IMG/VR virus record: IMGVR_UViG_3300042868_011225
Location: 1 to 64,000 of that record
Strand: one strand, 5' to 3'
DNA length: 64,000 bases
Source: a virus
Shown here: positions 1 through 64,000 of the stretch, one piece after another
Layout: the number at the start of each line of letters is the position of its first letter
Position numbering within the stretch: the first letter of the stretch is position 1
Program-made: the position numbers and the translations under genes
The notes under the pieces: model-generated
Told to the model about the DNA's origin: nothing
Databases searched by the model: none
What the model saw: only the letters and a program-made list of their open reading frames with translations

Positions 1-1
1 A

Positions 2-3000
2 AATGACACTATTAATGAAACTGATAGAATATATACAAACACATTAATAACAAATAATTCAGCACCCCAAGTAATTGGTATCTTGGATAATGAATTGGTT
101 GAGGTTGACGTTAGTACTTTTATAGGAACTACAAGTCCTATTGAAGTTGTTAATACTAGTAGTTTGTTTTCTACTGCTTTTAATTCTGGTGCTGGAAGTA
201 ATGCTACGGATTCAAACTTTTTTGGTCAATATGCTGGTAATGTTGCAACAAATTCTAACTATTCAAATTTTATTGGTAATAGTGCTGGTTATTATGCAAG
301 TGGTGCTGTAGATTCAAATTTCTTTGGGACAGGTGCTGGTAGTTTAGCAAGAAATAGTATTCATTCAAATTTTATTGGTAATTACGCTGGTGGTAATGCA
401 AATAATGTTAGTTATTCAAATTTTTTAGGTCAAGGTGCTGGTGCTGCTGCAAGTGGTGCTAGTAACTCAAATTTCTTTGGTCAACAAGCTGGTTATGCCG
501 CAACTGGTGCAACTCAATCAAATTTCTTTGGTCATGGTGCTGGTGGTTTTGCAAGAAATGCTAATGACTCAAACTTTTTAGGTTTCCAAGCTGGTTATAG
601 TGGAACAAGTGCTCCATATTCAAACTTTTTAGGTCGTCAAGCTGGTTTTCAAGCAACAGGTGCAAGTAGTTCAAACTTTTTTGGGTTTCAAGCTGGATTA
701 CAGGCAAATGATGCTAATAATTCAAACTTTTTTGGTAGTCAAGCTGGTAATCTTGCAAGAAATGCTTATGAATCAAACTTTTTTGGTAATAATGCTGGTA
801 ATCTTGCAAGTGCTGCAACTAGGTCAAACTTTTTTGGTAGTCAAGCTGGTGATAGAGCAACAAGTGCTGCTAATTCAAACTTCTTGGGTTATCGTGCTGG
901 TAATGCTGCAATAAATGCTAGTAATTCAAACTTCTTTGGACAACTAGCTGGTGATAGAGCAACAAATGCAACTGGTTCAAACTTCATGGGTTATAGAGCT
1001 GGTAGTGGTGCAACAAGTGCTAGTAACTCAAATTTTTTAGGTAATAACGCTGGTCTAGGTGCACTAGGTGCAAATAATTCAAACTTTTTTGGTAATTTTG
1101 CTGGTAGTGGTGCAACCAATGCTGATTATTCAAATTTATTTGGTTTTAATGTTGGTAGAGTTTTTACAGGTAACAATATTGGTGCAAATAATATAATAAT
1201 TGGTAAAAACATATCATTACCAAATGCTGCAACAAATAGTATTAATATTGGTGGTGTCTTGTTTGGTAGTGGGACGTATAGTGCACTAACTAGTAACCCA
1301 AGTATAACAGGACAAACACAAGGTAGAATTGGTATCAACGTAGTTAATCCAAGTCAAGCGTTACACGTATCTGGAAATACGCTTGTAGATGGTAATTTAA
1401 CTGCAACTACAATTAGTGCAACAACATATAATAATTTACCGAAAGATGTGTTTACAACTGGTGGTACCTATTCAGCAGGAACAGCTGTATTTAGTAACAA
1501 TACTGGTGGTACATTTAGTGTAAGTGGATTTAGTAGTGGTACTAGTACTAATCCAGGTCTTGAAATGTGGAGTGTTGATTATGGTAGCTATAATGGTAAT
1601 GTCTTTTTTGATACTTTAGACAGAAGTTATGGTTCAACTCAATTATCAAACAATGGTTCGGTTTGGACAAACAATACATTAGAAACTTTAAGTTTTAACG
1701 TGGCCGCATCTGTTATTTGGGTTGGTAATGGAACTCCTAATATTGAAAATATTCACACATTAAATATTTTTCATAGTACGTTAGGGTATATTCAAGGTGA
1801 TTCAGTTGCCGAAAATGTGGCTAATAATTTAAGTCAACAATATAATACATCGGTTTCTTGTGACATTATTTTAGAACCTAATGAACAATTTTATTTAGTT
1901 GTTGATTCATTAGGGTCTCAAGATTTTGTTGAGGGTAGATTAAATATTACTAGTTTATTTACTGGTGAACAAGGTCCACAAGGACAAATGGGTCTTCAAG
2001 GTCCTGAAGGAACAGGTCTTTTTACTGGTGGAACAATAAGTAGCCCAACTAATTTTACTGGTGGTTTAAGTGCCAATACGTTTAGTGCAACAACATATCA
2101 AAATTTACCAATTGAGATAGTTAACGGTAGTAGTTTATTTTCATTTAAATTAAGTGCTGGTGTTGGAGCAATCAACGCTATCCATTCAAACTTTTTAGGT
2201 GCTAGTGCTGGAGGTAATGCAAATAATGCAAGTTATTCAAACTTTATGGGTTCTCAAGCAGGTAGTAACGCTAGTGGTGCTAATAACTCAAACTTTATGG
2301 GTTCTCAAGCTGGTCAAAATGCAATAAGTGCTAGTCAATCAAACTTTATGGGTACTCAAGCTGGTTATTTTGCAACAGGTGCTAGTAACTCAAACTTTTT
2401 TGGTAATACAGCTGGTTATGGTGCTACAAATGCTAATGCTTCTAATTTTTTTGGTATCAGTGCTGGTAACTCAGCAATAAATGCAAATAATTCAAATTTC
2501 TTTGGTCAGGGTGCTGGTGTTTTAGCAACTGGTGCAAGTCAATCTAACTTTATAGGACAGGGTGCTGGTAATGGTGCAACCAACGCTAATAATTCAAACT
2601 TTTTAGGTTTTACCGCTGGTGGTAATGCTGCAACTGGTGCTAGTTTTTCAAATTTATTTGGTTTTAAAGCTGGTTATGCATCTAATGCAAACCTTAGTAT
2701 TGGTTCAAATAACATAATAATTGGTACAAATATTACTTTATCAGCTAGAACAACAAATAGTATTAATTTAGGTGGTGTGTTATTTGGGACTGGTACTTAT
2801 AGTACAACAGGTGGTACACCAAGTATTATACCTAGTAGTGCTGGTAGAATTGGTGTTGCCGTTGTTAACCCTACAAAACGTTTACATATTTCTGGTGAAA
2901 CAGCTAACGATTCTGGTTTAAGACTTGAAACACTTACAAGTGCAAGCCCTACATCAGCAGGTCAAGCAATTGGTGTTGATTCAAACGGTAATGTGGTAAC

Positions 3001-3289
3001 TGTAGCTGGTGGTGGTGTTACACCAATATATACAGCGGTGACTACTAGTAGTGTTTTAACAAACGCTAACCAAACAGTTATTGTTGATTCATCAACAGAT
3101 ATTACAATCACACTTCCACAAATTATTGTAGATGGAACAAAAATAACTATTAAAAATATAAACACAGGTATTGAAACAATATTACCTTATAGTGGACAAT
3201 TAATTGATGGTGATACCTCGGTTATAGTGGCTAGAAAAAATGTTTCATTAGATTTTCAATCATATAATAATAATTGGTACTTAATTTAA
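2..3289 (+). CDS. Tail fibre / adhesin protein, 5'-truncated by the window edge
   Basis: The reading frame is open from base 2, so the gene enters from the left; the TTG at 83 is only the first possible start inside the window. Two arrays of a 17-residue repeat (S-N-F-F-G-x-x-A-G-x-x-A-x-x-A-x-x) lie at 212-1129 and 2186-2647. Each is followed by the same kind of cap, N-N-I-I-I-G then G-R-I-G/V then L-H-I/V-S-G, so the protein is an internal duplication. Between them is a short collagen-like stretch (G-E-Q-G-P-Q-G-Q-M-G, about 1966-2017). The C-terminus ends in a compact beta domain. Repeat, collagen and cap modules are typical of trimeric phage fibres; receptor binding at the tail tip is inferred from this architecture and from the fibre genes downstream. 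The receptor is unknown. Confidence 0.8.
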   Translation, partial: NDTINETDRIYTNTLITNNSAPQVIGILDNELVEVDVSTFIGTTSPIEVVNTSSLFSTAFNSGAGSNATDSNFFGQYAGNVATNSNYSNFIGNSAGYYASGAVDSNFFGTGAGSLARNSIHSNFIGNYAGGNANNVSYSNFLGQGAGAAASGASNSNFFGQQAGYAATGATQSNFFGHGAGGFARNANDSNFLGFQAGYSGTSAPYSNFLGRQAGFQATGASSSNFFGFQAGLQANDANNSNFFGSQAGNLARNAYESNFFGNNAGNLASAATRSNFFGSQAGDRATSAANSNFLGYRAGNAAINASNSNFFGQLAGDRATNATGSNFMGYRAGSGATSASNSNFLGNNAGLGALGANNSNFFGNFAGSGATNADYSNLFGFNVGRVFTGNNIGANNIIIGKNISLPNAATNSINIGGVLFGSGTYSALTSNPSITGQTQGRIGINVVNPSQALHVSGNTLVDGNLTATTISATTYNNLPKDVFTTGGTYSAGTAVFSNNTGGTFSVSGFSSGTSTNPGLEMWSVDYGSYNGNVFFDTLDRSYGSTQLSNNGSVWTNNTLETLSFNVAASVIWVGNGTPNIENIHTLNIFHSTLGYIQGDSVAENVANNLSQQYNTSVSCDIILEPNEQFYLVVDSLGSQDFVEGRLNITSLFTGEQGPQGQMGLQGPEGTGLFTGGTISSPTNFTGGLSANTFSATTYQNLPIEIVNGSSLFSFKLSAGVGAINAIHSNFLGASAGGNANNASYSNFMGSQAGSNASGANNSNFMGSQAGQNAISASQSNFMGTQAGYFATGASNSNFFGNTAGYGATNANASNFFGISAGNSAINANNSNFFGQGAGVLATGASQSNFIGQGAGNGATNANNSNFLGFTAGGNAATGASFSNLFGFKAGYASNANLSIGSNNIIIGTNITLSARTTNSINLGGVLFGTGTYSTTGGTPSIIPSSAGRIGVAVVNPTKRLHISGETANDSGLRLETLTSASPTSAGQAIGVDSNGNVVTVAGGGVTPIYTAVTTSSVLTNANQTVIVDSSTDITITLPQIIVDGTKITIKNINTGIETILPYSGQLIDGDTSVIVARKNVSLDFQSYNNNWYLI
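212..1129 (+). repeat. 18 tandem 51-bp coding repeats (array 1)
   Basis: Exactly 18 units of 51 bp (918 bp) encode S-N-F-x-G-x-x-A-G-x-x-A-x-x-A-x-x. The S-N-F and A-G positions are nearly invariant; the positions between vary. A partial 19th unit (S-N-L-F-G-F) caps the array. A beta-solenoid fold is likely from the strict period. Confidence 0.95.
2186..2647 (+). repeat. 9 tandem 51-bp coding repeats (array 2)
   Basis: Nine units of the same 17-residue repeat as at 212-1129. The last unit has one extra codon (462 bp rather than 459). It is capped by the same S-N-L-F-G-F variant, so cap and array were duplicated together and have since differed in unit number. Confidence 0.93.
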
Positions 3290-3313
3290 TTTACAAATTT
3301 CATTATAACCCTA

Positions 3314-3321
3314 TATTTATA
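3314..3321 (+). promoter_or_regulatory. TATTTATA motif, putative phage promoter
   Basis: TATTTATA ends 14 nt before the ATG at 3336. It belongs to a set of similar sites upstream of genes in this window. The promoter role is inferred. Confidence 0.4.
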
Positions 3322-3335
3322 AATAAATAAAAATT

Positions 3336-3635
3336 ATGTCATACATACCACCATCGGATTCACTAAATGTTTTAAATACTAGTGGAGCAACAATAAACCC
3401 AGCAACCGAGGAAACCGTTCTTTTATTAAGAAGAATGGTAAAATTAATGGAACCTATGGCTGTACAAGATTCACAACAAAGACAAAGAGTTGTTGTAGAA
3501 ACAATAGCGAATATGAACCTTCTAAGTACTGTAGGTAATATAGCAGCAATTGGTAGTGTGGACTCTAGATTTCAATTCATAGACGCTGCTAGAAATGCTT
3601 TTGCAAACGGAATAAGACAAAATTTAACATATTAA
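3336..3635 (+). CDS. Small hypothetical structural-region protein (99 aa)
   Basis: A 99-residue soluble protein between two fibre genes, with an A-rich leader and ATG start. The central part looks like an amphipathic helix (E-E-T-V-L-L-L-R-R-M-V-K-L-M-E) followed by a Q-R-Q-R-V-V-V-E strand-like segment. No membrane segment or catalytic motif is visible. Its place in the fibre cluster, 9 nt before the next gene, suggests a small virion or fibre-attachment protein, but I do not recognise the family. Confidence 0.65.
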   Translation: MSYIPPSDSLNVLNTSGATINPATEETVLLLRRMVKLMEPMAVQDSQQRQRVVVETIANMNLLSTVGNIAAIGSVDSRFQFIDAARNAFANGIRQNLTY

Positions 3636-3644
3636 ACAAACAAA

Positions 3645-6476
3645 ATGGCATTAACAAATAATTTAAAACCAGTATTAGACATTCCTGTATGGGAATGGTC
3701 AAGATTTGCACCAACAGTTACATCAGCACAAAGTGCACTAACAACATCGGAAGATGGTGATGATAGATATATGTATTATTTAGTTGGGTCTCTATTTTAT
3801 AGATATGACGCAATTACAGATTCATACTTACAATTATCATCACCAATCACAGCACCAAATACTGCGTTATCATTAAGGTATTCTAAATACAGTGGAAATA
3901 GAGCAAGAGTATTATCCCAAGTAAACACATCAAACTTAAAAATACCATATATTGGTGGTGGAAGCTTACTTGTTGGTAAAAATCTTGTTATTAGATATGG
4001 TTCAGGTCTTGGTCAAGAAAGAACAATAACAGCTGTTGACCCAGAGGTTGTTGAAGATTCTGGTTTATGTACTTCCGCAACAGCATTAATAATTACAGAT
4101 ACAACTAAAAGATGGAAACCAAATCAATGGGTTGGTTTTAACTGTAGGATAACTTTTTCTAGTGGTGTTCAATTACAAAGAACAATATTGTACAACACAG
4201 TTGATACCCTATATTTTTCAGATATTAACTATCAACCTTATGAATCTTTTGATAACACAGGGTTTTCAACAGCTCCAACTATTGTAGCTGGTTCTCAATC
4301 TAGTTTTTTAATCACATCACAAGTTATAACCTTAAACACACCTTTAACTGTAAGTGCTGACACAAGTTCTAAAATTATAATTCAAACAGGAACAATATGG
4401 TTAGTGTCTTCAGCTACAAGTGCACCATTTTTTACATGGCAAATGTATGATGTTGCCAACGATATTTGGATAACTAAAACAGCAAATAATGCTATTTTTC
4501 CTGCGGCTATTACTACTGATTTTGCAATAGAAAGAACAGGTGCTTATGATGGTGAATACTTAACAGGTACAACAACTTCTGCAACAACTAGAACGTTAAC
4601 CGATAATTCTAAAACAATGGTTATTGATGAGTATGTAAATTATCAAATCAGAATTAAAAGTGGAACTGGAATTGGTCAAAGATTAAGAATAGTAGCTAAT
4701 GGTTCTAATTACTTTGAGGTGGCTAAAAAATGGGATATAACCCCTGATAACACATCTACTTATGCTATTTATTCAGATACAGATTCTATTTTTTTTGCTG
4801 GAAATAGTAACTCTTCACTACTTAAATATAGTGTTGAAGCCGATTTGTGGAGTCAAGGAAACATATATGATTATGGTGTTACTTCTACCATAACGGCACG
4901 AAGAGATAAAGGTTTACCTTTTGGTATCAGTTCAGGTGTTAGAACCACAACTGGTATAACGTCTGTTGTTATCAACAACGGTGGTTCAGGTTACAGAATT
5001 GGTGATGTATTGACAGTAAGTGGTGGTGGTGGTACCAATGGTAAAGTTTATGTTGAAACTATAACATCTACAGGTGTTATAACATCAGTATCTTTAATGA
5101 GAGCTGGTGCTGGGTATTCTGTTACCACAGGTGCCGCAACAACAGGTGGTGGTGGTACTTTAGCTACTGTAAATATAGTTTCTGTTGGAGGTGTTTGTTT
5201 AATAACAACTACAATCCCACATCAATTTAAAATAGGTGAATCAGTAATTATATCAGGGTGTACAGAAGCCGCTTATAACACCACATCAACTATTGTTGGT
5301 GTAGATGGTGTATCAGCCACAGCACCAACAACTTTTGACATTGTTACAACAGCGGTAGCTAGTATGACAGCTTCAATAGCTCAATCAGTTACAGTAATAG
5401 TTGACGCTAATGCTAATTGGGATGTAAACGAACTTGTTGGTAAAACTATAGGTGTCGCAACAGTTGGGTTGGCTGGTACTTATCAATTCAGAAGAATTAC
5501 ATCTAATACTCAAACTTCAATAACATTGGGAGGAACTATAGGAACAGCTGCGGTAAACGGTACGTCTAGATATATAATAACTGAAGCTGAAGCTTTAGGT
5601 AGAGATTTACAATACCCTATAGCACAACAGAGTGCGTCTGGAGCTGTTACTAGTGGAACTACATCAACGCTTGTGGATTCATCAAAGATTTGGATTCCTG
5701 GTTCATGGACAAATAATAGAGTTAGAGTTGTTGCTGGTACAGGGCTTGGAGCGGAGTTTGTAATTACAGCAAACACAGAAACCACCCTTTCTTTCGCTAC
5801 TCAATCATTTACACCTGACACAACAACAAGATATCAGATAATGGCAGTATTTGGTATTGCTACTGGTGGTAGTACATCTACACTTATAGACACTACTAAA
5901 AACTGGAAAGTAAATCAATGGGCTGGTAAAAGAGTTAGAATTACAGGTGGTACAGGTCAATCAAATGAAATACTTATAGTAAGTAATACTACTACCACTT
6001 TAACGTTTGCTGTACAAACGTTTACACCTGACACAACTACTCAATATACCATATTAGGTATCCCACCTAGAGGTTTAGCAACAGGTTTAGTATTTGCTTA
6101 TGGTCACAATAATGGAAGGTATATATGGAGTGTCAGAGGTAGTGGAGCATCAAATATTGATAGATATGATATTGTAACAGATACATGGCAATATGGTAAT
6201 TTTATACCACCACAGTTTGAATCGTTTACTACAGGTAGTATGTACGCTTATGATGGTATTGATAGAATTTACATAAACCATAACGCCACAAACAGAATTT
6301 ATTATTTTGATATGACAACAAGAGAAATGGTTAATTCAGGTACCGTACCTTATGGTCATGGTATTGCTGTTATTGGAAACAGAATGGAAATTATAAATGG
6401 GCCTGATGGTTTAAAATTCTTATATGTTATGAGACATGCTGGAGCAGAAATGTGGAGATGTTTACTATTTTGGTAA
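3645..6476 (+). CDS. Large beta-repeat / kelch-like virion protein
   Basis: A 943-residue protein, mostly Thr, Ser, Gly and Val. At least four copies of a roughly 65-residue beta module (pattern T-x-T-L-x-D-x-(S/T)-K-x-W then R-V-R-I-x-x-G-T-G then F-T-P-D-T-T-T-x-Y) begin near residues 141, 307, 669 and 740. Two G-S-G-Y-x-x-G-D-type glycine-rich motifs lie near 448 and 487. The last 120 residues contain kelch-like phrases (N-G-R-Y-I-W-S-V-R-G, Y-D-I-V-T-D-T-W). These modules are common in phage fibre or collar proteins that contact cell-surface glycans; that role is inferred. It lies 19 nt upstream of the S74-ended fibre gene. Confidence 0.65.
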   Translation: MALTNNLKPVLDIPVWEWSRFAPTVTSAQSALTTSEDGDDRYMYYLVGSLFYRYDAITDSYLQLSSPITAPNTALSLRYSKYSGNRARVLSQVNTSNLKIPYIGGGSLLVGKNLVIRYGSGLGQERTITAVDPEVVEDSGLCTSATALIITDTTKRWKPNQWVGFNCRITFSSGVQLQRTILYNTVDTLYFSDINYQPYESFDNTGFSTAPTIVAGSQSSFLITSQVITLNTPLTVSADTSSKIIIQTGTIWLVSSATSAPFFTWQMYDVANDIWITKTANNAIFPAAITTDFAIERTGAYDGEYLTGTTTSATTRTLTDNSKTMVIDEYVNYQIRIKSGTGIGQRLRIVANGSNYFEVAKKWDITPDNTSTYAIYSDTDSIFFAGNSNSSLLKYSVEADLWSQGNIYDYGVTSTITARRDKGLPFGISSGVRTTTGITSVVINNGGSGYRIGDVLTVSGGGGTNGKVYVETITSTGVITSVSLMRAGAGYSVTTGAATTGGGGTLATVNIVSVGGVCLITTTIPHQFKIGESVIISGCTEAAYNTTSTIVGVDGVSATAPTTFDIVTTAVASMTASIAQSVTVIVDANANWDVNELVGKTIGVATVGLAGTYQFRRITSNTQTSITLGGTIGTAAVNGTSRYIITEAEALGRDLQYPIAQQSASGAVTSGTTSTLVDSSKIWIPGSWTNNRVRVVAGTGLGAEFVITANTETTLSFATQSFTPDTTTRYQIMAVFGIATGGSTSTLIDTTKNWKVNQWAGKRVRITGGTGQSNEILIVSNTTTTLTFAVQTFTPDTTTQYTILGIPPRGLATGLVFAYGHNNGRYIWSVRGSGASNIDRYDIVTDTWQYGNFIPPQFESFTTGSMYAYDGIDRIYINHNATNRIYYFDMTTREMVNSGTVPYGHGIAVIGNRMEIINGPDGLKFLYVMRHAGAEMWRCLLFW

Positions 6477-6495
6477 AATAATTTAAAAATATAGT

Positions 6496-9400
6496 ATGTC
6501 AACACAAATAATTTCATTTGATTTAGCACCTTTTTATATCCAATCTGGATATGGAATACCTAACCATTATTCTACAGTAGGTTCAGAGTATACCGATTTA
6601 AACACGGTGATTAAATATGTTAATCAAAATGGTTTAAATTATTGGGTTGAAATGGGTCAAAGTGGCGGTGCTGGTGGGTCGTTTACTGGTGCTATATATT
6701 CTACTGGTACAACAATATTTACCAACAACACAGGTGGAACATTTAGTGTTACTGGTTATACTTACATACCACATTTAGAATACAATAATTCAAACTCAAC
6801 CATTTGGAATAATGGTTTTGGTAACATTAGCAGCAATATATCTTTTGGTCAAAATGCCATGGTTTCTACTACAAGTGGTACTTTTAATACGGCTTTTGGT
6901 AATGAATCACTTAGTGCTAATACAACAGGTAATTATAATACAGGTATTGGTGCTGGTAGTTTAACTTATAACACAATTGGGGTTCAAAATTTTGGAATTG
7001 GTTCTTATGCGTTGTATTATAATACAACTGGTAGTTATAATACTGCTATTGGTGTTGCCTCATTACAAAATAATACAACAGCACAAAGAAATGTTGGTAT
7101 AGGCACTTTCACATTATATAACAATATTGGTTCTAGGAATATTGGAATAGGTTTTTATGCTGGTTCAGCAACAAAAGGTAGTGATAATACTTTAATTGGT
7201 TCAGATTCAAACAACACTAATGCTGGTTTGGTTTCAGGTTCAAACAACACAATCATTGGAACTTTATTATCAGGTGTGATAAATGGTTCAAACAATACTA
7301 TTTTTGGTAAACCAAGTGGTTTATCTTCAGCAACAACCAATAATATAATTATTGCGGATGGTAGTGGTAATATTAGATTTAGAGATAATAATATCAATAC
7401 CATATTACCTAGATTAGCTGGTAGTGGTGACAGAATGGTTATTGTTAGTCCAAATGGTGAATTATCGGCAAGAACAATTACTAATACAACATTTACTGGT
7501 GGTACTGTGTCTGGTTCAACATCATTTACTAGTGGTCTTACTGTTAATTACATTGACTTTGATACCACACCTACAGTTCCAAACCCTACAGGTGGAACAG
7601 TGTATTTTGATTCGACTGAAAACGCTTTATCGTACAAGCCGTTAACAAATCAAAATGACGTTACGGTAAATTTGGGACAAGAATCTTTAATTAGGGTTTA
7701 TAATAATTTAGGTTATCAAATCAACAATGGCCAAGTTTTACATATAACGGGCTCAACTTCAGGTGTGCCAACCGTTGCGTTGGCAAACGCATCAAAACTT
7801 GCTACAATAACTACAATAGGTTTAGCACAAACTTCAGGTGTTGCAACTCACGATATACCTAATGGACAATATGGGTTTATGACAAACTTTGGTGTTGTTA
7901 GAGATTTAAATACAAGTGCATTTACAGCTGGTGATGAAATATATTTATCTGATACTGTTGATGGAGCTTTAACCAACAATCCAGATAATATTGCACTTAC
8001 ATCAAGGGTTTCAACTGTAGGTTTTTGTTTGGAATCAAGTCCAACCATCGGTAAAATACTTGTTGTTATTTCAAATGAAAACAAGGTTGAAAGTTTAACA
8101 CAAAAAGAGGTAAACGTTTTGTTAGGTAATACGATATCAACAGGTGTTTTTAATTTTACTGGAATAACGTTGGCATCAAGCAACACATTTAACGTTGCAC
8201 CAGTAGATGCATGGTTTGTTGACAATACAACTAACCCTTTAATCCCAGAAGTTCTTTATGTTAACTATTCTGGCCAAACAAATATCCCATCACTTTATTA
8301 TAATACAGCAACAGAAACATATCTTTTGCTTACTAGTGCTGGAACTATAACACAACAAACAACATTTCCAACACCACAACAAAGAAGACAAAATGTTTAT
8401 TTGGGTAAAATGGGTCATGGGAATAGAACTAGTCTTATTAACGCATTTAACGAACCTGATTTAGATGTGTCACCATTATCACAACTTCGTGATATGTTTA
8501 CACCAATTAAATTAATAAATGAAAATGTTTATCCAAGTCCTAATTCAAATCTAACATTTAATACTAGTAGTGGAACTTTATTTGGGTTAGGTATTGGGTT
8601 TACGACAAATCAATTTAACCCAAGTAGTATAAGTGTGTCAGGGAACTCACCAACAACATTCCAATATAGAACACAAACAGGTGGTACGGCTACAAATAGA
8701 ACAACAATTGACCCAGCTAATTATGATTTAAATGGAGTTATTACAACTATTGGGTCACCAGCAAAACAAGCAACAAATCAAAGAATATTTTTGTTACAAA
8801 ATGGTCAATTTAGAATACAATATGGTCAAACTAAATATGCTGATTTAACAACCGCAATTGCAGCGGTTAATACAGAAGCATTCACAACATTTTCAAATTT
8901 TAGAGATAACGCAGTATTAATTGCAATATTATCTGTTAGGTCAGATGCAACAATTTTAAATGATATAGCACAAGCAAAAATTACGTTTGCATCAAAATTT
9001 GGTGAAACAGTAGGTGGAACGGGTGGTATTTCAACCACTACACTTCAACAAGCATACAACAACTCAGCAACACCTGAAATAGTAACAAATTCGGTAGAAG
9101 GTGCGTTAAGTATTAAAAATGGTACTGGAAATGCTGATAACGTAACCAACTTATTTGAAGGTTTAAATGCTGCTGGAAATGCAACTAGTTTTATTAGAGC
9201 TGATGGTAATATTTCTGGGACAACAGTTCAAACAAACGTTATCTATGATAATGGAACCAAGGTAGGGATAGGAACAATAATGCCAACATCAAAGTTGCAC
9301 TCTGTTGCATCTTTATCTGGACCACTTTCTTATGATTCTCTTTCTGCTATTTTTGGATATAATACTAGTACAGATACTGTTTATAATAATCAAGTAGGTG

Positions 9401-10182
9401 TAGCAGGAAGAGTTCAAACATCTGGTGGAAAAGCCATATACGGTGATGCCTCATTTGGTGCAGGTTGGGGTGGTTATTTTGATGGTAAAGGATATTTCTC
9501 AGCTAACGTAGGGATAGGGACAACAACACCTGTAAGTAAATTACACGTTATTGGTGATACAAGATTACAAGGTGGGTTAACAGCTAATACAATATCAGCA
9601 ACCACAACAATTAACTCAGGAACTAAAACAACAACAACAATAGATGGTTCTAATGACCAATCAGGTATTGTTGTTGTTGGTAGTAATACTGTTGGTGGTA
9701 GTGGATATAATGATTTTATTAAAGTAACCAATACAGCAGCTGGTGCAACCAATATAAATAAAACTTTTAGGGTAAATAATACTGGTGGTTTAGAGATTGT
9801 TAATAGTGCTTACAGCAATATAGCTTTTAGTCTTACAGATGCTGGTGTTTTAAGTACTCCTGGTGGTGGAACTTCTGATTTAAGAACTAAAAAAAATATA
9901 GAATATATTTATGATGAAAAAACAACATTAATTAAAAAATTAAAACCAGTTAAATTTGAGTTTAAAAATAATGAAAATATTAAAAGACATGGTTTTATTG
10001 CTCAAGACATACTTGAACTATACCCTGAATTAGTTTTAGGTAATGGTAATGAAGAAAATGGTGTGTATGGGTTAGATTATGACGGAATTTTATCATTAAC
10101 AGTTAAAGCATTACAAGAAAGTATTATTAGAATAGAAAAATTAGAATCAGTTATAAAAGAATTAAAAAATAACAATAATTAA
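6496..10182 (+). CDS. Tail fibre with C-terminal S74 intramolecular chaperone
   Basis: A 1228-residue fibre. Residues about 105-290 carry N-T-A-F-G / N-T-G-I-G-type repeats like those in trimeric adhesin heads, then N-N-I-I-I-A. Near residues 930-1040 come K-V-G-I-G-x-x-x-P-x-S-K-L-H phrases, as in the truncated fibre at the left edge. The last 102 residues match the peptidase S74 / endosialidase-type chaperone: S-D-L-R-T-K-K-N-I at residue 1127, then G-F-I-A-Q-D-I, Y-P-E-L-V and Y-D-G-I-L-S-L-T-V-K-A-L-Q-E, and a coiled-coil end. In this family the domain trimerises the fibre and cuts itself off just before the S-D; Ser1127 and the following Lys residues are consistent with an active site. 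The mature fibre would then end near residue 1126. Confidence 0.88.
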   Translation: MSTQIISFDLAPFYIQSGYGIPNHYSTVGSEYTDLNTVIKYVNQNGLNYWVEMGQSGGAGGSFTGAIYSTGTTIFTNNTGGTFSVTGYTYIPHLEYNNSNSTIWNNGFGNISSNISFGQNAMVSTTSGTFNTAFGNESLSANTTGNYNTGIGAGSLTYNTIGVQNFGIGSYALYYNTTGSYNTAIGVASLQNNTTAQRNVGIGTFTLYNNIGSRNIGIGFYAGSATKGSDNTLIGSDSNNTNAGLVSGSNNTIIGTLLSGVINGSNNTIFGKPSGLSSATTNNIIIADGSGNIRFRDNNINTILPRLAGSGDRMVIVSPNGELSARTITNTTFTGGTVSGSTSFTSGLTVNYIDFDTTPTVPNPTGGTVYFDSTENALSYKPLTNQNDVTVNLGQESLIRVYNNLGYQINNGQVLHITGSTSGVPTVALANASKLATITTIGLAQTSGVATHDIPNGQYGFMTNFGVVRDLNTSAFTAGDEIYLSDTVDGALTNNPDNIALTSRVSTVGFCLESSPTIGKILVVISNENKVESLTQKEVNVLLGNTISTGVFNFTGITLASSNTFNVAPVDAWFVDNTTNPLIPEVLYVNYSGQTNIPSLYYNTATETYLLLTSAGTITQQTTFPTPQQRRQNVYLGKMGHGNRTSLINAFNEPDLDVSPLSQLRDMFTPIKLINENVYPSPNSNLTFNTSSGTLFGLGIGFTTNQFNPSSISVSGNSPTTFQYRTQTGGTATNRTTIDPANYDLNGVITTIGSPAKQATNQRIFLLQNGQFRIQYGQTKYADLTTAIAAVNTEAFTTFSNFRDNAVLIAILSVRSDATILNDIAQAKITFASKFGETVGGTGGISTTTLQQAYNNSATPEIVTNSVEGALSIKNGTGNADNVTNLFEGLNAAGNATSFIRADGNISGTTVQTNVIYDNGTKVGIGTIMPTSKLHSVASLSGPLSYDSLSAIFGYNTSTDTVYNNQVGVAGRVQTSGGKAIYGDASFGAGWGGYFDGKGYFSANVGIGTTTPVSKLHVIGDTRLQGGLTANTISATTTINSGTKTTTTIDGSNDQSGIVVVGSNTVGGSGYNDFIKVTNTAAGATNINKTFRVNNTGGLEIVNSAYSNIAFSLTDAGVLSTPGGGTSDLRTKKNIEYIYDEKTTLIKKLKPVKFEFKNNENIKRHGFIAQDILELYPELVLGNGNEENGVYGLDYDGILSLTVKALQESIIRIEKLESVIKELKNNNN

Positions 10183-10193
10183 AAACAAAAATC

Positions 10194-10547
10194 ATGATTG
10201 AATGTACAATTTGTCCAATTTTATGGAACAACATCAAAAAGTATCTAACAGATACAACTAAAATCTTTTCAAAAGATTTTGTAAAACAAAATTATCATAA
10301 ACACTTAGGTTATTCGCTAGTGTTAACTTTCTTTAGTATGTGGTTATTATTATCATATGCTCATTTGGCTGAGACAGGAATGCCTTTTCAATTATTTATT
10401 GGTGGGTTTGGAGCTTATGCTGTTAACTTTGTTAGAGAATGGTACTACGGTATTAAGTATGGTGCACCATGGGACTTTACTGATTTAAACATGGGAAGTT
10501 ACGGTGGTATCATCGGTGCTTTGTTAGCAGTGTTATTCACCATATAA
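10194..10547 (+). CDS. Small membrane protein, function unknown
   Basis: A 117-residue protein with three probable membrane segments, at about residues 38-57, 62-77 and 98-117. The N-terminus is soluble, with a C-x-x-C motif (E-C-T-I-C-P). A W-D-F-T-D-L-N-x-G-S-Y-G-G motif precedes the last helix, as in small membrane proteins of the VanZ / DUF2279 kind. Its place after the fibre genes would fit a holin or other lysis protein, but three-helix membrane proteins are too generic to assign. Its 3' end overlaps the convergent minus-strand gene at 10533-10682 by 15 nt. Confidence 0.75.
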   Translation: MIECTICPILWNNIKKYLTDTTKIFSKDFVKQNYHKHLGYSLVLTFFSMWLLLSYAHLAETGMPFQLFIGGFGAYAVNFVREWYYGIKYGAPWDFTDLNMGSYGGIIGALLAVLFTI

Positions 10548-10682
10548 GTCTTTTTTAGGAGTGCATTTTTCTTTAATAAGCTTTTCTACAAAAGCAAACA
10601 TTTTTAACCCATTTTCTTCACAATACTTTTTAAGAAGCTCATGGGTTATAGGTGTTATTTTAAGGTTTTTATCTCTTTTCAT
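10533..10682 (-). CDS. Ribbon-helix-helix-like small protein A (49 aa)
   Basis: A 49-codon ORF starting at the ATG complementary to 10680-10682. The sequence has a basic strand (K-R-D-K-N-L-K-I-T) followed by two helices (H-E-L-L-K-K-Y-C-E-E-N-G-L and F-A-F-V-E-K-L-I-K-E-K-C), the size and order of an Arc/CopG-type ribbon-helix-helix DNA-binding protein. About 24 of 39 aligned residues are identical to the neighbouring ORF 10697-10846, which strongly supports both being real genes. The two are co-oriented with a 14-nt gap, so they are probably one transcript. A regulatory role, perhaps as homo- or heterodimers, is inferred. Confidence 0.8.
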   Translation of the reverse strand: MKRDKNLKITPITHELLKKYCEENGLKMFAFVEKLIKEKCTPKKDLYGE

Positions 10683-10696
10683 ATTCTTTTTAATTA

Positions 10697-10846
10697 TTAT
10701 TTACAATTTTCATTTATTATAGTTTCAACAAAATCAAATATTTTTAATTTGTTATCTTTACAATATTTTAGTAATATATCATGAGTTTTACTAGTGATTT
10801 TTAAATTTTTATCTTTTTTTATAAAATTAATTGATTTTTGTTCCAT
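10697..10846 (-). CDS. Ribbon-helix-helix-like small protein B (49 aa)
   Basis: Paralogue of the gene at 10533-10682 and also 49 codons from the chosen ATG; an in-frame ATG four codons upstream (10858) is an alternative. After a short N-terminal tail, K-K-D-K-N-L-K-I-T forms the putative DNA-contacting strand, followed by helices around H-D-I-L-L-K-Y-C-K-D-N and F-D-F-V-E-T-I-I-N-E-N-C. The conserved Cys pair and F-x-F-V-E are kept in both copies. It is first in the small minus-strand operon. Upstream lie a TATTTATA-type variant (TATTTATC on the minus strand, 10903-10896) and the AGTATG repeat cluster at 10931-10965. Confidence 0.8.
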   Translation of the reverse strand: MEQKSINFIKKDKNLKITSKTHDILLKYCKDNKLKIFDFVETIINENCK

Positions 10847-10930
10847 CCAACAATGCATAAATGTATGTTACCCTACTTTTAATTTCTATCATAATGATAA
10901 ATATATACTTAAATTTCTAATATTAAATAC

Positions 10931-10965
10931 TTAGTATGATGAAAGTATGCTTTTTTTCATACTAA
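10931..10965. promoter_or_regulatory. Inverted/direct repeat cluster, possible operator
   Basis: TTAGTATGA (10931-10939) and TCATACTAA (10957-10965) form a perfect 9-bp inverted repeat. A third AGTATG at 10944-10949 is a direct repeat of the left arm. The cluster lies between the divergent ribbon-helix-helix-like gene pair and the sheath promoter-like motif. It has no U-tract or GC-rich stem that would mark a terminator, so an operator for those regulators is the best guess. Confidence 0.4.
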
Positions 10966-11011
10966 AAGAAATTATTATTAGGTTTACATATCTCTTTTGA
11001 AAAAAACCGAA

Positions 11012-11019
11012 TATTTATA
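11012..11019 (+). promoter_or_regulatory. TATTTATA motif upstream of the sheath gene
   Basis: TATTTATA within GAATATTTATAATAAAG, 49 nt before the sheath ATG. A long A-rich leader follows. It is the only member of the motif class in the sheath leader. Confidence 0.45.
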
Positions 11020-11068
11020 ATAAAGAATAGAATAAAGTAAATAATAACAAAAATAAAAAACAAAGAAC

Positions 11069-13921
11069 ATGTCACAAAATGTATTCGTAAGTCCTGGTGT
11101 TTATACCTCAGAAAAAGACATTTCGTTCATCACTCGTCAAGTAGGTGTAACAACTCTTGGTCTAGTAGGTGAAACAACAATTGGACCAGCTTTCCAACCG
11201 ATTTTCATCACTAACTATGGTGAATTTCAATCATTCTTTGGTGGTTTAAATGCTACCAAGGTAAAAGATACTGGTGCCCCACAATATGAGTTACCTTATA
11301 TTGCAAAATCATATTTATCTCAAGCAAATCAATTATTTGTAACTAGAATATTAGGTTTTTCTGGTTATAAGGCTGGTTTAGCATGGGGTATTGCTTTAGA
11401 TGCGAATCTAGACCCTGCTACTAGTGGTGCTACTAGTGTTGCAACAACAGCTTCAACATTATTTAATTTCACCGCAACAACAGGAGCAAATAGTGCAATA
11501 ACTACATTAACTAGTGCTGACTCAATCCTGCAAAATCTTTGGAACAAAGATTTATTAACAACTGCATTAGGTACACTTGGTACTCAAAATACTGGTTTTA
11601 CTAGTAGTGTCCCAGTATTGATGTATAAAACTGGAAATGTATTTGTAGGTGAATCATTTACCTATAATTTGGTTAATAAAGGTACTAGTGGTGGTTTTAT
11701 TACTGGTAGAACTAGTGGTGTAACTATTACTTATTCAGGTGCTTCTTATGCTGACGTTGAGAACCAAATAGTTGGTTTATTACGTTCTAGAGGAACTGTT
11801 AACCCAGCAACTCAATTACCAGCTTTTGAGGTAACAGGTTCAACACAAGTTATTTTTGACCCAGCGTTTATTGATTCAACTGAAAACCCATTAGGTGATT
11901 TTTCATTGAGTGGTAAATCAACTCTTCAAGGTAATTTTGGATATACTGTATCTTTAGATAGTACTAAAATGAATTATTTACCTAGAGTTTTAGGTAGAGG
12001 TGCTCAAGATGGTAAAACTGCTTTATTCTTAGAAGAATTTTTCCCTAACATGTTAGCTGATGCAATGAGTATGGATAAAGTAAGAGGTCTTAAACAATAC
12101 CCAATTTACTATAATGATGATTTCCAAGAATATCGTAAAGAATTCCAACCAGCTCAAACTCCATATATTGTTTCTGAGTTACGTGGTAATAAAGTATTAA
12201 GACTTTTCAGATTTATTACAATTTCTGATGGTAATGCTGCAAATGAACAATTCAAAATGTCAATTGTAAACATTAAACCAGATGCTAAAGAATTTGATGT
12301 ATTGGTTAGAGGTTTCTATGATACAGATGCTCAACCTGTTGTTTTAGAATCATTCAGCCGTTGTACAATGGACCCAACTTCAGCTAACTTTATTGGTAGA
12401 AGAATTGGTACTCTAGATGGTTTATACTCATCAAAATCAAATTATGTACTTGTTGAATTAGATGAAGAATCTGATACAAGCGAAGCGTTCCCAGCAGGTT
12501 TTGTTGGATATCCAATTAGAGATTATCAATCAAATGCTAATACTAGTGTTGTTAATCCAGTTATGACATTCAAAACTACTTATGGTGCTTTTGAAAACAA
12601 ACGTAAATTCTATTTAGGTCTTTCTGAAACTCTAGGTATTGATTCTGATTTCTTTGATTACAAAGGTCAACCTGATAACTTATCATATAGCGAATGGACT
12701 GGTTTAACATCAGGATTCCACATGGATATGGATGCCTCAGGTGTTACTATTGATGATGTTGTATTGCCATTAGGAACTGGTGGAACTTATAACCCAATCT
12801 TTACTTTCCAAACAGGTGATGCTGAGTTTAGAACAGATGCTGGTTTAATTGGTACACCATATGAAAAAATATTTGCTCGTAAATTTACATTTGCACCTTA
12901 TGGTGGATTTGATGGATGGGATATTTATAGAACCATTAGAAGTAATTCTGATTTAGATATTATCAACGGTAAAAACGGTATTGCTGGTCTTGCTGGTGGA
13001 AGTGGTCAAGGTGCATTCAAATATAGAACACTTCCAAATGGTGATTTAGGAATCAACTCTGATTACTACGCTTATTTAGAAGCAATCAACACATTCCAAA
13101 ACCCAGAAGCGGTAAACATTAACGTATTTGCTACACCTGGTATTGATACTTTTAACAACACAAACTTGGTTGAAGCTGCAATAGAAATGGTTGAACAAGA
13201 AAGAGCAGATTCACTTTATATTGTTACAACTCCAGATTATGGAAATGGTGCTGAATTGTCTGTACAAGAAGCTGTTGACATTATGGATGGTAACTTTGAT
13301 AGTAACTACACATGTACTTATTGGCCATGGATTCAAATCAATGATGCTGAAAACAATGTATTGATTTATGTTCCACCAACAAGAGATGTTGTAAGAAACA
13401 TTGCTTTAACTGACAATATTGCATTCCCATGGTTTGCAGCTGCAGGTATCCAACGTGGGGATGTTGATGCTATCAAAGCTCGTAAAAAACTTACTCTTGC
13501 TGAAAGAGATAATTTATACGAAAATAGAATCAACCCTATCGCAACATTTACTAGTGATGGTATTAAAATTTGGGGTAACAAAACTCTTCAAGTTAAAGAA
13601 TCAGCTCTTAACCGTATTAACGTTAGAAGACTTTTATTACAAGCAAGAAAACTTATTTCTGCTGTATCTATCAGACTTCTTTTCGAACAAAACGATTCAG
13701 TTGTTAGAAACCAATTCTTAGGACTTGTTAACCCAATCTTAGATAACATTAGAAGTGAAAGAGGTCTTACAGACTTTAGAGTGGTGCTTTCAAACAGCCC
13801 AGAAGACATTGATAGAAATCAATTAACTGGACAAATATTCTTGAAACCAACACGTGCTTTAGAATTTATCCAATTAGAATTTGTAATTATGAACACAGGT
13901 GCATCTTTCTCAAATATCTAA
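11069..13921 (+). CDS. Contractile tail sheath protein (T4 gp18-like)
   Basis: A 950-residue protein with the classical sheath start: S-P-G-V-Y-x-x-E-x-D near residue 8, then a G-L-V-G-E-T-x-x-G-P-A-F motif and a T-x-Y-x-E-F-x-x-F-F-G motif. The C-terminal third holds the conserved core: P-P-T-R-D-V-V near 770, F-P-W-F-A-A-A-G, N-P-I-A-T-F-x-x-x-G-I-x-I-W-G-N-K-T-L, R-I-N-V-R-R-L. The last domain ends with G-Q-I-F-L-K-P-T-R-A-L-E-F-I, typical of the sheath strand exchanged between subunits. It is longer than T4 gp18 (659 aa), the extra length lying in the middle and probably forming surface domains. CGT arginine and TTC/AAC codons are more frequent than in neighbours, as in highly expressed genes. 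A strong terminator follows. Confidence 0.96.
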   Translation: MSQNVFVSPGVYTSEKDISFITRQVGVTTLGLVGETTIGPAFQPIFITNYGEFQSFFGGLNATKVKDTGAPQYELPYIAKSYLSQANQLFVTRILGFSGYKAGLAWGIALDANLDPATSGATSVATTASTLFNFTATTGANSAITTLTSADSILQNLWNKDLLTTALGTLGTQNTGFTSSVPVLMYKTGNVFVGESFTYNLVNKGTSGGFITGRTSGVTITYSGASYADVENQIVGLLRSRGTVNPATQLPAFEVTGSTQVIFDPAFIDSTENPLGDFSLSGKSTLQGNFGYTVSLDSTKMNYLPRVLGRGAQDGKTALFLEEFFPNMLADAMSMDKVRGLKQYPIYYNDDFQEYRKEFQPAQTPYIVSELRGNKVLRLFRFITISDGNAANEQFKMSIVNIKPDAKEFDVLVRGFYDTDAQPVVLESFSRCTMDPTSANFIGRRIGTLDGLYSSKSNYVLVELDEESDTSEAFPAGFVGYPIRDYQSNANTSVVNPVMTFKTTYGAFENKRKFYLGLSETLGIDSDFFDYKGQPDNLSYSEWTGLTSGFHMDMDASGVTIDDVVLPLGTGGTYNPIFTFQTGDAEFRTDAGLIGTPYEKIFARKFTFAPYGGFDGWDIYRTIRSNSDLDIINGKNGIAGLAGGSGQGAFKYRTLPNGDLGINSDYYAYLEAINTFQNPEAVNINVFATPGIDTFNNTNLVEAAIEMVEQERADSLYIVTTPDYGNGAELSVQEAVDIMDGNFDSNYTCTYWPWIQINDAENNVLIYVPPTRDVVRNIALTDNIAFPWFAAAGIQRGDVDAIKARKKLTLAERDNLYENRINPIATFTSDGIKIWGNKTLQVKESALNRINVRRLLLQARKLISAVSIRLLFEQNDSVVRNQFLGLVNPILDNIRSERGLTDFRVVLSNSPEDIDRNQLTGQIFLKPTRALEFIQLEFVIMNTGASFSNI

Positions 13922-13943
13922 CTAAAATAATAACCAAATAATT

Positions 13944-13970
13944 AAACCCTCCGAAAGAGGGTTTTTTTAT
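13944..13970 (+). terminator. Rho-independent terminator after the sheath gene
   Basis: An AAACCCTC stem pairs with GAGGGTTT around a CGAAA loop, followed by a T-run. It lies 22 nt past the sheath stop. Confidence 0.9.
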
Positions 13971-13980
13971 TTTATATAGA

Positions 13981-13988
13981 TATTTATA
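13981..13988 (+). promoter_or_regulatory. TATTTATA motif, putative phage promoter
   Basis: It ends 13 nt before the ATG at 14002 and follows directly on the sheath terminator, so a fresh transcription start is needed here. Confidence 0.5.
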
Positions 13989-14001
13989 CTAAAACAATAT
14001 T

Positions 14002-14415
14002 ATGGCAAAGTTAATTATTACCGAAAAACAATACAATGCAATACTTGAGCATGTTAAACAACTTAAGGTTTCTATAAACGAAGGTGATAACGCAATTACA
14101 ATCGATTTAGGCGTGCTTTTAGCTCTTGGAACTATCCTAGGGTTAAACATTACTGGTCATAATGAAATCAAAGCGGAAAAGGCTTTAAAAGACGTTAAAA
14201 CATTTGAGAGTATTGAAGAAATTTTATCTTCAGAAGATAAAATAAAAGAATTGATTAAATCTTTTGAGATTAAAGGAATGCCAGACCCAACAAAAAAATT
14301 ATCAGATGATAAAAGCAAACTAATTTCAAAATTTAATAAATTATCAAAAGAAAATGGTTTTGATGTTAAATTAGGTTCTAAGGCGTTGGTAAATCTGCAT
14401 CATTTAAAGAAATAA
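14002..14415 (+). CDS. Hypothetical protein with K-I-I-T-E-x-Q N-terminal motif (137 aa)
   Basis: A 137-residue protein of unknown function. It begins A-K-L-I-I-T-E-K-Q-Y, a motif shared with the starts of the genes at 14753 and 20063. Residues about 30-46 are hydrophobic (D-L-G-V-L-L-A-L-G-T-I-L-G-L), enough for one membrane or buried helix. The C-terminal half is charged and helical, rich in Lys, Glu and Asp. Its position between sheath and tube genes suggests a virion-associated or assembly protein. The last 38 nt overlap the convergent minus-strand gene at 14378-14683. Confidence 0.7.
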   Translation: MAKLIITEKQYNAILEHVKQLKVSINEGDNAITIDLGVLLALGTILGLNITGHNEIKAEKALKDVKTFESIEEILSSEDKIKELIKSFEIKGMPDPTKKLSDDKSKLISKFNKLSKENGFDVKLGSKALVNLHHLKK

Positions 14416-14683
14416 TAATTTCATAAATCATATGAATTATTTCTGGAATACCGTATTGTTTACGCCATTCTTCATCAGTAAGGTTTAAATTACTTATTTG
14501 ATTTGTATATATTTTATGTAATTCTTCTGGAGTAACATTTAATTCATTTCCAGCTCTTTTAAATATATGGTGAACCAAACCACAAACTTCTTCACCAGTA
14601 AAATGTGATTTCCAATCGCATTCATCTAGAATATCATCTATTAATTTATTATATTCTTCTAATAATTGTTCTTCTTTAATCAT
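14378..14683 (-). CDS. Minus-strand hypothetical protein (101 aa) with its own host-type promoter
   Basis: A 101-residue acidic, helical soluble protein (M-I-K-E-E-Q-L-L-E-E-Y, then G-E-E-V-C-G-L-V-H-H-I-F-K-R, E-E-W-R-K-Q-Y-G-I-P-E). Normal composition with many charged residues, unlike the hydrophobic shadow frames elsewhere in the window, argues that it is a real gene. A Bacteroidota-type promoter (TTTG, 19 nt, TATCTTTG) lies 18-48 nt upstream on the same strand. It converges on the gene at 14002 with a 38-nt overlap. I do not recognise the family. Its strand and promoter type suggest early expression as an inserted accessory gene within a late region. Confidence 0.75.
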   Translation of the reverse strand: MIKEEQLLEEYNKLIDDILDECDWKSHFTGEEVCGLVHHIFKRAGNELNVTPEELHKIYTNQISNLNLTDEEWRKQYGIPEIIHMIYEIIISLNDADLPTP

Positions 14684-14700
14684 AAGGCTGGTTTTATTTG

Positions 14701-14731
14701 CAAAGATACTAACTTTTTATCAATTATCAAA
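14701..14731 (-). promoter_or_regulatory. Bacteroidota-type promoter for the minus-strand gene
   Basis: On the minus strand, TTTG (14731-14728), 19 nt, then TATCTTTG (14708-14701), matching the TTTG / TAnnTTTG consensus. The expected start point lies about 10 nt before the ATG at 14683. The CAAA on the plus strand directly abuts the plus-strand TATTTATA motif. Confidence 0.65.
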
Positions 14732-14739
14732 TATTTATA
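14732..14739 (+). promoter_or_regulatory. TATTTATA motif, putative phage promoter
   Basis: It ends 13 nt before the ATG at 14753. It directly abuts the -33 element of the divergent host-type promoter, so the two start sites may compete. Confidence 0.5.
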
Positions 14740-14752
14740 TTAAAAAGTTATT

Positions 14753-17341
14753 ATGGCTAAAAAAATTATACTTACAGAACAACAACACACTGTTATTATT
14801 AATGAAATACTTAGAGAAACAATTAAAAAAATTGATGCTATTGAATCTAATAGTAAATTAGATGAAGGGTTTTGGGACTCTGTAAAATACGGACTTTCTA
14901 AATTAGGGAGATACAAAGCCAACGGTAAAATCTTTGGTAAAGGTAAAATTGACAAAGAAGCTGGCGAAAAAATTCAACAAATTATAAATACACAAGGTAA
15001 TGAATTAATTAAAACTCTTGACGCTAAAATCAGAGAAGAAAACCCTGAATTTCCTAATAATAAAGACCCACAACAATTCTTAACAACCGTTATTGAAATA
15101 GCAGCAACCTATGATTCTATTGTTGCCGCTACACAAAAATCAGAAAAAGAACCTGGTTACATGCCAATTGATGCCGCCAACGGTGTTATTGCTCATTTAA
15201 AAGAATATACAAAAAAATTCTTAGATACAGATTTAGCTGCTGTTTATTCTGGTTTTGATGAAAACGAAGATAAGCTAGGTAATTCTAACTTAATGAATGA
15301 AGAATACGAGCTTGATGAAGAACAATTAAAATGTATTGATGAACATTTTGGTTTAACGGAAGAAGAAGAAGAGCCTATAGATGCTAGTGATGTTAGAGCT
15401 GGATTGCAAGATAGAAGAGGTGATGGTGAGGATTTTGAAAGTACCAGAATGGATACACTTAAGTCTAACAAATTACCAATGACTTTGGCTGGTATTGGAG
15501 CTTCATTGGGTGCTTTTTCATGGTTGGTAAACACTGAATGGTTTAAAAGTTTATTTGATGTGGTGACTAAAAATCCATCTATTGAATATATAAAACAAGC
15601 AGTTCAAGAAAAAACAGAAATATTTGCGTCAATCAAACCAAATGAAGGTATGACTCAAATTATGAATAGATTAAATGGTATGAACCTTAATCCTAATTCT
15701 ACACCAGAAGATTTTATCAATGGTGTTAAACAATTGGGTGGTGGTAATGTTAATGATGGTATCAACGCTTTAACTCAACAAGGTGGTATATTTACTGACC
15801 CTGAAACTGCTAGAAAAGCTTTGACAGAGATAGTTAATAATCCTCATGGTCATGGTGATAATTTAGGTGAAATATTTCAAGGTAAATGGGCTGGTACAGG
15901 TAGGTCCTTAGGTGATTCTCTTGTAACTCAAACTGGTGGTGGTTTAAAAGGTATTGTTGTAAACACTATTATTAAAGCTGTGCCAAAATTGGTAATAAAA
16001 ACAGGTATAAAAACAGGTGCTGGTTATGCTTTAGCTAAAGGTTTTGGTGCTGTTTTAGGGCCTATAGGTATTGGTTTAGTTACAGCTGGTGTACTAGTTA
16101 AATTAATTAGAATGAAAGGTCAAAAATCATCTAGAGCCGCAACTCTTAATGCATTGTATCAATCGATGCGTGGATTAGGCGGTGGTGTAGGGTTAATTCC
16201 ACCTCCAAAGGGTGATGATGTAGCACCTGCTCCAACTGCAGATACTGGTGATATTGAATTAGATATTCCAGATAATGATACTGACGTTAATGCACGTACT
16301 GGAACACAAACAGGAAATGGTATAGGTAATATTACTGGTATGAATAAAAATACTGGTGATGGTACAGGAACAGCTACAGGTGGTAATGTTAACACTGGTG
16401 GTGGAACTGGAACATCTACAAATACAAACCCAGCTACAAATACAAACCCAGCGACAGGAACTGATACTGGTACAAATCCAGCAACAGATACAGGAAATCA
16501 AGATACCGCTAATAATGATTTATATAATGATTTAAAAAACCTATTCCAATTTATTGTTAACAATAAAAAAACTATGGGTAATGAAACACAAGTTAATACT
16601 GGAACCAATGCTGCTCCGTTAAATGAAGGTAAATTTATCAACGATGAAAAAGTTCTTCAAGTTTTAACAAAAACTTTAGGTGCTGATAAAATTAAAAATT
16701 TCGAAGATTTATTAACTAGAGTAGAATACCTTAGAAACGTACTTAAAAAGATGGCTGGAAGAACTACTGATTCAAATATAAATAATTTCTTAAAGCAATT
16801 AAATTCAAACCCAATAATGTTAACAAAATTTAGTTATCTTACTGAAGTTGACCCTAATGACCCTGAAGATATTAAACAATTATCAGAGTTTATTAACGAA
16901 GTTTTATTAGCTATATATTCTGGTAATTATAAATTTGGTAATATGGTTGATAAGATGGCTACTTTAGGTGGTGGTAATATCAATAAACTTAGTGAAGCTG
17001 CTGGATATAATGCATCTCAACCTAATGATGATTTTATTGATGATGCTAATAATATGGGAACATTTAAAAAGAACTTGGTAAATTTCTTAACAACTATTAT
17101 GGGGTTATTCCAATATTTACATAAAAGTAGAGGTGGTACTATTGCTAGACAAGATACGTCACAACAATATACACCACAACAAGCTCAACAAAAACAAGTT
17201 GCGGAACCACAAGTTCAACCAGCAGCAGCACCTAAAAAAAGAGCAACAAAACAAACACCTGCTCAGCCTTCTTTGTTTGAAACTGAAGACCAAAGATTGA
17301 TGGAAGAAATAAAAAGAATTAAAAAAATTATGTTAAGTTAG
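14753..17341 (+). CDS. Large hypothetical virion-region protein with central hydrophobic segments (862 aa)
   Basis: It begins A-K-K-I-I-L-T-E-Q-Q, the motif shared with the genes at 14002 and 20063. Domains in order: a helical N-terminus; an acidic stretch near 180-210 (E-E-E-E-E-P); a hydrophobic segment near 245-262; a second, stronger Gly/Ala/Val segment near 425-452 (G-A-V-L-G-P-I-G-I-G-L-V); a Thr/Asn/Gly/Pro low-complexity linker near 500-585 with G-T-N-P-A-T-type repeats; a helical domain; a Gln/Pro/Ala-rich linker; and a basic helical tail (E-E-I-K-R-I-K-K-I-M). Hydrophobic Gly-rich segments plus flexible linkers would fit an ejected or membrane-penetrating virion protein. That is inference; no enzymatic motif is seen. 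Confidence 0.7.
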   Translation: MAKKIILTEQQHTVIINEILRETIKKIDAIESNSKLDEGFWDSVKYGLSKLGRYKANGKIFGKGKIDKEAGEKIQQIINTQGNELIKTLDAKIREENPEFPNNKDPQQFLTTVIEIAATYDSIVAATQKSEKEPGYMPIDAANGVIAHLKEYTKKFLDTDLAAVYSGFDENEDKLGNSNLMNEEYELDEEQLKCIDEHFGLTEEEEEPIDASDVRAGLQDRRGDGEDFESTRMDTLKSNKLPMTLAGIGASLGAFSWLVNTEWFKSLFDVVTKNPSIEYIKQAVQEKTEIFASIKPNEGMTQIMNRLNGMNLNPNSTPEDFINGVKQLGGGNVNDGINALTQQGGIFTDPETARKALTEIVNNPHGHGDNLGEIFQGKWAGTGRSLGDSLVTQTGGGLKGIVVNTIIKAVPKLVIKTGIKTGAGYALAKGFGAVLGPIGIGLVTAGVLVKLIRMKGQKSSRAATLNALYQSMRGLGGGVGLIPPPKGDDVAPAPTADTGDIELDIPDNDTDVNARTGTQTGNGIGNITGMNKNTGDGTGTATGGNVNTGGGTGTSTNTNPATNTNPATGTDTGTNPATDTGNQDTANNDLYNDLKNLFQFIVNNKKTMGNETQVNTGTNAAPLNEGKFINDEKVLQVLTKTLGADKIKNFEDLLTRVEYLRNVLKKMAGRTTDSNINNFLKQLNSNPIMLTKFSYLTEVDPNDPEDIKQLSEFINEVLLAIYSGNYKFGNMVDKMATLGGGNINKLSEAAGYNASQPNDDFIDDANNMGTFKKNLVNFLTTIMGLFQYLHKSRGGTIARQDTSQQYTPQQAQQKQVAEPQVQPAAAPKKRATKQTPAQPSLFETEDQRLMEEIKRIKKIMLS

Positions 17342-17361
17342 AATAAAAAATAAAAACAACA

Positions 17362-17369
17362 TATTTATA
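17362..17369 (+). promoter_or_regulatory. TATTTATA motif upstream of the tail tube gene
   Basis: It lies 36 nt before the tube ATG. As at the sheath gene, the leader is longer than at the other motif sites and A-rich (TAAAACAAAAAGAAC before the ATG), which may aid high expression. Confidence 0.45.
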
Positions 17370-17405
17370 AATAAATAATAATAATACACTTAAAACAAAA
17401 AGAAC

Positions 17406-17894
17406 ATGGCTGATTTATTAATGAAAATGCCCTTACCATACGAACCTAAGAAAAAGAATCGTTGGTTAATTACATTCCCTGCCGATTTAGGTATCCAACA
17501 ATGGTGGTTATCTACAGCGTCTAGACCTTCAATTACTCAAAACGAGGTTGAAATTCAATTCCTTAATACATCTACATGGGTTTTAGGTAGATTTACATGG
17601 GAATCAATTGATGTTACATTCCGTGACCCAATCGGGCCATCTGCTACACAAGCAATTATGGAATGGGTACGTTTACACTCTGAATCTATTACAGGTCGTC
17701 AAGGTTATGCTGCTGGTTACAAACGTCCAGTAGAACTTGAAATGCTTGACCCAACTGGGGTAGTTATCGAAAAATGGTTGTTAGACGGAACAATGCTTAC
17801 TAACGTAGGTTTTGGTGATTTAGCAATGGATGACGATAGTATCGCTGAAGTTACTGCAACACTTAGATTTGACAGAGCAATCTTACTTTTCTAA
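17406..17894 (+). CDS. Tail tube protein (T4 gp19-like)
   Basis: A 162-residue protein, the same size as T4 gp19 (163 aa). It has the tube-fold pattern: a N-R-W-L-I-T-F-P strand near residue 18, S-R-P-S-I near 40, N-T-S-T-W-V-L-G-R-F near 54, the conserved W-x-S-I-D-V-T-F-R-D-P-I-G-P-S near 65-79, and L-x-D-P-T-G-V-V-I-E-K-W near 114. It stacks as hexameric rings inside the sheath. CGT supplies five of the nine arginine codons, unlike the AGA-rich neighbours, which fits strong expression. It has its own motif and terminator, so it is probably monocistronic. Confidence 0.95.
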   Translation: MADLLMKMPLPYEPKKKNRWLITFPADLGIQQWWLSTASRPSITQNEVEIQFLNTSTWVLGRFTWESIDVTFRDPIGPSATQAIMEWVRLHSESITGRQGYAAGYKRPVELEMLDPTGVVIEKWLLDGTMLTNVGFGDLAMDDDSIAEVTATLRFDRAILLF

Positions 17895-17915
17895 TTCATA
17901 ACGAAAATAAATATC

Positions 17916-17946
17916 AAAACCATCTTTATAGGTGGTTTTTTTATTT
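17916..17946 (+). terminator. Rho-independent terminator after the tail tube gene
   Basis: AAAACCATC pairs with GGTGGTTTT around a TTTATA loop, then a T-run. It overlaps the ATG at 17932, which argues against that ATG being a real start. Confidence 0.9.
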
Positions 17947-17948
17947 TA

Positions 17949-17962
17949 TATTTATATTTATA
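17949..17962 (+). promoter_or_regulatory. Two overlapping TATTTATA motifs
   Basis: TATTTATA occurs at 17949-17956 and again at 17955-17962. The second copy ends 14 nt before the ATG at 17977, the usual spacing in this window. Confidence 0.5.
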
Positions 17963-17976
17963 ATAAACTTAAAACA

Positions 17977-18330
17977 ATGAGAAAAATAGATAGAAAATTA
18001 AATCTACAAAAAGTTAATGTGTTGACTGAACAAAGATACTTACAATTAAAAGGACTTATTAAAGAAAATTTTGAATCAGTTAGAATAGTGGATAAAAATG
18101 ATTTTGATAAATTTATTAAATCAAACCCAGCGTTAGGTACTATATATGATGAGGATACCAATAAATTTAAAATATATTTATATGCTGATTTAGTTGGTTA
18201 TTTTGACCCAAAATACGGTAGAATAGATTATCAGAAAGATAGTAGATTTGCTAAAGTTAGTGATGAATACACATGGGATAGAAATTTCAATGAAGATATG
18301 GACAAAGCTTACGGTCACGGACCATATTAA
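17977..18330 (+). CDS. Hypothetical protein (117 aa)
   Basis: The longest frame begins at 17932, but that ATG lies in the tube terminator and upstream of the promoter-like motif. ATG 17977 sits 14 nt after TATTTATA and gives a sensible N-terminus (M-R-K-I-D-R-K-L-N). The protein is 117 residues, basic at the start and acidic later. N-V-L-T-E-Q-R-Y-L-Q-L near residue 13 weakly recalls the T-E-x-Q-Y motif of the genes at 14002, 14753 and 20063. The C-terminus is rich in Asp and aromatic residues. Function is unknown; it has its own terminator. Confidence 0.7.
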   Translation: MRKIDRKLNLQKVNVLTEQRYLQLKGLIKENFESVRIVDKNDFDKFIKSNPALGTIYDEDTNKFKIYLYADLVGYFDPKYGRIDYQKDSRFAKVSDEYTWDRNFNEDMDKAYGHGPY

Positions 18331-18333
18331 AAT

Positions 18334-18366
18334 AAAAAAACCATTTAGAAATAGATGGTTTTTTTA
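18334..18366 (+). terminator. Rho-independent terminator
   Basis: AAAAAACCAT pairs with ATGGTTTTTT, followed by more T. It lies just after the stop at 18330. Confidence 0.8.
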
Positions 18367-18405
18367 TTTATAACAATACCATTTACAAAAAAACTTAAAT
18401 TACTA

Positions 18406-18413
18406 TATTTATT
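18406..18413 (+). promoter_or_regulatory. TATTTATT motif variant
   Basis: One mismatch from TATTTATA. It lies 41 nt before the ATG at 18455, downstream of a terminator. Weaker support than the exact copies. Confidence 0.3.
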
Positions 18414-18454
18414 TCTAAATAGTTATAATTAAATACAAAAATAAGTTTTAAAAA

Positions 18455-19741
18455 ATGAGTGAAAAAAAACCAAACGTAATCCCTACAAAGGACCAAATGG
18501 CTTCGTCTAATGCTGAAAGAGCTAAAAGAGAAGCTTTTGAAGCTGAAAAAACCCAAGCAGCCAACGAAATATACATGGGACCTACAAAATTACCAGATAC
18601 ACCTATCGGACATGCCGATGCTTTAGCTGCAATGCAAGAACGTACAGCTAAACAATTGGAACAAAGCAAATTATATGGTAACGTTGTTGAACCAGATTTA
18701 GCTGAAAGTACTACAAAAATCAATATGGAATCTTCTAGAAGACGTAGCGAAGAGCAAATTGAAATTCGTGATGCTCAACTACAAAAAAATATTGAGCAAA
18801 CCAAAAACTATCAAAAATTAGCTGAAGAAGCTACTAACAGAAGATATAAAACAAATTCTTACGAAGAAAACATGACAAACAATCAAACTTACGAACAAGG
18901 TTATACGCCTCGTCCAGTGCCATCTCAGCAACCTATTGTACAACCTACTCCAGTAGCACCTACATCTAACAGTGTTAATCCTTATCTTTTAGAGATAAGC
19001 CAACCTAATTATAATTCACCTTTTGATGTTATACCTTTGCCTTCACAAGGTAAAATGTATCGAAACAAAAAACAAAATATTAGAGTTAGTTATATGACCA
19101 CAGCTGATGAGAACATTCTTAGTAGTCCTAATTTATTACAAAGCGGTGAATTCTTAAACATTCTTATGAACAGAAAAATTCTAGAACCAGAATTAAGATA
19201 TAAAGACTTGCTAGTTGGTGATAGAAATGCTATTATGATTTGGTTGAGAGCAACAGGTTATGGTGAAATGTATCCAGTAACTCTTTTAGATGAAAATGGT
19301 GACCCATTTGATACTGAGATTAACTTAAATGAACTTAAAACTATTAATTTAGGTGCAGAACCAGATGAAGAAGGATTGTTTTCATACTATTTTAAATTAT
19401 CACAAGCAGATATTAAATTTAGATTTGTTACATGTGGTGATGTTGAAGAAATAGATAAATTGGTTGAATTTGAAAAAGAAAGTGGTGTATTGGTTGATAA
19501 TTCATCAACTTATTTATTAGAAAAAATGATTGTAGAAGTTAATGGTTCTAGAGATAAAAACAACATTAAAGATTTTGTTTCATCAATTAGAATTAAAGAC
19601 GGTAAAGATTTTAACAAATATGTCGAATCAATCGAAAGTGGAATTGATTTAAATATTACTGTTGGGACCCCTGGAGGTGGTTCCGTAGATACATTTCTTC
19701 CACTTAACCTCGGATTTTTTTGGCCTGACTTCCGAGTATAA
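18455..19741 (+). CDS. T4 gp26-like baseplate hub / tail assembly protein, probable frameshift donor
   Basis: A 428-residue protein. Residues 1-150 are a charged, helical, low-complexity region, and about 155-180 is a Pro/Gln-rich linker. The core from about 190 shows the signature of the T4 gp26 baseplate family: I-P-L-P-S-Q-G-K-M-Y, M-T-T-A-D-E-N-I-L, N-L-L-Q-S-G-E, D-L-L-V-G-D-R-N-A-I-M-I-W-L-R-A-T-G-Y-G. It lies between tube and tape measure, where tail assembly chaperones are usually encoded. The zero-frame product ends G-F-F-W-P-D-F-R-V after a run of seven T (19715-19721). Slipping +1 (or -2) there continues into the 19749 frame and gives about 513 residues. Confidence 0.8.
   Translation: MSEKKPNVIPTKDQMASSNAERAKREAFEAEKTQAANEIYMGPTKLPDTPIGHADALAAMQERTAKQLEQSKLYGNVVEPDLAESTTKINMESSRRRSEEQIEIRDAQLQKNIEQTKNYQKLAEEATNRRYKTNSYEENMTNNQTYEQGYTPRPVPSQQPIVQPTPVAPTSNSVNPYLLEISQPNYNSPFDVIPLPSQGKMYRNKKQNIRVSYMTTADENILSSPNLLQSGEFLNILMNRKILEPELRYKDLLVGDRNAIMIWLRATGYGEMYPVTLLDENGDPFDTEINLNELKTINLGAEPDEEGLFSYYFKLSQADIKFRFVTCGDVEEIDKLVEFEKESGVLVDNSSTYLLEKMIVEVNGSRDKNNIKDFVSSIRIKDGKDFNKYVESIESGIDLNITVGTPGGGSVDTFLPLNLGFFWPDFRV
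19715..19721 (+). other. Candidate +1/-2 frameshift site (T7 run)
   Basis: Seven T follow GGA near the 3' end of the gp26-like gene. Reading GGA TTT TTT then GGC moves into the downstream frame, which is open from 19689 to 19997. Ribosomal slippage, polymerase slippage or a homopolymer sequencing error would all look the same here. Confidence 0.55.
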
Positions 19742-19748
19742 AGCACCC

Positions 19749-19997
19749 TTGTTGGAGGAAATATATATTTGTACCCAACACATGGATGGTTTTACTTATT
19801 CAGATGTTTTAGCGTTGCCTGTTTATGAAAGAAGATTTTTCTTAAGTCTTAAAGCTAGGGACGTTAGTAAACAAAAAGAACACCAAGAAGAACAAACAAA
19901 AACATTAAAATCAAATTCTAAAGGCAATCGCAGTTCAACCGTAAGTGGTGATGCTTTAAAGAATAGAATGAAAAATGGGGATATTCCATTAAATTAA
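19749..19997 (+). CDS. Frameshift extension of the gp26-like protein (or separate small protein)
   Basis: The frame has no ATG until 19782; 19749 is a TTG. However, it is open back to 19689, across the T7 run inside the upstream gene. Joined there, the protein reads G-F-F-G-L-T-S-E-Y-K-A-P-L-L-E-E-I-Y, then G-F-T-Y-S-D-V-L and L-P-V-Y-E-R-R-F-F-L, which looks like coherent protein before 19749 as well. It ends in a charged, disordered Lys/Gln/Ser-rich tail. The layout matches programmed-frameshift tail assembly chaperone pairs just upstream of a tape measure gene. If independent, it would be an 82-residue protein starting at TTG; a T4 gp51-like hub assembly role is another possibility. Confidence 0.7.
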   Translation: MLEEIYICTQHMDGFTYSDVLALPVYERRFFLSLKARDVSKQKEHQEEQTKTLKSNSKGNRSSTVSGDALKNRMKNGDIPLN

Positions 19998-19998
19998 T

Positions 19999-20030
19999 AA
20001 ATACCTGCGTTAATTGCAGGTATTTTTATT
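19999..20030 (+). terminator. Rho-independent terminator
   Basis: AAATACCTGC pairs perfectly with GCAGGTATTT (10 bp, 7-nt loop), followed by T-rich sequence. It starts at the stop of the frameshift extension. Confidence 0.9.
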
Positions 20031-20038
20031 TTATATGA

Positions 20039-20046
20039 TATTTATA
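20039..20046 (+). promoter_or_regulatory. TATTTATA motif, putative phage promoter
   Basis: It ends 16 nt before the ATG at 20063 and directly follows a terminator. Confidence 0.5.
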
Positions 20047-20062
20047 AACAAACTACTTTGAT

Positions 20063-21076
20063 ATGAAGAAAAAAATAATAATTACAGAAGCTCAATATAA
20101 TAAATTACAAGAATTCTTGTTTGAAACTACTGATGTTAACCACACATTAGATTTTGTTAAGGTTGGTGACGTTTTAAAATTTAAAACAGCTACTGGTAGT
20201 GATTATACTATTAATATAAAACATGTTGACCATAATAGCAATGAAATCTTAGGAGATAATCATGGTAATAAAATACGTTTTAGTTTTGATTCATATGATG
20301 AACAAAATAAAAAACTTAATTATAATCAATTAGACACCAACACACAAAAATATGTACCTAAAACAGCTGATGTTCATGAATTAGACATTGAAAGAGGTGG
20401 AAAAGTTCTTCCAATACCTGATATTGGTGGTAATAAACAACCAGAACAAGAACCAACACCTACTGCTGAACCAGATGATGTATCTAAACCAGTTGAATTA
20501 GACCCAACCACCCCTGAAAAACCAGAAGAAGAAAAAGATTATGATGAAATGATTGATAATATTGAAGCTGAGTATGCAAGTGATGATATATTTAGAAAAG
20601 CATTATACAAACAGCCTAGCTTTTTAGAAAGACTTAAAGGTGAAATTAGTGGTACAAAACCAAAAGGTAGTGGTATAATAATAGCAAATCAATTAGTTAA
20701 TTCTTATAGAGATAGAGGTAGTAATGATTTTTTAAAAGCAGATTTTCGTAAAGACTATAAAGCTCTTTTTAAAAGTTTAGAAAGATACGAATTAGAATAT
20801 GAAGTCGATGGTAAAATTGATTATATAATTTTTAATGGTGAAAGAGAAGCTAAAGTTGGTAATACCAACGATAAAAACCAAAGAAAATTAACGGATATTA
20901 ATAAAAATTTTGAAATTTTAGTTACAAAAAACATTAGTACTGAAAAAATACCTAATTATTTCCTTTGTTACGTATCAACATATTCAATAGAAAAAGGAAA
21001 TAAAATTAAAAATAAAGCAATACCTGTTAAATTACAATTTTTAGATTCAACAGGTTTTAAAGTTAAAAATAAATAA
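20063..21076 (+). CDS. Hypothetical protein with K-I-I-T-E-x-Q N-terminal motif (337 aa)
   Basis: It begins K-K-K-I-I-I-T-E-A-Q-Y, as in the genes at 14002 and 14753. Residues about 30-95 look beta-rich (D-V-L-K-F-K-T-A, D-H-N-S-N-E-I-L-G-D). A Pro/Glu/Thr-rich linker covers about 125-160. The C-terminal 170 residues form a mixed domain (A-D-F-R-K-D-Y-K-A-L-F-K-S-L, then I-D-Y-I-I-F-N-G-E). No catalytic motif is recognised. It ends 2 nt before the tape measure gene and is probably co-transcribed with it, suggesting a tail-assembly or virion role. Confidence 0.7.
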   Translation: MKKKIIITEAQYNKLQEFLFETTDVNHTLDFVKVGDVLKFKTATGSDYTINIKHVDHNSNEILGDNHGNKIRFSFDSYDEQNKKLNYNQLDTNTQKYVPKTADVHELDIERGGKVLPIPDIGGNKQPEQEPTPTAEPDDVSKPVELDPTTPEKPEEEKDYDEMIDNIEAEYASDDIFRKALYKQPSFLERLKGEISGTKPKGSGIIIANQLVNSYRDRGSNDFLKADFRKDYKALFKSLERYELEYEVDGKIDYIIFNGEREAKVGNTNDKNQRKLTDINKNFEILVTKNISTEKIPNYFLCYVSTYSIEKGNKIKNKAIPVKLQFLDSTGFKVKNK

Positions 21077-21078
21077 TC

Positions 21079-23463
21079 ATGTCAAGTTTAAGTGATTTAA
21101 AAGAAGAAGCTAAATTAAGGGCTGAAATATCAGCCTCTTTAGATGGTTATTTATCAGGTGTTGAAAAATTAAAAACTCTTCAAAAAACAATAAAAGATAC
21201 TGATAAGTATATTCTAGAGTTAGAAAACCAAAAAATTGGTGCTAATGCCGCACAAATCGCACAATTAGACACACAAATTAATTATCTTAAAGACCAAACC
21301 GTTGAATACGAAAGACAAGTAAAAATGTTGAAATTAGCCGTTAAAGAAGCTAATAAGTATCAAATGGCGTTAATTGCAACAGGTAAAGCTGGTATTAATG
21401 GTTTAGCAAAGTTACCTGGTTTAGTACAACAAAATTGGGGTAAACTAAAAGGTTTTGGTTTATTTGAAATGGAGAAAGCTGTTAAAAAATCAGCTCTTCA
21501 AATGGGTCTTTTGGGTAAAGAAGGTGAAGCTTATTCTTTATCTATTAGAAATACAGCCGCTAGTACAAATGAAATTGGTGTTGGTATTGAGGCTTTGGCT
21601 CAAATGCAAGGTCAATATGCCGAGGATTTAGGTAGAACAGTTATGCTTGGTGACAAAGGTCTTAAAGCTATGGCAGCAATGTCTATGGCCACTGGTTTAG
21701 GAGCTGAAGGTGCTGGTGAATTAGCTGCTAACATGGAAGAAGTTGGTTTTTCAGCAGAACGTACTGGTGATTATATTGGACAAACTATGAATGATGCACA
21801 TTCAATGGGTATTAACGCTTCTAAGGTTGTTAAAAATATTTCTGGTGGTATAAAAATGCTTAATAAATATCGTTTTAAAGACGGTATTAAAGGGTTGGCT
21901 AAAATGGCCGAATTATCAGCTAAATTAGGTATTAAAATGGATTTTGCTGCTCAAATGAGTGATAAACTTTTTGATATTGAAGGTGCTGTTGATATGTCAG
22001 CTCAATTACAAGTTATGGGTGGTGCTTGGGCAAAGATGGCTGACCCTTTTCATTTAATGTACATGGCTCGTGAAGACATGGTTGGTTTAACAAAAGAAAT
22101 TGCAGAAGCATCTCAAGCTTCTATGCATTTTGCTAAAGACGGTAGTATTGAAATGTCTAGTTTGGAAATGTCTAGACTTAAAATAATTGCACAACAAACA
22201 GGTCTTGAATACGATGATTTAGTAAAATCAGGTAAGGAATTGTTTAAAATGAATAAGGTTAAAAGTCAAATTGCTTTTGGTGTTCCAGAAGATATGAAAG
22301 AATTTATCGCAAACACAGCACAATTAGATAAAAATGGTAAAGCAACTATTGAAATTAATGGTAGTCCTAAATTAGTTAGTCAAATAACCGAAGGTGACCG
22401 AGATTTTATAAAAAGACAAGTTAGCGAGAAAAAATCAATGGAAGAAAGAGCAAAAGCTGCTCAAAATTTTGATGACCAAATTGTAAATCTTATAAATCAA
22501 GTTAAAACATATATGTTACCAATTATTGATGGTATTAATCAAACTCTTGGCCCTATTGTTACTGACTTTATGAAGGACCCAAATTGGAAGGCTGATTTAA
22601 TGTCTTTAGGTAAAGATATTGGTGAATTTATAAAAGGATTAAAACCTATTTTTACAACTATTGGTAATTTAATATTGGCTCTTGGCCCTAAAGGAACACT
22701 TGCTGTTTTATTTGGTGGTAAATTCTTATTAGATGCAGGAAAATGGCTTTTAAATGGTGTTGCTTTAGGAAAAGGATTTTTAGCAACAACCAGTGGTGCT
22801 CAAGCAGCAACTGGTTTAGCTGGTAAATTAGGTGGTGGTGTAAAAGGAGCGGTAGGTGCTGCTGGTATTTATGGTGCTGCTGGATATGGTGTTGGAATGC
22901 TTACAGAGTATGGTTCACAAAAAGCTAAAGATGCTGGAAATGAAGATTTAGGTAAAGGTATTGGTGTTTTAGGAAAATCAGCTGAATATGCACTATATGG
23001 TGCCGCAATTGGTAGTTTAGTACCAGTGTTAGGAACTACTATTGGAGCAATAGCTGGTGGGATAATTGGTGCTGGTAAAGGGTTATATGACCAATATAGC
23101 ACACCGCCAGTACAAGGACAACCGATACAAGATGGTTTCTTTCCTAAACCTAAAAATCCTATGTATTCTAAAGGTAGACAAATTGTCCAAGGCAACGTTG
23201 CGACACCAATAACTAATAAAGATATGTTTGTTGGTCAACCTGGTGGTGCAATTGCTCAAGCTAATAAAGCAAATCAAAATGCTAACATACCAGCAACTAT
23301 AAATCATACATTTGAACCTCTTGAAATAAAAGGTAATTTAATGGTAACAACACCAGGTAATCCTGGTCAAGCTGTTAATTTATTAAAAGATGCACATTTT
23401 ATAAGACAAATTACAAGTTTAATACATAGTGAAACTAAAAGAATGATGAATCAAAAAACATAA
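21079..23463 (+). CDS. Tail tape measure-like protein (794 aa)
   Basis: A long helical protein. Residues 1-100 are coiled coil (E-K-L-K-T-L-Q-K-T-I-K-D-T-D, Y-L-K-D-Q-T-V-E-Y-E-R-Q-V). A long Ala/Gly/Met-rich helical body follows (M-A-A-M-S-M-A-T-G-L-G-A-E-G-A-G-E-L). Residues about 520-570 and 590-675 are Gly/Ala-rich hydrophobic segments (L-G-T-T-I-G-A-I-A-G-G-I-I-G-A-G), as expected of a protein that lines the tube and enters the host membrane. Tape measure length sets tail length; at roughly 1.5 A per residue this body would suit a tail near 100 nm, a rough inference. It lies after the tube and frameshift genes and before the hub genes, the standard order. Confidence 0.85.
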   Translation: MSSLSDLKEEAKLRAEISASLDGYLSGVEKLKTLQKTIKDTDKYILELENQKIGANAAQIAQLDTQINYLKDQTVEYERQVKMLKLAVKEANKYQMALIATGKAGINGLAKLPGLVQQNWGKLKGFGLFEMEKAVKKSALQMGLLGKEGEAYSLSIRNTAASTNEIGVGIEALAQMQGQYAEDLGRTVMLGDKGLKAMAAMSMATGLGAEGAGELAANMEEVGFSAERTGDYIGQTMNDAHSMGINASKVVKNISGGIKMLNKYRFKDGIKGLAKMAELSAKLGIKMDFAAQMSDKLFDIEGAVDMSAQLQVMGGAWAKMADPFHLMYMAREDMVGLTKEIAEASQASMHFAKDGSIEMSSLEMSRLKIIAQQTGLEYDDLVKSGKELFKMNKVKSQIAFGVPEDMKEFIANTAQLDKNGKATIEINGSPKLVSQITEGDRDFIKRQVSEKKSMEERAKAAQNFDDQIVNLINQVKTYMLPIIDGINQTLGPIVTDFMKDPNWKADLMSLGKDIGEFIKGLKPIFTTIGNLILALGPKGTLAVLFGGKFLLDAGKWLLNGVALGKGFLATTSGAQAATGLAGKLGGGVKGAVGAAGIYGAAGYGVGMLTEYGSQKAKDAGNEDLGKGIGVLGKSAEYALYGAAIGSLVPVLGTTIGAIAGGIIGAGKGLYDQYSTPPVQGQPIQDGFFPKPKNPMYSKGRQIVQGNVATPITNKDMFVGQPGGAIAQANKANQNANIPATINHTFEPLEIKGNLMVTTPGNPGQAVNLLKDAHFIRQITSLIHSETKRMMNQKT

Positions 23464-23527
23464 TTTGTTGATATTTAAACATTTATAAATTATTTTAAAA
23501 ATAAATAAAAAATATACTTCATATTAC

Positions 23528-23558
23528 TTGATTAATTGAATTAAATTACGTAAATTTG
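23528..23558 (+). promoter_or_regulatory. Bacteroidota-type promoter in the 23464-23748 gap
   Basis: TTG (23528-23530), exactly 20 nt, TAAATTTG (23551-23558). No ORF follows before the terminator at 23637-23672. Confidence 0.6.
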
Positions 23559-23590
23559 CTATTATATAATAAATAATAATTAAAAAATAA

Positions 23591-23614
23591 TATATATATA
23601 TATATATATATATA
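23591..23614. repeat. (TA)12 microsatellite
   Basis: Twelve uninterrupted TA dinucleotides within an AT-only stretch. Such runs vary by slippage and melt easily. No further origin-like elements are seen nearby. Confidence 0.9.
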
Positions 23615-23636
23615 AATAATATTATTAATAAAACTA

Positions 23637-23672
23637 AAATAGAGTACTAATTGTGCTCTATTTTTTATTTTA
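23637..23672 (+). terminator. Rho-independent terminator in the 23464-23748 gap
   Basis: AAATAGAGTAC pairs with GTGCTCTATTT (11 bp, one G-T pair, TAATT loop), followed by a T-run. Confidence 0.85.
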
Positions 23673-23726
23673 TATAAATTCATTTTCAATTAGTTATTTA
23701 TTTTCATTAATTTTTGTGTATTATAA

Positions 23727-23734
23727 TATTTATA
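23727..23734 (+). promoter_or_regulatory. TATTTATA motif, putative phage promoter
   Basis: It ends 14 nt before the ATG at 23749, downstream of a terminator, at the head of the hub gene cluster. Confidence 0.5.
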
Positions 23735-23748
23735 TATAAACAAAAGTT

Positions 23749-26700
23749 ATGCCTCTATTTTATAATACTAATAGTCCAACACCAACGACTTCAAATTCAA
23801 TCAACAATGTTTCAATAAGCATTAGAGATTTTTTGTTGAGTAAAAACATATCTTCAACGTATCCTTCGATATCAACAGCTGTTAACGGAAGTCCAAGAGT
23901 TGGTCAACCAGTGTTAGACACAGAATCAAATCATTTAAATTTTTATCCACATCAACAACTAGATTTAAACACAACTGGTTTAGACATCTTAGGAAGCGTT
24001 TTAAACGGCCAAGGTGTAGGAATTGGTGCTGGTGGAACCACAGTACCTAATTTTGACGTTAGAAGCTCTCTAGCAGGTCGTGTGTTGGGTGCTACTGGTT
24101 TATTAAATGATACCAAGATAGGAACTATAGGTGCACAACAATTAGCATTGGCTTTGGCTAATAATGCTTCATTTAACGTACAACAACAATTATTAGGAGC
24201 GTTAAATGTTCAAGATAATGTGTTGGCATTGATTGGTGGTAAACCACTACCAGGTTTCAGACCAAGCTATCAAATTACAGTACCTTCTGGTACTGTTGGT
24301 AGAATTGCTGATTTTGCTGGTAAAATGTTAGGGTTTACAATCCCAAGAAGTTATTTAGGTTCAGAAGGTTCTATATTTCAAGATGAAAACGGTGATGCTG
24401 AAAATATTAAAAGAGCTAACAGTATGATTGAAAATACTGGTAAAGGTCAAGTATTGGCTTTGCTGGCAAATGCTAAAGCTAATTTAGCTGTAAATTCAAC
24501 ATTAACACCTTTTAGAAGCGGATACGCACCAGGATTTACTAATAATAAAGGTGTGCTTCAACTTAGTGATGCTAAATTATACGCATTTTCAAATGATAAT
24601 AAAAACTTTGAAAATATTCTTGCAATATCTGATGGTGCAATACCAGACTTATCATATTTAAAAGAAGAAAAAATAAAATCTGCAGGGTTTTTAGGTCCAG
24701 AAGAACTTGGTGTTTCACCAAACCCTAAAGGTGGGTTTGATGGATATGATAACAGAGTTGTTAGTTCAATACCATTTAGTTGGACTACTAGTAGTGGTGG
24801 TATGGTTAATAGCGTTGAATACCCTGATGAAATTGTAGGTGATAAAAAATCTTTATTATCTAAAACACAAAAACTATTTAATAGTGTGGGTATGAAAAAT
24901 ATTGTTTCTGTTAAAGGTGACATGAATAAAAAATCAACACAAATTAGTCAAGCTAATGGAAAAGGGTTTTCAAAAGGTAATGCTGTTTTAAAACGTGAAT
25001 TATTTACTAATGGTATATATAACGGTGCTGAAAATCTTACTGCTGACGAAACATATTGTAGAAGTTGGACAACATTAAATAGATATGATAGAGTTAGTCG
25101 ATTAGTAAGAAGTGGTGCTGATAGCATTACAGATGGTATTGATGAAACTGAAGTAGCAAATAAAAATATTAATGGGTTATATGATAAAAATCAAGTACCT
25201 TATAGAGACACACCAGGTCAAAGTGTTGGTTCAGTATTAGATGCATATGGATTTCCTAAAATAACACCATACACAAAAGATAAAGAAACAGATTTAAAAC
25301 AATATATGTTTTCAATTGAAAACTTAGCATGGGCTAGTTCAGATATTAAAGCTGTATTACCTTCTTTTGAAATTGGTGATGGTGATTTAATAAATAATAA
25401 AAAGGGTAGAATTATGTGGTTTCCACCATATGATATAAACTTTAGTGAAGGTAATAACGTAAGTTGGGAATCTACTAATTTTATTGGTAGAGGTGAACCA
25501 GTTTATACATATAATAATACAGAAAGAAGTGGTAATTTATCATTTAAAATTCTTGTCGACCACCCTAGTTATGCAAATTCATTTAGAGGTGATAAAGGAC
25601 CAGATGACCATTATGTAAATTCATTTTGGGCTGGTTGTATCCCTCCAGAATTTAAAAATAGATTAACTGAAAGTGAAAAAAGTTGGGAAGAAACTTTAAC
25701 TCACACTATCCCAGTGAAAACAACAATTGAAACCGAACCTGCACCAAATGTTAAATTAACTGTTTATTTTCCAAATGACCAAGCAGCTGTACCTCCATAT
25801 GATTATGAAAGTGGTATGAGTGGAACATCATCAACTGATTATATTGATTATTCTGTAAATAGTGATGGTCGTGGGTATGGTATTGATTTATACCCAGCTG
25901 AATACACTGAAGGTATACATAAACGAACTGGTTGGTTTGATAACACAAATTATGGACTTAATGGTACTAGTATTTATCAACCAAAAATAATATTTAATGG
26001 TAACGAATATGAGGGTTGGAATGATAGAGCTGGTTTATTAATTGACATTAACACATATTTAACTGAAAAATGCCCACATTGTATGGTAGATGTTACAGGT
26101 TATGCAAGTCAACAAGGTGTTACACCTTCAAACGATAAATTAGTTAAAGATAGAGCACTTAATATAATTGAAGAATTAAAAGTTTGGTTATTTCCTGACA
26201 TGCCAAAACCTGAAAAAGATAAACGATTTAAGTTTATCCAAGGTAAAATAGAAACAGGAAATAGTGCATGTAAACCTAAAGATGTTTATGCTATTGATAA
26301 AAAACCATGTAAATTAGACAGACGAGCTGAAATAACTTTTAGATTTGAACAAGAATTAGTAGCTGAAAAATTTAAAAAACCAGATATTATTGTTGAAGAT
26401 GGAACAAGAAAATATAACAAAAAAATAACTGATAGATTCTATAATGAAACATTATATTTTGACCAATTAACTGATGTTGACCCTTTGGTGTTTGATTCGT
26501 TTAGACAAAAAATAAAATATTTTCACCCAGCTTTCCATTCAACTACACCTGAAGGTCTTAATGCAAGGCTTACATTTTTATTACAATGTACTAGACAAGG
26601 ACCAACTTTGGAAGCACAAGGTGCTAATAATCTAGCGTTTGGTAGACCACCTGTATGTATTTTAAGAATTGGGGATTTTTATAACACAAAAATTGTTATG

Positions 26701-27606
26701 GATAGCGTTAATATTGACTATGAACCGTTGGTTTGGGATTTAAACCCAGAAGGTATTGGTGTTCAACCAATGATTGCTAACGTGAATATTTCATTTAAAT
26801 TTTTAGGTGGTTCTAGTCTTATGGGTCCAATTAATAAACTTCAAAATGCATTGTCATTTAATTATTTTGCCAACACACAAGTTTATGATGCAAGAGCTGA
26901 TTATATATCAAAAGATAGACCAACATGGAATCTTAAAGATAATGATGGTAAAGATTTACCTACGACTATGACAGCAAAAGAAAGTGCGTCTGGTTATTAT
27001 TTAAATCATGGTAAGCTGTCATCAAACAATAAAAAAGAAGAAATAACATTTACTGATACACCATTTGCTCCACCAAGTATTGATGAAGTATTAACACAAG
27101 ATAATGCAGCAGGGGATGCACAAATAGCCCCTGCTGATTTAACTACACCAGCAGGTACAATTGATGATAAAGCAGTAATTAGTAAAATAGGGTTAGTTGG
27201 ATTTACGGCATACAATTTTGATGATGCCAAATTAAATTTATATTTAGTTTGGAATAGCAGCTCAAAAGTAACATCAATTAATTTAAATCCTGACCCACCT
27301 AAAACATATAAAGGTCAAGTTTATGTAACTAGTAGCGATAATATAAAAACAAACATAGGTTATATTTCAATACGTTCAAATGGTGCAAATCAAGGTGCTG
27401 TTCTTAGTAATAGTAGTGAAGATGAATTTACAATTGGTTCTGATACAAAAGAAGCATTCTGGAATAGTCCTTTGGAGTTAGATGACGCTCAAAATGCAGC
27501 TGTTAAAGTTGCATATGAAAAAAATGGTTCTAGTTTAAGAATAGAATGGGAAACTGGTTCAATAAATAATGCAGGGTTTGCTGAATCTTCTGCAATAACA
27601 TTTTAA
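23749..27606 (+). CDS. Large baseplate/hub protein with OmpA-like segment (1285 aa)
   Basis: Residues about 530-640 carry I-M-W-F-P-P-Y-D-I-N-F-S-E, G-R-G-E-P-V-Y-T-Y-N-N-T-E-R and L-V-D-H-P-S-Y, a block that resembles baseplate or tube-adaptor proteins of contractile systems. Residues about 775-820 match the OmpA C-terminal peptidoglycan-binding signature: V-D-V-T-G-Y-A-S-Q-Q-G then N-D-K-L-V-K-D-R-A-L-N-I. The last 200 residues are beta-rich. It is followed 12 nt later by the gp53-like gene and then the giant hub. Membership in the baseplate or hub is inferred from position and this block. The OmpA-like part could grip cell-wall glycan during injection or merely be a structural fold. Confidence 0.65.
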   Translation: MPLFYNTNSPTPTTSNSINNVSISIRDFLLSKNISSTYPSISTAVNGSPRVGQPVLDTESNHLNFYPHQQLDLNTTGLDILGSVLNGQGVGIGAGGTTVPNFDVRSSLAGRVLGATGLLNDTKIGTIGAQQLALALANNASFNVQQQLLGALNVQDNVLALIGGKPLPGFRPSYQITVPSGTVGRIADFAGKMLGFTIPRSYLGSEGSIFQDENGDAENIKRANSMIENTGKGQVLALLANAKANLAVNSTLTPFRSGYAPGFTNNKGVLQLSDAKLYAFSNDNKNFENILAISDGAIPDLSYLKEEKIKSAGFLGPEELGVSPNPKGGFDGYDNRVVSSIPFSWTTSSGGMVNSVEYPDEIVGDKKSLLSKTQKLFNSVGMKNIVSVKGDMNKKSTQISQANGKGFSKGNAVLKRELFTNGIYNGAENLTADETYCRSWTTLNRYDRVSRLVRSGADSITDGIDETEVANKNINGLYDKNQVPYRDTPGQSVGSVLDAYGFPKITPYTKDKETDLKQYMFSIENLAWASSDIKAVLPSFEIGDGDLINNKKGRIMWFPPYDINFSEGNNVSWESTNFIGRGEPVYTYNNTERSGNLSFKILVDHPSYANSFRGDKGPDDHYVNSFWAGCIPPEFKNRLTESEKSWEETLTHTIPVKTTIETEPAPNVKLTVYFPNDQAAVPPYDYESGMSGTSSTDYIDYSVNSDGRGYGIDLYPAEYTEGIHKRTGWFDNTNYGLNGTSIYQPKIIFNGNEYEGWNDRAGLLIDINTYLTEKCPHCMVDVTGYASQQGVTPSNDKLVKDRALNIIEELKVWLFPDMPKPEKDKRFKFIQGKIETGNSACKPKDVYAIDKKPCKLDRRAEITFRFEQELVAEKFKKPDIIVEDGTRKYNKKITDRFYNETLYFDQLTDVDPLVFDSFRQKIKYFHPAFHSTTPEGLNARLTFLLQCTRQGPTLEAQGANNLAFGRPPVCILRIGDFYNTKIVMDSVNIDYEPLVWDLNPEGIGVQPMIANVNISFKFLGGSSLMGPINKLQNALSFNYFANTQVYDARADYISKDRPTWNLKDNDGKDLPTTMTAKESASGYYLNHGKLSSNNKKEEITFTDTPFAPPSIDEVLTQDNAAGDAQIAPADLTTPAGTIDDKAVISKIGLVGFTAYNFDDAKLNLYLVWNSSSKVTSINLNPDPPKTYKGQVYVTSSDNIKTNIGYISIRSNGANQGAVLSNSSEDEFTIGSDTKEAFWNSPLELDDAQNAAVKVAYEKNGSSLRIEWETGSINNAGFAESSAITF

Positions 27607-27618
27607 AATAAATAAATT

Positions 27619-27939
27619 ATGGCACAATATTTTGATAGATATAATAAATTCAGAATAAACACTGAAATTAAACCAATTCCAGGTATAACTATACCTTTAG
27701 ATGCTGCAGATAAATACACTGTATATAAAGAAATCAGTAGTAGACTTGACAAATTGAGCAACACGTATTATAATAACCCTTATAGTGGATGGTTAATTAT
27801 GTTAGCCAATCCAGAATTTGGCGGTTTAGAATTTAACATACCAGATTCTACTATTATAAGAATACCTTTTCCTTATGATAGTGCTTTAAGTAGATATAGT
27901 ACGGGGGTAATAACACATAAACAATTATATGGAGAATAG
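27619..27939 (+). CDS. gp53-like baseplate wedge protein (106 aa)
   Basis: A 106-residue protein with the LysM-like pattern seen in T4 gp53 and gpX-type baseplate proteins: Y-K-E-I-S-S-R-L-D-K-L-S-N-T-Y-Y-N-N-P then W-L-I-M-L-A-N-P and a final I-I-R-I-P-F-P. T4 gp53 closes the wedge around the hub. It is shorter than T4 gp53 (196 aa), so an N-terminally reduced or gpX-type form is possible. Its last 11 nt overlap the start of the hub gene, which implies translational coupling. Confidence 0.7.
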   Translation: MAQYFDRYNKFRINTEIKPIPGITIPLDAADKYTVYKEISSRLDKLSNTYYNNPYSGWLIMLANPEFGGLEFNIPDSTIIRIPFPYDSALSRYSTGVITHKQLYGE

Positions 27940-30900
27940 TAAAATAGGATGCAGTAGCGGTAGAGCAACAATTATAGACCCTAATCATTTTGGTGGTGAA
28001 AATTCATCTAGCAACATACCTGTAAATAATGAAGATTTAAATATTTCAGTTGTTTTAACAACATTTAAAAAAGGTAGAACCATATTAACTGCTGATAAAA
28101 CGACTTCAAAAAACACAATTGATACACAAAAAAGTGTAAGTATTAATTTCATCGATGGTAGTAACATTAATGGTAAACAAGTACTAACAACAAACTATAC
28201 AGATTTAACAACAATATTTGATGATAATACATCTAGTAATGCTGGTGAAGGTTTGGGTATTACTAGTATTGATATTGATTTTAACTCACAACAAGCACCC
28301 TTGGTTACGATACAGTTTGTTGATGTTAGAGGTACTGCTATATTTCAAAATGAACAAAATATTATGGGTGGTAAAAATAAGTATTCAACATTTTTCCAAC
28401 TACCTTATCCGTTATTTAAATTGACAATCAAAGGTTACTATGGGTTACCTGTTCAGTATTGCCTACACATGTATAAATTCAATTCAAAATTCAATTCACA
28501 AACTGGAAATTTTGAAATAACTGCTAATTTTATTGGGTTTACTTATGCTATGTTATCTGATATGCTTATTGGATATCTTAAAGCAATTCCATACACAAAT
28601 ATTGGTAAACAAAGATATAAAATAATTAATGATGCTAGACGTGAAAATGGTGTAGAAGATATTATGAATTTGAATGATTTAATGATAGCAATAGCTTTAA
28701 TTAATGAATCCGTAAAACAATTAAGTGCTAGTGATACTGATGCAATAGAAGTAACTAACATTGAAAATAAAACTTCATCTCTTAACAATATAAAAGATAT
28801 TCTTACTAGGTTTTGCAGTCAATTAGATATTAGAGGTAATACAACTGAAATAACTCCAGTTATATGTAAACCAGATTCTTCCGTTAAAGATGTTGCTAAA
28901 ATTATTGCAGATTATACAGAAGAAATGAATAAAGCAATAACTGAATTTAATCAAAATTCAAATGTCCAATTAGATGTAACTTTATTTGATATGAATTTAT
29001 CGGTTTCTAGTAACGATAATGGTCGTGGTTTTCCAAATAACACTTCTAAAAGTATTAGAGATGCTATCGCAACAGTTCCCAATAAAGTTAATGTGGCTCT
29101 TATTAATGCTGATTTGGATACTTTAGAAACAGACAAAATAAAAGATGATACAATATGTACTTTTTGGCTTATGGTACAACCAAAAAGAGCTTTAGAAGAA
29201 GCAGCTACTCAATTAGAAGATGCAAAAAAAGCGGCTAGATTAAGTTTAGGGGTAAAAGCTAGAGATTTGATTAGAACAAAACTTAAATTTGACCCTACAA
29301 TGAGAAATATTATAGAAATTTTTACAACTGCTGTAGAAGTTTTTATGGAATCAATATACCAAGTTTCATCAGATGCTGAAAAAATTCCAAATAAGTTAAG
29401 GTTAGACCAATTAATACCTAAATTTGTTGCTAAAGAAAGTGTAGATATAAACAATGTTAAAAATACCGATGAATCAATACTTGCATGGCCTGGTTATAGA
29501 GAAAAAAAAGACCAAGGTAACAAAGAAGCATATGTTGAAAAATATTTGGGTCAGATAAAACCAACTAAAATTCTTGAAATACCTACAGATGTAGATGAAA
29601 TAAGATTTATCGATGATTTATTAATGGGTTTTATTGCTGCAGCTGCGGCAACTCAACAAGCTTCTGAAATAATAAACGAAACAGAAAATATTTGGTTTCC
29701 AATTAGCCCAGTAGATACTAAATTGTTTAACATAAATTCATTTCCTTATAAAAGAATTGGTAAAACTGGTTTAAGTAGTCATTTAGAAGTTGCTAATTTA
29801 TTATTAATTAGAGCTACTACTTTTTTAAATGGTAATAATTGGCTTACAGAAAGAGAGGTTGAACAAATGGCCGAAATGGATACTATGTCTATGATTCATT
29901 CTATTGATGATATTACACTTAAATTAGCGTTAAGTAATTTAACTTATGATAGTTTTTTAACTTTAAAAGGTAAAATAAATGATAAAGAACGTGATATTTT
30001 ATTTAAAGATAATACAGATTCTACATATGTTTATACTTATTTCCCAAAAAATGCTACTAATGATACAACTTATAGTGAAAGAGTATTACCAATAAGCGAT
30101 GGTTTTAGTGGTACATGGGCTAAAGACACTACAACTGGTATTTGGGGGTTCTCAGGTCCAGATGATGTTGTATTTTTAACTAATTATGGAAATAGTATAA
30201 CTTTGGACAAACCAATAGATGGTGGTGTATACATCAAAATGTTTACAATAGATGATTATAACGCTTATGCGAATTTAGATTCTAGTGTAAAACCTGCCGA
30301 TGTGGATGTTACAAAAAATACTCTATTATTAACAGGATTACAAACAGATATTAATAGTGTTACCGCTGCTGAAACTGCTAAATTTAATGCTTTTGGAGGT
30401 CCATGGGGTGTTCAAGAATTTAAAAATTTAGACTGGGGAGATAGTACTTTAGATAAATTACCATTAAGATTTTTATTTTTTAATAAAGAAGATAGTAAAG
30501 CCTCAGGTCTAGTAATACATAATGATAAAACAGATAAAACTGATAATTCATTTAATCCAGCTGCACCCACTTCACCGTTTTATTTTGGGTGGTGGGGTAC
30601 AAATTATACTATTATAGCTGGTTTGGCAGTTCAACCTGCCGATGTTACTAATGATTCTGGTAATAGATATAGTCAAATAGGTAAGAATTATTTAAATTTA
30701 AATAATTCTTCAACAACACCAATAACATATCCTTTTGTTACACAAAAAGTATATATCCCACTTAAGAATATAGGTGGTGGTGGTTTTAGTAATTATAATG
30801 AATATAGAAATATCAGTGTGTTTGGAAATCAATGGTTTTACGGGCAAAGCAATTCAACTAGTCCTTTATATGCTAAAGCGTTATTATTTTTAAATTCTTT

Positions 30901-33900
30901 ACCATGGGCTACTGACCCTTTAGTAAGTAAAGAAACATTGAATTTATTTAATGTTAGAGCTGGTTTTGTACATGTACCTAAATTATGGGCAGCTTATGTT
31001 GGTGGTTTAATATGGAGAAATGATGGCAACAATCCGATAACTTCAAATGGTATTATTACTGGTGGTGGTTCTGGGGCTGGTGACCCTATTGTATGGCAAA
31101 TTACTGGTAGAGTATTAGCACCATATAATAACGATAATAGTATAGCAAATACAAAATGGCCAGCAACAAATCAAAGCATATCTCAAATTTTTACAGATGA
31201 ACAGCAGCAACCTGATTTATATGGAACATTAAACCGTATTCTATCATTACCAGACCAAGTTAAAGAAGAATTTAAAAAAGTATTTTTTAATTTTGTACAT
31301 AAAGACTCAGTTAGTATTGGTAAAACAACTGGCACAGTATATGATTTTAATGATTTAAATGAAGCATCACAAATAACTAGTAGCGGTACGTTAGCAGGTT
31401 TCTACGCAGCATCAGCCCCAATATATAATAGAATCGATGCTATTGACACAGCTTTACCTACTAATTTTCAGGTAGGTTATCAAGATGGTAATTTTAGTGA
31501 ATTAACAGGGAATGTGCCAAACTTTACTACTAGTCATATAGTGCAAAATATACACAATTATGAAAACTATCAAGTAATAACACCATTCTATCATGATAGA
31601 ATTTTCCCAACTAACGTTTTACATTTTGAATTAGAATATAAAGATGGTGCAGATAAAGCTGGTAGCCCAGCGAATATGATTTTAACTATGTTACAAGAAG
31701 AAATAGTAATAGCAAATGCTAGTCCATATATTTGGGACGCAGTAAATACTAATGAATTGTATGCACCAATGTTTAACACGGTAGATAGATTTGAAAAATA
31801 TTTTAAAACAGTTGTTAACGTGCTTAAAGATAAATGTTCCACAAATGCGATTGCTGATGACCTTAAACAGAAAGAACAAGAAATATTTGGTACTAGTGAT
31901 TCAGATGCGATAAAATTTCAATTATATAAAACATGTAAAAATATAAATGACAAATGGCTTGGTGGTGTTACTAACATAGATAATATTGTTTATCAATGCG
32001 GTGGTGCCAACAGCAGTGTTGATAAAGGATTAAGAAAAAAATATAGAAGAAATGATGAAAAAGCTAGATTAATTGATAGTTTTAGATTTGTGGATAGAGC
32101 ATTTAGTGATATTGGTGATTTATTTTATTTAAATCCAATACCAGTTAATGATTATTTAATGAATAGCCCTAATACATCTGTGTTTGATGCCGTTAGTCAA
32201 TTATTAGCGTCAAACCATTTTACATTTATTCCGTTACCAACATTTATTAACTATAACGACCCTGTTATGTTAAAATCAATGTTTAATACGTACCCTGATT
32301 ATGGTGAAGCAATCGAAGATGGTATTTGTGGCCCTAGTTTTGTTAGTGTATATGCTGGCGATACTTCTAAACACTTAGATTTTGGCGATAACGAATATCC
32401 AAATGATGGTGTTGATTTTCAATGTGGTAGTAATAATTCAATTATTAATGTACCACCTGATTTTGTTGGTACAAGTAATGAGTTTGAAAATGATGTTGCA
32501 ATATTTTCGGTTAATTATGGTCAACAAAATCAAAACATATTTAAAGATATAACATTAGACCAAAGCGAATTTAGTGAAACCGATGAATCATTAAAAATTA
32601 CTGATGATATTGGACATAAAGGAGTACAAAACGACATAAGTTTGGGTGGTCAAAACATTTATAATGTTTATTCGGTAAGAAGTTATAAAGCAGAAGTTGA
32701 AATGATGGGTAATGCCATGATTCAACCAATGATGCACTTCCAATTGAATAATATACCTATGTTCCATGGGGCATATTTAATAACACGTGTAAAACATACA
32801 ATTAAACCTAATTATATGTCAACAGTATTTAGTGGTAGTAGGGTAAGATACCCAAAAACAGAATTGTTAAGTGGTGCTGATTTTTATATGGGTATACTTG
32901 ATAGTATGAATCTTTCAGCTAATGGTAGTAATACAGTTGGTGCTGTAGGTTCTTCATTGATTAATGGATATGCTGCTGATTTAAGAGCAAATATCCCAAA
33001 AAATAAAATAATTGAAGGTAGTACAATACCTAATAAAGTAGCATTAACGCAAAGAGCTGAAAAAGAACTTTTAAATTGGCAAGATGGTAAAGTAAACGAA
33101 AAAAATGGTGTTGCATTTTTAGATGAATATGCAAAAGCAACACCAGCAAACGGTGTTAGTGGTACTGAATATGCATCAGGAGCTCAACCATGGAGTGGAG
33201 TATTTATTTCATACGTTATGTTGGCTGGTGATTCTGATTTTCCTAATTCAGCAATGCATTTTTCATATATAACAGATGCTATGAATGGTAAAAATGGTTA
33301 TGAAGCATTTGCTTTAGGTTCTGGCTTAAAAATAAAACCAGAAGTTGGTGATTTAATTTGTGAACCTAGACCAGCAGGTGGAACTACTGGTGGCCACTGT
33401 AATGTATTATATAAAACCACAGCAACCGTAGCTTCATTTGTTGGTGGTAATTTAAGTAGTAGTGCAAAAAAAATTGATGTTACTTTGGATGGTGGTTATA
33501 TCACGGATTCAACAGATGTTAAGAAAATGGTTATCTACATTAAAAAAACAGATAATAAATACTACAATAAGAAAAAAATAATAGGTACTGGTAATTTTGA
33601 TGATGGTGTCCACAAAGGTAACCAAATAGATACTAAAACTCTATATGAAGAACTTAAAAAACAATTAGGTTATGGTGATGCTGCAATTGCAGGTATTATG
33701 GGTAACATGTATCAAGAAAGTAGATTCATACCTACAGCAAGAAATCCTGTAGGTAAAGATTATGGATTGGTACAGTGGTATGGCCCAGCACAAGAAGCAC
33801 TTTTAAAATGGTTATCTGATAATGGTTTAGACAAAACATATTTTAAAGACCAAATACAATATTTAAAACATGATATAACTGATAAATCTAAATATACAGG

Positions 33901-34120
33901 TAAAAATTTAGCTGCTAATAATGATGTAACAGATGCAACTAAAATATTTTATATTACATATGAAAGTGGTACTTTAGGTTACTTTAATTTTAGTGCAAAT
34001 TCAGTTGCTGAAAGATTAGCAGAAATGAACCAAGTAGATGGTTCGTATAATAAAAGGGTTTCCTACGCAACTCAAATTAGTGAAATGATTAAAACCAAAA
34101 ACTTTTATATTCCTAGATAA
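27929..34120 (+). CDS. Giant baseplate hub protein with two C-terminal cell-wall domains (2063 aa)
   Basis: The longest gene in the window. The first 1500 residues are mixed alpha/beta; residues about 80-185 (G-L-G-I-T-S-I-D-I-D-F, then Y-P-L-F-K-L-T-I-K-G-Y-Y-G) look like a hub fold. Near 1590-1645, G-N-A-M-I-Q-P-M-M-H-F-Q-L-N followed by F-H-G-A-Y-L-I-T-R-V-K-H is typical of tail hubs. Near 1705-1850, P-W-S-G-V-F-I-S-Y-V-M, a following H and G-D-L-I-C match the DUF2272/CHAP-like family. The last 150 residues match a phage tail lysozyme: I-A-G-I-M-G-N-M-Y-Q-E-S-R-F and Y-G-L-V-Q-W-Y. In T4 the lysozyme is on the spike gp5; here two wall-active modules appear fused to one hub chain. The start overlaps the gp53-like gene by 11 nt. 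Confidence 0.8.
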   Translation: MENSKIGCSSGRATIIDPNHFGGENSSSNIPVNNEDLNISVVLTTFKKGRTILTADKTTSKNTIDTQKSVSINFIDGSNINGKQVLTTNYTDLTTIFDDNTSSNAGEGLGITSIDIDFNSQQAPLVTIQFVDVRGTAIFQNEQNIMGGKNKYSTFFQLPYPLFKLTIKGYYGLPVQYCLHMYKFNSKFNSQTGNFEITANFIGFTYAMLSDMLIGYLKAIPYTNIGKQRYKIINDARRENGVEDIMNLNDLMIAIALINESVKQLSASDTDAIEVTNIENKTSSLNNIKDILTRFCSQLDIRGNTTEITPVICKPDSSVKDVAKIIADYTEEMNKAITEFNQNSNVQLDVTLFDMNLSVSSNDNGRGFPNNTSKSIRDAIATVPNKVNVALINADLDTLETDKIKDDTICTFWLMVQPKRALEEAATQLEDAKKAARLSLGVKARDLIRTKLKFDPTMRNIIEIFTTAVEVFMESIYQVSSDAEKIPNKLRLDQLIPKFVAKESVDINNVKNTDESILAWPGYREKKDQGNKEAYVEKYLGQIKPTKILEIPTDVDEIRFIDDLLMGFIAAAAATQQASEIINETENIWFPISPVDTKLFNINSFPYKRIGKTGLSSHLEVANLLLIRATTFLNGNNWLTEREVEQMAEMDTMSMIHSIDDITLKLALSNLTYDSFLTLKGKINDKERDILFKDNTDSTYVYTYFPKNATNDTTYSERVLPISDGFSGTWAKDTTTGIWGFSGPDDVVFLTNYGNSITLDKPIDGGVYIKMFTIDDYNAYANLDSSVKPADVDVTKNTLLLTGLQTDINSVTAAETAKFNAFGGPWGVQEFKNLDWGDSTLDKLPLRFLFFNKEDSKASGLVIHNDKTDKTDNSFNPAAPTSPFYFGWWGTNYTIIAGLAVQPADVTNDSGNRYSQIGKNYLNLNNSSTTPITYPFVTQKVYIPLKNIGGGGFSNYNEYRNISVFGNQWFYGQSNSTSPLYAKALLFLNSLPWATDPLVSKETLNLFNVRAGFVHVPKLWAAYVGGLIWRNDGNNPITSNGIITGGGSGAGDPIVWQITGRVLAPYNNDNSIANTKWPATNQSISQIFTDEQQQPDLYGTLNRILSLPDQVKEEFKKVFFNFVHKDSVSIGKTTGTVYDFNDLNEASQITSSGTLAGFYAASAPIYNRIDAIDTALPTNFQVGYQDGNFSELTGNVPNFTTSHIVQNIHNYENYQVITPFYHDRIFPTNVLHFELEYKDGADKAGSPANMILTMLQEEIVIANASPYIWDAVNTNELYAPMFNTVDRFEKYFKTVVNVLKDKCSTNAIADDLKQKEQEIFGTSDSDAIKFQLYKTCKNINDKWLGGVTNIDNIVYQCGGANSSVDKGLRKKYRRNDEKARLIDSFRFVDRAFSDIGDLFYLNPIPVNDYLMNSPNTSVFDAVSQLLASNHFTFIPLPTFINYNDPVMLKSMFNTYPDYGEAIEDGICGPSFVSVYAGDTSKHLDFGDNEYPNDGVDFQCGSNNSIINVPPDFVGTSNEFENDVAIFSVNYGQQNQNIFKDITLDQSEFSETDESLKITDDIGHKGVQNDISLGGQNIYNVYSVRSYKAEVEMMGNAMIQPMMHFQLNNIPMFHGAYLITRVKHTIKPNYMSTVFSGSRVRYPKTELLSGADFYMGILDSMNLSANGSNTVGAVGSSLINGYAADLRANIPKNKIIEGSTIPNKVALTQRAEKELLNWQDGKVNEKNGVAFLDEYAKATPANGVSGTEYASGAQPWSGVFISYVMLAGDSDFPNSAMHFSYITDAMNGKNGYEAFALGSGLKIKPEVGDLICEPRPAGGTTGGHCNVLYKTTATVASFVGGNLSSSAKKIDVTLDGGYITDSTDVKKMVIYIKKTDNKYYNKKKIIGTGNFDDGVHKGNQIDTKTLYEELKKQLGYGDAAIAGIMGNMYQESRFIPTARNPVGKDYGLVQWYGPAQEALLKWLSDNGLDKTYFKDQIQYLKHDITDKSKYTGKNLAANNDVTDATKIFYITYESGTLGYFNFSANSVAERLAEMNQVDGSYNKRVSYATQISEMIKTKNFYIPR

Positions 34121-34124
34121 TTAA

Positions 34125-34156
34125 TTTGATTAATTAAAAACAATGTAGTACATTTG
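34125..34156 (+). promoter_or_regulatory. Bacteroidota-type promoter before 34161
   Basis: TTTG (34125-34128), exactly 20 nt, TACATTTG (34149-34156). The element ends only 4 nt before the ATG at 34161, so transcription would begin at or just after that ATG. Confidence 0.6.
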
Positions 34157-34160
34157 CAAA

Positions 34161-34760
34161 ATGAAAAAAATTGCAAATATAGTTTCAGATAACACAATAA
34201 ATGTTTCAGAAATTTTTAACGTAGTAAAGACCATGGATGAAATACAACATGGTCTTCCTACATTAATAGTGGGTCTAGACTTAGCAGATAAACTATATCC
34301 TAATTTTGATATTACAAATATTTGTTTAGCACCTAACGTATATTGGACATTTAAAAAAACTCAAAAGCGTGATAAACATACAGAAGATTTAAACTTTTTT
34401 ATCAATAAAGTATATACCGATATGCTTAAAGGTGTAACATACTATTTTGTAGACCTTATTCAAAACCAAACAAAAACACTCAAACGAGTTATTAAAAAAA
34501 TACGTGAATTTAAGCACATTACCACATACATACACAAAGATATGGTTTACCTATATAGTGATAATTTAATCTTTGGAATAGACTTAAAATTAGCAAGATA
34601 CATTGGGATGGATGTTGATAATTTAATTTCAAAAATTAAATTAATTAGCACTGTCTTTTTGACTAATGATGAGATACTTATAGAATATAAAAAGAACTTG
34701 GAAGAAATGGAATTCCAAGCTCGATATATTCCTTATTTAGTATCGATAATCAATGAGTAA
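34161..34760 (+). CDS. Hypothetical protein (199 aa), first of a four-gene unit
   Basis: A 199-residue soluble protein of mixed alpha/beta pattern (G-L-P-T-L-I-V-G-L-D-L-A-D, Y-W-T-F-K-K-T-Q-K-R-D, Y-Y-F-V-D-L-I). I do not recognise the family. The ATG at 34161 lies only 4 nt after a promoter -7 element. Either the mRNA is nearly leaderless or the true start is a later Met, the next being residue 25 at 34233. It overlaps the next gene by 8 nt. The host-type promoter suggests early or middle expression. Confidence 0.65.
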   Translation: MKKIANIVSDNTINVSEIFNVVKTMDEIQHGLPTLIVGLDLADKLYPNFDITNICLAPNVYWTFKKTQKRDKHTEDLNFFINKVYTDMLKGVTYYFVDLIQNQTKTLKRVIKKIREFKHITTYIHKDMVYLYSDNLIFGIDLKLARYIGMDVDNLISKIKLISTVFLTNDEILIEYKKNLEEMEFQARYIPYLVSIINE

Positions 34761-35154
34761 AACAAGTTTATTAGCAGCATTTATCTTCCCTGAAAGATTA
34801 GAATGGTTTCTAAGTTATTTAGAAGCTAAATTCTCCATTGGCAAAGAAAAAGTATTCTGTTATAAAGACGAAGATGATGAATCAAAATTAATAATAACTT
34901 TTAAATTATCAATTCCAGAAGATAAATCATTAAACCTCAAAGAATTATTTCCTAGTGCTATTATCATACATAAAAAAGGTAACGCATTATATACAATAAA
35001 TGCGTTGAATAAATTAATTGATGAAAAAGCTAAAGAATCAATAGGTAATATAGAATATAAAGATGTTAAAATCGATTGGGAAGAATATCAAGGTAAATTT
35101 ATACTAATTAAAGATAAAGAACTTAAGATTTTAAGTATAAGTAGAGTTTTTTAA
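34753..35154 (+). CDS. Hypothetical protein (133 aa)
   Basis: It starts inside the 3' end of the 34161 gene (8-nt overlap), so translation is probably coupled. It has alternating charged helices and short strands (F-P-E-R-L-E-W-F-L-S-Y-L-E-A-K, K-L-I-I-T-F-K-L-S) and ends in S-R-V-F. Family and function are not recognised; co-expression with the gene before it suggests a joint role. Confidence 0.65.
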   Translation: MSKTSLLAAFIFPERLEWFLSYLEAKFSIGKEKVFCYKDEDDESKLIITFKLSIPEDKSLNLKELFPSAIIIHKKGNALYTINALNKLIDEKAKESIGNIEYKDVKIDWEEYQGKFILIKDKELKILSISRVF

Positions 35155-35165
35155 CGATTACTCGA

Positions 35166-35173
35166 TATTTATA
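35166..35173 (+). promoter_or_regulatory. TATTTATA motif, putative phage promoter
   Basis: It lies 31 nt before the ATG at 35205. It would allow the last two genes of the unit to be transcribed separately from the host-type promoter upstream. Confidence 0.4.
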
Positions 35174-35204
35174 TATAAAATAACAAACTCAAATAAAATT
35201 AGTT

Positions 35205-35387
35205 ATGGAAAAAGATATTAAAAACGTAGAATTAAATAAAGCCTTAGAAGGTTTTTTAAATACTGAAAACAAAGACCCAAACATGGATTGTACATCAGGT
35301 GTTTGTGTGATTAAAGGCGATAAAAGCTTAGTTGAAAGAATCAACAAAAAAATCATAACAGAAGACGGAAGACAATTATTATTCTAA
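35205..35387 (+). CDS. Small hypothetical protein (60 aa)
   Basis: A 60-residue protein. It has a Cys pair in the middle (D-C-T-S-G-V-C) and a basic C-terminus with K-K-I-I-T-E-D-G-R, a distant echo of the K-I-I-T-E motif found at the starts of other genes here. Its stop shares a base with the next ATG (TAATG), so the two are translationally coupled. Function unknown. Confidence 0.6.
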   Translation: MEKDIKNVELNKALEGFLNTENKDPNMDCTSGVCVIKGDKSLVERINKKIITEDGRQLLF

Positions 35388-36157
35388 TGAAGAAAACAAA
35401 ATTTAACCCACAATTACTTAAAGAAGAACTTAATAGATTCAAACTTATAAACGAATATTCTTTCTACAAAGAAGCTCAAGCAGAAGATGATGATTTATTA
35501 TTAGGTGGATTAGACGAAGCTGATGAAGAACCAGAAGGTGCAGATGCAATAGCAAATGATTTAGGGGTACCACCTCCAGATGCTGCAGCACCAGATGTAG
35601 ATTTTGGTGGAGAACCTCAAGCAGGCGATGCAGCACCAGCTGAAGACCCAGCCGCACCTCCTGCAGCAGAAGTAGCACCAGAAGCACCTATGGCACCAAT
35701 TGAAGGGCCTGCAGAAGAACCTGCAGAAGAACCTGCAGGAGATGAAGTTGAATTGGATGTAACGGATTTAGTAGATTCAACAGATGAAGCTAAAAGTGCT
35801 GCAGATAAAGCAAGTCAAAACACAAAACTTCTTATGAAAAAACTAGAAGACTTAGAATCACGTATTGCTAGTATGGATGCTGTTAATGGTAAAATTGAAG
35901 CTCTTGAGAAAGAAATAATCAAAAGAAATCCAACCAATGTTGAAAAATTAGAAATGCAATCGTTACATTCTGGTCCTTATACTCAAAAATTAACAGATTA
36001 CTGGGCTGACAAACATGGTGCGTATGATGTAATGGGTAATGATAAAAAAGAAGAATACATATTAGATAAAGATACTATTGATTCTGATTACAGTGAAGGG
36101 GATATTAAACAAAGTTTTGCTGTAAAACCAGAAGACTATGATGAAGAAGATATCTAA
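35387..36157 (+). CDS. Acidic Pro/Ala/Glu-rich protein (256 aa)
   Basis: The N-terminal 30 residues are basic and helical. Residues about 32-120 are strongly acidic and Pro/Ala-rich (A-P-A-E-D-P-A-A-P-P-A-A-E, E-E-P-A-E-E-P-A), locally raising the GC content. Residues about 128-180 form a coiled coil (L-L-M-K-K-L-E-D-L-E-S-R-I), followed by a polar tail ending D-Y-D-E-E-D-I. Acidic linker plus coiled coil occurs in phage core/scaffold and other assembly proteins, but no family is recognised. It is coupled to the 60-residue gene and closed by a terminator. Confidence 0.65.
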   Translation: MKKTKFNPQLLKEELNRFKLINEYSFYKEAQAEDDDLLLGGLDEADEEPEGADAIANDLGVPPPDAAAPDVDFGGEPQAGDAAPAEDPAAPPAAEVAPEAPMAPIEGPAEEPAEEPAGDEVELDVTDLVDSTDEAKSAADKASQNTKLLMKKLEDLESRIASMDAVNGKIEALEKEIIKRNPTNVEKLEMQSLHSGPYTQKLTDYWADKHGAYDVMGNDKKEEYILDKDTIDSDYSEGDIKQSFAVKPEDYDEEDI

Positions 36158-36180
36158 TAACAAATAAAATTATTAAACTA

Positions 36181-36210
36181 AACCTCTGATTATCAGGGGT
36201 TTTTTTATTT
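36181..36210 (+). terminator. Rho-independent terminator after 36157
   Basis: AACCTCTGA pairs with TCAGGGGTT (one T-G pair, TTA loop), followed by a T-run. It separates the four-gene unit from the DNA replication genes. Confidence 0.9.
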
Positions 36211-36307
36211 TATGAAAATAAATTAAATAAAAAACTTGGTAGATGATATTATTAAGTGTAAGTTTGTAAAAAATAAGTAAAATATGTAAAATAGTTGCTT
36301 AAAATGC

Positions 36308-36338
36308 TTGACTTTTTTAAAAAATATTCGTATATTTG
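36308..36338 (+). promoter_or_regulatory. Bacteroidota-type promoter for the ssDNA-binding protein gene
   Basis: TTG (36308-36310), exactly 20 nt, TATATTTG (36331-36338), a full match to TTG / TAnnTTTG. The leader to the ATG at 36410 would be about 65 nt and A-rich. Confidence 0.75.
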
Positions 36339-36409
36339 TATATTAAAAAACTTTAGAAAACTAAAACATAACCTAGAAAAATAACAATTAATTAAATAAA
36401 TTTAGAAAA

Positions 36410-37324
36410 ATGAACAAAGAAGAAGATGACTTATTGGCAATGTTGGCTCAATACGAAGAAAACAACAAACCACTTTACGTAAAAAGCGAAACCGCTAAAA
36501 CGTATGACTTAAAAAATTACTTTACAACTTACGATTTAGAAAAAGATGAACAATCTAAAACTAAAGAAATTAGAATCTTACCAAACCCAAAAGGTGGTTC
36601 TCCGTTAGTTGAATTCTATGGCCACACAGCAATGGTTGACGGTCAAAAGAAAACATTCCCATGTTTACAACATGAAAAAGGTACTGCATGTCCTTTCTGC
36701 GAAGCTCGTGAAGCTTTACTTGCCACTGGTGATGCTGGTGACAAAGAATTAGCTAAAAAATATAATGCTAGAAAAATGTATATCGCTAAACTTATCGATA
36801 GAAACCACGAAGACGAAGGTGTTAAATTTTGGAGATTTAATAACGACTACACTAAAAAAGGTGCATTCGATTTAATCCACGGTGTTGTATCTGGTCTTAA
36901 GAAAAACAAAAATATTTCTAGCCCTACTGAAGGTCGTGATTTAACTATCATGATTAACAGAAACCAAACTGGTTTACCAATCATTTCGTCTATCGTAGCA
37001 CAAGATTCTGATGTTTTGAGTGCTGATGCAGATAAAGCTGCTGAATGGTTAGCTGATGAAAGAACATGGGAAGATGTTTATTCAGTAAGAAATTATGATT
37101 ACTTAGCAATTATCGTTAGAGGGTACACACCTATCTGGGATAAAGAAGCTAAATGTTTCGTAGCAAAAGAATTAGCCAAAGAAAACGAAGCAGAATCTAA
37201 TGAATTAGATTCAGAATTGACTATGGCTGTTGAAAATGTTAAAGCTAATGTAACAGCGGCTGAAACAGTTACAAATCCAGTGTCTACCACTCCAGAAGCG
37301 GAAGACGATGATTTACCTTTCTAA
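36410..37324 (+). CDS. Single-stranded DNA-binding protein (T4 gp32-like)
   Basis: A 304-residue protein (T4 gp32 is 301). The zinc ligands are His72, Cys85, Cys94 and Cys97 (G-H-T-A-M-V, then F-P-C-L-Q-H, then A-C-P-F-C), close to the H-13-C-10-C-3-C spacing of gp32. The OB-fold core follows (R-K-M-Y-I-A-K-L-I, F-W-R-F-N-N-D-Y). The C-terminus ends D-D-D-L-P-F, the acidic hook by which ssDNA-binding proteins recruit replication partners. It coats template ssDNA in replication and recombination. Its own host-type promoter and terminator make it a single-gene unit. In T4 gp32 represses its own mRNA; the 65-nt A-rich leader here could serve the same purpose, but that is only inferred. Confidence 0.94.
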   Translation: MNKEEDDLLAMLAQYEENNKPLYVKSETAKTYDLKNYFTTYDLEKDEQSKTKEIRILPNPKGGSPLVEFYGHTAMVDGQKKTFPCLQHEKGTACPFCEAREALLATGDAGDKELAKKYNARKMYIAKLIDRNHEDEGVKFWRFNNDYTKKGAFDLIHGVVSGLKKNKNISSPTEGRDLTIMINRNQTGLPIISSIVAQDSDVLSADADKAAEWLADERTWEDVYSVRNYDYLAIIVRGYTPIWDKEAKCFVAKELAKENEAESNELDSELTMAVENVKANVTAAETVTNPVSTTPEAEDDDLPF

Positions 37325-37341
37325 TCAAAGGTAACAAAACA

Positions 37342-37373
37342 AAAAAAGAAGTGAGAAATTGCTTCTTTTTTTT
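37342..37373 (+). terminator. Rho-independent terminator after the gp32-like gene
   Basis: AAAAAAGAAG pairs with CTTCTTTTTT around a 10-nt loop, followed by T. It is AT-rich, so weaker than the others. Confidence 0.65.
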
Positions 37374-37405
37374 GCTAAAATAACGAGGAATAAAAATTAA
37401 TATTA

Positions 37406-38521
37406 ATGGCTGTAAAACCAAAAAAAACAAATGAAAAACCAGTAATTGAAAAAGTAGCATTCGATTTAGATTCATTCTTAGAATCAGAAAACATTAACTC
37501 AGAACCAAAAGATAAAGAATTATCATGGGTTCCATTATCAAAAGCATGGCATGATGCTTTAAAACTACCTGGATTTCCACGTGGATATTTATCTCTAGTA
37601 AGAGGTTATTCAAACACTGGTAAATCAACAGCGTTTTATGAAGCGATTGCAGGATGTCAAAAGATTGGGGATTTAGCCGTAGTAATTGAAACTGAAGGTA
37701 ACTGGAACACTGAACACGCAAAACAAGTAGGTGTTAAATTTAAAGAAGTTGTAAACGAAGAAACTGGTGAAATTACTGAGAAACCAGATGGTTTTATCTT
37801 GATTAGAAACAAGGATTTGTACAATATGTATAAAAACTACAATCATCAAGATAGTAAAATGATGACTAAACCTACGAGAGGGGAACCAGTTATCGAAGAC
37901 GTTTCATTATTCATTAGCGAAATGCTTCAAAAACAAGAAGATGGTATTATTACCAATAATATGTGTTTCCTATGGGATTCTATCGGTACACTTAACTGTT
38001 ATAAATCAGCTTGTTCAAATACTAGCAACAATATGTGGAATGCAGGTGCTATGGGTTGTTTCCAAGCTATAGTTAACTTTAAAATTCCTTCTAGTAGAAG
38101 TATGGATAGTGAATATACCAACACTATGATTTGTGTTCAAAAAATATGGTTAGATAATATGAACGGAACGGTAGTGAAACACAAAGGTGGTGAATTTATG
38201 TTCTTTAATTCTAGAATTATTGTTCATATTGGTGGTATTCTTACTCACGGAACTAAAAAGTTAACAGCAGTTGCTTTGGGACAAGATTTCCAATTCGGAA
38301 CTGAAGCTAAAATCAGATGTGAGAAAAACCACGTTACAGGTATTGAAAGAAACGGAAGCATTGCATCAACACCACACGGTTATGTTAACCCAAGTGAATT
38401 AGATGCTTACAAAAAAGAAAAAAGACAATTCATCCATGATGCATTAAATGTTAGTTATGATGAAGAAATCAGTTTTCAAGAAACTGAAGGTCGTCTTGAA
38501 GGAGATGATATCAGAGAGTAA
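37406..38521 (+). CDS. UvsX-like RecA-family recombinase
   Basis: A 371-residue protein (T4 UvsX is 391). Walker A is G-Y-S-N-T-G-K-S-T at residues 67-75 and Walker B is C-F-L-W-D-S-I-G near 190. I-E-T-E-G-N-W-N in between fits the catalytic Glu region. It forms filaments on ssDNA for strand exchange and recombination-dependent replication, working with the ssDNA-binding protein encoded just upstream and the 5' nuclease just downstream. It ends in an acidic tail. No separate promoter was recognised in the 81-nt gap, so it may depend on read-through of the weak terminator. Confidence 0.88.
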   Translation: MAVKPKKTNEKPVIEKVAFDLDSFLESENINSEPKDKELSWVPLSKAWHDALKLPGFPRGYLSLVRGYSNTGKSTAFYEAIAGCQKIGDLAVVIETEGNWNTEHAKQVGVKFKEVVNEETGEITEKPDGFILIRNKDLYNMYKNYNHQDSKMMTKPTRGEPVIEDVSLFISEMLQKQEDGIITNNMCFLWDSIGTLNCYKSACSNTSNNMWNAGAMGCFQAIVNFKIPSSRSMDSEYTNTMICVQKIWLDNMNGTVVKHKGGEFMFFNSRIIVHIGGILTHGTKKLTAVALGQDFQFGTEAKIRCEKNHVTGIERNGSIASTPHGYVNPSELDAYKKEKRQFIHDALNVSYDEEISFQETEGRLEGDDIRE

Positions 38522-38536
38522 CAAAAAACGAGTATT

Positions 38537-38551
38537 AACCTTATAAAGGTT
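38537..38551 (+). promoter_or_regulatory. Hairpin just before the RNase H gene start
   Basis: AACCTT-ATA-AAGGTT, a perfect 6-bp stem ending 4 nt before the ATG at 38556. It would partly cover the ribosome landing site, so translational control is possible. No T-run follows. Confidence 0.35.
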
Positions 38552-38555
38552 TAGA

Positions 38556-39608
38556 ATGAACAAAAGACCACCAAAAAATGGTGAAATTAGAGAAGAAATT
38601 CAAAATACACTTTTAGTAGACGGAAATGCCCTGTTTAAACGGGGCTTTTCTGGTGCTAAAGACTTGTATAACAAAGATGGCCTCCATATAGGTGGAGTAT
38701 ACCAATTCCTTACAACACTTCGTATGTTGCTAGAACAAGAAATGTACCACAGAGTCTATGTATTCTGGGATGGTAATTTCAGTGGGAAACTAAGATACGA
38801 AATTTACGAGCCATACAAAAGTGCTCGTGGTAAAGACTACATAAACGGCACTCAGCCAATTGACGAATCAGAATTAAAACAACGCAGAATCGTTTGGGAT
38901 TACCTAAATGAATTATGTATCAGACAATTAAAAGATGAGGTTATTGAAGGTGATGACTTTATAGCATATTATTGCCTTACCAAAAACAAAAACGAAAAAA
39001 TAACTATCTGCACCAATGATAGTGATATGGCTCAACTAATAAATGAAGATGTTAGAATATTTTTCTTAAACTTTAAAAATTATGTTGGTAAAGCCAATTA
39101 TTCTTCGTACTTTAGCCATAATCTAGAAAATTCAATGTTGATTAAGTCAATGATTGGAGATACAGCAGATAGCATCAAAGGAATTAAAGGTTTAGGTGAA
39201 ACGACACTATTAACTCATTTTCCAGATTTGACAAAAAGAAAAGTAACTTTAAATGAAATTATAGAACAAGCTAGTAAACAACAAGAAGAAAGAATCGCAC
39301 TAAAACAGAAACCTCTTAAGGTGTTACAAAACATCATAGATGCCGTTACTGATGGAGTTCAAGGGAATAAAATATATCAAATCAATGAAAGATTGGTTAA
39401 TTTATCTAAACCTATGATGACAAAAGATGGTATAAGAGCGTTAGAACTACTTAAAAATGGTTCTCTACTACCTGAAAACAGGGAATTTACAAAAGTATTT
39501 GAAATGATGAAAAGTCATGGAATAGATAAAGAAATTGGGGAATATCGATACCCAGAATATCTAGTCCCTTTCAAAAAGCTTATCGATAGAGAAATAAAAA
39601 ATAATTAA
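38556..39608 (+). CDS. RNase H / FEN-family 5'-3' nuclease (T4 Rnh-like)
   Basis: A 350-residue protein. Acidic metal-binding residues of the FEN/RNase H fold are present: Asp22 (L-V-D-G-N-A), Asp72 (F-W-D-G-N), Glu131, Asp133 and Asp134 (E-G-D-D-F-I), Asp155 and Asp157 (N-D-S-D-M), and Asp202 and Asp205 (G-D-T-A-D-S). The helix-3-turn-helix follows as I-K-G-L-G-E-T-T. It removes RNA primers and flaps from lagging-strand fragments. It lies between the recombinase and helicase genes, as part of the replication block. An earlier ATG is absent; the first 16 residues are polar and could be flexible. Confidence 0.9.
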   Translation: MNKRPPKNGEIREEIQNTLLVDGNALFKRGFSGAKDLYNKDGLHIGGVYQFLTTLRMLLEQEMYHRVYVFWDGNFSGKLRYEIYEPYKSARGKDYINGTQPIDESELKQRRIVWDYLNELCIRQLKDEVIEGDDFIAYYCLTKNKNEKITICTNDSDMAQLINEDVRIFFLNFKNYVGKANYSSYFSHNLENSMLIKSMIGDTADSIKGIKGLGETTLLTHFPDLTKRKVTLNEIIEQASKQQEERIALKQKPLKVLQNIIDAVTDGVQGNKIYQINERLVNLSKPMMTKDGIRALELLKNGSLLPENREFTKVFEMMKSHGIDKEIGEYRYPEYLVPFKKLIDREIKNN

Positions 39609-39626
39609 AATTAAATTTTAAAAAGT

Positions 39627-40157
39627 ATGTCACAAACAATAGAATTACAAAGAAGAACACCAGTAGAAATAGAAAGATTTGAATTTTCTTTCTTCGTTAA
39701 CGATAATATTATCTGTCAAAGATATTTCAAAATTAGAGATTTTGATGAAAATTTTGCACCGTTAGATGAAGCAGCTGCTAGAGTGTATAAAGCTAATCCT
39801 GCTAAAGAATTAGAAAGGATTAACGTGCTAAAAGAATTAGGTGATTCAGTAGCTGGAATACAAGATGGTATTCTTCCGAATTACTTGAAAAAGAAATCAA
39901 TCGATTACTTATGGGATAATTACAAACCATATTATGCTCAAAATGAAGATTCGTATAAAACCCCACCAAAGAAAGGTGATGTGTTTCAATTTGAAGTTAA
40001 GGTAGATACTATGCCTATACTTAAAGTTGAATTTCCTAACGAATATTTCACTTTAAATCCTAAAATCAATGTTGATATTAGAGAAGTTATTCAAGAAATT
40101 ATTACTGATGTAAGATATTTCTTGAGTGTAAAAAATAATGCAAAAGTGTCGAATTAA
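39627..40157 (+). CDS. Hypothetical protein between RNase H and helicase genes (176 aa)
   Basis: A 176-residue soluble protein with mixed alpha/beta pattern (E-R-F-E-F-S-F-F-V-N-D-N, A-A-A-R-V-Y-K-A-N-P-A-K-E-L). No motif is recognised. Its position, 18 nt after the nuclease gene and just ahead of the replicative helicase gene, suggests a replication accessory role. A helicase-loader function would be attractive but has no sequence support here. A 13-bp hairpin covers its stop codon. Confidence 0.65.
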   Translation: MSQTIELQRRTPVEIERFEFSFFVNDNIICQRYFKIRDFDENFAPLDEAAARVYKANPAKELERINVLKELGDSVAGIQDGILPNYLKKKSIDYLWDNYKPYYAQNEDSYKTPPKKGDVFQFEVKVDTMPILKVEFPNEYFTLNPKINVDIREVIQEIITDVRYFLSVKNNAKVSN

Positions 40158-40170
40158 TTCGATGCTTTTG
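40141..40170 (+). terminator. Hairpin over the stop codon of 39627-40157, possible terminator
   Basis: CAAAAGTGTCGAA (40141-40153) pairs with TTCGATGCTTTTG (40158-40170) around TTAA. The stop codon lies at the loop and right arm. There is no clear T-run, so termination would be weak; it could instead stabilise the upstream mRNA or mark a processing point. Confidence 0.45.
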
Positions 40171-40172
40171 TA

Positions 40173-40180
40173 TATTTATA
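40173..40180 (+). promoter_or_regulatory. TATTTATA motif before the helicase gene
   Basis: It lies 30 nt before the ATG at 40211. Its presence in front of a replication gene means the motif is not limited to structural genes. Confidence 0.4.
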
Positions 40181-40210
40181 ATAACAATGTTTTAAAAGAA
40201 AGGAAAGAAA

Positions 40211-41629
40211 ATGGCAAAAATAGACAAAAGTAATTTAGGATATCTAGGGGCTGAATATCAGTTAAGACTTATCGCTCAGATACTTACCGATAGAAAATTC
40301 GGTAATGCAATCATAGATATTGTTAATCCAAATTACTTTGAAGATGAATACTTAAGAATTGTTGTTGGTGCAATTAAAAACGCCAAAGCAAAAGATGATA
40401 TTATTCCAGATGTTGGTAGTTTGGAATTTAGGTTGTTAGATGAGGTTAAAGACGATACCCAAAGACGATATGCTTTAACACAACTAAGAAAAATAAAAGA
40501 AGCTGACCTTAATGACACTCTTTACGTGCAAGAAACTGCAATGAGATTTTGTAAGCAGCAAGAGCTTATGAAAGCTTTGGCTGAAATTAATAAAATTATT
40601 AGTAAAGGTGAAGTTGATAACTACGAAGAATTAGAAAGTAAATTAAGAAAAGCACTTGAACACGGTGATAGCAAAGATGATGGTATAAACGTATTCGATG
40701 ACATTGATTCTGTTTTGGCAGATGATTTTAGAAAACCAATTCGAACTGGTATTGAAGGGTTAGATGAAATTATGGATGGAGGTTTATCAAAAACTGAATT
40801 AGCTATAATCCTAGCACCATTCGGAGTTGGTAAAACAACAATGATGACCAAAATAGCCAATACGGCAATGCTTGATGGTTATAAAGTTTTACAATTATTT
40901 TTCGAAGATAGTACAAAAGTAATTCAAAGAAAACACTTATCTTGTTGGTCAAAATTTGACCTTAATAGTTTATCAATCCATAAAGAAGAAGTAAAAGAAA
41001 TGGCAGCTAATATGGTTGCTAATAGTAAAGGTAGTTTAGGTGAGATAAGACTTAAAAGATTTTCTAGTGATGGGACAACAATTCCTATTATTAGACAATA
41101 CATTAGAAAATTAATTGCAACAGGTTTTAGACCAGATGTTGTAATCTTAGATTATATTGATGTAGTAGAACCATCAAGAAGATTCGATGATGTAAATGCA
41201 GGTGAAGGTAGTGTAATGAGACAATTCGAAACAATGTTGTTAGAATTAGATATTGCAGGTTGGACAGCTGTTCAAGGTAATAGAAGCTCTATCAAAGCAG
41301 ATGTAGTTGAAGCTGACCAAATGGGTGGTTCAATCAAAAAAGCACAAATTGGACACTTCGTAGTATCTATAGCTAAAACACTAGACCAAAAAGATAAAAG
41401 TACTGCTACTATGGCTATTCTTAAATCTCGTTTTGGTAAATCTGGGATGATATTTGAAGATATCGTATTTGATAATGCTAGAATTCAAATAGAAATGGGT
41501 GAAAACAAACAAGCTTCTACTCGTACCGAATATAAAAATAATGTAGAGGTTAAAGGTCAAAAAAGAACCAATGAAGTGTTAGATGCTATGTTAAATAGAA
41601 ACACTGCTTTAAATAGTGACCTTGTATAA
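40211..41629 (+). CDS. Replicative DNA helicase (T4 gp41 / DnaB-like)
   Basis: A 472-residue protein (T4 gp41 is 475). The N-terminal domain is helical. The RecA-like domain starts near residue 180 with T-G-I-E-G-L-D-E-I-M-D-G-G-L. Walker A is P-F-G-V-G-K-T-T at 203-210, followed by L-Q-L-F-F-E-D-S. Walker B is V-V-I-L-D-Y-I-D near 313. R-S-S-I-K-A-D near 360 and a K-x-R-x-G-K-S-G motif near 418 fit the hexamer-interface regions. It is the ring helicase at the phage fork. It leads a run of three genes with short gaps (helicase, NrdB, NrdA). Confidence 0.92.
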   Translation: MAKIDKSNLGYLGAEYQLRLIAQILTDRKFGNAIIDIVNPNYFEDEYLRIVVGAIKNAKAKDDIIPDVGSLEFRLLDEVKDDTQRRYALTQLRKIKEADLNDTLYVQETAMRFCKQQELMKALAEINKIISKGEVDNYEELESKLRKALEHGDSKDDGINVFDDIDSVLADDFRKPIRTGIEGLDEIMDGGLSKTELAIILAPFGVGKTTMMTKIANTAMLDGYKVLQLFFEDSTKVIQRKHLSCWSKFDLNSLSIHKEEVKEMAANMVANSKGSLGEIRLKRFSSDGTTIPIIRQYIRKLIATGFRPDVVILDYIDVVEPSRRFDDVNAGEGSVMRQFETMLLELDIAGWTAVQGNRSSIKADVVEADQMGGSIKKAQIGHFVVSIAKTLDQKDKSTATMAILKSRFGKSGMIFEDIVFDNARIQIEMGENKQASTRTEYKNNVEVKGQKRTNEVLDAMLNRNTALNSDLV

Positions 41630-41654
41630 ATAAATAACAATAAAAAACAAAACA

Positions 41655-42608
41655 ATGATTGAACCAATTTTAAAACCAAACCCAGATAGGTTTGTTATTT
41701 TTCCAATTGCCCACCAAGATTTATGGGATTACTATGAAATCGAATTAGAAGCGATGTGGACAGTAAAAGAAGTTGACTTATCCAAAGACATTGAACACTG
41801 GAATAAGAAACTTAACGATAATGAAAGATTTTTCATTAAAAATGTGTTGGCATTTTTTGCTGCATCGGATGGTATTGTAAATGAAAACCTAGCTATTAAC
41901 TTTTTAAATGAAGTTCAATACCCAGAAGCTAAATTCTTTTATGGATTTCAAATTATGATGGAAAATATCCATAGTAATATGTATTCACTTCTTATTGATA
42001 CTTACATCAAAGACTTAAAAGAAAGAAATGAATGTTTCAAAGCAATTGAATACATGCCACCAGTAAAGAAAAAAGCTGAATGGGCACTTAAATGGATTGA
42101 ATCAGATTCATTTGTTGAAAGACTTATTGCATTTGTTGCTGTGGAAGGTATTTTCTTTTCAGGTTCATTCTGTAGTATCTTTTATTTAAAATCTAGAGGT
42201 CTTATGCCAGGTTTATGTGATTCTAATACGTTTATTTCTAGAGATGAGGCATTGCATGCTGATTTTGCAATTCATTTATTAAACAATCACATCGTAAACA
42301 AACCAACCAAAGATAGAATTCGTGAAATCTTTTTATCTGCGTTAGAAATCGAAAAAGAATTCATTACTGAATCTTTACCAGTTTCATTGATTGGTATGAA
42401 TGCTGATTTGATGAAACAATATTTAGAATTTGTTGTAGATGGGTTATTAATTCAATTAGGTTGTGAAAAAGAATTTAATTCAAAAAACCCATTTGAATTT
42501 ATGAATCAAATCACACTTAAAACAAAACAAAATTTCTTTGAAGGAAGGTCCTCAGAGTATAAAGCGGCTGATTTATCTGGTGCTATTTCATTTGATGAAG
42601 AAATATAA
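41655..42608 (+). CDS. nrdB: Class I ribonucleotide reductase small subunit
   Basis: A 317-residue NrdB. All di-iron ligands and the radical Tyr are present: Asp72 (A-S-D-G-I-V), Glu103 and His106 with Tyr110 (M-E-N-I-H-S-N-M-Y), Glu164 (A-V-E-G-I-F), and Glu198 and His201 (R-D-E-A-L-H). Phrases such as [23 protein letters not shown] and F-Y-G-F-Q-I closely resemble the eukaryote-type R2 branch rather than E. coli NrdB. It supplies the tyrosyl radical for dNTP synthesis during replication. The C-terminal tail, F-D-E-E-I, should dock on NrdA, encoded 8 nt downstream. Confidence 0.95.
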
Positions 42609-42616
42609 GTAAAAAT

Positions 42617-44926
42617 ATGCAAGTAATAAAAAGAAACGGACAAAAAATAGATTTTAATCCAAATAAAATCTTACTAAGAATAAAAAAACAATCAGATGGG
42701 TTAAAAGTTAACCCTGATGAGTTGTTCTTGAAAGTAACGCAAGGTATTGCAGACAACATGACCACAAACGAAGTTGATGACTTGATTTCGATTGTTGCTG
42801 AATCATTATCAATGAATCACCCAGATTATTCAATCTTGGCAGCTAACATAGCTATTAGTAAGCTTCATAAAGAAACTGAAGATAACTTTATGAAAGCAAC
42901 CAAGAAACAATACAATGCTGGATTGTTAAATGATTTCTATTACAATAAAGTAAAAGAAAATATTGAACTTATTGAGTCAGTGATTAATTATAAAAGAGAT
43001 TTTCATTTTGATTATTTTGGATGGTGTTCACTCAAAGACATTTATCTTTTGAAAACAAAGGACGGTCAATTGGTTGAAAGACCACAACAATTATATATTC
43101 GTGTTGCTCTTATGGTAACTAATAATGCTGAAGATTTTATAGAAAAATATAATGATTTAAGCAATCAAAAAGAATCTCCAGCAACACCAATTAAAATCAA
43201 TATTGGAACAAAGATTGGTCAAATTGCATCATGTAATTTATCAATTGTTCCAGATGATTCAACTGAAGGGTTATTAGGAATGTTAGGTAGAATATCTATT
43301 TCATCTTCTAAAGCTGAAGGAATTGGATTAGCAGTTTCAAATATTCGTTCTAAAGAAACCAATGTTGGTAATTCTGACGGTAAAGCAGGTGGTATATTCA
43401 AATATCTTAAAGTAGTAAATGAAGCACTTAGATTCTGGAACCAACGTGGTAAAAGACCTGGTTCATGTGCTATTTATATAGAACCATGGCATAAAGATAT
43501 CTTTGATGTGTTGGATATGAGAAAGAAAACTGGTGATGATACACTTAGGGCTAGAGATTTATTTTCAGCACTTTGGATTCCAGATAATTTCATGAGAGCA
43601 GTAGAAGCAAATTCTGATTGGTATTTATTTTGTCCCCATGACATCAAAGTAGCTGGTTTAAAACCATTTTACGAAATTTACGGAGCTGAATATGAAGAAG
43701 AGTATAATAAAGCTGTAGAGATGGGTATTGGTACCAAAATCAAAGCACATGATTTGTGGTTGAAAATACTTGAAGCACAAATTGAAAGCGGAATGCCTTA
43801 TATGTGTTTTAAAGATTCAGCAAACATCAAATCGAACCAAAAGAATATGGGTGTTATTCACTCTAGTAACTTATGTAGTGAGATTATGGAAGTAACAGAT
43901 GCCAACACAACAGCTATTTGTACACTTACTAGTATTCCAGTACAAAAATTTGTTGTTGATGGGGAGTATGATTATAGCGAATTAGGTCGTGTTGCTCGTT
44001 CAGTAACAAAATCACTTAATATCGCTATTGATGTAAACGAATATTCTACCGAAGAAGGTCGTAAGGGTGGTTTAGAGCAAAGAGCTCTAGGAATTGGTAT
44101 CCAAGGTTTAGCTGACGTATTTGCGTTGCTTAAATTGCCTTTTACAAGTCCATTAGCTAGAACGATTAATAAAACAATCTTCGAAACGATTTATTTCAAT
44201 GCGTTGAGACAATCATGCGACTTGGCAAAAGAAACTGCTTTAACTTATGATGGTTACGAAGGTTCACCGATATCGCAAGGTATTTTCCAATGGGAAATGT
44301 GGGGTTTAACTGAAGCTGATTTATCTGGAATGTATGATTGGAAAACATTAAGAGAAGACATTTTAATTTATGGGGTTAGAAACTCTTTGGTTACAACATG
44401 CCCACCAACAGCAAGTTCTGCACGTGTAATTGGGTCAAATGAAGCTTTCGAACCATTCACATCTAACTTATATGTTCGTAGAGTAACTGGTGGTGAGTTT
44501 GCAATGGTGAATAAACACTTGGTTAGAGAATTAGAAGAAGAAGGAATTTGGAATAGAGAAACACTACAAGAATTGATGAAAAATGATGGTAGTGTTCAAA
44601 ACATACCAACAATTAATGAAGATATTAAAGAGAGATATAAAACAGTTTGGGAAATATCACAAAAATCTCTTATTGAAATGTCAGCTGAGAGAGGGCCATT
44701 TGTAGACCAGTCACAAAGTCTTAACATTTTCTTTTCTACACCAACAGTTGGGAAGTTAACTACTTCACATACACTAGCATGGAAATTAGGGCTTAAAACA
44801 GGTCAATATTATTTGAGAAGTGAATCAGTCGATAACAAAGCGAAACACTTAGCAATCGATATGGATAAGAATAAACCAGAAAAACCGCAAGACAGTCAAT
44901 TTGAATGCTTCGGTTGTTCATCATAA
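42617..44926 (+). CDS. nrdA: Class I ribonucleotide reductase large subunit
   Basis: A 769-residue NrdA of usual length. Residues 1-90 are an ATP-cone (V-I-K-R-N-G-Q-K-I-D-F), so allosteric activity control may be kept. Catalytic residues: redox Cys206 (S-C-N-L-S), Asn418, Cys420 and Glu422 (S-N-L-C-S-E), redox partner Cys435 (A-I-C-T-L-T-S), and the P-T-A-S-S-A-R loop near 601. The swinging C-terminal arm has Cys764 and Cys767 (E-C-F-G-C-S-S) for thioredoxin or glutaredoxin reduction. It closes the replication block and is followed by a strong terminator. Confidence 0.96.
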   Translation: MQVIKRNGQKIDFNPNKILLRIKKQSDGLKVNPDELFLKVTQGIADNMTTNEVDDLISIVAESLSMNHPDYSILAANIAISKLHKETEDNFMKATKKQYNAGLLNDFYYNKVKENIELIESVINYKRDFHFDYFGWCSLKDIYLLKTKDGQLVERPQQLYIRVALMVTNNAEDFIEKYNDLSNQKESPATPIKINIGTKIGQIASCNLSIVPDDSTEGLLGMLGRISISSSKAEGIGLAVSNIRSKETNVGNSDGKAGGIFKYLKVVNEALRFWNQRGKRPGSCAIYIEPWHKDIFDVLDMRKKTGDDTLRARDLFSALWIPDNFMRAVEANSDWYLFCPHDIKVAGLKPFYEIYGAEYEEEYNKAVEMGIGTKIKAHDLWLKILEAQIESGMPYMCFKDSANIKSNQKNMGVIHSSNLCSEIMEVTDANTTAICTLTSIPVQKFVVDGEYDYSELGRVARSVTKSLNIAIDVNEYSTEEGRKGGLEQRALGIGIQGLADVFALLKLPFTSPLARTINKTIFETIYFNALRQSCDLAKETALTYDGYEGSPISQGIFQWEMWGLTEADLSGMYDWKTLREDILIYGVRNSLVTTCPPTASSARVIGSNEAFEPFTSNLYVRRVTGGEFAMVNKHLVRELEEEGIWNRETLQELMKNDGSVQNIPTINEDIKERYKTVWEISQKSLIEMSAERGPFVDQSQSLNIFFSTPTVGKLTTSHTLAWKLGLKTGQYYLRSESVDNKAKHLAIDMDKNKPEKPQDSQFECFGCSS

Positions 44927-44933
44927 CAAAATC

Positions 44934-44961
44934 AAAGGGACCTAAATGGTCCCTTTTTTTA
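44934..44961 (+). terminator. Rho-independent terminator after nrdA
   Basis: AAAGGGACC pairs perfectly with GGTCCCTTT (TAAAT loop), followed by a T-run. Confidence 0.93.
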
Positions 44962-44997
44962 TTTGCCATATTTACTTATAAAAATAATTTATTATCA

Positions 44998-45005
44998 TAT
45001 TTATC
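44998..45005 (+). promoter_or_regulatory. TATTTATC motif variant before the wedge genes
   Basis: One mismatch from TATTTATA; it ends 15 nt before the ATG at 45021. It follows the nrdA terminator and heads the long wedge operon. Confidence 0.4.
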
Positions 45006-45020
45006 TAAAAAAGAATAAGT

Positions 45021-45398
45021 ATGAAATATATTAATATAAATTACCCATTTAAAGACAGTCCTAAAGGGTTTTTTTTAGATTTAAATTCTGATGATGCATC
45101 AGCTATTAAAGCTGACCTTATGCATTTAGTTTTAACTAGAAAAGGACAAAGACTTTACAACCCAGATTTCGGAACAGATTTATTAAAATTTATCTTCGAA
45201 CCCAACGATGGTTTAACACTTGCAGATATTAAATCAGAAATAACTACAGTAATAAAAAGATATTTACCTAAACTAAGTGTTGATGGAATAACAGTAGTTG
45301 AATCCCCTGAAAGTGAATATGCTGCAGTAGTTACAATAAAATATACAATAACAGATGATGTCTTTACTACACAAGACTTAGTAATAATAAATATATAA
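45021..45398 (+). CDS. Baseplate wedge protein (T4 gp25-like)
   Basis: A 125-residue protein (T4 gp25 is 132). It has the gp25/GPW signature: A-I-K-A-D-L-M-H-L-V-L-T-R-K-G-Q-R near residue 28, then N-P-D-F-G-T-D-L-L-K-F-I-F-E-P, and I-K-R-Y-L-P-K-L near 78. gp25 starts sheath polymerisation and links wedge to hub. The stop and the next ATG share a base (TAATG), so it is coupled to the gp6-like gene, the same pair order as in many contractile phages. Confidence 0.92.
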   Translation: MKYININYPFKDSPKGFFLDLNSDDASAIKADLMHLVLTRKGQRLYNPDFGTDLLKFIFEPNDGLTLADIKSEITTVIKRYLPKLSVDGITVVESPESEYAAVVTIKYTITDDVFTTQDLVIINI

Positions 45399-47218
45399 TG
45401 GCAAATACAGGAATACAATATACCTCTAGAAACTTCGCTGAAATACGTAGCGATTTGGTGAATATGGTTAAACAATACTATCCAGATGTTTTTGGAGATT
45501 TTAATGATGCATCGGTAGGTATGATGCTTTTAGAGCTTAATGCGGCTGTTGGTGATATGTTATCAACCAATACTGATAGAATGTTTCAAGAAACACAAAT
45601 TGATTACGCTAAAGAAAGAAAATCAATTCTTTCCATGGCTAGAACATTTGGGTTAAAAATACCAGGCAAGAGACCTAGTGTAACGATTGTAGATTTTTCA
45701 GTAACCGTTCCAGTGTTAGGTGATTCATTTGATATCTCATACGCTCCAATTATTAGAACAGGTTCCCAAGTTAATGGAGCTGGTAAAATTTTTGAAGTTA
45801 ATAATGATATTGATTTTAGTAATCCGTTTAATATAAGCGGAATACCTAATAGACTTATAATACCAAATGTTGATTCAAACGGTAATTTATCTAATTATAC
45901 TTTAACAAAAAGAGAAATTGTATCTAATGGTTCTTCTAAAGTTTTTAAAAGAGTTTTAACTAGTGCCGATGTTAGGCCATTTTTAGAGATTGTTTTACCA
46001 GAAGATAACGTAATTTCAATTGAGTCAATCATTACATTACCAGGAACTAACTTTACAAAGTTGCCAACACTTGATGATTTTTTAAACTTAGATAATAGAT
46101 GGTTTGAAATGGATGCTTTAGCTGAAGATAAAGTTTTTATAGAAGATAATTCTAGAATTACCGATAGTACTAGTGTAAGACCAGGAAAGTATATTTCAAC
46201 AAATAAAAAATTTATTAGAGAATATACAGATTTAGGTTTTACCAAGATTATTTTAGGTGGTGGTAATCAAGATACTAGTAGTCTTTGTGATTTTGATACA
46301 AATATTGCTTTGGTTAATCAAATTGGTGATTTTATCAATAATATGTCTTTAGGTGTTACACCAACAGCTAATACTACTATGTTTATCAAATATAGAGTGG
46401 GTGGTGGTTCAGAAAGCAACGTTGGGCCAAACGTATTAACTAGTGTAGGGTTAATAAACATGAATGTTAACGGCTCTAAACCATTGATAAATGCAGCTGT
46501 TAAAGCTTCTCTTACAGTTAATAACGCATTTCCAGCTTTAGGTGGTAAAAATGAACCTAGTGTTGAAGAAATTAGAAATCTTGTAAGATATAATTTTGCT
46601 TCACAAAATAGAGCTGTAACCATTAAAGATTATCAAACTAGAATAGCTCAGATGCCTGGTAACTTTGGTGTACCATTCAGATGTGGTGTTTTTGAACAAC
46701 AAAATAAAATTAAAGTTTACATTCTTAGCCTAGATGCTCAATCTAAATTAACAAACAATTCAACTAGTGTTCTTAGAGAGAACATAGCAAATTATTTAGC
46801 TGATTTTAGAATGATTAATGATTACGTTGAAATCACCAATGGTAGAATAATTAATTTAGGTTTTCAAGTTGATTTAATGGTTGATAAAAAACAACCACAA
46901 GGTCAAATCATTAGTCAGGTAATTTCAGACATACAATCGTATATGGATATAAACAAATATCAAATGGGTGATAATATTTATCTATCATCATTGATAGAAA
47001 CTATTAATAATGTTGCTGGTGTATTAAACGTAATTGATTTGAGAGTTTATAATAAAGTGGGACAAGGTAAATATAGTCTTAATGAAATTTCCCAACCATA
47101 TTCTGACGTTAATACTAGACAAGTAGATATTATAACGGATTATACCCTTTTTGGTGAACCGATTAGTATGTTTGAGATTAAAGACCCAACTACCGATATC
47201 ATAGTTAGAGTAAAATAA
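45398..47218 (+). CDS. Baseplate wedge protein (T4 gp6 / gpJ-like)
   Basis: A 606-residue protein (T4 gp6 is 660). It starts with Y-T-S-R-N-F-A-E-I-R-S-D-L, then F-G-D-F-N-D-A-S-V-G-M-M-L-L-E-L-N-A-A-V-G-D near 35-57, the baseplate J-like signature. The middle is beta-rich. Near 395-425, N-F-A-S-Q-N-R-A-V-T-I-K-D-Y is the conserved core motif of gp6/gpJ. It forms the ring joining wedges in the baseplate. It is translationally coupled to the gp25-like gene. Confidence 0.9.
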   Translation: MANTGIQYTSRNFAEIRSDLVNMVKQYYPDVFGDFNDASVGMMLLELNAAVGDMLSTNTDRMFQETQIDYAKERKSILSMARTFGLKIPGKRPSVTIVDFSVTVPVLGDSFDISYAPIIRTGSQVNGAGKIFEVNNDIDFSNPFNISGIPNRLIIPNVDSNGNLSNYTLTKREIVSNGSSKVFKRVLTSADVRPFLEIVLPEDNVISIESIITLPGTNFTKLPTLDDFLNLDNRWFEMDALAEDKVFIEDNSRITDSTSVRPGKYISTNKKFIREYTDLGFTKIILGGGNQDTSSLCDFDTNIALVNQIGDFINNMSLGVTPTANTTMFIKYRVGGGSESNVGPNVLTSVGLINMNVNGSKPLINAAVKASLTVNNAFPALGGKNEPSVEEIRNLVRYNFASQNRAVTIKDYQTRIAQMPGNFGVPFRCGVFEQQNKIKVYILSLDAQSKLTNNSTSVLRENIANYLADFRMINDYVEITNGRIINLGFQVDLMVDKKQPQGQIISQVISDIQSYMDINKYQMGDNIYLSSLIETINNVAGVLNVIDLRVYNKVGQGKYSLNEISQPYSDVNTRQVDIITDYTLFGEPISMFEIKDPTTDIIVRVK

Positions 47219-47281
47219 TCTTTCCTTATTCATTATTTAGGTTATATTAATCCAAATAATAAAAATTAAAAAAATAAAAGT

Positions 47282-47671
47282 ATGAGTTGCGGATGTAAAG
47301 CAAAAAAAGGTGAAGGAACACCAACTAACTTGTTAGATAATAATGAAAATAAACCTAAAGTATCTATAACAACTAATATTATTCATTATTCAATGAAAAT
47401 GATAGGTTTTTTAGTTGCTATGGTTTTATTACCTATTATAATGGTGGCAATTGCTTACTATATGTTTAATTTAATAGTAATGACCAAGGAAATAGATATC
47501 AAACCATTATTTATTTCATTATCTAAATTTATGAAAAAAGTAGCTAAAGATAATGCTGACGATGATGATGACGATGATGACGATGATGATGATGCAGAAT
47601 GGGAAGATATTGACCCAGATGAATTTGAATTAATAGGTGTAGATGATATAACAAATAAAGAGAATAAATAA
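47282..47671 (+). CDS. Small membrane protein with 12-Asp tract (129 aa)
   Basis: The N-terminus is M-S-C-G-C-K-A-K-K, and one strong membrane segment or hairpin lies near residues 37-68 (G-F-L-V-A-M-V-L-L-P-I-I-M-V-A-I). A basic amphipathic stretch follows, then twelve consecutive Asp, then an acidic tail. It is encoded between wedge genes and coupled (TAATG) to the 1501-residue gene, which also has a membrane-like segment, so the two may act together. Holin, ejection or virion roles are all possible; none has direct support. Confidence 0.7.
   Translation: MSCGCKAKKGEGTPTNLLDNNENKPKVSITTNIIHYSMKMIGFLVAMVLLPIIMVAIAYYMFNLIVMTKEIDIKPLFISLSKFMKKVAKDNADDDDDDDDDDDDAEWEDIDPDEFELIGVDDITNKENK
47558..47593 (+). 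repeat. GAY12 trinucleotide tract (12 Asp codons)
   Basis: Twelve consecutive GAT/GAC codons. The mix of GAT and GAC breaks the nucleotide repeat, suggesting that the poly-Asp is kept by selection rather than by recent slippage. Confidence 0.9.
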
Positions 47672-50600
47672 TGTCAAAAGCGATAAGAATAAGAACAACA
47701 CCAAATGGTGGTGATAACTATATTAAGGTTAAACTAGAACAAGATTTTGATTTTCTAGAGATATTATCATTGAATATAAATCAAGAAGATGTTTATAAAC
47801 GATTTTCTTCTGATTATGGTGTCATCGTTGGTAGAGTAATTATCAACGGTGGTTTTGGTGTTCCAAATGCAAAAGTAAGTGTTTTTATACCGTTGGATAA
47901 CATTGATAAAAATGATGTCTTAAAAAGAGGTTTATATCCTTATGAAAAAATCAATGATAAAAATAGTGATGGTATCAGATATAATCTATTAACTCAAGAT
48001 TCTCAATCACAAAATGAATGTTTTACATCAATTGGTACCTTCCCAACAAAAAGAGAAGTTTTAGATAATGATGTTATGTTAGAAGTGTATTGTAAATATT
48101 ATAAATTTACAACGACTACTAATCAGGCTGGTGATTTTATGATTTTTGGCGTACCACTAGGTAATCACAATGTTCACTTGGATGCAGATATTTCAGATAT
48201 TGGTATTGCATCACAAAGACCTTATGATATGATTTCTAAAGGTGCTAGTATCTCTAGATTTGATTCAACTACTAAATTTTCTACTGGAACCAATTTAGAT
48301 AAATTAATGCAAGTAAAAAGCTTGGATGCAGGTGTAAACGTACAACCATTTTGGGGTGATAAAGAAAGTTATGAAATAGGTATTACTCGTTTAGATTTAG
48401 ATTTAAATTATGACATAACACCAGCGGCTATCTTTATGGGTAGTATATTTGGTGATAAAGATAAACATAGTGTTAACAAAAGATGTAGACCTAGAAAAAA
48501 ATTGGGTCTTTTAGACGAACAAATGACCAATGAAGGTACTATTCGTATGATTAGAAAAACCCTCGATAATAAAATTGAAGAATTTAATGTTGATGGGTCA
48601 GAACTTATTGATGATAAAGGTGCATGGGCATACCAAGTTCCAATGAATTTAGATTATATGGTTACCGATGAAGAGGGTAATCTTATTTTATCTGACGACC
48701 CTGATAAAGGGATTCCAACAAGAGCTAGAGTAAGATTTAACATTGGTATGACTAATGATGGTGGTTTAGGTAGGCTTAGAACAAGGGCTAGGTATTTAGT
48801 ACCTAATAACCCTAAAGTTCTATCTGAGATTGACTATGAGTTTGGTGCTAAAACAAAAAACACTAGTTTTAGAGATTTACATTGGAATAAAATATATACT
48901 GTTAGTAATTATATTAGTAGGTTCCAAAGAAATAACGTATTTACTGGTGCTTTAACTAGAGCAGCAACAGGTATTAAAGATGTTGAAAACACTGGCAAAG
49001 TGGCTTTTCCTTATAATAGAGTAAATACTGAAAATAACCCTATATTTTTTATTATTTGTTTAATTATGTGGATTCTTATCCTTGTAATTTTCTTTATGAA
49101 TTATATTGTTTTTCCTATTATTAATTTCTTTTTAGGTATTGTTAAAGATTTTTTCAAAACTCTTTGCCGTATTAAGATATGGAAGTGGAGACCATTCCGT
49201 TTTGCTTGTCGTATTGCCGATAGTATTAATTTTGTTGCGTGTATTGCAGTATCATGTCCATTTGATGATGGTTATAGTTATTCACCTGGTTGTTATAGTA
49301 GTAGTAGAGGATTTGGTGCTTTATGTGACGAAAGTGGTTGTCCTACTTACTATCCTGGTGATAGTTTCGGTCATGGTACTCCAGATTGTGGGTTAAGTGA
49401 TTGTATCGCTTTTGAAATGGCTAGAACACTAAACTTATTCCAATTTGATTTTTATAATGATTGGGTTAATGGTAGTTTATTTAGTTATTTATTAAAATAT
49501 AAAAGAAGAAAAAATAAATCAGAAAAATTCTGTGAATCAAATTGTGAAGATATTGCAGGTGGTGGTGTTGATGGAAATAATAATGGTACTGCTGATAATA
49601 AGTGTTATAGTAGTTTATTGATGGACACCTGTTTCAGAAGTGGTAAAGATTCACAAAAAAATACTAGAGGTATTGGTATTAATGAAGGGGTTATCAAAAA
49701 AGTTGGTACTGAATTTTATTACGCTGCAACAAATAGAAGTACTGACCTTAGACTATTTTCAACTGAAATAGTTAATTTAGGTTCAGTATTTGAATGTGAT
49801 TGGCAAGGTATACCTAAAATACAAAAATTATTAATACCTACAACATTTAAAGTACCACCAGATACTCAAGAATTAACCGATGATAAAACACAGGTAGAAA
49901 CTACTGGTATGGTTGATATTGGTGGTAATACGTGTGGTAATTTTTTCGATATTAATTGTTTAGGTCTTCATGTTGACCCTAGACAATGTGTCAATGTTAG
50001 ACATATTTGTGAAATGGGTGTTGATATTGACGAAGCAACGTTTTCCCCAACTGATAATAATACTTTAACTAATCAAGCTGATTGCATTATTGGTAAGTTA
50101 GATATTGATGATAATTTTGGTAAATGGACTAGAGATGTTTTCTATGGTTTAAACCAAACAGCCACACCATGGATTGGATTAACTAGTTTAACTATACCAC
50201 CAGCAGGATTTTCAACTGACTTTAATCTACAGAATGCAGGTGACTACAATCAAACTGCTGTTGGACCTAATGGTGCTGATTATGTTAGTTTTAGAAATAT
50301 AAGTATTAACAATGCACCTGCTAGTGATAATACTTTTGGTCAATCAGACCACTCATATTATTTTTATTTTGGATTAGAACCAGGTAGTACTGGTTTGGAT
50401 AAAATGAATAAAAAATTCTTTGCTGCTTGTATTAAACCAGAAAGAAATAGTATTGTAATTGAATCAAATTCTATCCCAGATATATTAAGTGGTGGTTCTG
50501 GTTGCATTAATTTTTCATTTATTGGTGGTACTGGACCATTCAATTACACAATCACTGGACTAAATGACCCACAAGGTAATCCGTTAAATATAACACCACA

Positions 50601-52176
50601 AACAGGTTCTGTACCAAATAGTAACACTACTACGCCAAACATATGTGGTTTTTATCCTGGAACTTATTTAATTTCGGCAACAGACGCATTAGGTACACCA
50701 ATTACAGATACTATTTCAGTCAATGGGGCAACACCTTTATACTGTTATAGTTTTGTTTCTAAATTGTTAAGTATTGATACCGCAACAGATGGTGAGATAA
50801 CGATAGGAAATGCTGGTGGTGGAGTCGCACCATTACGTTACACACTTAAAACTTCACAAGGTGTTACTGTTCCTGGTGTTGGTGGACCTGCTCTAGCAAC
50901 GACAAATTTGGTTTTAGGTGGGTTAGCTAGTGATTTGATTGGTTATACATTGAGAATTTACGATTCAGCAGTACCACCTGCTGAATGTATAACAACTGGT
51001 TTAACAATAACAGGTCCTAGTGTTATAAATATTAGATACACTGGAACAAATATACATTGTGCTGGTGAAGATACTGGTGCCATTAAGTTAGAAATTAATG
51101 GTGGTGTTCCACCATATACAACAAATATTGTTGGTCCAGATGGTTATCAAAATACTAGTTTAAATTTAGCTGGTTTAGCACCAGGGTCATATACGGTAAC
51201 AGTTGTTGATTCTGTTGGTTCTGCGGCAACACAAACATATTCACTAATAGAAGAAAATCCACTATTAACAATACTTAGAGCAAATGCTACTGACACCTCA
51301 AAACAATGTGACCCATTATTCCATAATATACCTTTTGATATTACTACTGGAGGTCCTCCTGGATTTCAAGCAAATGTTCAATATAGTCTAGATGCTGGTG
51401 ATACATGGGTAGATATTCAATTATCACCAACATCTGGTGTTAGATATGTACTATCAATAGGTCAGGGATTAGTTACTACAGACGGAGTTTTAATTAGATT
51501 TTGGGTTGATAATTTCCCTCGTCCAGGTATAGACCCTTGTTATTCTGAGGAATTAGTGTATGAACTTGATGAAATAAGACTACCACCTATGATTCCTGCT
51601 GGTAAAGCATATATTATGGATGGTTTACTTACTCAATACACACCAGCACTAGAAGCTATTTATAACAACAAAAGACAATGTAATGCTAACACTGGTACTT
51701 ATACGTTTAGTTTAGCTCATTTAGATATGGGCTTTACTAGCAGAGCACCTTATACTATTGATTATAAAGTAGATTCTACTGTTGCAACTACACAAACACT
51801 AACTCATTACAATGGATTAGTAACACTTACAGGTAGTAAAGGACCTGGTGATAATAACGTTGATTTTTACGTTAGAATAACTGATAACAAAGGTTGTACG
51901 TTCCCAGCTAACGCAACAAATGCCGCAAATACATGGTATAATGCTAGGGTTGCTTTACCTGCAGCTACATTGGCCTTAACCTCAATACAAACAACAGGAC
52001 CTAGTAGTGGTAATTATACACATATATTTACAGTTACTGGTGGTATAGCTCCCCTAACACTTGGTGCCAGTACTCCAATAAGTTCTGGTGTGCCACGTAC
52101 AATTGTTAACAATAGTTTGGTTTATGTTAATACGGTTACCGATGCTAATGGTTGTGTAATTCAAATTATAGGATAA
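47671..52176 (+). CDS. Large tail/baseplate protein with membrane-like segment and SprB-type repeats (1501 aa)
   Basis: Residues about 45-170 resemble a carboxypeptidase-regulatory-like beta domain (G-V-I-V-G-R-V-I-I-N-G-G-F-G-V-P-N-A-K-V, later A-G-D-F-M-I-F-G-V-P). Residues about 455-495 are very hydrophobic (F-F-I-I-C-L-I-M-W-I-L-I-L-V-I-F-F) and are followed by a Cys-rich stretch. Three Ig-like modules occupy about 940-1200; the third, from residue 1130, is a clean SprB repeat (C-A-G-E-D-T-G-A-I, N-G-G-V-P-P-Y, A-P-G-S-Y-T-V-T-V-V-D). Further Ig-like modules reach the C-terminus. SprB repeats are known from Flavobacterium gliding adhesins, so transfer from a host is likely. It is coupled to the small membrane gene upstream, and the next gene starts 1 nt after its stop. 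Confidence 0.7.
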   Translation: MSKAIRIRTTPNGGDNYIKVKLEQDFDFLEILSLNINQEDVYKRFSSDYGVIVGRVIINGGFGVPNAKVSVFIPLDNIDKNDVLKRGLYPYEKINDKNSDGIRYNLLTQDSQSQNECFTSIGTFPTKREVLDNDVMLEVYCKYYKFTTTTNQAGDFMIFGVPLGNHNVHLDADISDIGIASQRPYDMISKGASISRFDSTTKFSTGTNLDKLMQVKSLDAGVNVQPFWGDKESYEIGITRLDLDLNYDITPAAIFMGSIFGDKDKHSVNKRCRPRKKLGLLDEQMTNEGTIRMIRKTLDNKIEEFNVDGSELIDDKGAWAYQVPMNLDYMVTDEEGNLILSDDPDKGIPTRARVRFNIGMTNDGGLGRLRTRARYLVPNNPKVLSEIDYEFGAKTKNTSFRDLHWNKIYTVSNYISRFQRNNVFTGALTRAATGIKDVENTGKVAFPYNRVNTENNPIFFIICLIMWILILVIFFMNYIVFPIINFFLGIVKDFFKTLCRIKIWKWRPFRFACRIADSINFVACIAVSCPFDDGYSYSPGCYSSSRGFGALCDESGCPTYYPGDSFGHGTPDCGLSDCIAFEMARTLNLFQFDFYNDWVNGSLFSYLLKYKRRKNKSEKFCESNCEDIAGGGVDGNNNGTADNKCYSSLLMDTCFRSGKDSQKNTRGIGINEGVIKKVGTEFYYAATNRSTDLRLFSTEIVNLGSVFECDWQGIPKIQKLLIPTTFKVPPDTQELTDDKTQVETTGMVDIGGNTCGNFFDINCLGLHVDPRQCVNVRHICEMGVDIDEATFSPTDNNTLTNQADCIIGKLDIDDNFGKWTRDVFYGLNQTATPWIGLTSLTIPPAGFSTDFNLQNAGDYNQTAVGPNGADYVSFRNISINNAPASDNTFGQSDHSYYFYFGLEPGSTGLDKMNKKFFAACIKPERNSIVIESNSIPDILSGGSGCINFSFIGGTGPFNYTITGLNDPQGNPLNITPQTGSVPNSNTTTPNICGFYPGTYLISATDALGTPITDTISVNGATPLYCYSFVSKLLSIDTATDGEITIGNAGGGVAPLRYTLKTSQGVTVPGVGGPALATTNLVLGGLASDLIGYTLRIYDSAVPPAECITTGLTITGPSVINIRYTGTNIHCAGEDTGAIKLEINGGVPPYTTNIVGPDGYQNTSLNLAGLAPGSYTVTVVDSVGSAATQTYSLIEENPLLTILRANATDTSKQCDPLFHNIPFDITTGGPPGFQANVQYSLDAGDTWVDIQLSPTSGVRYVLSIGQGLVTTDGVLIRFWVDNFPRPGIDPCYSEELVYELDEIRLPPMIPAGKAYIMDGLLTQYTPALEAIYNNKRQCNANTGTYTFSLAHLDMGFTSRAPYTIDYKVDSTVATTQTLTHYNGLVTLTGSKGPGDNNVDFYVRITDNKGCTFPANATNAANTWYNARVALPAATLALTSIQTTGPSSGNYTHIFTVTGGIAPLTLGASTPISSGVPRTIVNNSLVYVNTVTDANGCVIQIIG

Positions 52177-52177
52177 A

Positions 52178-54016
52178 ATGGATATAGAAAGATTAAAACA
52201 AAGACTCAACGCATTTACATCTAAAAAAGATGTAAATGATGACACGTATTTAAAAATCAACATTAATAACAAAGAAAGGTTATTACCACCTGACGAAAAA
52301 AATAAAACTGTCAACGCTGGTGATAGATTTGATGTTGAAAGAAATCGCAGTAGTTATTATAGAATTGTTGGGTCGATAAACCCAACAGTTTCAAATGCGT
52401 TATTTAATTTAAACGATTCATCTAATTTTAACGCATTTACATGGTCTACATTTAACGATTTGGCATTTTTGGACACATCATATCCAAAAGATAACGATGT
52501 TGCTGATAAAACGGATTACACGTATCAATTATCATTAAAAAATAATTTGGTTGATATTAATGGATGGTTTGGTCATTTTAATCCAGACAAAACACGTTCT
52601 GGTTTTTGTGATTTTTTTGATATGGAACCAAAAAGACAACGTTTTTCGTTTATTCCAGATACGGCTCCTTTTCAAGCAACACCTGCACAACTTAGTGATG
52701 CAACAACACAAATAAAAAATTGGGAATTAACAATAACTTATCCAGCATCTGCAGACACAACCCATTACATGGTTTACAGTCCAACAACTGGAAATGGGTT
52801 ATTGATAGTTGATAAAGTTGCAAGTACTATTGCAACTAGACCCATGACTGGTTTTGGTGTTCCATGCAAACATAACCTTAAAATAGGTGATATTGTTAAA
52901 ATTACTGGTAGTACTGGTTTTGATGGGGAACACGTTGTTATTAGAACAGGATTAGATAATGGTGATTTAAAAGATAATTATTTTGTTTTAGATTTACCAA
53001 ATACAGGTGTTATTGATTTTGATACTAGAATGGTTAAAGTAATAAATGGTATTGATTCTAAGTATTATTTTAGAAGATTTAAAAAAATAAAAACCAAACA
53101 AGCACCAGTCATTGAAACAGATGATTATGAAACATATGCGTTAGGTTTTAGTGAAAATATATACTACGATAAAATTACACAATTTTCTTTTAATGAAGAT
53201 ATTGATGTTAGTGGGTTGGTTGACAATTTAGGAAGACCATTAAGTGAGATATTTTTAACTATTATTAAAACAGATAGCAACGGTTTATTTACCAGAGTAT
53301 CATCAGGGATAGAAACTCCGTTTGTAGAAAATTTTAACAATAATGGAAGTGGTTTTAATTATTTAAGAGCTTTACCAGTTATCAATAAAATACACAACGG
53401 TCAACCATCAACACTTGGTACACCATTACCCTTTGTTTCTTACACGCCTTTAGAATCTAATGTTTTAATTACTAATAATTTATTTTATGGTGATTTGGTT
53501 GAATTTAATTCAAATACTTTGTTAGAGGTTGTTTTGGCTGATGTTCACCACAGATTTAATACCGTAAATAGAGAAACACCAGCTACTTTACAAGCAGTAA
53601 ATATGCTTCAAGTTTCTGTACCACCATCAATTACTGAAAATGTAACATTAGGGCCAAGACAAGAAGGTTATTATTATAAATCACACCACCCTTTTAAAAT
53701 TAGAGATTTTTCTAGTTATATTGAAACGGGTGATGCTGGAACCGTTGATATGCCAAGTTATGCGATTGATTTAGGTGATGGGAGATTTGTTTGGAGAGAT
53801 TTGTTAGATTTAGGTTTTTCTGAATCTAGCATTAAACCTTTGGATTATCCATTTCTTAATGGTACACATTATTTATACGATAATTTTTGTTTTTATTTAA
53901 AAAGACAAGACCCATTCAATACGTGGGATTTATTTCATACAGATTTTCCAGCAGACCCAATAGGTGAAAAAATAACTGATAACTTTACAATTAATTCAGA
54001 AGAAGATGTTTGTTAA
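52178..54016 (+). CDS. Hypothetical virion-region protein (612 aa)
   Basis: A 612-residue soluble, beta-rich protein. The first 45 residues are basic and helical; then come F-N-L-N-D-S-S-N-F-N-A-F-T-W-S-T-F, a K-I-G-D-I-V-K-I-T-G-S-T-G-F-D-G-E-H strand block near 242, and a Pro/Tyr/His-rich region near 480-505. No family is recognised. It starts 1 nt after the preceding stop and overlaps the next gene by 11 nt, so it belongs to the wedge/tail operon and is probably a baseplate or tail-periphery component. Confidence 0.65.
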   Translation: MDIERLKQRLNAFTSKKDVNDDTYLKININNKERLLPPDEKNKTVNAGDRFDVERNRSSYYRIVGSINPTVSNALFNLNDSSNFNAFTWSTFNDLAFLDTSYPKDNDVADKTDYTYQLSLKNNLVDINGWFGHFNPDKTRSGFCDFFDMEPKRQRFSFIPDTAPFQATPAQLSDATTQIKNWELTITYPASADTTHYMVYSPTTGNGLLIVDKVASTIATRPMTGFGVPCKHNLKIGDIVKITGSTGFDGEHVVIRTGLDNGDLKDNYFVLDLPNTGVIDFDTRMVKVINGIDSKYYFRRFKKIKTKQAPVIETDDYETYALGFSENIYYDKITQFSFNEDIDVSGLVDNLGRPLSEIFLTIIKTDSNGLFTRVSSGIETPFVENFNNNGSGFNYLRALPVINKIHNGQPSTLGTPLPFVSYTPLESNVLITNNLFYGDLVEFNSNTLLEVVLADVHHRFNTVNRETPATLQAVNMLQVSVPPSITENVTLGPRQEGYYYKSHHPFKIRDFSSYIETGDAGTVDMPSYAIDLGDGRFVWRDLLDLGFSESSIKPLDYPFLNGTHYLYDNFCFYLKRQDPFNTWDLFHTDFPADPIGEKITDNFTINSEEDVC

Positions 54017-54890
54017 TAGATACCAAATAAATTTAAGTTCAATAAGTAGTGCCGCAACAGCGACTACTATAAACATACCTGTTAGTTTAGAAAGCCAAGA
54101 AATTGGTCAATCTGAACTAATTGACAAAATATTTGTTGACGTACAAGTTGAAAACGCAATCAATCCAATTTCTGATTATGATAAGGTTAGATTTTTACCT
54201 TTGGGTACCAATAATAAACCTATTGTAACAATTTCATATAATTTAGATTTAACTGGGTCAACAGATTACAAAGCTATTGGTTTTGCTGATAATGATATAA
54301 AATATCTAAAAAGTTGTTTTAAAGAAAGCTTTGTTTATATGGCATTTTTTGATTCACCTAATCCAATGACACAAAGACTTATTAGTTATCAAACAATTTA
54401 TTCTAAATTAAATGATAATGATTTATTAGGTATTGAAAGTCAACAAATACAAATATATGGTTCAGTTATTGGTATACCTGGCCAACCAGTGCCAGCAAAT
54501 GAAGTAAATTTACATTTTATTGTTAAAAATCCAATCCTAAAACCTTTAGGGTTTTCAGAAGGATATTATCTGTATGATTACAGAGATGAATTAAAAATTG
54601 GTGAATCTAAGTATTTATATATGAGAGCTAGCTTCAAAAATGCTAAAACTGGTAAATCAACAAATTTAATGGTTGCCAACCCAGCATCACCTTTACAAAT
54701 AGATAAAGTGGTTAATGAGTTATACACTAGATATATATTAACAAGAGATATTACAGGTTATTACTATAGAATAGATGAAACATACCATGGGAATTTAACT
54801 CCTTCTGGCAGTGTTGATACTAGTCCAAATAACGTATCACATGCTAGTAATGATGTGATTATAAATCTATATCAAATACAAGCACAATAA
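54006..54890 (+). CDS. Hypothetical virion-region protein (294 aa)
   Basis: A 294-residue beta-rich protein (R-Y-Q-I-N-L-S-S-I-S, K-I-F-V-D-V-Q-V-E, V-R-F-L-P-L-G-T). G-F-S-E-G-Y-Y-L-Y-D-Y near 205 is notable for its aromatics. It has an 11-nt overlap with the gene before and a 1-nt (TAATG) overlap with the gene after, so it is tightly coupled. Family not recognised; a baseplate-periphery role is inferred only from the operon. Confidence 0.65.
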   Translation: MFVNRYQINLSSISSAATATTINIPVSLESQEIGQSELIDKIFVDVQVENAINPISDYDKVRFLPLGTNNKPIVTISYNLDLTGSTDYKAIGFADNDIKYLKSCFKESFVYMAFFDSPNPMTQRLISYQTIYSKLNDNDLLGIESQQIQIYGSVIGIPGQPVPANEVNLHFIVKNPILKPLGFSEGYYLYDYRDELKIGESKYLYMRASFKNAKTGKSTNLMVANPASPLQIDKVVNELYTRYILTRDITGYYYRIDETYHGNLTPSGSVDTSPNNVSHASNDVIINLYQIQAQ

Positions 54891-55801
54891 TGGAATTAGT
54901 TAGAAAAACGATATTACTAGAAGATAGTACAGATAGAAGAGCTGTTGATTCAAATGGTAACCCTAATAAACAGTGGGGTAGAATGACAGCGACTACTTTT
55001 TACATAAATATTATGTTAACACAATCTATGGATAACATGGGTATTTTTGCAGATATGGAATTTTCAGCAAAAACTCAAAGTAGTTCAGTCCCTGATTATA
55101 CAATTTTAAAACAAAAATTACTACCATTAAATGCAAGTTTTAATTTTATAAATGGTGATATAGTTACACTCAATCCGCTTAATCTAACAAGTAGGGAAAT
55201 TGCAACATTAAGATTACCAAATAAAGGTGTAAGTCTTTATTATAATTATCCAGCCATTAACTCTTTAAATTTTAAAATTACGGGTTATACTGATAGTAAA
55301 ATAGAAGACTTAAGGTCATATAAGGCTAGCAATCCTTTTCAAGTTGGTTTTGATATGGAAAGAGTTGAGTATTATAATTATGCCAACGCACTTGTTAAAG
55401 GTGTTAGCAGAATTCATTCAATGGCTGAACCTAGAATTTATGTATTTGATACACCTACTGGTGCAACCCTAGGTCAATCATCACAAATTAATGGATTGCA
55501 ATATATTGAGTATACAGGTAAAACTAGACAAGTAACATTAAATGGTTTAACAAGTGGAATTCCACTTACTCAATTTAGTTATGTTTGTGAAGGTATAAAT
55601 ATGAGAAATACTTCATTATCGGCAATAACAAAAGAAGAATATTTATTTGGTGTAATTTTTCAACCAGAAGTTAAAAGTGAAGTATTTATAGAAAGAGGTA
55701 TAACTTCAGTTATGGACAAACATTTAAGGTTATCAGAAATAACAAATTTAAATGAATTTGCACGTTATGGTAATGGGTTATATACATTAAATAAACAATA
55801 A
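54890..55801 (+). CDS. Hypothetical virion-region protein (303 aa)
   Basis: A 303-residue protein, coupled by TAATG to the preceding gene. It is predominantly beta with Asn and Ser (M-T-A-T-T-F-Y-I-N-I-M-L-T-Q-S-M, L-N-G-L-T-S-G-I-P-L-T-Q-F-S-Y). It is similar in length and composition to its neighbours at 54006 and 55825, which may form one hetero-oligomeric assembly. No family recognised. Confidence 0.65.
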   Translation: MELVRKTILLEDSTDRRAVDSNGNPNKQWGRMTATTFYINIMLTQSMDNMGIFADMEFSAKTQSSSVPDYTILKQKLLPLNASFNFINGDIVTLNPLNLTSREIATLRLPNKGVSLYYNYPAINSLNFKITGYTDSKIEDLRSYKASNPFQVGFDMERVEYYNYANALVKGVSRIHSMAEPRIYVFDTPTGATLGQSSQINGLQYIEYTGKTRQVTLNGLTSGIPLTQFSYVCEGINMRNTSLSAITKEEYLFGVIFQPEVKSEVFIERGITSVMDKHLRLSEITNLNEFARYGNGLYTLNKQ

Positions 55802-55824
55802 AAAAAAATTAATAAAAGAATAAA

Positions 55825-56751
55825 ATGGCAAATGGAACATACGGTATAGTAAGACCAGCAGATATAACACCAGAAGATGTAGAAATATTTTATCATTTTA
55901 CTGCGTCTAGAGATAGTATTGGTAATGTAACGTTACAAAAATTATCACCAAGTAGTGATTATTTAATTAAAATTGATAACCCAAATAAAGTTCAATCACA
56001 AGTATCTGGTTTTGAAATTTTTGGTGGTATGTATACACTTAAACTACCTACAGATACATTTAATACCAAAGGTTTTTATACTATTATTATTAAACCAGTT
56101 GAAATTCGTACTAGGATTGTAGATGTAGGTGTGTTATCCGCATATCCAGACACCAAAGGTATTATATTTGACATTTCTAGTGTACCAACACAATTTACCA
56201 ATAGATTTGAAAATAATGGTTTGGTAGGTTATAGAATTGAATATATAAACAGCAATACATCAACAGCTGATGCGAAGATAAGTAATTTTTATAGAGTAAT
56301 TACGTCTAATAACAGAGCAGAACCAGTTAATCAAAACTTAACTAACACGAGTCAAAAAGCCATACGTTATAGATTCAATGATAACTCTACACTTACATAT
56401 TGTACTGTAACACCAAGTTCAGCAGCAAGTATCAACCCAAATGTATTTCCATTTATTGGACAACCAAATCAACAAGTCATTATTACCAATACATTTTTCA
56501 ATCCTTTGATGATTGAAGTTGAAATGGTACAACATGATATTGAGACACTTGCATTTGCTATGTTTGGAAATCAATCAAAATCACTTGATGATGGAATTTA
56601 TACTATTTATAATTTTAATAATGATATTTATAAACAATACAACTTATACGAAATTAAAGACGTATATACTGGTACTCCGTTATTTGAAGTACGAGAAGAA
56701 AGAAAAAGTGTTGATTTTGATAAAGCATTTGATAAAGTAACAAAAATATAA
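55825..56751 (+). CDS. Hypothetical virion-region protein (308 aa)
   Basis: A 308-residue protein with an A-rich leader (23-nt gap). It starts A-N-G-T-Y-G-I-V-R-P-A-D-I-T-P-E-D-V. Alternating strands (T-K-G-F-Y-T-I-I-I-K-P-V-E-I-R-T-R) are followed by a mixed C-terminal domain (V-D-F-D-K-A-F-D-K-V). R-P-A-D-I-x-P-E-D-V-type starts are seen in small tail proteins of related phages as I recall, but I cannot name a family. It lies 9 nt before the 898-residue gene. Confidence 0.65.
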   Translation: MANGTYGIVRPADITPEDVEIFYHFTASRDSIGNVTLQKLSPSSDYLIKIDNPNKVQSQVSGFEIFGGMYTLKLPTDTFNTKGFYTIIIKPVEIRTRIVDVGVLSAYPDTKGIIFDISSVPTQFTNRFENNGLVGYRIEYINSNTSTADAKISNFYRVITSNNRAEPVNQNLTNTSQKAIRYRFNDNSTLTYCTVTPSSAASINPNVFPFIGQPNQQVIITNTFFNPLMIEVEMVQHDIETLAFAMFGNQSKSLDDGIYTIYNFNNDIYKQYNLYEIKDVYTGTPLFEVREERKSVDFDKAFDKVTKI

Positions 56752-56760
56752 TTATAAATA

Positions 56761-59457
56761 ATGAGTGATAACCCTAGAGTTAGAGTAATACCTGGTTATG
56801 CAAAAAGAGAGCTTTTTGGTAATGGTATCGAATATAGAAATTTTAGTCCTGACCTAGTTGGTTTACAAATAGCCAGCGAAGGTGGTACTCCATTGTTTAC
56901 AATGGGTAATTTCAATATTACCACAAATATGGACCCAAAAAGTGATAAATTTTTTATCACAAAGAAATTTTCTAATTTTATATCTTTAACTGATTTAGAT
57001 TTAACTCTTGCTGATGCAAATAAGTTACTTACAGATAATGCAGGTGTTCTTCTTAACTTAGATAAAACTAACCTAAAATATAATGCTCAATTTGGTTCTT
57101 TAAGTGAATTTATTAGGATTTCATTAGAAAACATAATAACAAATTGGCCAGCATCTTTATATGTTACAAATTTTGCTTTAGATGCTACCAATAATTCAAT
57201 AATTGGTAACACTTACGATAGTTACAAATACGATAATTTTAGTGATACCGCTTTTTTTAGAGTTAATACAACCTTCATCGTCAATAGATATCAATTAAAT
57301 ATACTTAAAAATGGTAGTATATTAGATACTTTTAATGCTGGTAATAATCTAAGAAATGTAACAGCTAATTATGCAGCTTATGCTGTTTTAATAAACAATA
57401 CCGAGTATTCAGTATTGAATTTTACTGGTGCAACATATTCTACAAATGATTATGTATATTTTAGTGTTAAAGGTGACCCATTTTCAGGTATTTCAACATC
57501 TAATATTTCATATCATATAAAACCCAATAAAATTAAAGAAGAAACATTTTTTAATGAACTACCAGATTTTGAAGCTAATTTATTAAATAGGTTAGTAATG
57601 CCTAAATATACTTCAAAATTTAATTATTCAATTAAATCTGATGGTGGTGTTGTTGTATATGCTTCTGATTCGGTAACTTGGCCAACTAGTGATGGTTATA
57701 ATATTGATTTTGATACCAGCAGTTATGTTGATTATGCAACACAATTATTAAATATAGCAACAAATAACGATTTATCTACTAGTGATTTAATGAATAGAGT
57801 TTTGGTATCTGATTCGATATCATCATTTGATACTGCTCCAATGAATTTATATGATTTGGACCAAGATTCAACTGGGCAAAAAGTAACTAAAACATTAAGA
57901 ATATATGGTAGAAATTTTGATGAAATAAATAATTTTATTGAAGGAATTTCATTTGCAAATACAGTTTCTTATAATAAATTAAATAATATCCCAGATATTT
58001 ACGTTAAAAACTTAGCTAGAGTTCTAGGATGGGAATTAATGACATCAGTGGTTGAAAATGGTTTATTGGCTAGTTATGTTAAAACTGCTAAATCTACATA
58101 TGAAGGGCAATCAGTTGGTTTAACACCAGTTGAAGCTGATATTGAATTATGGAGAAGACTTATATTAAATTCACCATGGTTATGGAAATCAAAAGGTGCC
58201 CGTAAATCAATAGAATTTTTACTTAAATTCATTGGTGCACCAGGAGGTTTAGTTACATTTAATGAATATATCTATAAAGCAGAAGCACCAATAGATATTG
58301 ATTTATTTAAAATTGCTTTGGATTTAAATGGTTTAGATAACACAGATTTATCAATATATCCTATTGATGGAGATGGTTATCCTTACCCGTTGGCTGATAC
58401 TGGTTCTCTTTATTATCAAAACTACGGTCTTTGGTTTAGAGAAACAGGTGGTGCTAATTCAACACAGGATATCCTTACAGGTAATAATCCTCACTTAGGG
58501 CCATATGACGGTGGGTTTGCATATATTAATCAATTTAAAGGGTTAATACCTAATTTTTCTGCAGTTACACTTACTGCAGAAACAATAACAACTGGTACAA
58601 CTGCTTTATTTACAAATTATGACATTGGTACTATTACTAATTATACTGGACCATTATATGTTGATACAATGAATGATGATGGTACTGATATTGGTAACTG
58701 TCTTATTGTAACAAGCACAATTATACCAGACCCAATGCCACAACCATTAGTATCTGATTGTGGGTGCAGCAATCCTGACGATGATGATGCGTTAAGTATA
58801 TGCGTCAAAATTATAGCTGGGGAAGAAACTGCAAATTGTGAAAATGTGGCTGGAATAAAAGAAAGTCCCTTGGGTTATAATTATTTTATATATTATAGTT
58901 ATAATACAGAAGGTGATTTTATATATGATGGTGACGGTAATCCATCGACATATCAAAGTATTTATGCAACTAAAGAATGTTGTAAAGCAAAAGGTGGGAT
59001 ACCAACTATTTATAGTACAATGAATGACGATGGTAAACTATCAAATACTGGTTATGTGTGTTGTCGTGTAGGTGACATAAAAGGAAGTGTATGTGGTTGT
59101 AATGTAGCGTGTAAATGGAAGTTAGTATTTGACCCAATAATATTAAGTGGTGTTAAATATTTAGAGTTTATAAAACCTGATGGTAGTCTAGGTATTACCA
59201 CTCCAGATGGGTCACATTGTCCAGGTGTACCATCAGTAGCGTTCTTAACTGAATTAGCACCTAATATAACAGACCCGTATACTGGTGAAGTAGGGGTTGC
59301 ATGTAGATTAACCCAAGATGGTTTACAAGATTTAGCACAAGGTAATTTTGGTACCATGGCTATATGGATTAAACAAAAAATAGAAGGTAAAGTTAAGTGT
59401 TGCGATGTTGATATGGAAACATATTTGAAATATGCTGAAGCAATAGGTCTTAAATAA
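56761..59457 (+). CDS. Large baseplate-periphery protein with Cys-rich C-terminus (898 aa)
   Basis: Residues 1-400 are beta-rich. Residues about 410-520 include R-V-L-G-W-E-L-M, L-W-R-R-L-I-L-N-S-P-W-L-W-K-S-K-G-A-R-K-S-I-E-F-L-L and I-G-A-P, a block resembling P2 gpI / T4 wedge-type tail proteins that link the baseplate to fibres. From about residue 660 the protein is Cys-rich (S-D-C-G-C-S-N-P, T-K-E-C-C-K-A-K-G, Y-V-C-C-R-V-G). It ends K-C-C-D-V-D-M-E-T-Y-L-K-Y, a phrase with an echo in the next gene (E-C-C-E-Y-L-N-I-D-L-K-T-Y). The two may share a module family and contact each other. The baseplate assignment is inferred from this block and the operon. Confidence 0.65.
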   Translation: MSDNPRVRVIPGYAKRELFGNGIEYRNFSPDLVGLQIASEGGTPLFTMGNFNITTNMDPKSDKFFITKKFSNFISLTDLDLTLADANKLLTDNAGVLLNLDKTNLKYNAQFGSLSEFIRISLENIITNWPASLYVTNFALDATNNSIIGNTYDSYKYDNFSDTAFFRVNTTFIVNRYQLNILKNGSILDTFNAGNNLRNVTANYAAYAVLINNTEYSVLNFTGATYSTNDYVYFSVKGDPFSGISTSNISYHIKPNKIKEETFFNELPDFEANLLNRLVMPKYTSKFNYSIKSDGGVVVYASDSVTWPTSDGYNIDFDTSSYVDYATQLLNIATNNDLSTSDLMNRVLVSDSISSFDTAPMNLYDLDQDSTGQKVTKTLRIYGRNFDEINNFIEGISFANTVSYNKLNNIPDIYVKNLARVLGWELMTSVVENGLLASYVKTAKSTYEGQSVGLTPVEADIELWRRLILNSPWLWKSKGARKSIEFLLKFIGAPGGLVTFNEYIYKAEAPIDIDLFKIALDLNGLDNTDLSIYPIDGDGYPYPLADTGSLYYQNYGLWFRETGGANSTQDILTGNNPHLGPYDGGFAYINQFKGLIPNFSAVTLTAETITTGTTALFTNYDIGTITNYTGPLYVDTMNDDGTDIGNCLIVTSTIIPDPMPQPLVSDCGCSNPDDDDALSICVKIIAGEETANCENVAGIKESPLGYNYFIYYSYNTEGDFIYDGDGNPSTYQSIYATKECCKAKGGIPTIYSTMNDDGKLSNTGYVCCRVGDIKGSVCGCNVACKWKLVFDPIILSGVKYLEFIKPDGSLGITTPDGSHCPGVPSVAFLTELAPNITDPYTGEVGVACRLTQDGLQDLAQGNFGTMAIWIKQKIEGKVKCCDVDMETYLKYAEAIGLK

Positions 59458-59486
59458 AAAAGATAAAATAAAAATAAATATAAATA

Positions 59487-62400
59487 ATGGCGGATATAAA
59501 AGCGGTAGCAGACATAAGAATAGCTAAATGTCTTACTAAAGATGAAATAGCAAAAACCACTGATGGAAAGGGTTTAGTATTAAATTCTGATGGAACAGTC
59601 AGTGTGTACTATAATAACCCTGACTTGGGGTTATATCCTGTGCAACTAACTCTTGAATGCTGTAAACTATTAGACCCTACTTATACTTTTGATATAAACA
59701 CTCAAACATGTAGATGGGGAAAACCAAAAAATACATGTGGTTTTAGTGAACCTATTAATCTTATTATTAACCCTAAAGAAAATGATGGGACATTATTTTT
59801 TATTGATGATTTCCAAAAAGAAAAATGTGATTTAAAAATTAGTTTTGATTACTTATTAAAAATTAAATGTGAAGATTTATTAAATATTGCTAACCCAACA
59901 GTAGTGACCTATCTTAGAGAAGAAACTAAAACAACTATAGTTAAAACACAAATGGAGATTGAATCTATCAATGCAGATATAGAAACACTTACCAGTGAGA
60001 TTGTTAAACTTAATGAAGAATATTTAGGTACACCATATTCCTTGGAATGTGCTCAATTTCCTGTGGTAATAACAACACCTGACCCAGTAAATTGTCAAGT
60101 ATCAGCATGGAGTCCATTTTCTACATGTGTAAATGGTTTCCAAACACAAACTAGAACAATAATAACACAACCTGCTAATGGTGGTACACCATGTCCAGTA
60201 CTAACTCAAACACAATCATGTACAGTTGTTGAAACAACTTGTGTACGACCAACTACAACACGAATAAATATTTATACAACAATAAATGGTGTTAATATAA
60301 CTAATAGTGCTACATTAGCATGTGCAGCAGCAGCAGGAAATATATCCTCTAATTCTGGACAATCAGTAGAGGTAACTAATCTTGTGGATGGTGGGTATAT
60401 GTATGCGATTAATGGAACTAATGATTGTACGTTTTTTTCTAATGGTTTTTATGTTGTGTTTATAGGAGCTACACGAAAAGCAATTCAAATAACAAATGGT
60501 GTAATTACTATACTTAATTGTACGATAGATACATCAAGAACAACTACAACAACCAAAGCTGCAGCTTTTGATAAATCTGGTTTTAGTGAAATGGCAACTG
60601 ACCTTACAGCGAATTTAGATGTTTATCAAAAAGGTTCAACAACAACATACATATATGTTAATTACTGTTTAACTGACTTGGGTTTACAAGTTTGGGAAGG
60701 TATATTAAATGCTAGTGGTGGAAGCTACCAAGGTTTTATACTAGGTAATCCTAATTCATATACATGTGCTGACGTTATTGCTTTAGCAAATCAAAAAAAT
60801 GCTGCTGACTTATTTAGAGATTGTAAAGTCCCTTTTGGAACCAAATCAGAAATATTGGTTCAAATAAATGAATTAATGTCGCAGTTAAATACATTGCAAA
60901 CACAATTAACTACATTAAATGGTGAACTTGTTATATTGAGAGAAACTTTTGAAATACAATCAACTTCAACAAAAGGTTGTACATCAATGATTGATGCTTT
61001 AGAATCACTAGATGTAGAAATGCATTTAGATATTGTAAATGCCGATAATTCACTTACTAGTGTATTTTCAGCAGCAACATTCCAAGCAATTGATTCAACA
61101 ACCAATTTATATGATTATTTAATAAATAATCCTAACAGTGGTTTTTATATTTGTGGTGACCCTTCAAAAGATAATGTTGGTCTATCTAATTGTACTACTC
61201 TATCTTTAGATGAGGATGTTGAACCAAATGTTGATAGTTGTAATTCAATAGTTGAAGATTTGATTGATGCTTTAAGTTCAGTACCTGGTGCGGATATAAA
61301 TAATATTCCGTATAATGCTTTTGCTTCTCAATGGTTAACTTATTCAACAGTTATTAGCGACCCAAAAATAATAGGTTTAATAACGAATAAAAAAATAAAA
61401 ATTAGTTTTAAGATTAATTTTTCATGTGTTGATTTTTGTCTATTATTAGATAATTTAGTATTGGATAAATCATGTAGAAGTGTTGACAGAAACGACATAA
61501 CAATATCACAAAATCCAGGATTTGATTTACAAAGAGTAATCGATAATAAAAAATCATGGATAGACAACACATCACCAACCAACAGAGAGTTCCTTATTTC
61601 AAAAAGCAACGGAAACAATCCTATTAGACAAACTGATTATGATGTAAATGATGAAAGACTTGTAATCAACTCAAAAGAAATTGATTTGGACATATGTGTT
61701 GCTTCAGCTATAGAAACTGACGTATGGTGTTATTTAAATGACAATCCATGTGCTTTGACAGATGAATGTACTAGTACAATAGCTAGCACAGACAATAATC
61801 CATATATAGATGGGCAAACAATAGTATTCTCAGGAACACCTATAACAATAGCTGATTGTACTGATTATAATGGTATATTAGCAAATACAATGGCTGAGTT
61901 TATTCAAACGACTGAGTGTGGTACTATTTTACGTTTTAAATTTAAAACAACAGCAGGATTCCCACCAGCTTTAATTGTTTATTATTATTGGTTAGTGCAA
62001 CAACCTAATGGTGATGTAGAATTTTATTTTCAAAATTCTACAACATTTACCAACCTATCTAACGTATATCAAAATGGTAGAGAGTGTTGTGAGTATTTAA
62101 ATATAGACTTAAAAACCTATAATAAAGCTGCTAGCCAACCTGATGACTTTGAAGTTTATTGGGATGAGGATTGTCAAAGATGTAAAGTTCAAAAAGCTAA
62201 ATGTGGGGATGTTAATTTAAATTTACATACACTTGTTACAGAACCTATTTCAGGTGTTACAACAGTTGAACAATTTGAAAATCTTATGACTGGTCAATTT
62301 ATTGATGCTAAAAACAGACAAACAATATCATCATATCCAACACTTAGAGCAATTTATGAAAGATATTTAAATAGTTCAGAGCATTGTAGTACAGTTAGTT

Positions 62401-64000
62401 CAGCATTTGATTATCAAAATATGGATAGATTTTCTAATCTAATTGGAAACTATTGGATTGATTTGATTGAACAAGTAGTTCCATCAACAACTATTTGGGG
62501 TAGTGTTAAAATATATACAAACACAATATTTGATGAGCAAAAATTCAAATATAAATCATACAGTACTTTATTATGTAACAACCCATTTATTGGTGAACAC
62601 GTATTGAGTCCAATCAATGGAGTTAATGGTTTATCTCAAGGGGTTAATGTTATATCTACGGATTTAAGGGGTAGTAAAAAAGATACCCCTGATTGGTATA
62701 CGTCTAATTCTGCTGGTGAACTAGTATTGTTACCAGCATCAGAACGACCTACACAAGCAATACCAAGCGGTATTGTTTTAGATGAAATTAGACCTAGACC
62801 AAGAATTAAGAATCCTGTAAAAGTATGTAATAATATGTATATTGCACAAATGAATTCTGGTTCAGAATTTATAAGTTATTTTAATATACCACAACCAATA
62901 ATTGTAGACCCTGAAGAGCCAGTACCATGTGTTTATTGTACTGATAAAAATATTGATTTATTAAGTCAACAGCGTAATTTAGGTTACATGGTTAATAGTT
63001 CAAACAATACTAAGGTATATGTTATTGATTTTGGTGGTGAGGTTTTAGTTATTGACACATTAACAAATACTATTACTAATACAATAACAGGACTTGGATA
63101 TGGTACTCCTTATATGGTGTGTCACCCAACAAATAATAAATTATACGTTATTAATAACAATAATGGTACGGTTATAGTAATTAATACCCTTACTAACACA
63201 GTAATAGGTTCACCTATTACTGTAGGAAGTTATCCTAGGACAGGTATGTATGTAACATATAATAATTACATTTACGTTACAAATTCACAGGACGATAATG
63301 TTAGTGTTATTAACACAGCAACTGATTCAGTAATTGCAACAATTCCTGTAGGTATTGGTCCAGATAAAATGGTTTATAATTCTGATTTAAGGTTATTATA
63401 TGTTATAAATACAGGAGGTGACGGGGTTAATGAAACAATAACTGTTATTGATGTAGTAACTAATTTAGTTATTACAACAATATTAACAGGAGGCGTAGGG
63501 TTTATGAATACTTTATCGGCTATTTATGTAGCATACAATCAACATTTGTATGTTTATAATAAACTTGAAGGTAGAATATTTGTAATTGATACAACTACTA
63601 ATAATATTATTAACACAATAAATGTTGCTGATATTACCTCAGATGAATTTATTTATAACCCATCAAATAAAAATTTATATTTAACTGGTGGAGATGATTT
63701 GTATGTTATCAATACAGTAAATGATACAATATTAACTACACTAAATGTAGGTGGTTCGGGTGGTGTTTATGCACCATCAAACAATAATGTTTATATTGGT
63801 TATGGAGAATTAACGAGAGTAGATAATTCAAATACAATTATTGAGGTTAAAACTTTATATCCTAAAGCTGTATATGGTATATTTAACCCTAGTAACGAAT
63901 CAATTTATGTTTCTGGTCAATTTGGTATCAACATAATTTGTGTTGGTGATAAACCTACATCACAAACAAATATAACAGAGTGTACTTTAGAGGTTGCAAT
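59487..64000 (+). CDS. Giant Cys-rich adhesin-like tail protein with TSP1 module and YVTN propeller, 3'-truncated
   Basis: The frame from ATG 59487 is open to the window end (1504 complete codons, no stop seen). Order: Cys-rich N-terminus (L-E-C-C-K-L-L-D); coiled coil near residues 155-187; a thrombospondin type 1-like module at 203-245 (W-S-P-F-S-T-C, T-Q-T-R-T, G-G-T-P-C-P); a Thr-rich linker; a second coiled coil near 455-485 (L-M-S-Q-L-N-T-L-Q-T-Q-L); a long Cys-containing region; and from about 1166 a series of roughly 40-residue beta-propeller repeats (K-L-Y-V-I-N-N, V-I-N-T-L-T-N-T-V, Y-I-Y-V-T-N) of the YVTN type. Such modules bind surface glycans or proteins in other contexts, so a tail-tip adhesin is inferred. 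The leader is A-rich, and the gene closes the wedge operon within this window. Confidence 0.8.
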   Translation, partial: MADIKAVADIRIAKCLTKDEIAKTTDGKGLVLNSDGTVSVYYNNPDLGLYPVQLTLECCKLLDPTYTFDINTQTCRWGKPKNTCGFSEPINLIINPKENDGTLFFIDDFQKEKCDLKISFDYLLKIKCEDLLNIANPTVVTYLREETKTTIVKTQMEIESINADIETLTSEIVKLNEEYLGTPYSLECAQFPVVITTPDPVNCQVSAWSPFSTCVNGFQTQTRTIITQPANGGTPCPVLTQTQSCTVVETTCVRPTTTRINIYTTINGVNITNSATLACAAAAGNISSNSGQSVEVTNLVDGGYMYAINGTNDCTFFSNGFYVVFIGATRKAIQITNGVITILNCTIDTSRTTTTTKAAAFDKSGFSEMATDLTANLDVYQKGSTTTYIYVNYCLTDLGLQVWEGILNASGGSYQGFILGNPNSYTCADVIALANQKNAADLFRDCKVPFGTKSEILVQINELMSQLNTLQTQLTTLNGELVILRETFEIQSTSTKGCTSMIDALESLDVEMHLDIVNADNSLTSVFSAATFQAIDSTTNLYDYLINNPNSGFYICGDPSKDNVGLSNCTTLSLDEDVEPNVDSCNSIVEDLIDALSSVPGADINNIPYNAFASQWLTYSTVISDPKIIGLITNKKIKISFKINFSCVDFCLLLDNLVLDKSCRSVDRNDITISQNPGFDLQRVIDNKKSWIDNTSPTNREFLISKSNGNNPIRQTDYDVNDERLVINSKEIDLDICVASAIETDVWCYLNDNPCALTDECTSTIASTDNNPYIDGQTIVFSGTPITIADCTDYNGILANTMAEFIQTTECGTILRFKFKTTAGFPPALIVYYYWLVQQPNGDVEFYFQNSTTFTNLSNVYQNGRECCEYLNIDLKTYNKAASQPDDFEVYWDEDCQRCKVQKAKCGDVNLNLHTLVTEPISGVTTVEQFENLMTGQFIDAKNRQTISSYPTLRAIYERYLNSSEHCSTVSSAFDYQNMDRFSNLIGNYWIDLIEQVVPSTTIWGSVKIYTNTIFDEQKFKYKSYSTLLCNNPFIGEHVLSPINGVNGLSQGVNVISTDLRGSKKDTPDWYTSNSAGELVLLPASERPTQAIPSGIVLDEIRPRPRIKNPVKVCNNMYIAQMNSGSEFISYFNIPQPIIVDPEEPVPCVYCTDKNIDLLSQQRNLGYMVNSSNNTKVYVIDFGGEVLVIDTLTNTITNTITGLGYGTPYMVCHPTNNKLYVINNNNGTVIVINTLTNTVIGSPITVGSYPRTGMYVTYNNYIYVTNSQDDNVSVINTATDSVIATIPVGIGPDKMVYNSDLRLLYVINTGGDGVNETITVIDVVTNLVITTILTGGVGFMNTLSAIYVAYNQHLYVYNKLEGRIFVIDTTTNNIINTINVADITSDEFIYNPSNKNLYLTGGDDLYVINTVNDTILTTLNVGGSGGVYAPSNNNVYIGYGELTRVDNSNTIIEVKTLYPKAVYGIFNPSNESIYVSGQFGINIICVGDKPTSQTNITECTLEVA

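Follow-up and report, generated by a model that had tools for sequence, protein, structure and literature searches.

A gp26-like gene and an overlapping downstream frame

The window analyzed here is the whole stretch of 64,000 nt spanning positions 1-64,000 of the IMG/VR virus record IMGVR_UViG_3300042868_011225. Its gp26-like ORF (18455-19741) ends in ...LGFFWPDFRV*, and close to that end lie seven consecutive Ts (T7; 19715-19721) within the codons TTT_TTT_TGG (Table 1). A +1 frame overlaps this region, open from 19689 to a stop codon at 19995-19997, and +1 read-through of the gp26-like ORF would yield a product of 513 aa. The tail sheath (11069-13921) and tail tube (17406-17894; phrog_4542, 7e-26) are encoded upstream; downstream of the junction come a 337-aa ORF and, at 21079, a 794-aa tape-measure candidate assigned from its position and size, its profile match being weak. 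The gene pair is thus located between tail tube and candidate tape measure, as are the overlapping frames of lambda G/GT and of other long-tailed phages, which give a short and a C-terminally extended product.

Three plus-strand ORFs in the window, at 14002, 14753 and 20063, share the N-terminal tag K-x-I-I-[IL]-T-E-x-Q-[YH] (MAKLIITEKQY, MAKKIILTEQQH and MKKKIIITEAQY), and the ORF at 17932 has a similar LTEQRY. The shared tag is possibly a virion-targeting tag.

Table 1. Features at the gp26-like locus, in coordinates of the window
Feature	Position	Strand	Basis or remarks
0-frame product, 428 aa	18455..19741	+	gp26-like short chaperone form (TAC-N); phrog_150 baseplate hub, 1.4e-08
T4_baseplate (gp26) domain	19073..19675, approximate	+	PF12322 match to the fragment from 18983 on, at residues 31-231
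Predicted RNA hairpin GGGACCCC-UGGA-GG-U-GGUUCC	19664..19684	+	MFE fold of the window
Shine-Dalgarno-like GGAGG, 37 nt before T7	19673..19677	+	GGAGG enrichment
Invariant TTTCTTCC of the window's clade	19694..19701	+	52/52 sequences; Leu always CTT vs 15% usage
Putative slip site TTT_TTT_TGG	19715..19723	+	76/77 and 85/85 protein-found loci; natural variants keep UUU_Y
+1-frame C-terminal domain (TAC-C, gp51-like), stop included	19722..19997	+	Conservation, DUF6760-like, profile match
Conserved 3' context GGCCTGAC (GGCCTRAC)	19722..19729	+	Near-invariant in 52 clade sequences; GGCCT in 85/85 further protein-found loci
0-frame stop TAA, close 3' of slip site	19739..19741	+	Stop within 5-12 codons, 186/186 sites

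Domain composition of the two products

Both domains of the locus can be compared with the gp26 and gp51 proteins of T4-like phages: the N-domain matches T4_baseplate/gp26 and phrog_150, and the C-domain has a possible resemblance to the C-terminus of gp51. A fragment of the fusion matches T4_baseplate (PF12322) at 1.8e-06 and 28.2 bits, above the cut-off of 24.5, as do 26 of 37 members at E 0.05; the full 0-frame protein alone returned no PF12322 match. The alignment to phrog_150 reaches profile position 279 of 282 with the fusion and only 216 with the 0-frame product. Ahead of the T4_baseplate domain, the gp26-like protein is extended at its N-terminus by about 175 residues (18455-18980).

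Of 56 members, 31 have a DUF6760-like C-domain (best 1.7e-05). The profile probability of the C-domain against distant TAC-C regions is 99.2%, for a mixed set in which some phages share the +1 arrangement; against the gp51 C-terminus of T4 and T4-like sequences only, hhalign gives 83.8% over 35 columns. The two halves of the fusion were folded separately, each in its ordinary frame, and in BFVD the model of the N-domain (pLDDT 90.7) finds its matches among baseplate hub proteins of the T4 type. Searching solved structures by sequence produced no significant match, and a PDB fold search had none below E 0.001, with the HK97 tail chaperone (2ob9) at E 2.2 only. In T4 itself, genes 26 and 51 are divergent, unlike the putative fusion of the window, and gp26 ends in EFFELL.

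Conservation of the junction

Using the 428-aa protein alone as query, we retrieved 80 loci, 3 of which end before the junction. Of the 77 that reach it, 76 have TTTTTTTGGCC in the same codons, and their open +1 frame continues G-L-T or nearly so. Two other clades were searched with the upstream halves of their proteins, so that the site itself was not in the query, and TTTTTTTGGCCT was read directly in 84 of 85 rows and, once a small offset was allowed for, in the remaining one. In the window's clade (76/77) and these two (85/85), loci with TTTTTTTGGCCT reach a 0-frame stop within 5-12 codons, and their +1 frame stays open. The sole exception, locus L033, keeps T7 and the frame offset with a shortened 3' context; at its positions 6200-6400 TTTTTTTGC replaces TTTTTTTGGCC and a further frame break follows downstream; either the site has diverged or the assembly is of low quality. 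The identical sequence is also present in two other metagenome assemblies.

Across 52 dereplicated sequences of the clade, T7, GGCCT and the upstream TTTCTTCC are invariant. Among 46 clade sequences, the fastest-varying codon position upstream is position 3 of the 0 frame (0.52), and from +15 on, ahead of the 0-frame stop, it is position 3 of the +1 frame (0.67). The change of frame in the substitution pattern thus coincides with T7. The same 46 sequences contain no conserved +1-frame start codon, the best column having ATG, GTG or TTG in 16/46, about 29 codons in. Conservation of the +1 domain extends through its C-terminus (37 aligned fusions). The earlier note had read the T7 run as a probable frameshift from the gp26-like gene into a downstream frame, starting at 19749, that lacks a nearby ATG and is open back to 19689; both points are borne out, the former strongly, and the alignment of homologous loci that it proposed shows the +1 offset to be conserved.

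At least 119 further IMG/VR loci carry TTTTTTTGGCCTNAC, and 112 of 119 among the matches listed are this junction. A pattern scan of genome contigs gave 27 matches, none of them this junction, and a second viral-contig pattern incorporating the CTTCC spacing of the clade yielded 0 true junctions among 95 new loci. In all, 271 sites were compared (186 after dereplication); 108 of the 186 (group C) come from the motif scan, and in these the conservation of the core is by construction. The 20 residues preceding T7 have a mean identity of 24% across the compared sites. Rhodothermus phage RM378 (L304:2650-2880) has TTT_TTT_TGG, and the +1 continuation there is listed in the phage's record as a hypothetical protein in its own right.

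Judged by these sequence comparisons, the frame offset at T7GGCCT recurs far more regularly than chance would allow and represents recoding in many phages rather than an error of sequencing. Homopolymers are error-prone, and the earlier note had raised an assembly error in the T run; the same offset in hundreds of independent loci, isolates included, contradicts this and leaves it a negligible chance.

Slip-site variants and competing explanations

Natural variation at the site bears on how the frame is changed. The clade of Flavobacterium phage immuto has TTT_TTT_TGG_CCT (46 sites), TTT_CTT_TGG_CCT (29), TTT_CTA_TGG_CCT (3) and TTT_CTT_TAC_CCT (1), and another clade has TTC_TTT_TGG_CCT (14). 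The variants TTT_CTT_TGG, TTT_CTA_TGG, TTC_TTT_TGG and TTT_CTT_TAC all retain both UUU_Y and the +1 continuation. Further variants were taken from isolates and one jumbo-phage record: TTT_TTT_TGG in Microcystis Mel-JY01 and RM378, TTT_CTT_TGG in immuto itself, TTT_CTA_TTC in LR756508, TTC_TTT_CGT in Streptococcus GXN1 and TTT_TTT_CAC in SP-15, each again with UUU_Y and the +1 continuation kept. LIS04 has TTT_TTT_AGT, where re-pairing is perfect at the first codon only, which counts against the +1 reading. UUU followed by U or C is nonetheless present in every variant listed. Since several variants lack T7 and are unfit for a -2 shift (TTC_TTT_TGG, TTT_CTA_TGG, TTC_TTT_CGT), they favor a ribosome that slips +1 on UUU_Y. 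The base before T7 is T in only 1 of 186 sites, though NNT codons outnumber NNC codons in these genes; because T8 is avoided against this background, a run of exactly seven Ts appears to be selected.

A -2 ribosomal frameshift, documented in phage Mu (PMC5009743), would lead to the same frame with one extra Phe. In T7 members the six Ts would let tRNA-Phe move back by two bases and pair again, and the preference for TTT as first codon would be explained, but TTC_TTT_TGG, TTT_CTT_TGG, TTT_CTA_TGG, TTC_TTT_CGT and TTT_CTA_TTC bar good -2 re-pairing of the P-site tRNA and yet keep the frame. The likeness to Mu is therefore one of net frame, and we regard a -2 shift as improbable. Of the +1 or -2 event suggested in the earlier note, it is the +1 half that stands, on UUU_Y.

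The polymerase slippage that the note offered as an alternative fares no better. Slippage on homopolymer runs is a known route to two products, and here RNA polymerase would make transcripts one U short or two U longer that are then translated normally. The homopolymer is conserved, as such a process requires, but homologues with only three or four Ts keep the offset, and longer runs, which should slip better and be tolerated, are the ones avoided (T8 in 1/186). The nearby GGAGG and upstream structure described below likewise point to the ribosome, making transcriptional slippage very improbable.

Alternatively, the C-terminal frame could be a separate gene with its own start, as it is in some relatives: an ATG lies near or overlaps the stop in L518, L522, Pseudomonas Cygsa01 and LR756511. 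L518 (TTC_TTG_TAT) and L522 (TTC_CTT_TGG), both without UUU_Y, encode the C-domain in the -1 frame, where an ATG of its own precedes it; in Cygsa01 and LR756511 the ATG overlaps or adjoins the stop. Separate genes, which the earlier note considered for homologues generally, thus exist outside the window's clade, but within it no +1-frame start codon is conserved and conservation of the +1 frame already begins with the base that follows T7, ahead of any start, so that this explanation has scarcely any probability there.

Upstream GGAGG and RNA structure

GGAGG occurs within 60 nt upstream of T7 in 132 of 186 dereplicated sites, as compared with 0-3 of 186 in four control windows, and is absent from the other 54. 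The distance from its end to T7 is mostly 17, 23, 26 or 37 nt, depending on the clade. Both this absence and its distance of 17-37 nt from the slip site, greater than for known stimulators, count against the +1 reading.

In predicted folds, CTTCC within the invariant TTTCTTCC can pair with the GGAGG of the window as an outer stem. This pairing is predicted in many clade members, in which the invariant sequence allows no covariation. From sequence only, we also considered a candidate stem between TTTCTTCC and the downstream GGAGGAAA.

Folding was compared with synonymous-codon shuffles that hold the protein fixed. In the window's clade the excess of structure lies at -69..-12 (z -7 to -8, or -5.2 when GC-matched), and in sites of other clades it lies at -27..0 (z -15.6, or -7.8 when GC-matched). 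These values overstate significance because related sequences are treated as independent; farther upstream the excess is about zero. The pairing register differs between clades. When pairs were counted in a fixed register, cells changed on both sides numbered 35 vs 19.6 +- 5.4, but the paired fraction equaled that of the shuffles and a second class gave no support; the compensatory signal is weak, which counts against the +1 reading. With the hairpins of the predicted folds looped out, the gap between GGAGG and the slip site falls to 2-5 nt for 21 of the 22 sites in the 17-nt class; other classes are mixed, and 14 of 35 sites of the 37-nt class stay at 21 nt.

Two further candidates were rejected. 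A hairpin closing around T7 (CTCGGA/TCCGAG) is found in the window but is absent from most relatives, and an earlier shift at CTTCC conflicts with the conservation, in deeper clades, of the 0-frame residues between CTTCC and T7.

A putative +1 frameshift in a T4-type tail assembly chaperone

The comparison reveals, at the level of sequence and predicted folds, a conserved slip site, two conserved frames, a nearby 0-frame stop, an upstream GGAGG and upstream RNA structure. We consider it probable (approximately 0.88) that the junction is a programmed +1 ribosomal frameshift yielding a short and a long tail assembly chaperone of the T4 gp26/gp51 type, and the proposal of the earlier note that the pair, positioned between tail tube and tape-measure candidate, encodes tail assembly chaperones is strongly supported. 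Most ribosomes would translate TTT_TTT_TGG_CCT in the 0 frame and terminate a few codons on, releasing the short gp26-like chaperone. In a fraction of them, tRNA-Phe on UUU before U or C would slip one base forward (UUU_Y to UUY), and translation would continue in the +1 frame to add a C-terminal domain of about 90 residues resembling the end of T4 gp51. Both products would be made, as the short and long chaperones. GGAGG may pair with 16S rRNA, and a hairpin between it and the slip site may shorten the effective spacing and push the ribosome forward, comparable to the close Shine-Dalgarno sequence of prfB. The ratio of the two products is inferred, as are the parts played by GGAGG, the hairpin and GGCCTRAC.

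The prfB frameshift resembles the one proposed here: a tRNA in the P site moves forward by one base, a Shine-Dalgarno-like sequence upstream acts as stimulator, and some members here share its CUU_U. It differs in having a stop codon in the A site, where TGG stands here, and a Shine-Dalgarno sequence a few nucleotides before the shift codon, where GGAGG lies 17-37 nt off (37 nt in the window) with RNA structure between or around. The lambda type, for its part, is a -1 shift on an XXXYYYZ heptamer, in place of which we find a +1 offset on UUU_Y. As known exceptions use +1 or -2, this offset lowers the case for a lambda-type event and not for a tail chaperone frameshift. The chaperone frameshift has been described as widely conserved "except T4", HSTV-2 being likely to use +1 and Mu using -2 (PMC5009743), and a +1 chaperone frameshift is reported for Bacillus phage Moonbeam (PMC4299906). 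Moonbeam and HSTV-2 are genome-announcement or predicted cases and are compared here by their +1 direction alone.

The gene of the window belongs to the T4 gp26 family and yet shows a frameshift signature. For T4-like tail chaperones, the title of Vladimirov, Gautam and Davidson 2022 (PMID 34826709) argues for a non-frameshift mechanism; that paper may contain related observations, and papers citing it report poly-T -1 signals in T4-like chaperone genes and, for some T4-like phages, separate genes for the short and the fused form. Elsewhere in this family, cyanophages S-CAM8, S-RIM8 and DSL-LC02 have a -1 continuation at T_TTT_TTC, which in cyanophage gp26 is likely a -1 frameshift, and XacN1 also continues in -1. 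At the cyanophage gp26 ends that continue in -1 at T_TTT_TTC (L423, L424 and L425), the downstream domain is annotated as a separate small protein or left unannotated.

Frameshifts in chaperone genes, +1 ones among them, have precedents. What appears to be new is the ultraconserved signal with its architecture, and no earlier description of the motif was found in the literature searched, which misses most subscription journals. More tentatively, and with the odds somewhat against it, hundreds of contractile-tailed phages may share a new +1 recoding signal in which a hairpin, folding in the interval from a Shine-Dalgarno-like element to the slip site, reduces the effective distance and drives tRNA-Phe forward on UUU_Y, with the ultraconserved GGCCTRAC coming next. 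If true, a hairpin combined with a Shine-Dalgarno stimulator would be a new way of driving +1 shifting.

T4-type chaperones have been described as lacking the frameshift shared by other long-tailed phages, and the gp26-type gene here appears to use a +1 shift, as it does across a very large number of environmental phages. Their downstream domain frequently lacks an annotation or is entered as a protein of its own, and the motif TTTTTTTGGCCTRAC offers a simple annotation marker for it. Together, the series of slip sites, in which UUU_Y is kept or the domain stands in its own gene, and the switches between +1, -1 and separate genes from clade to clade would make the evolution of recoding testable in this family.
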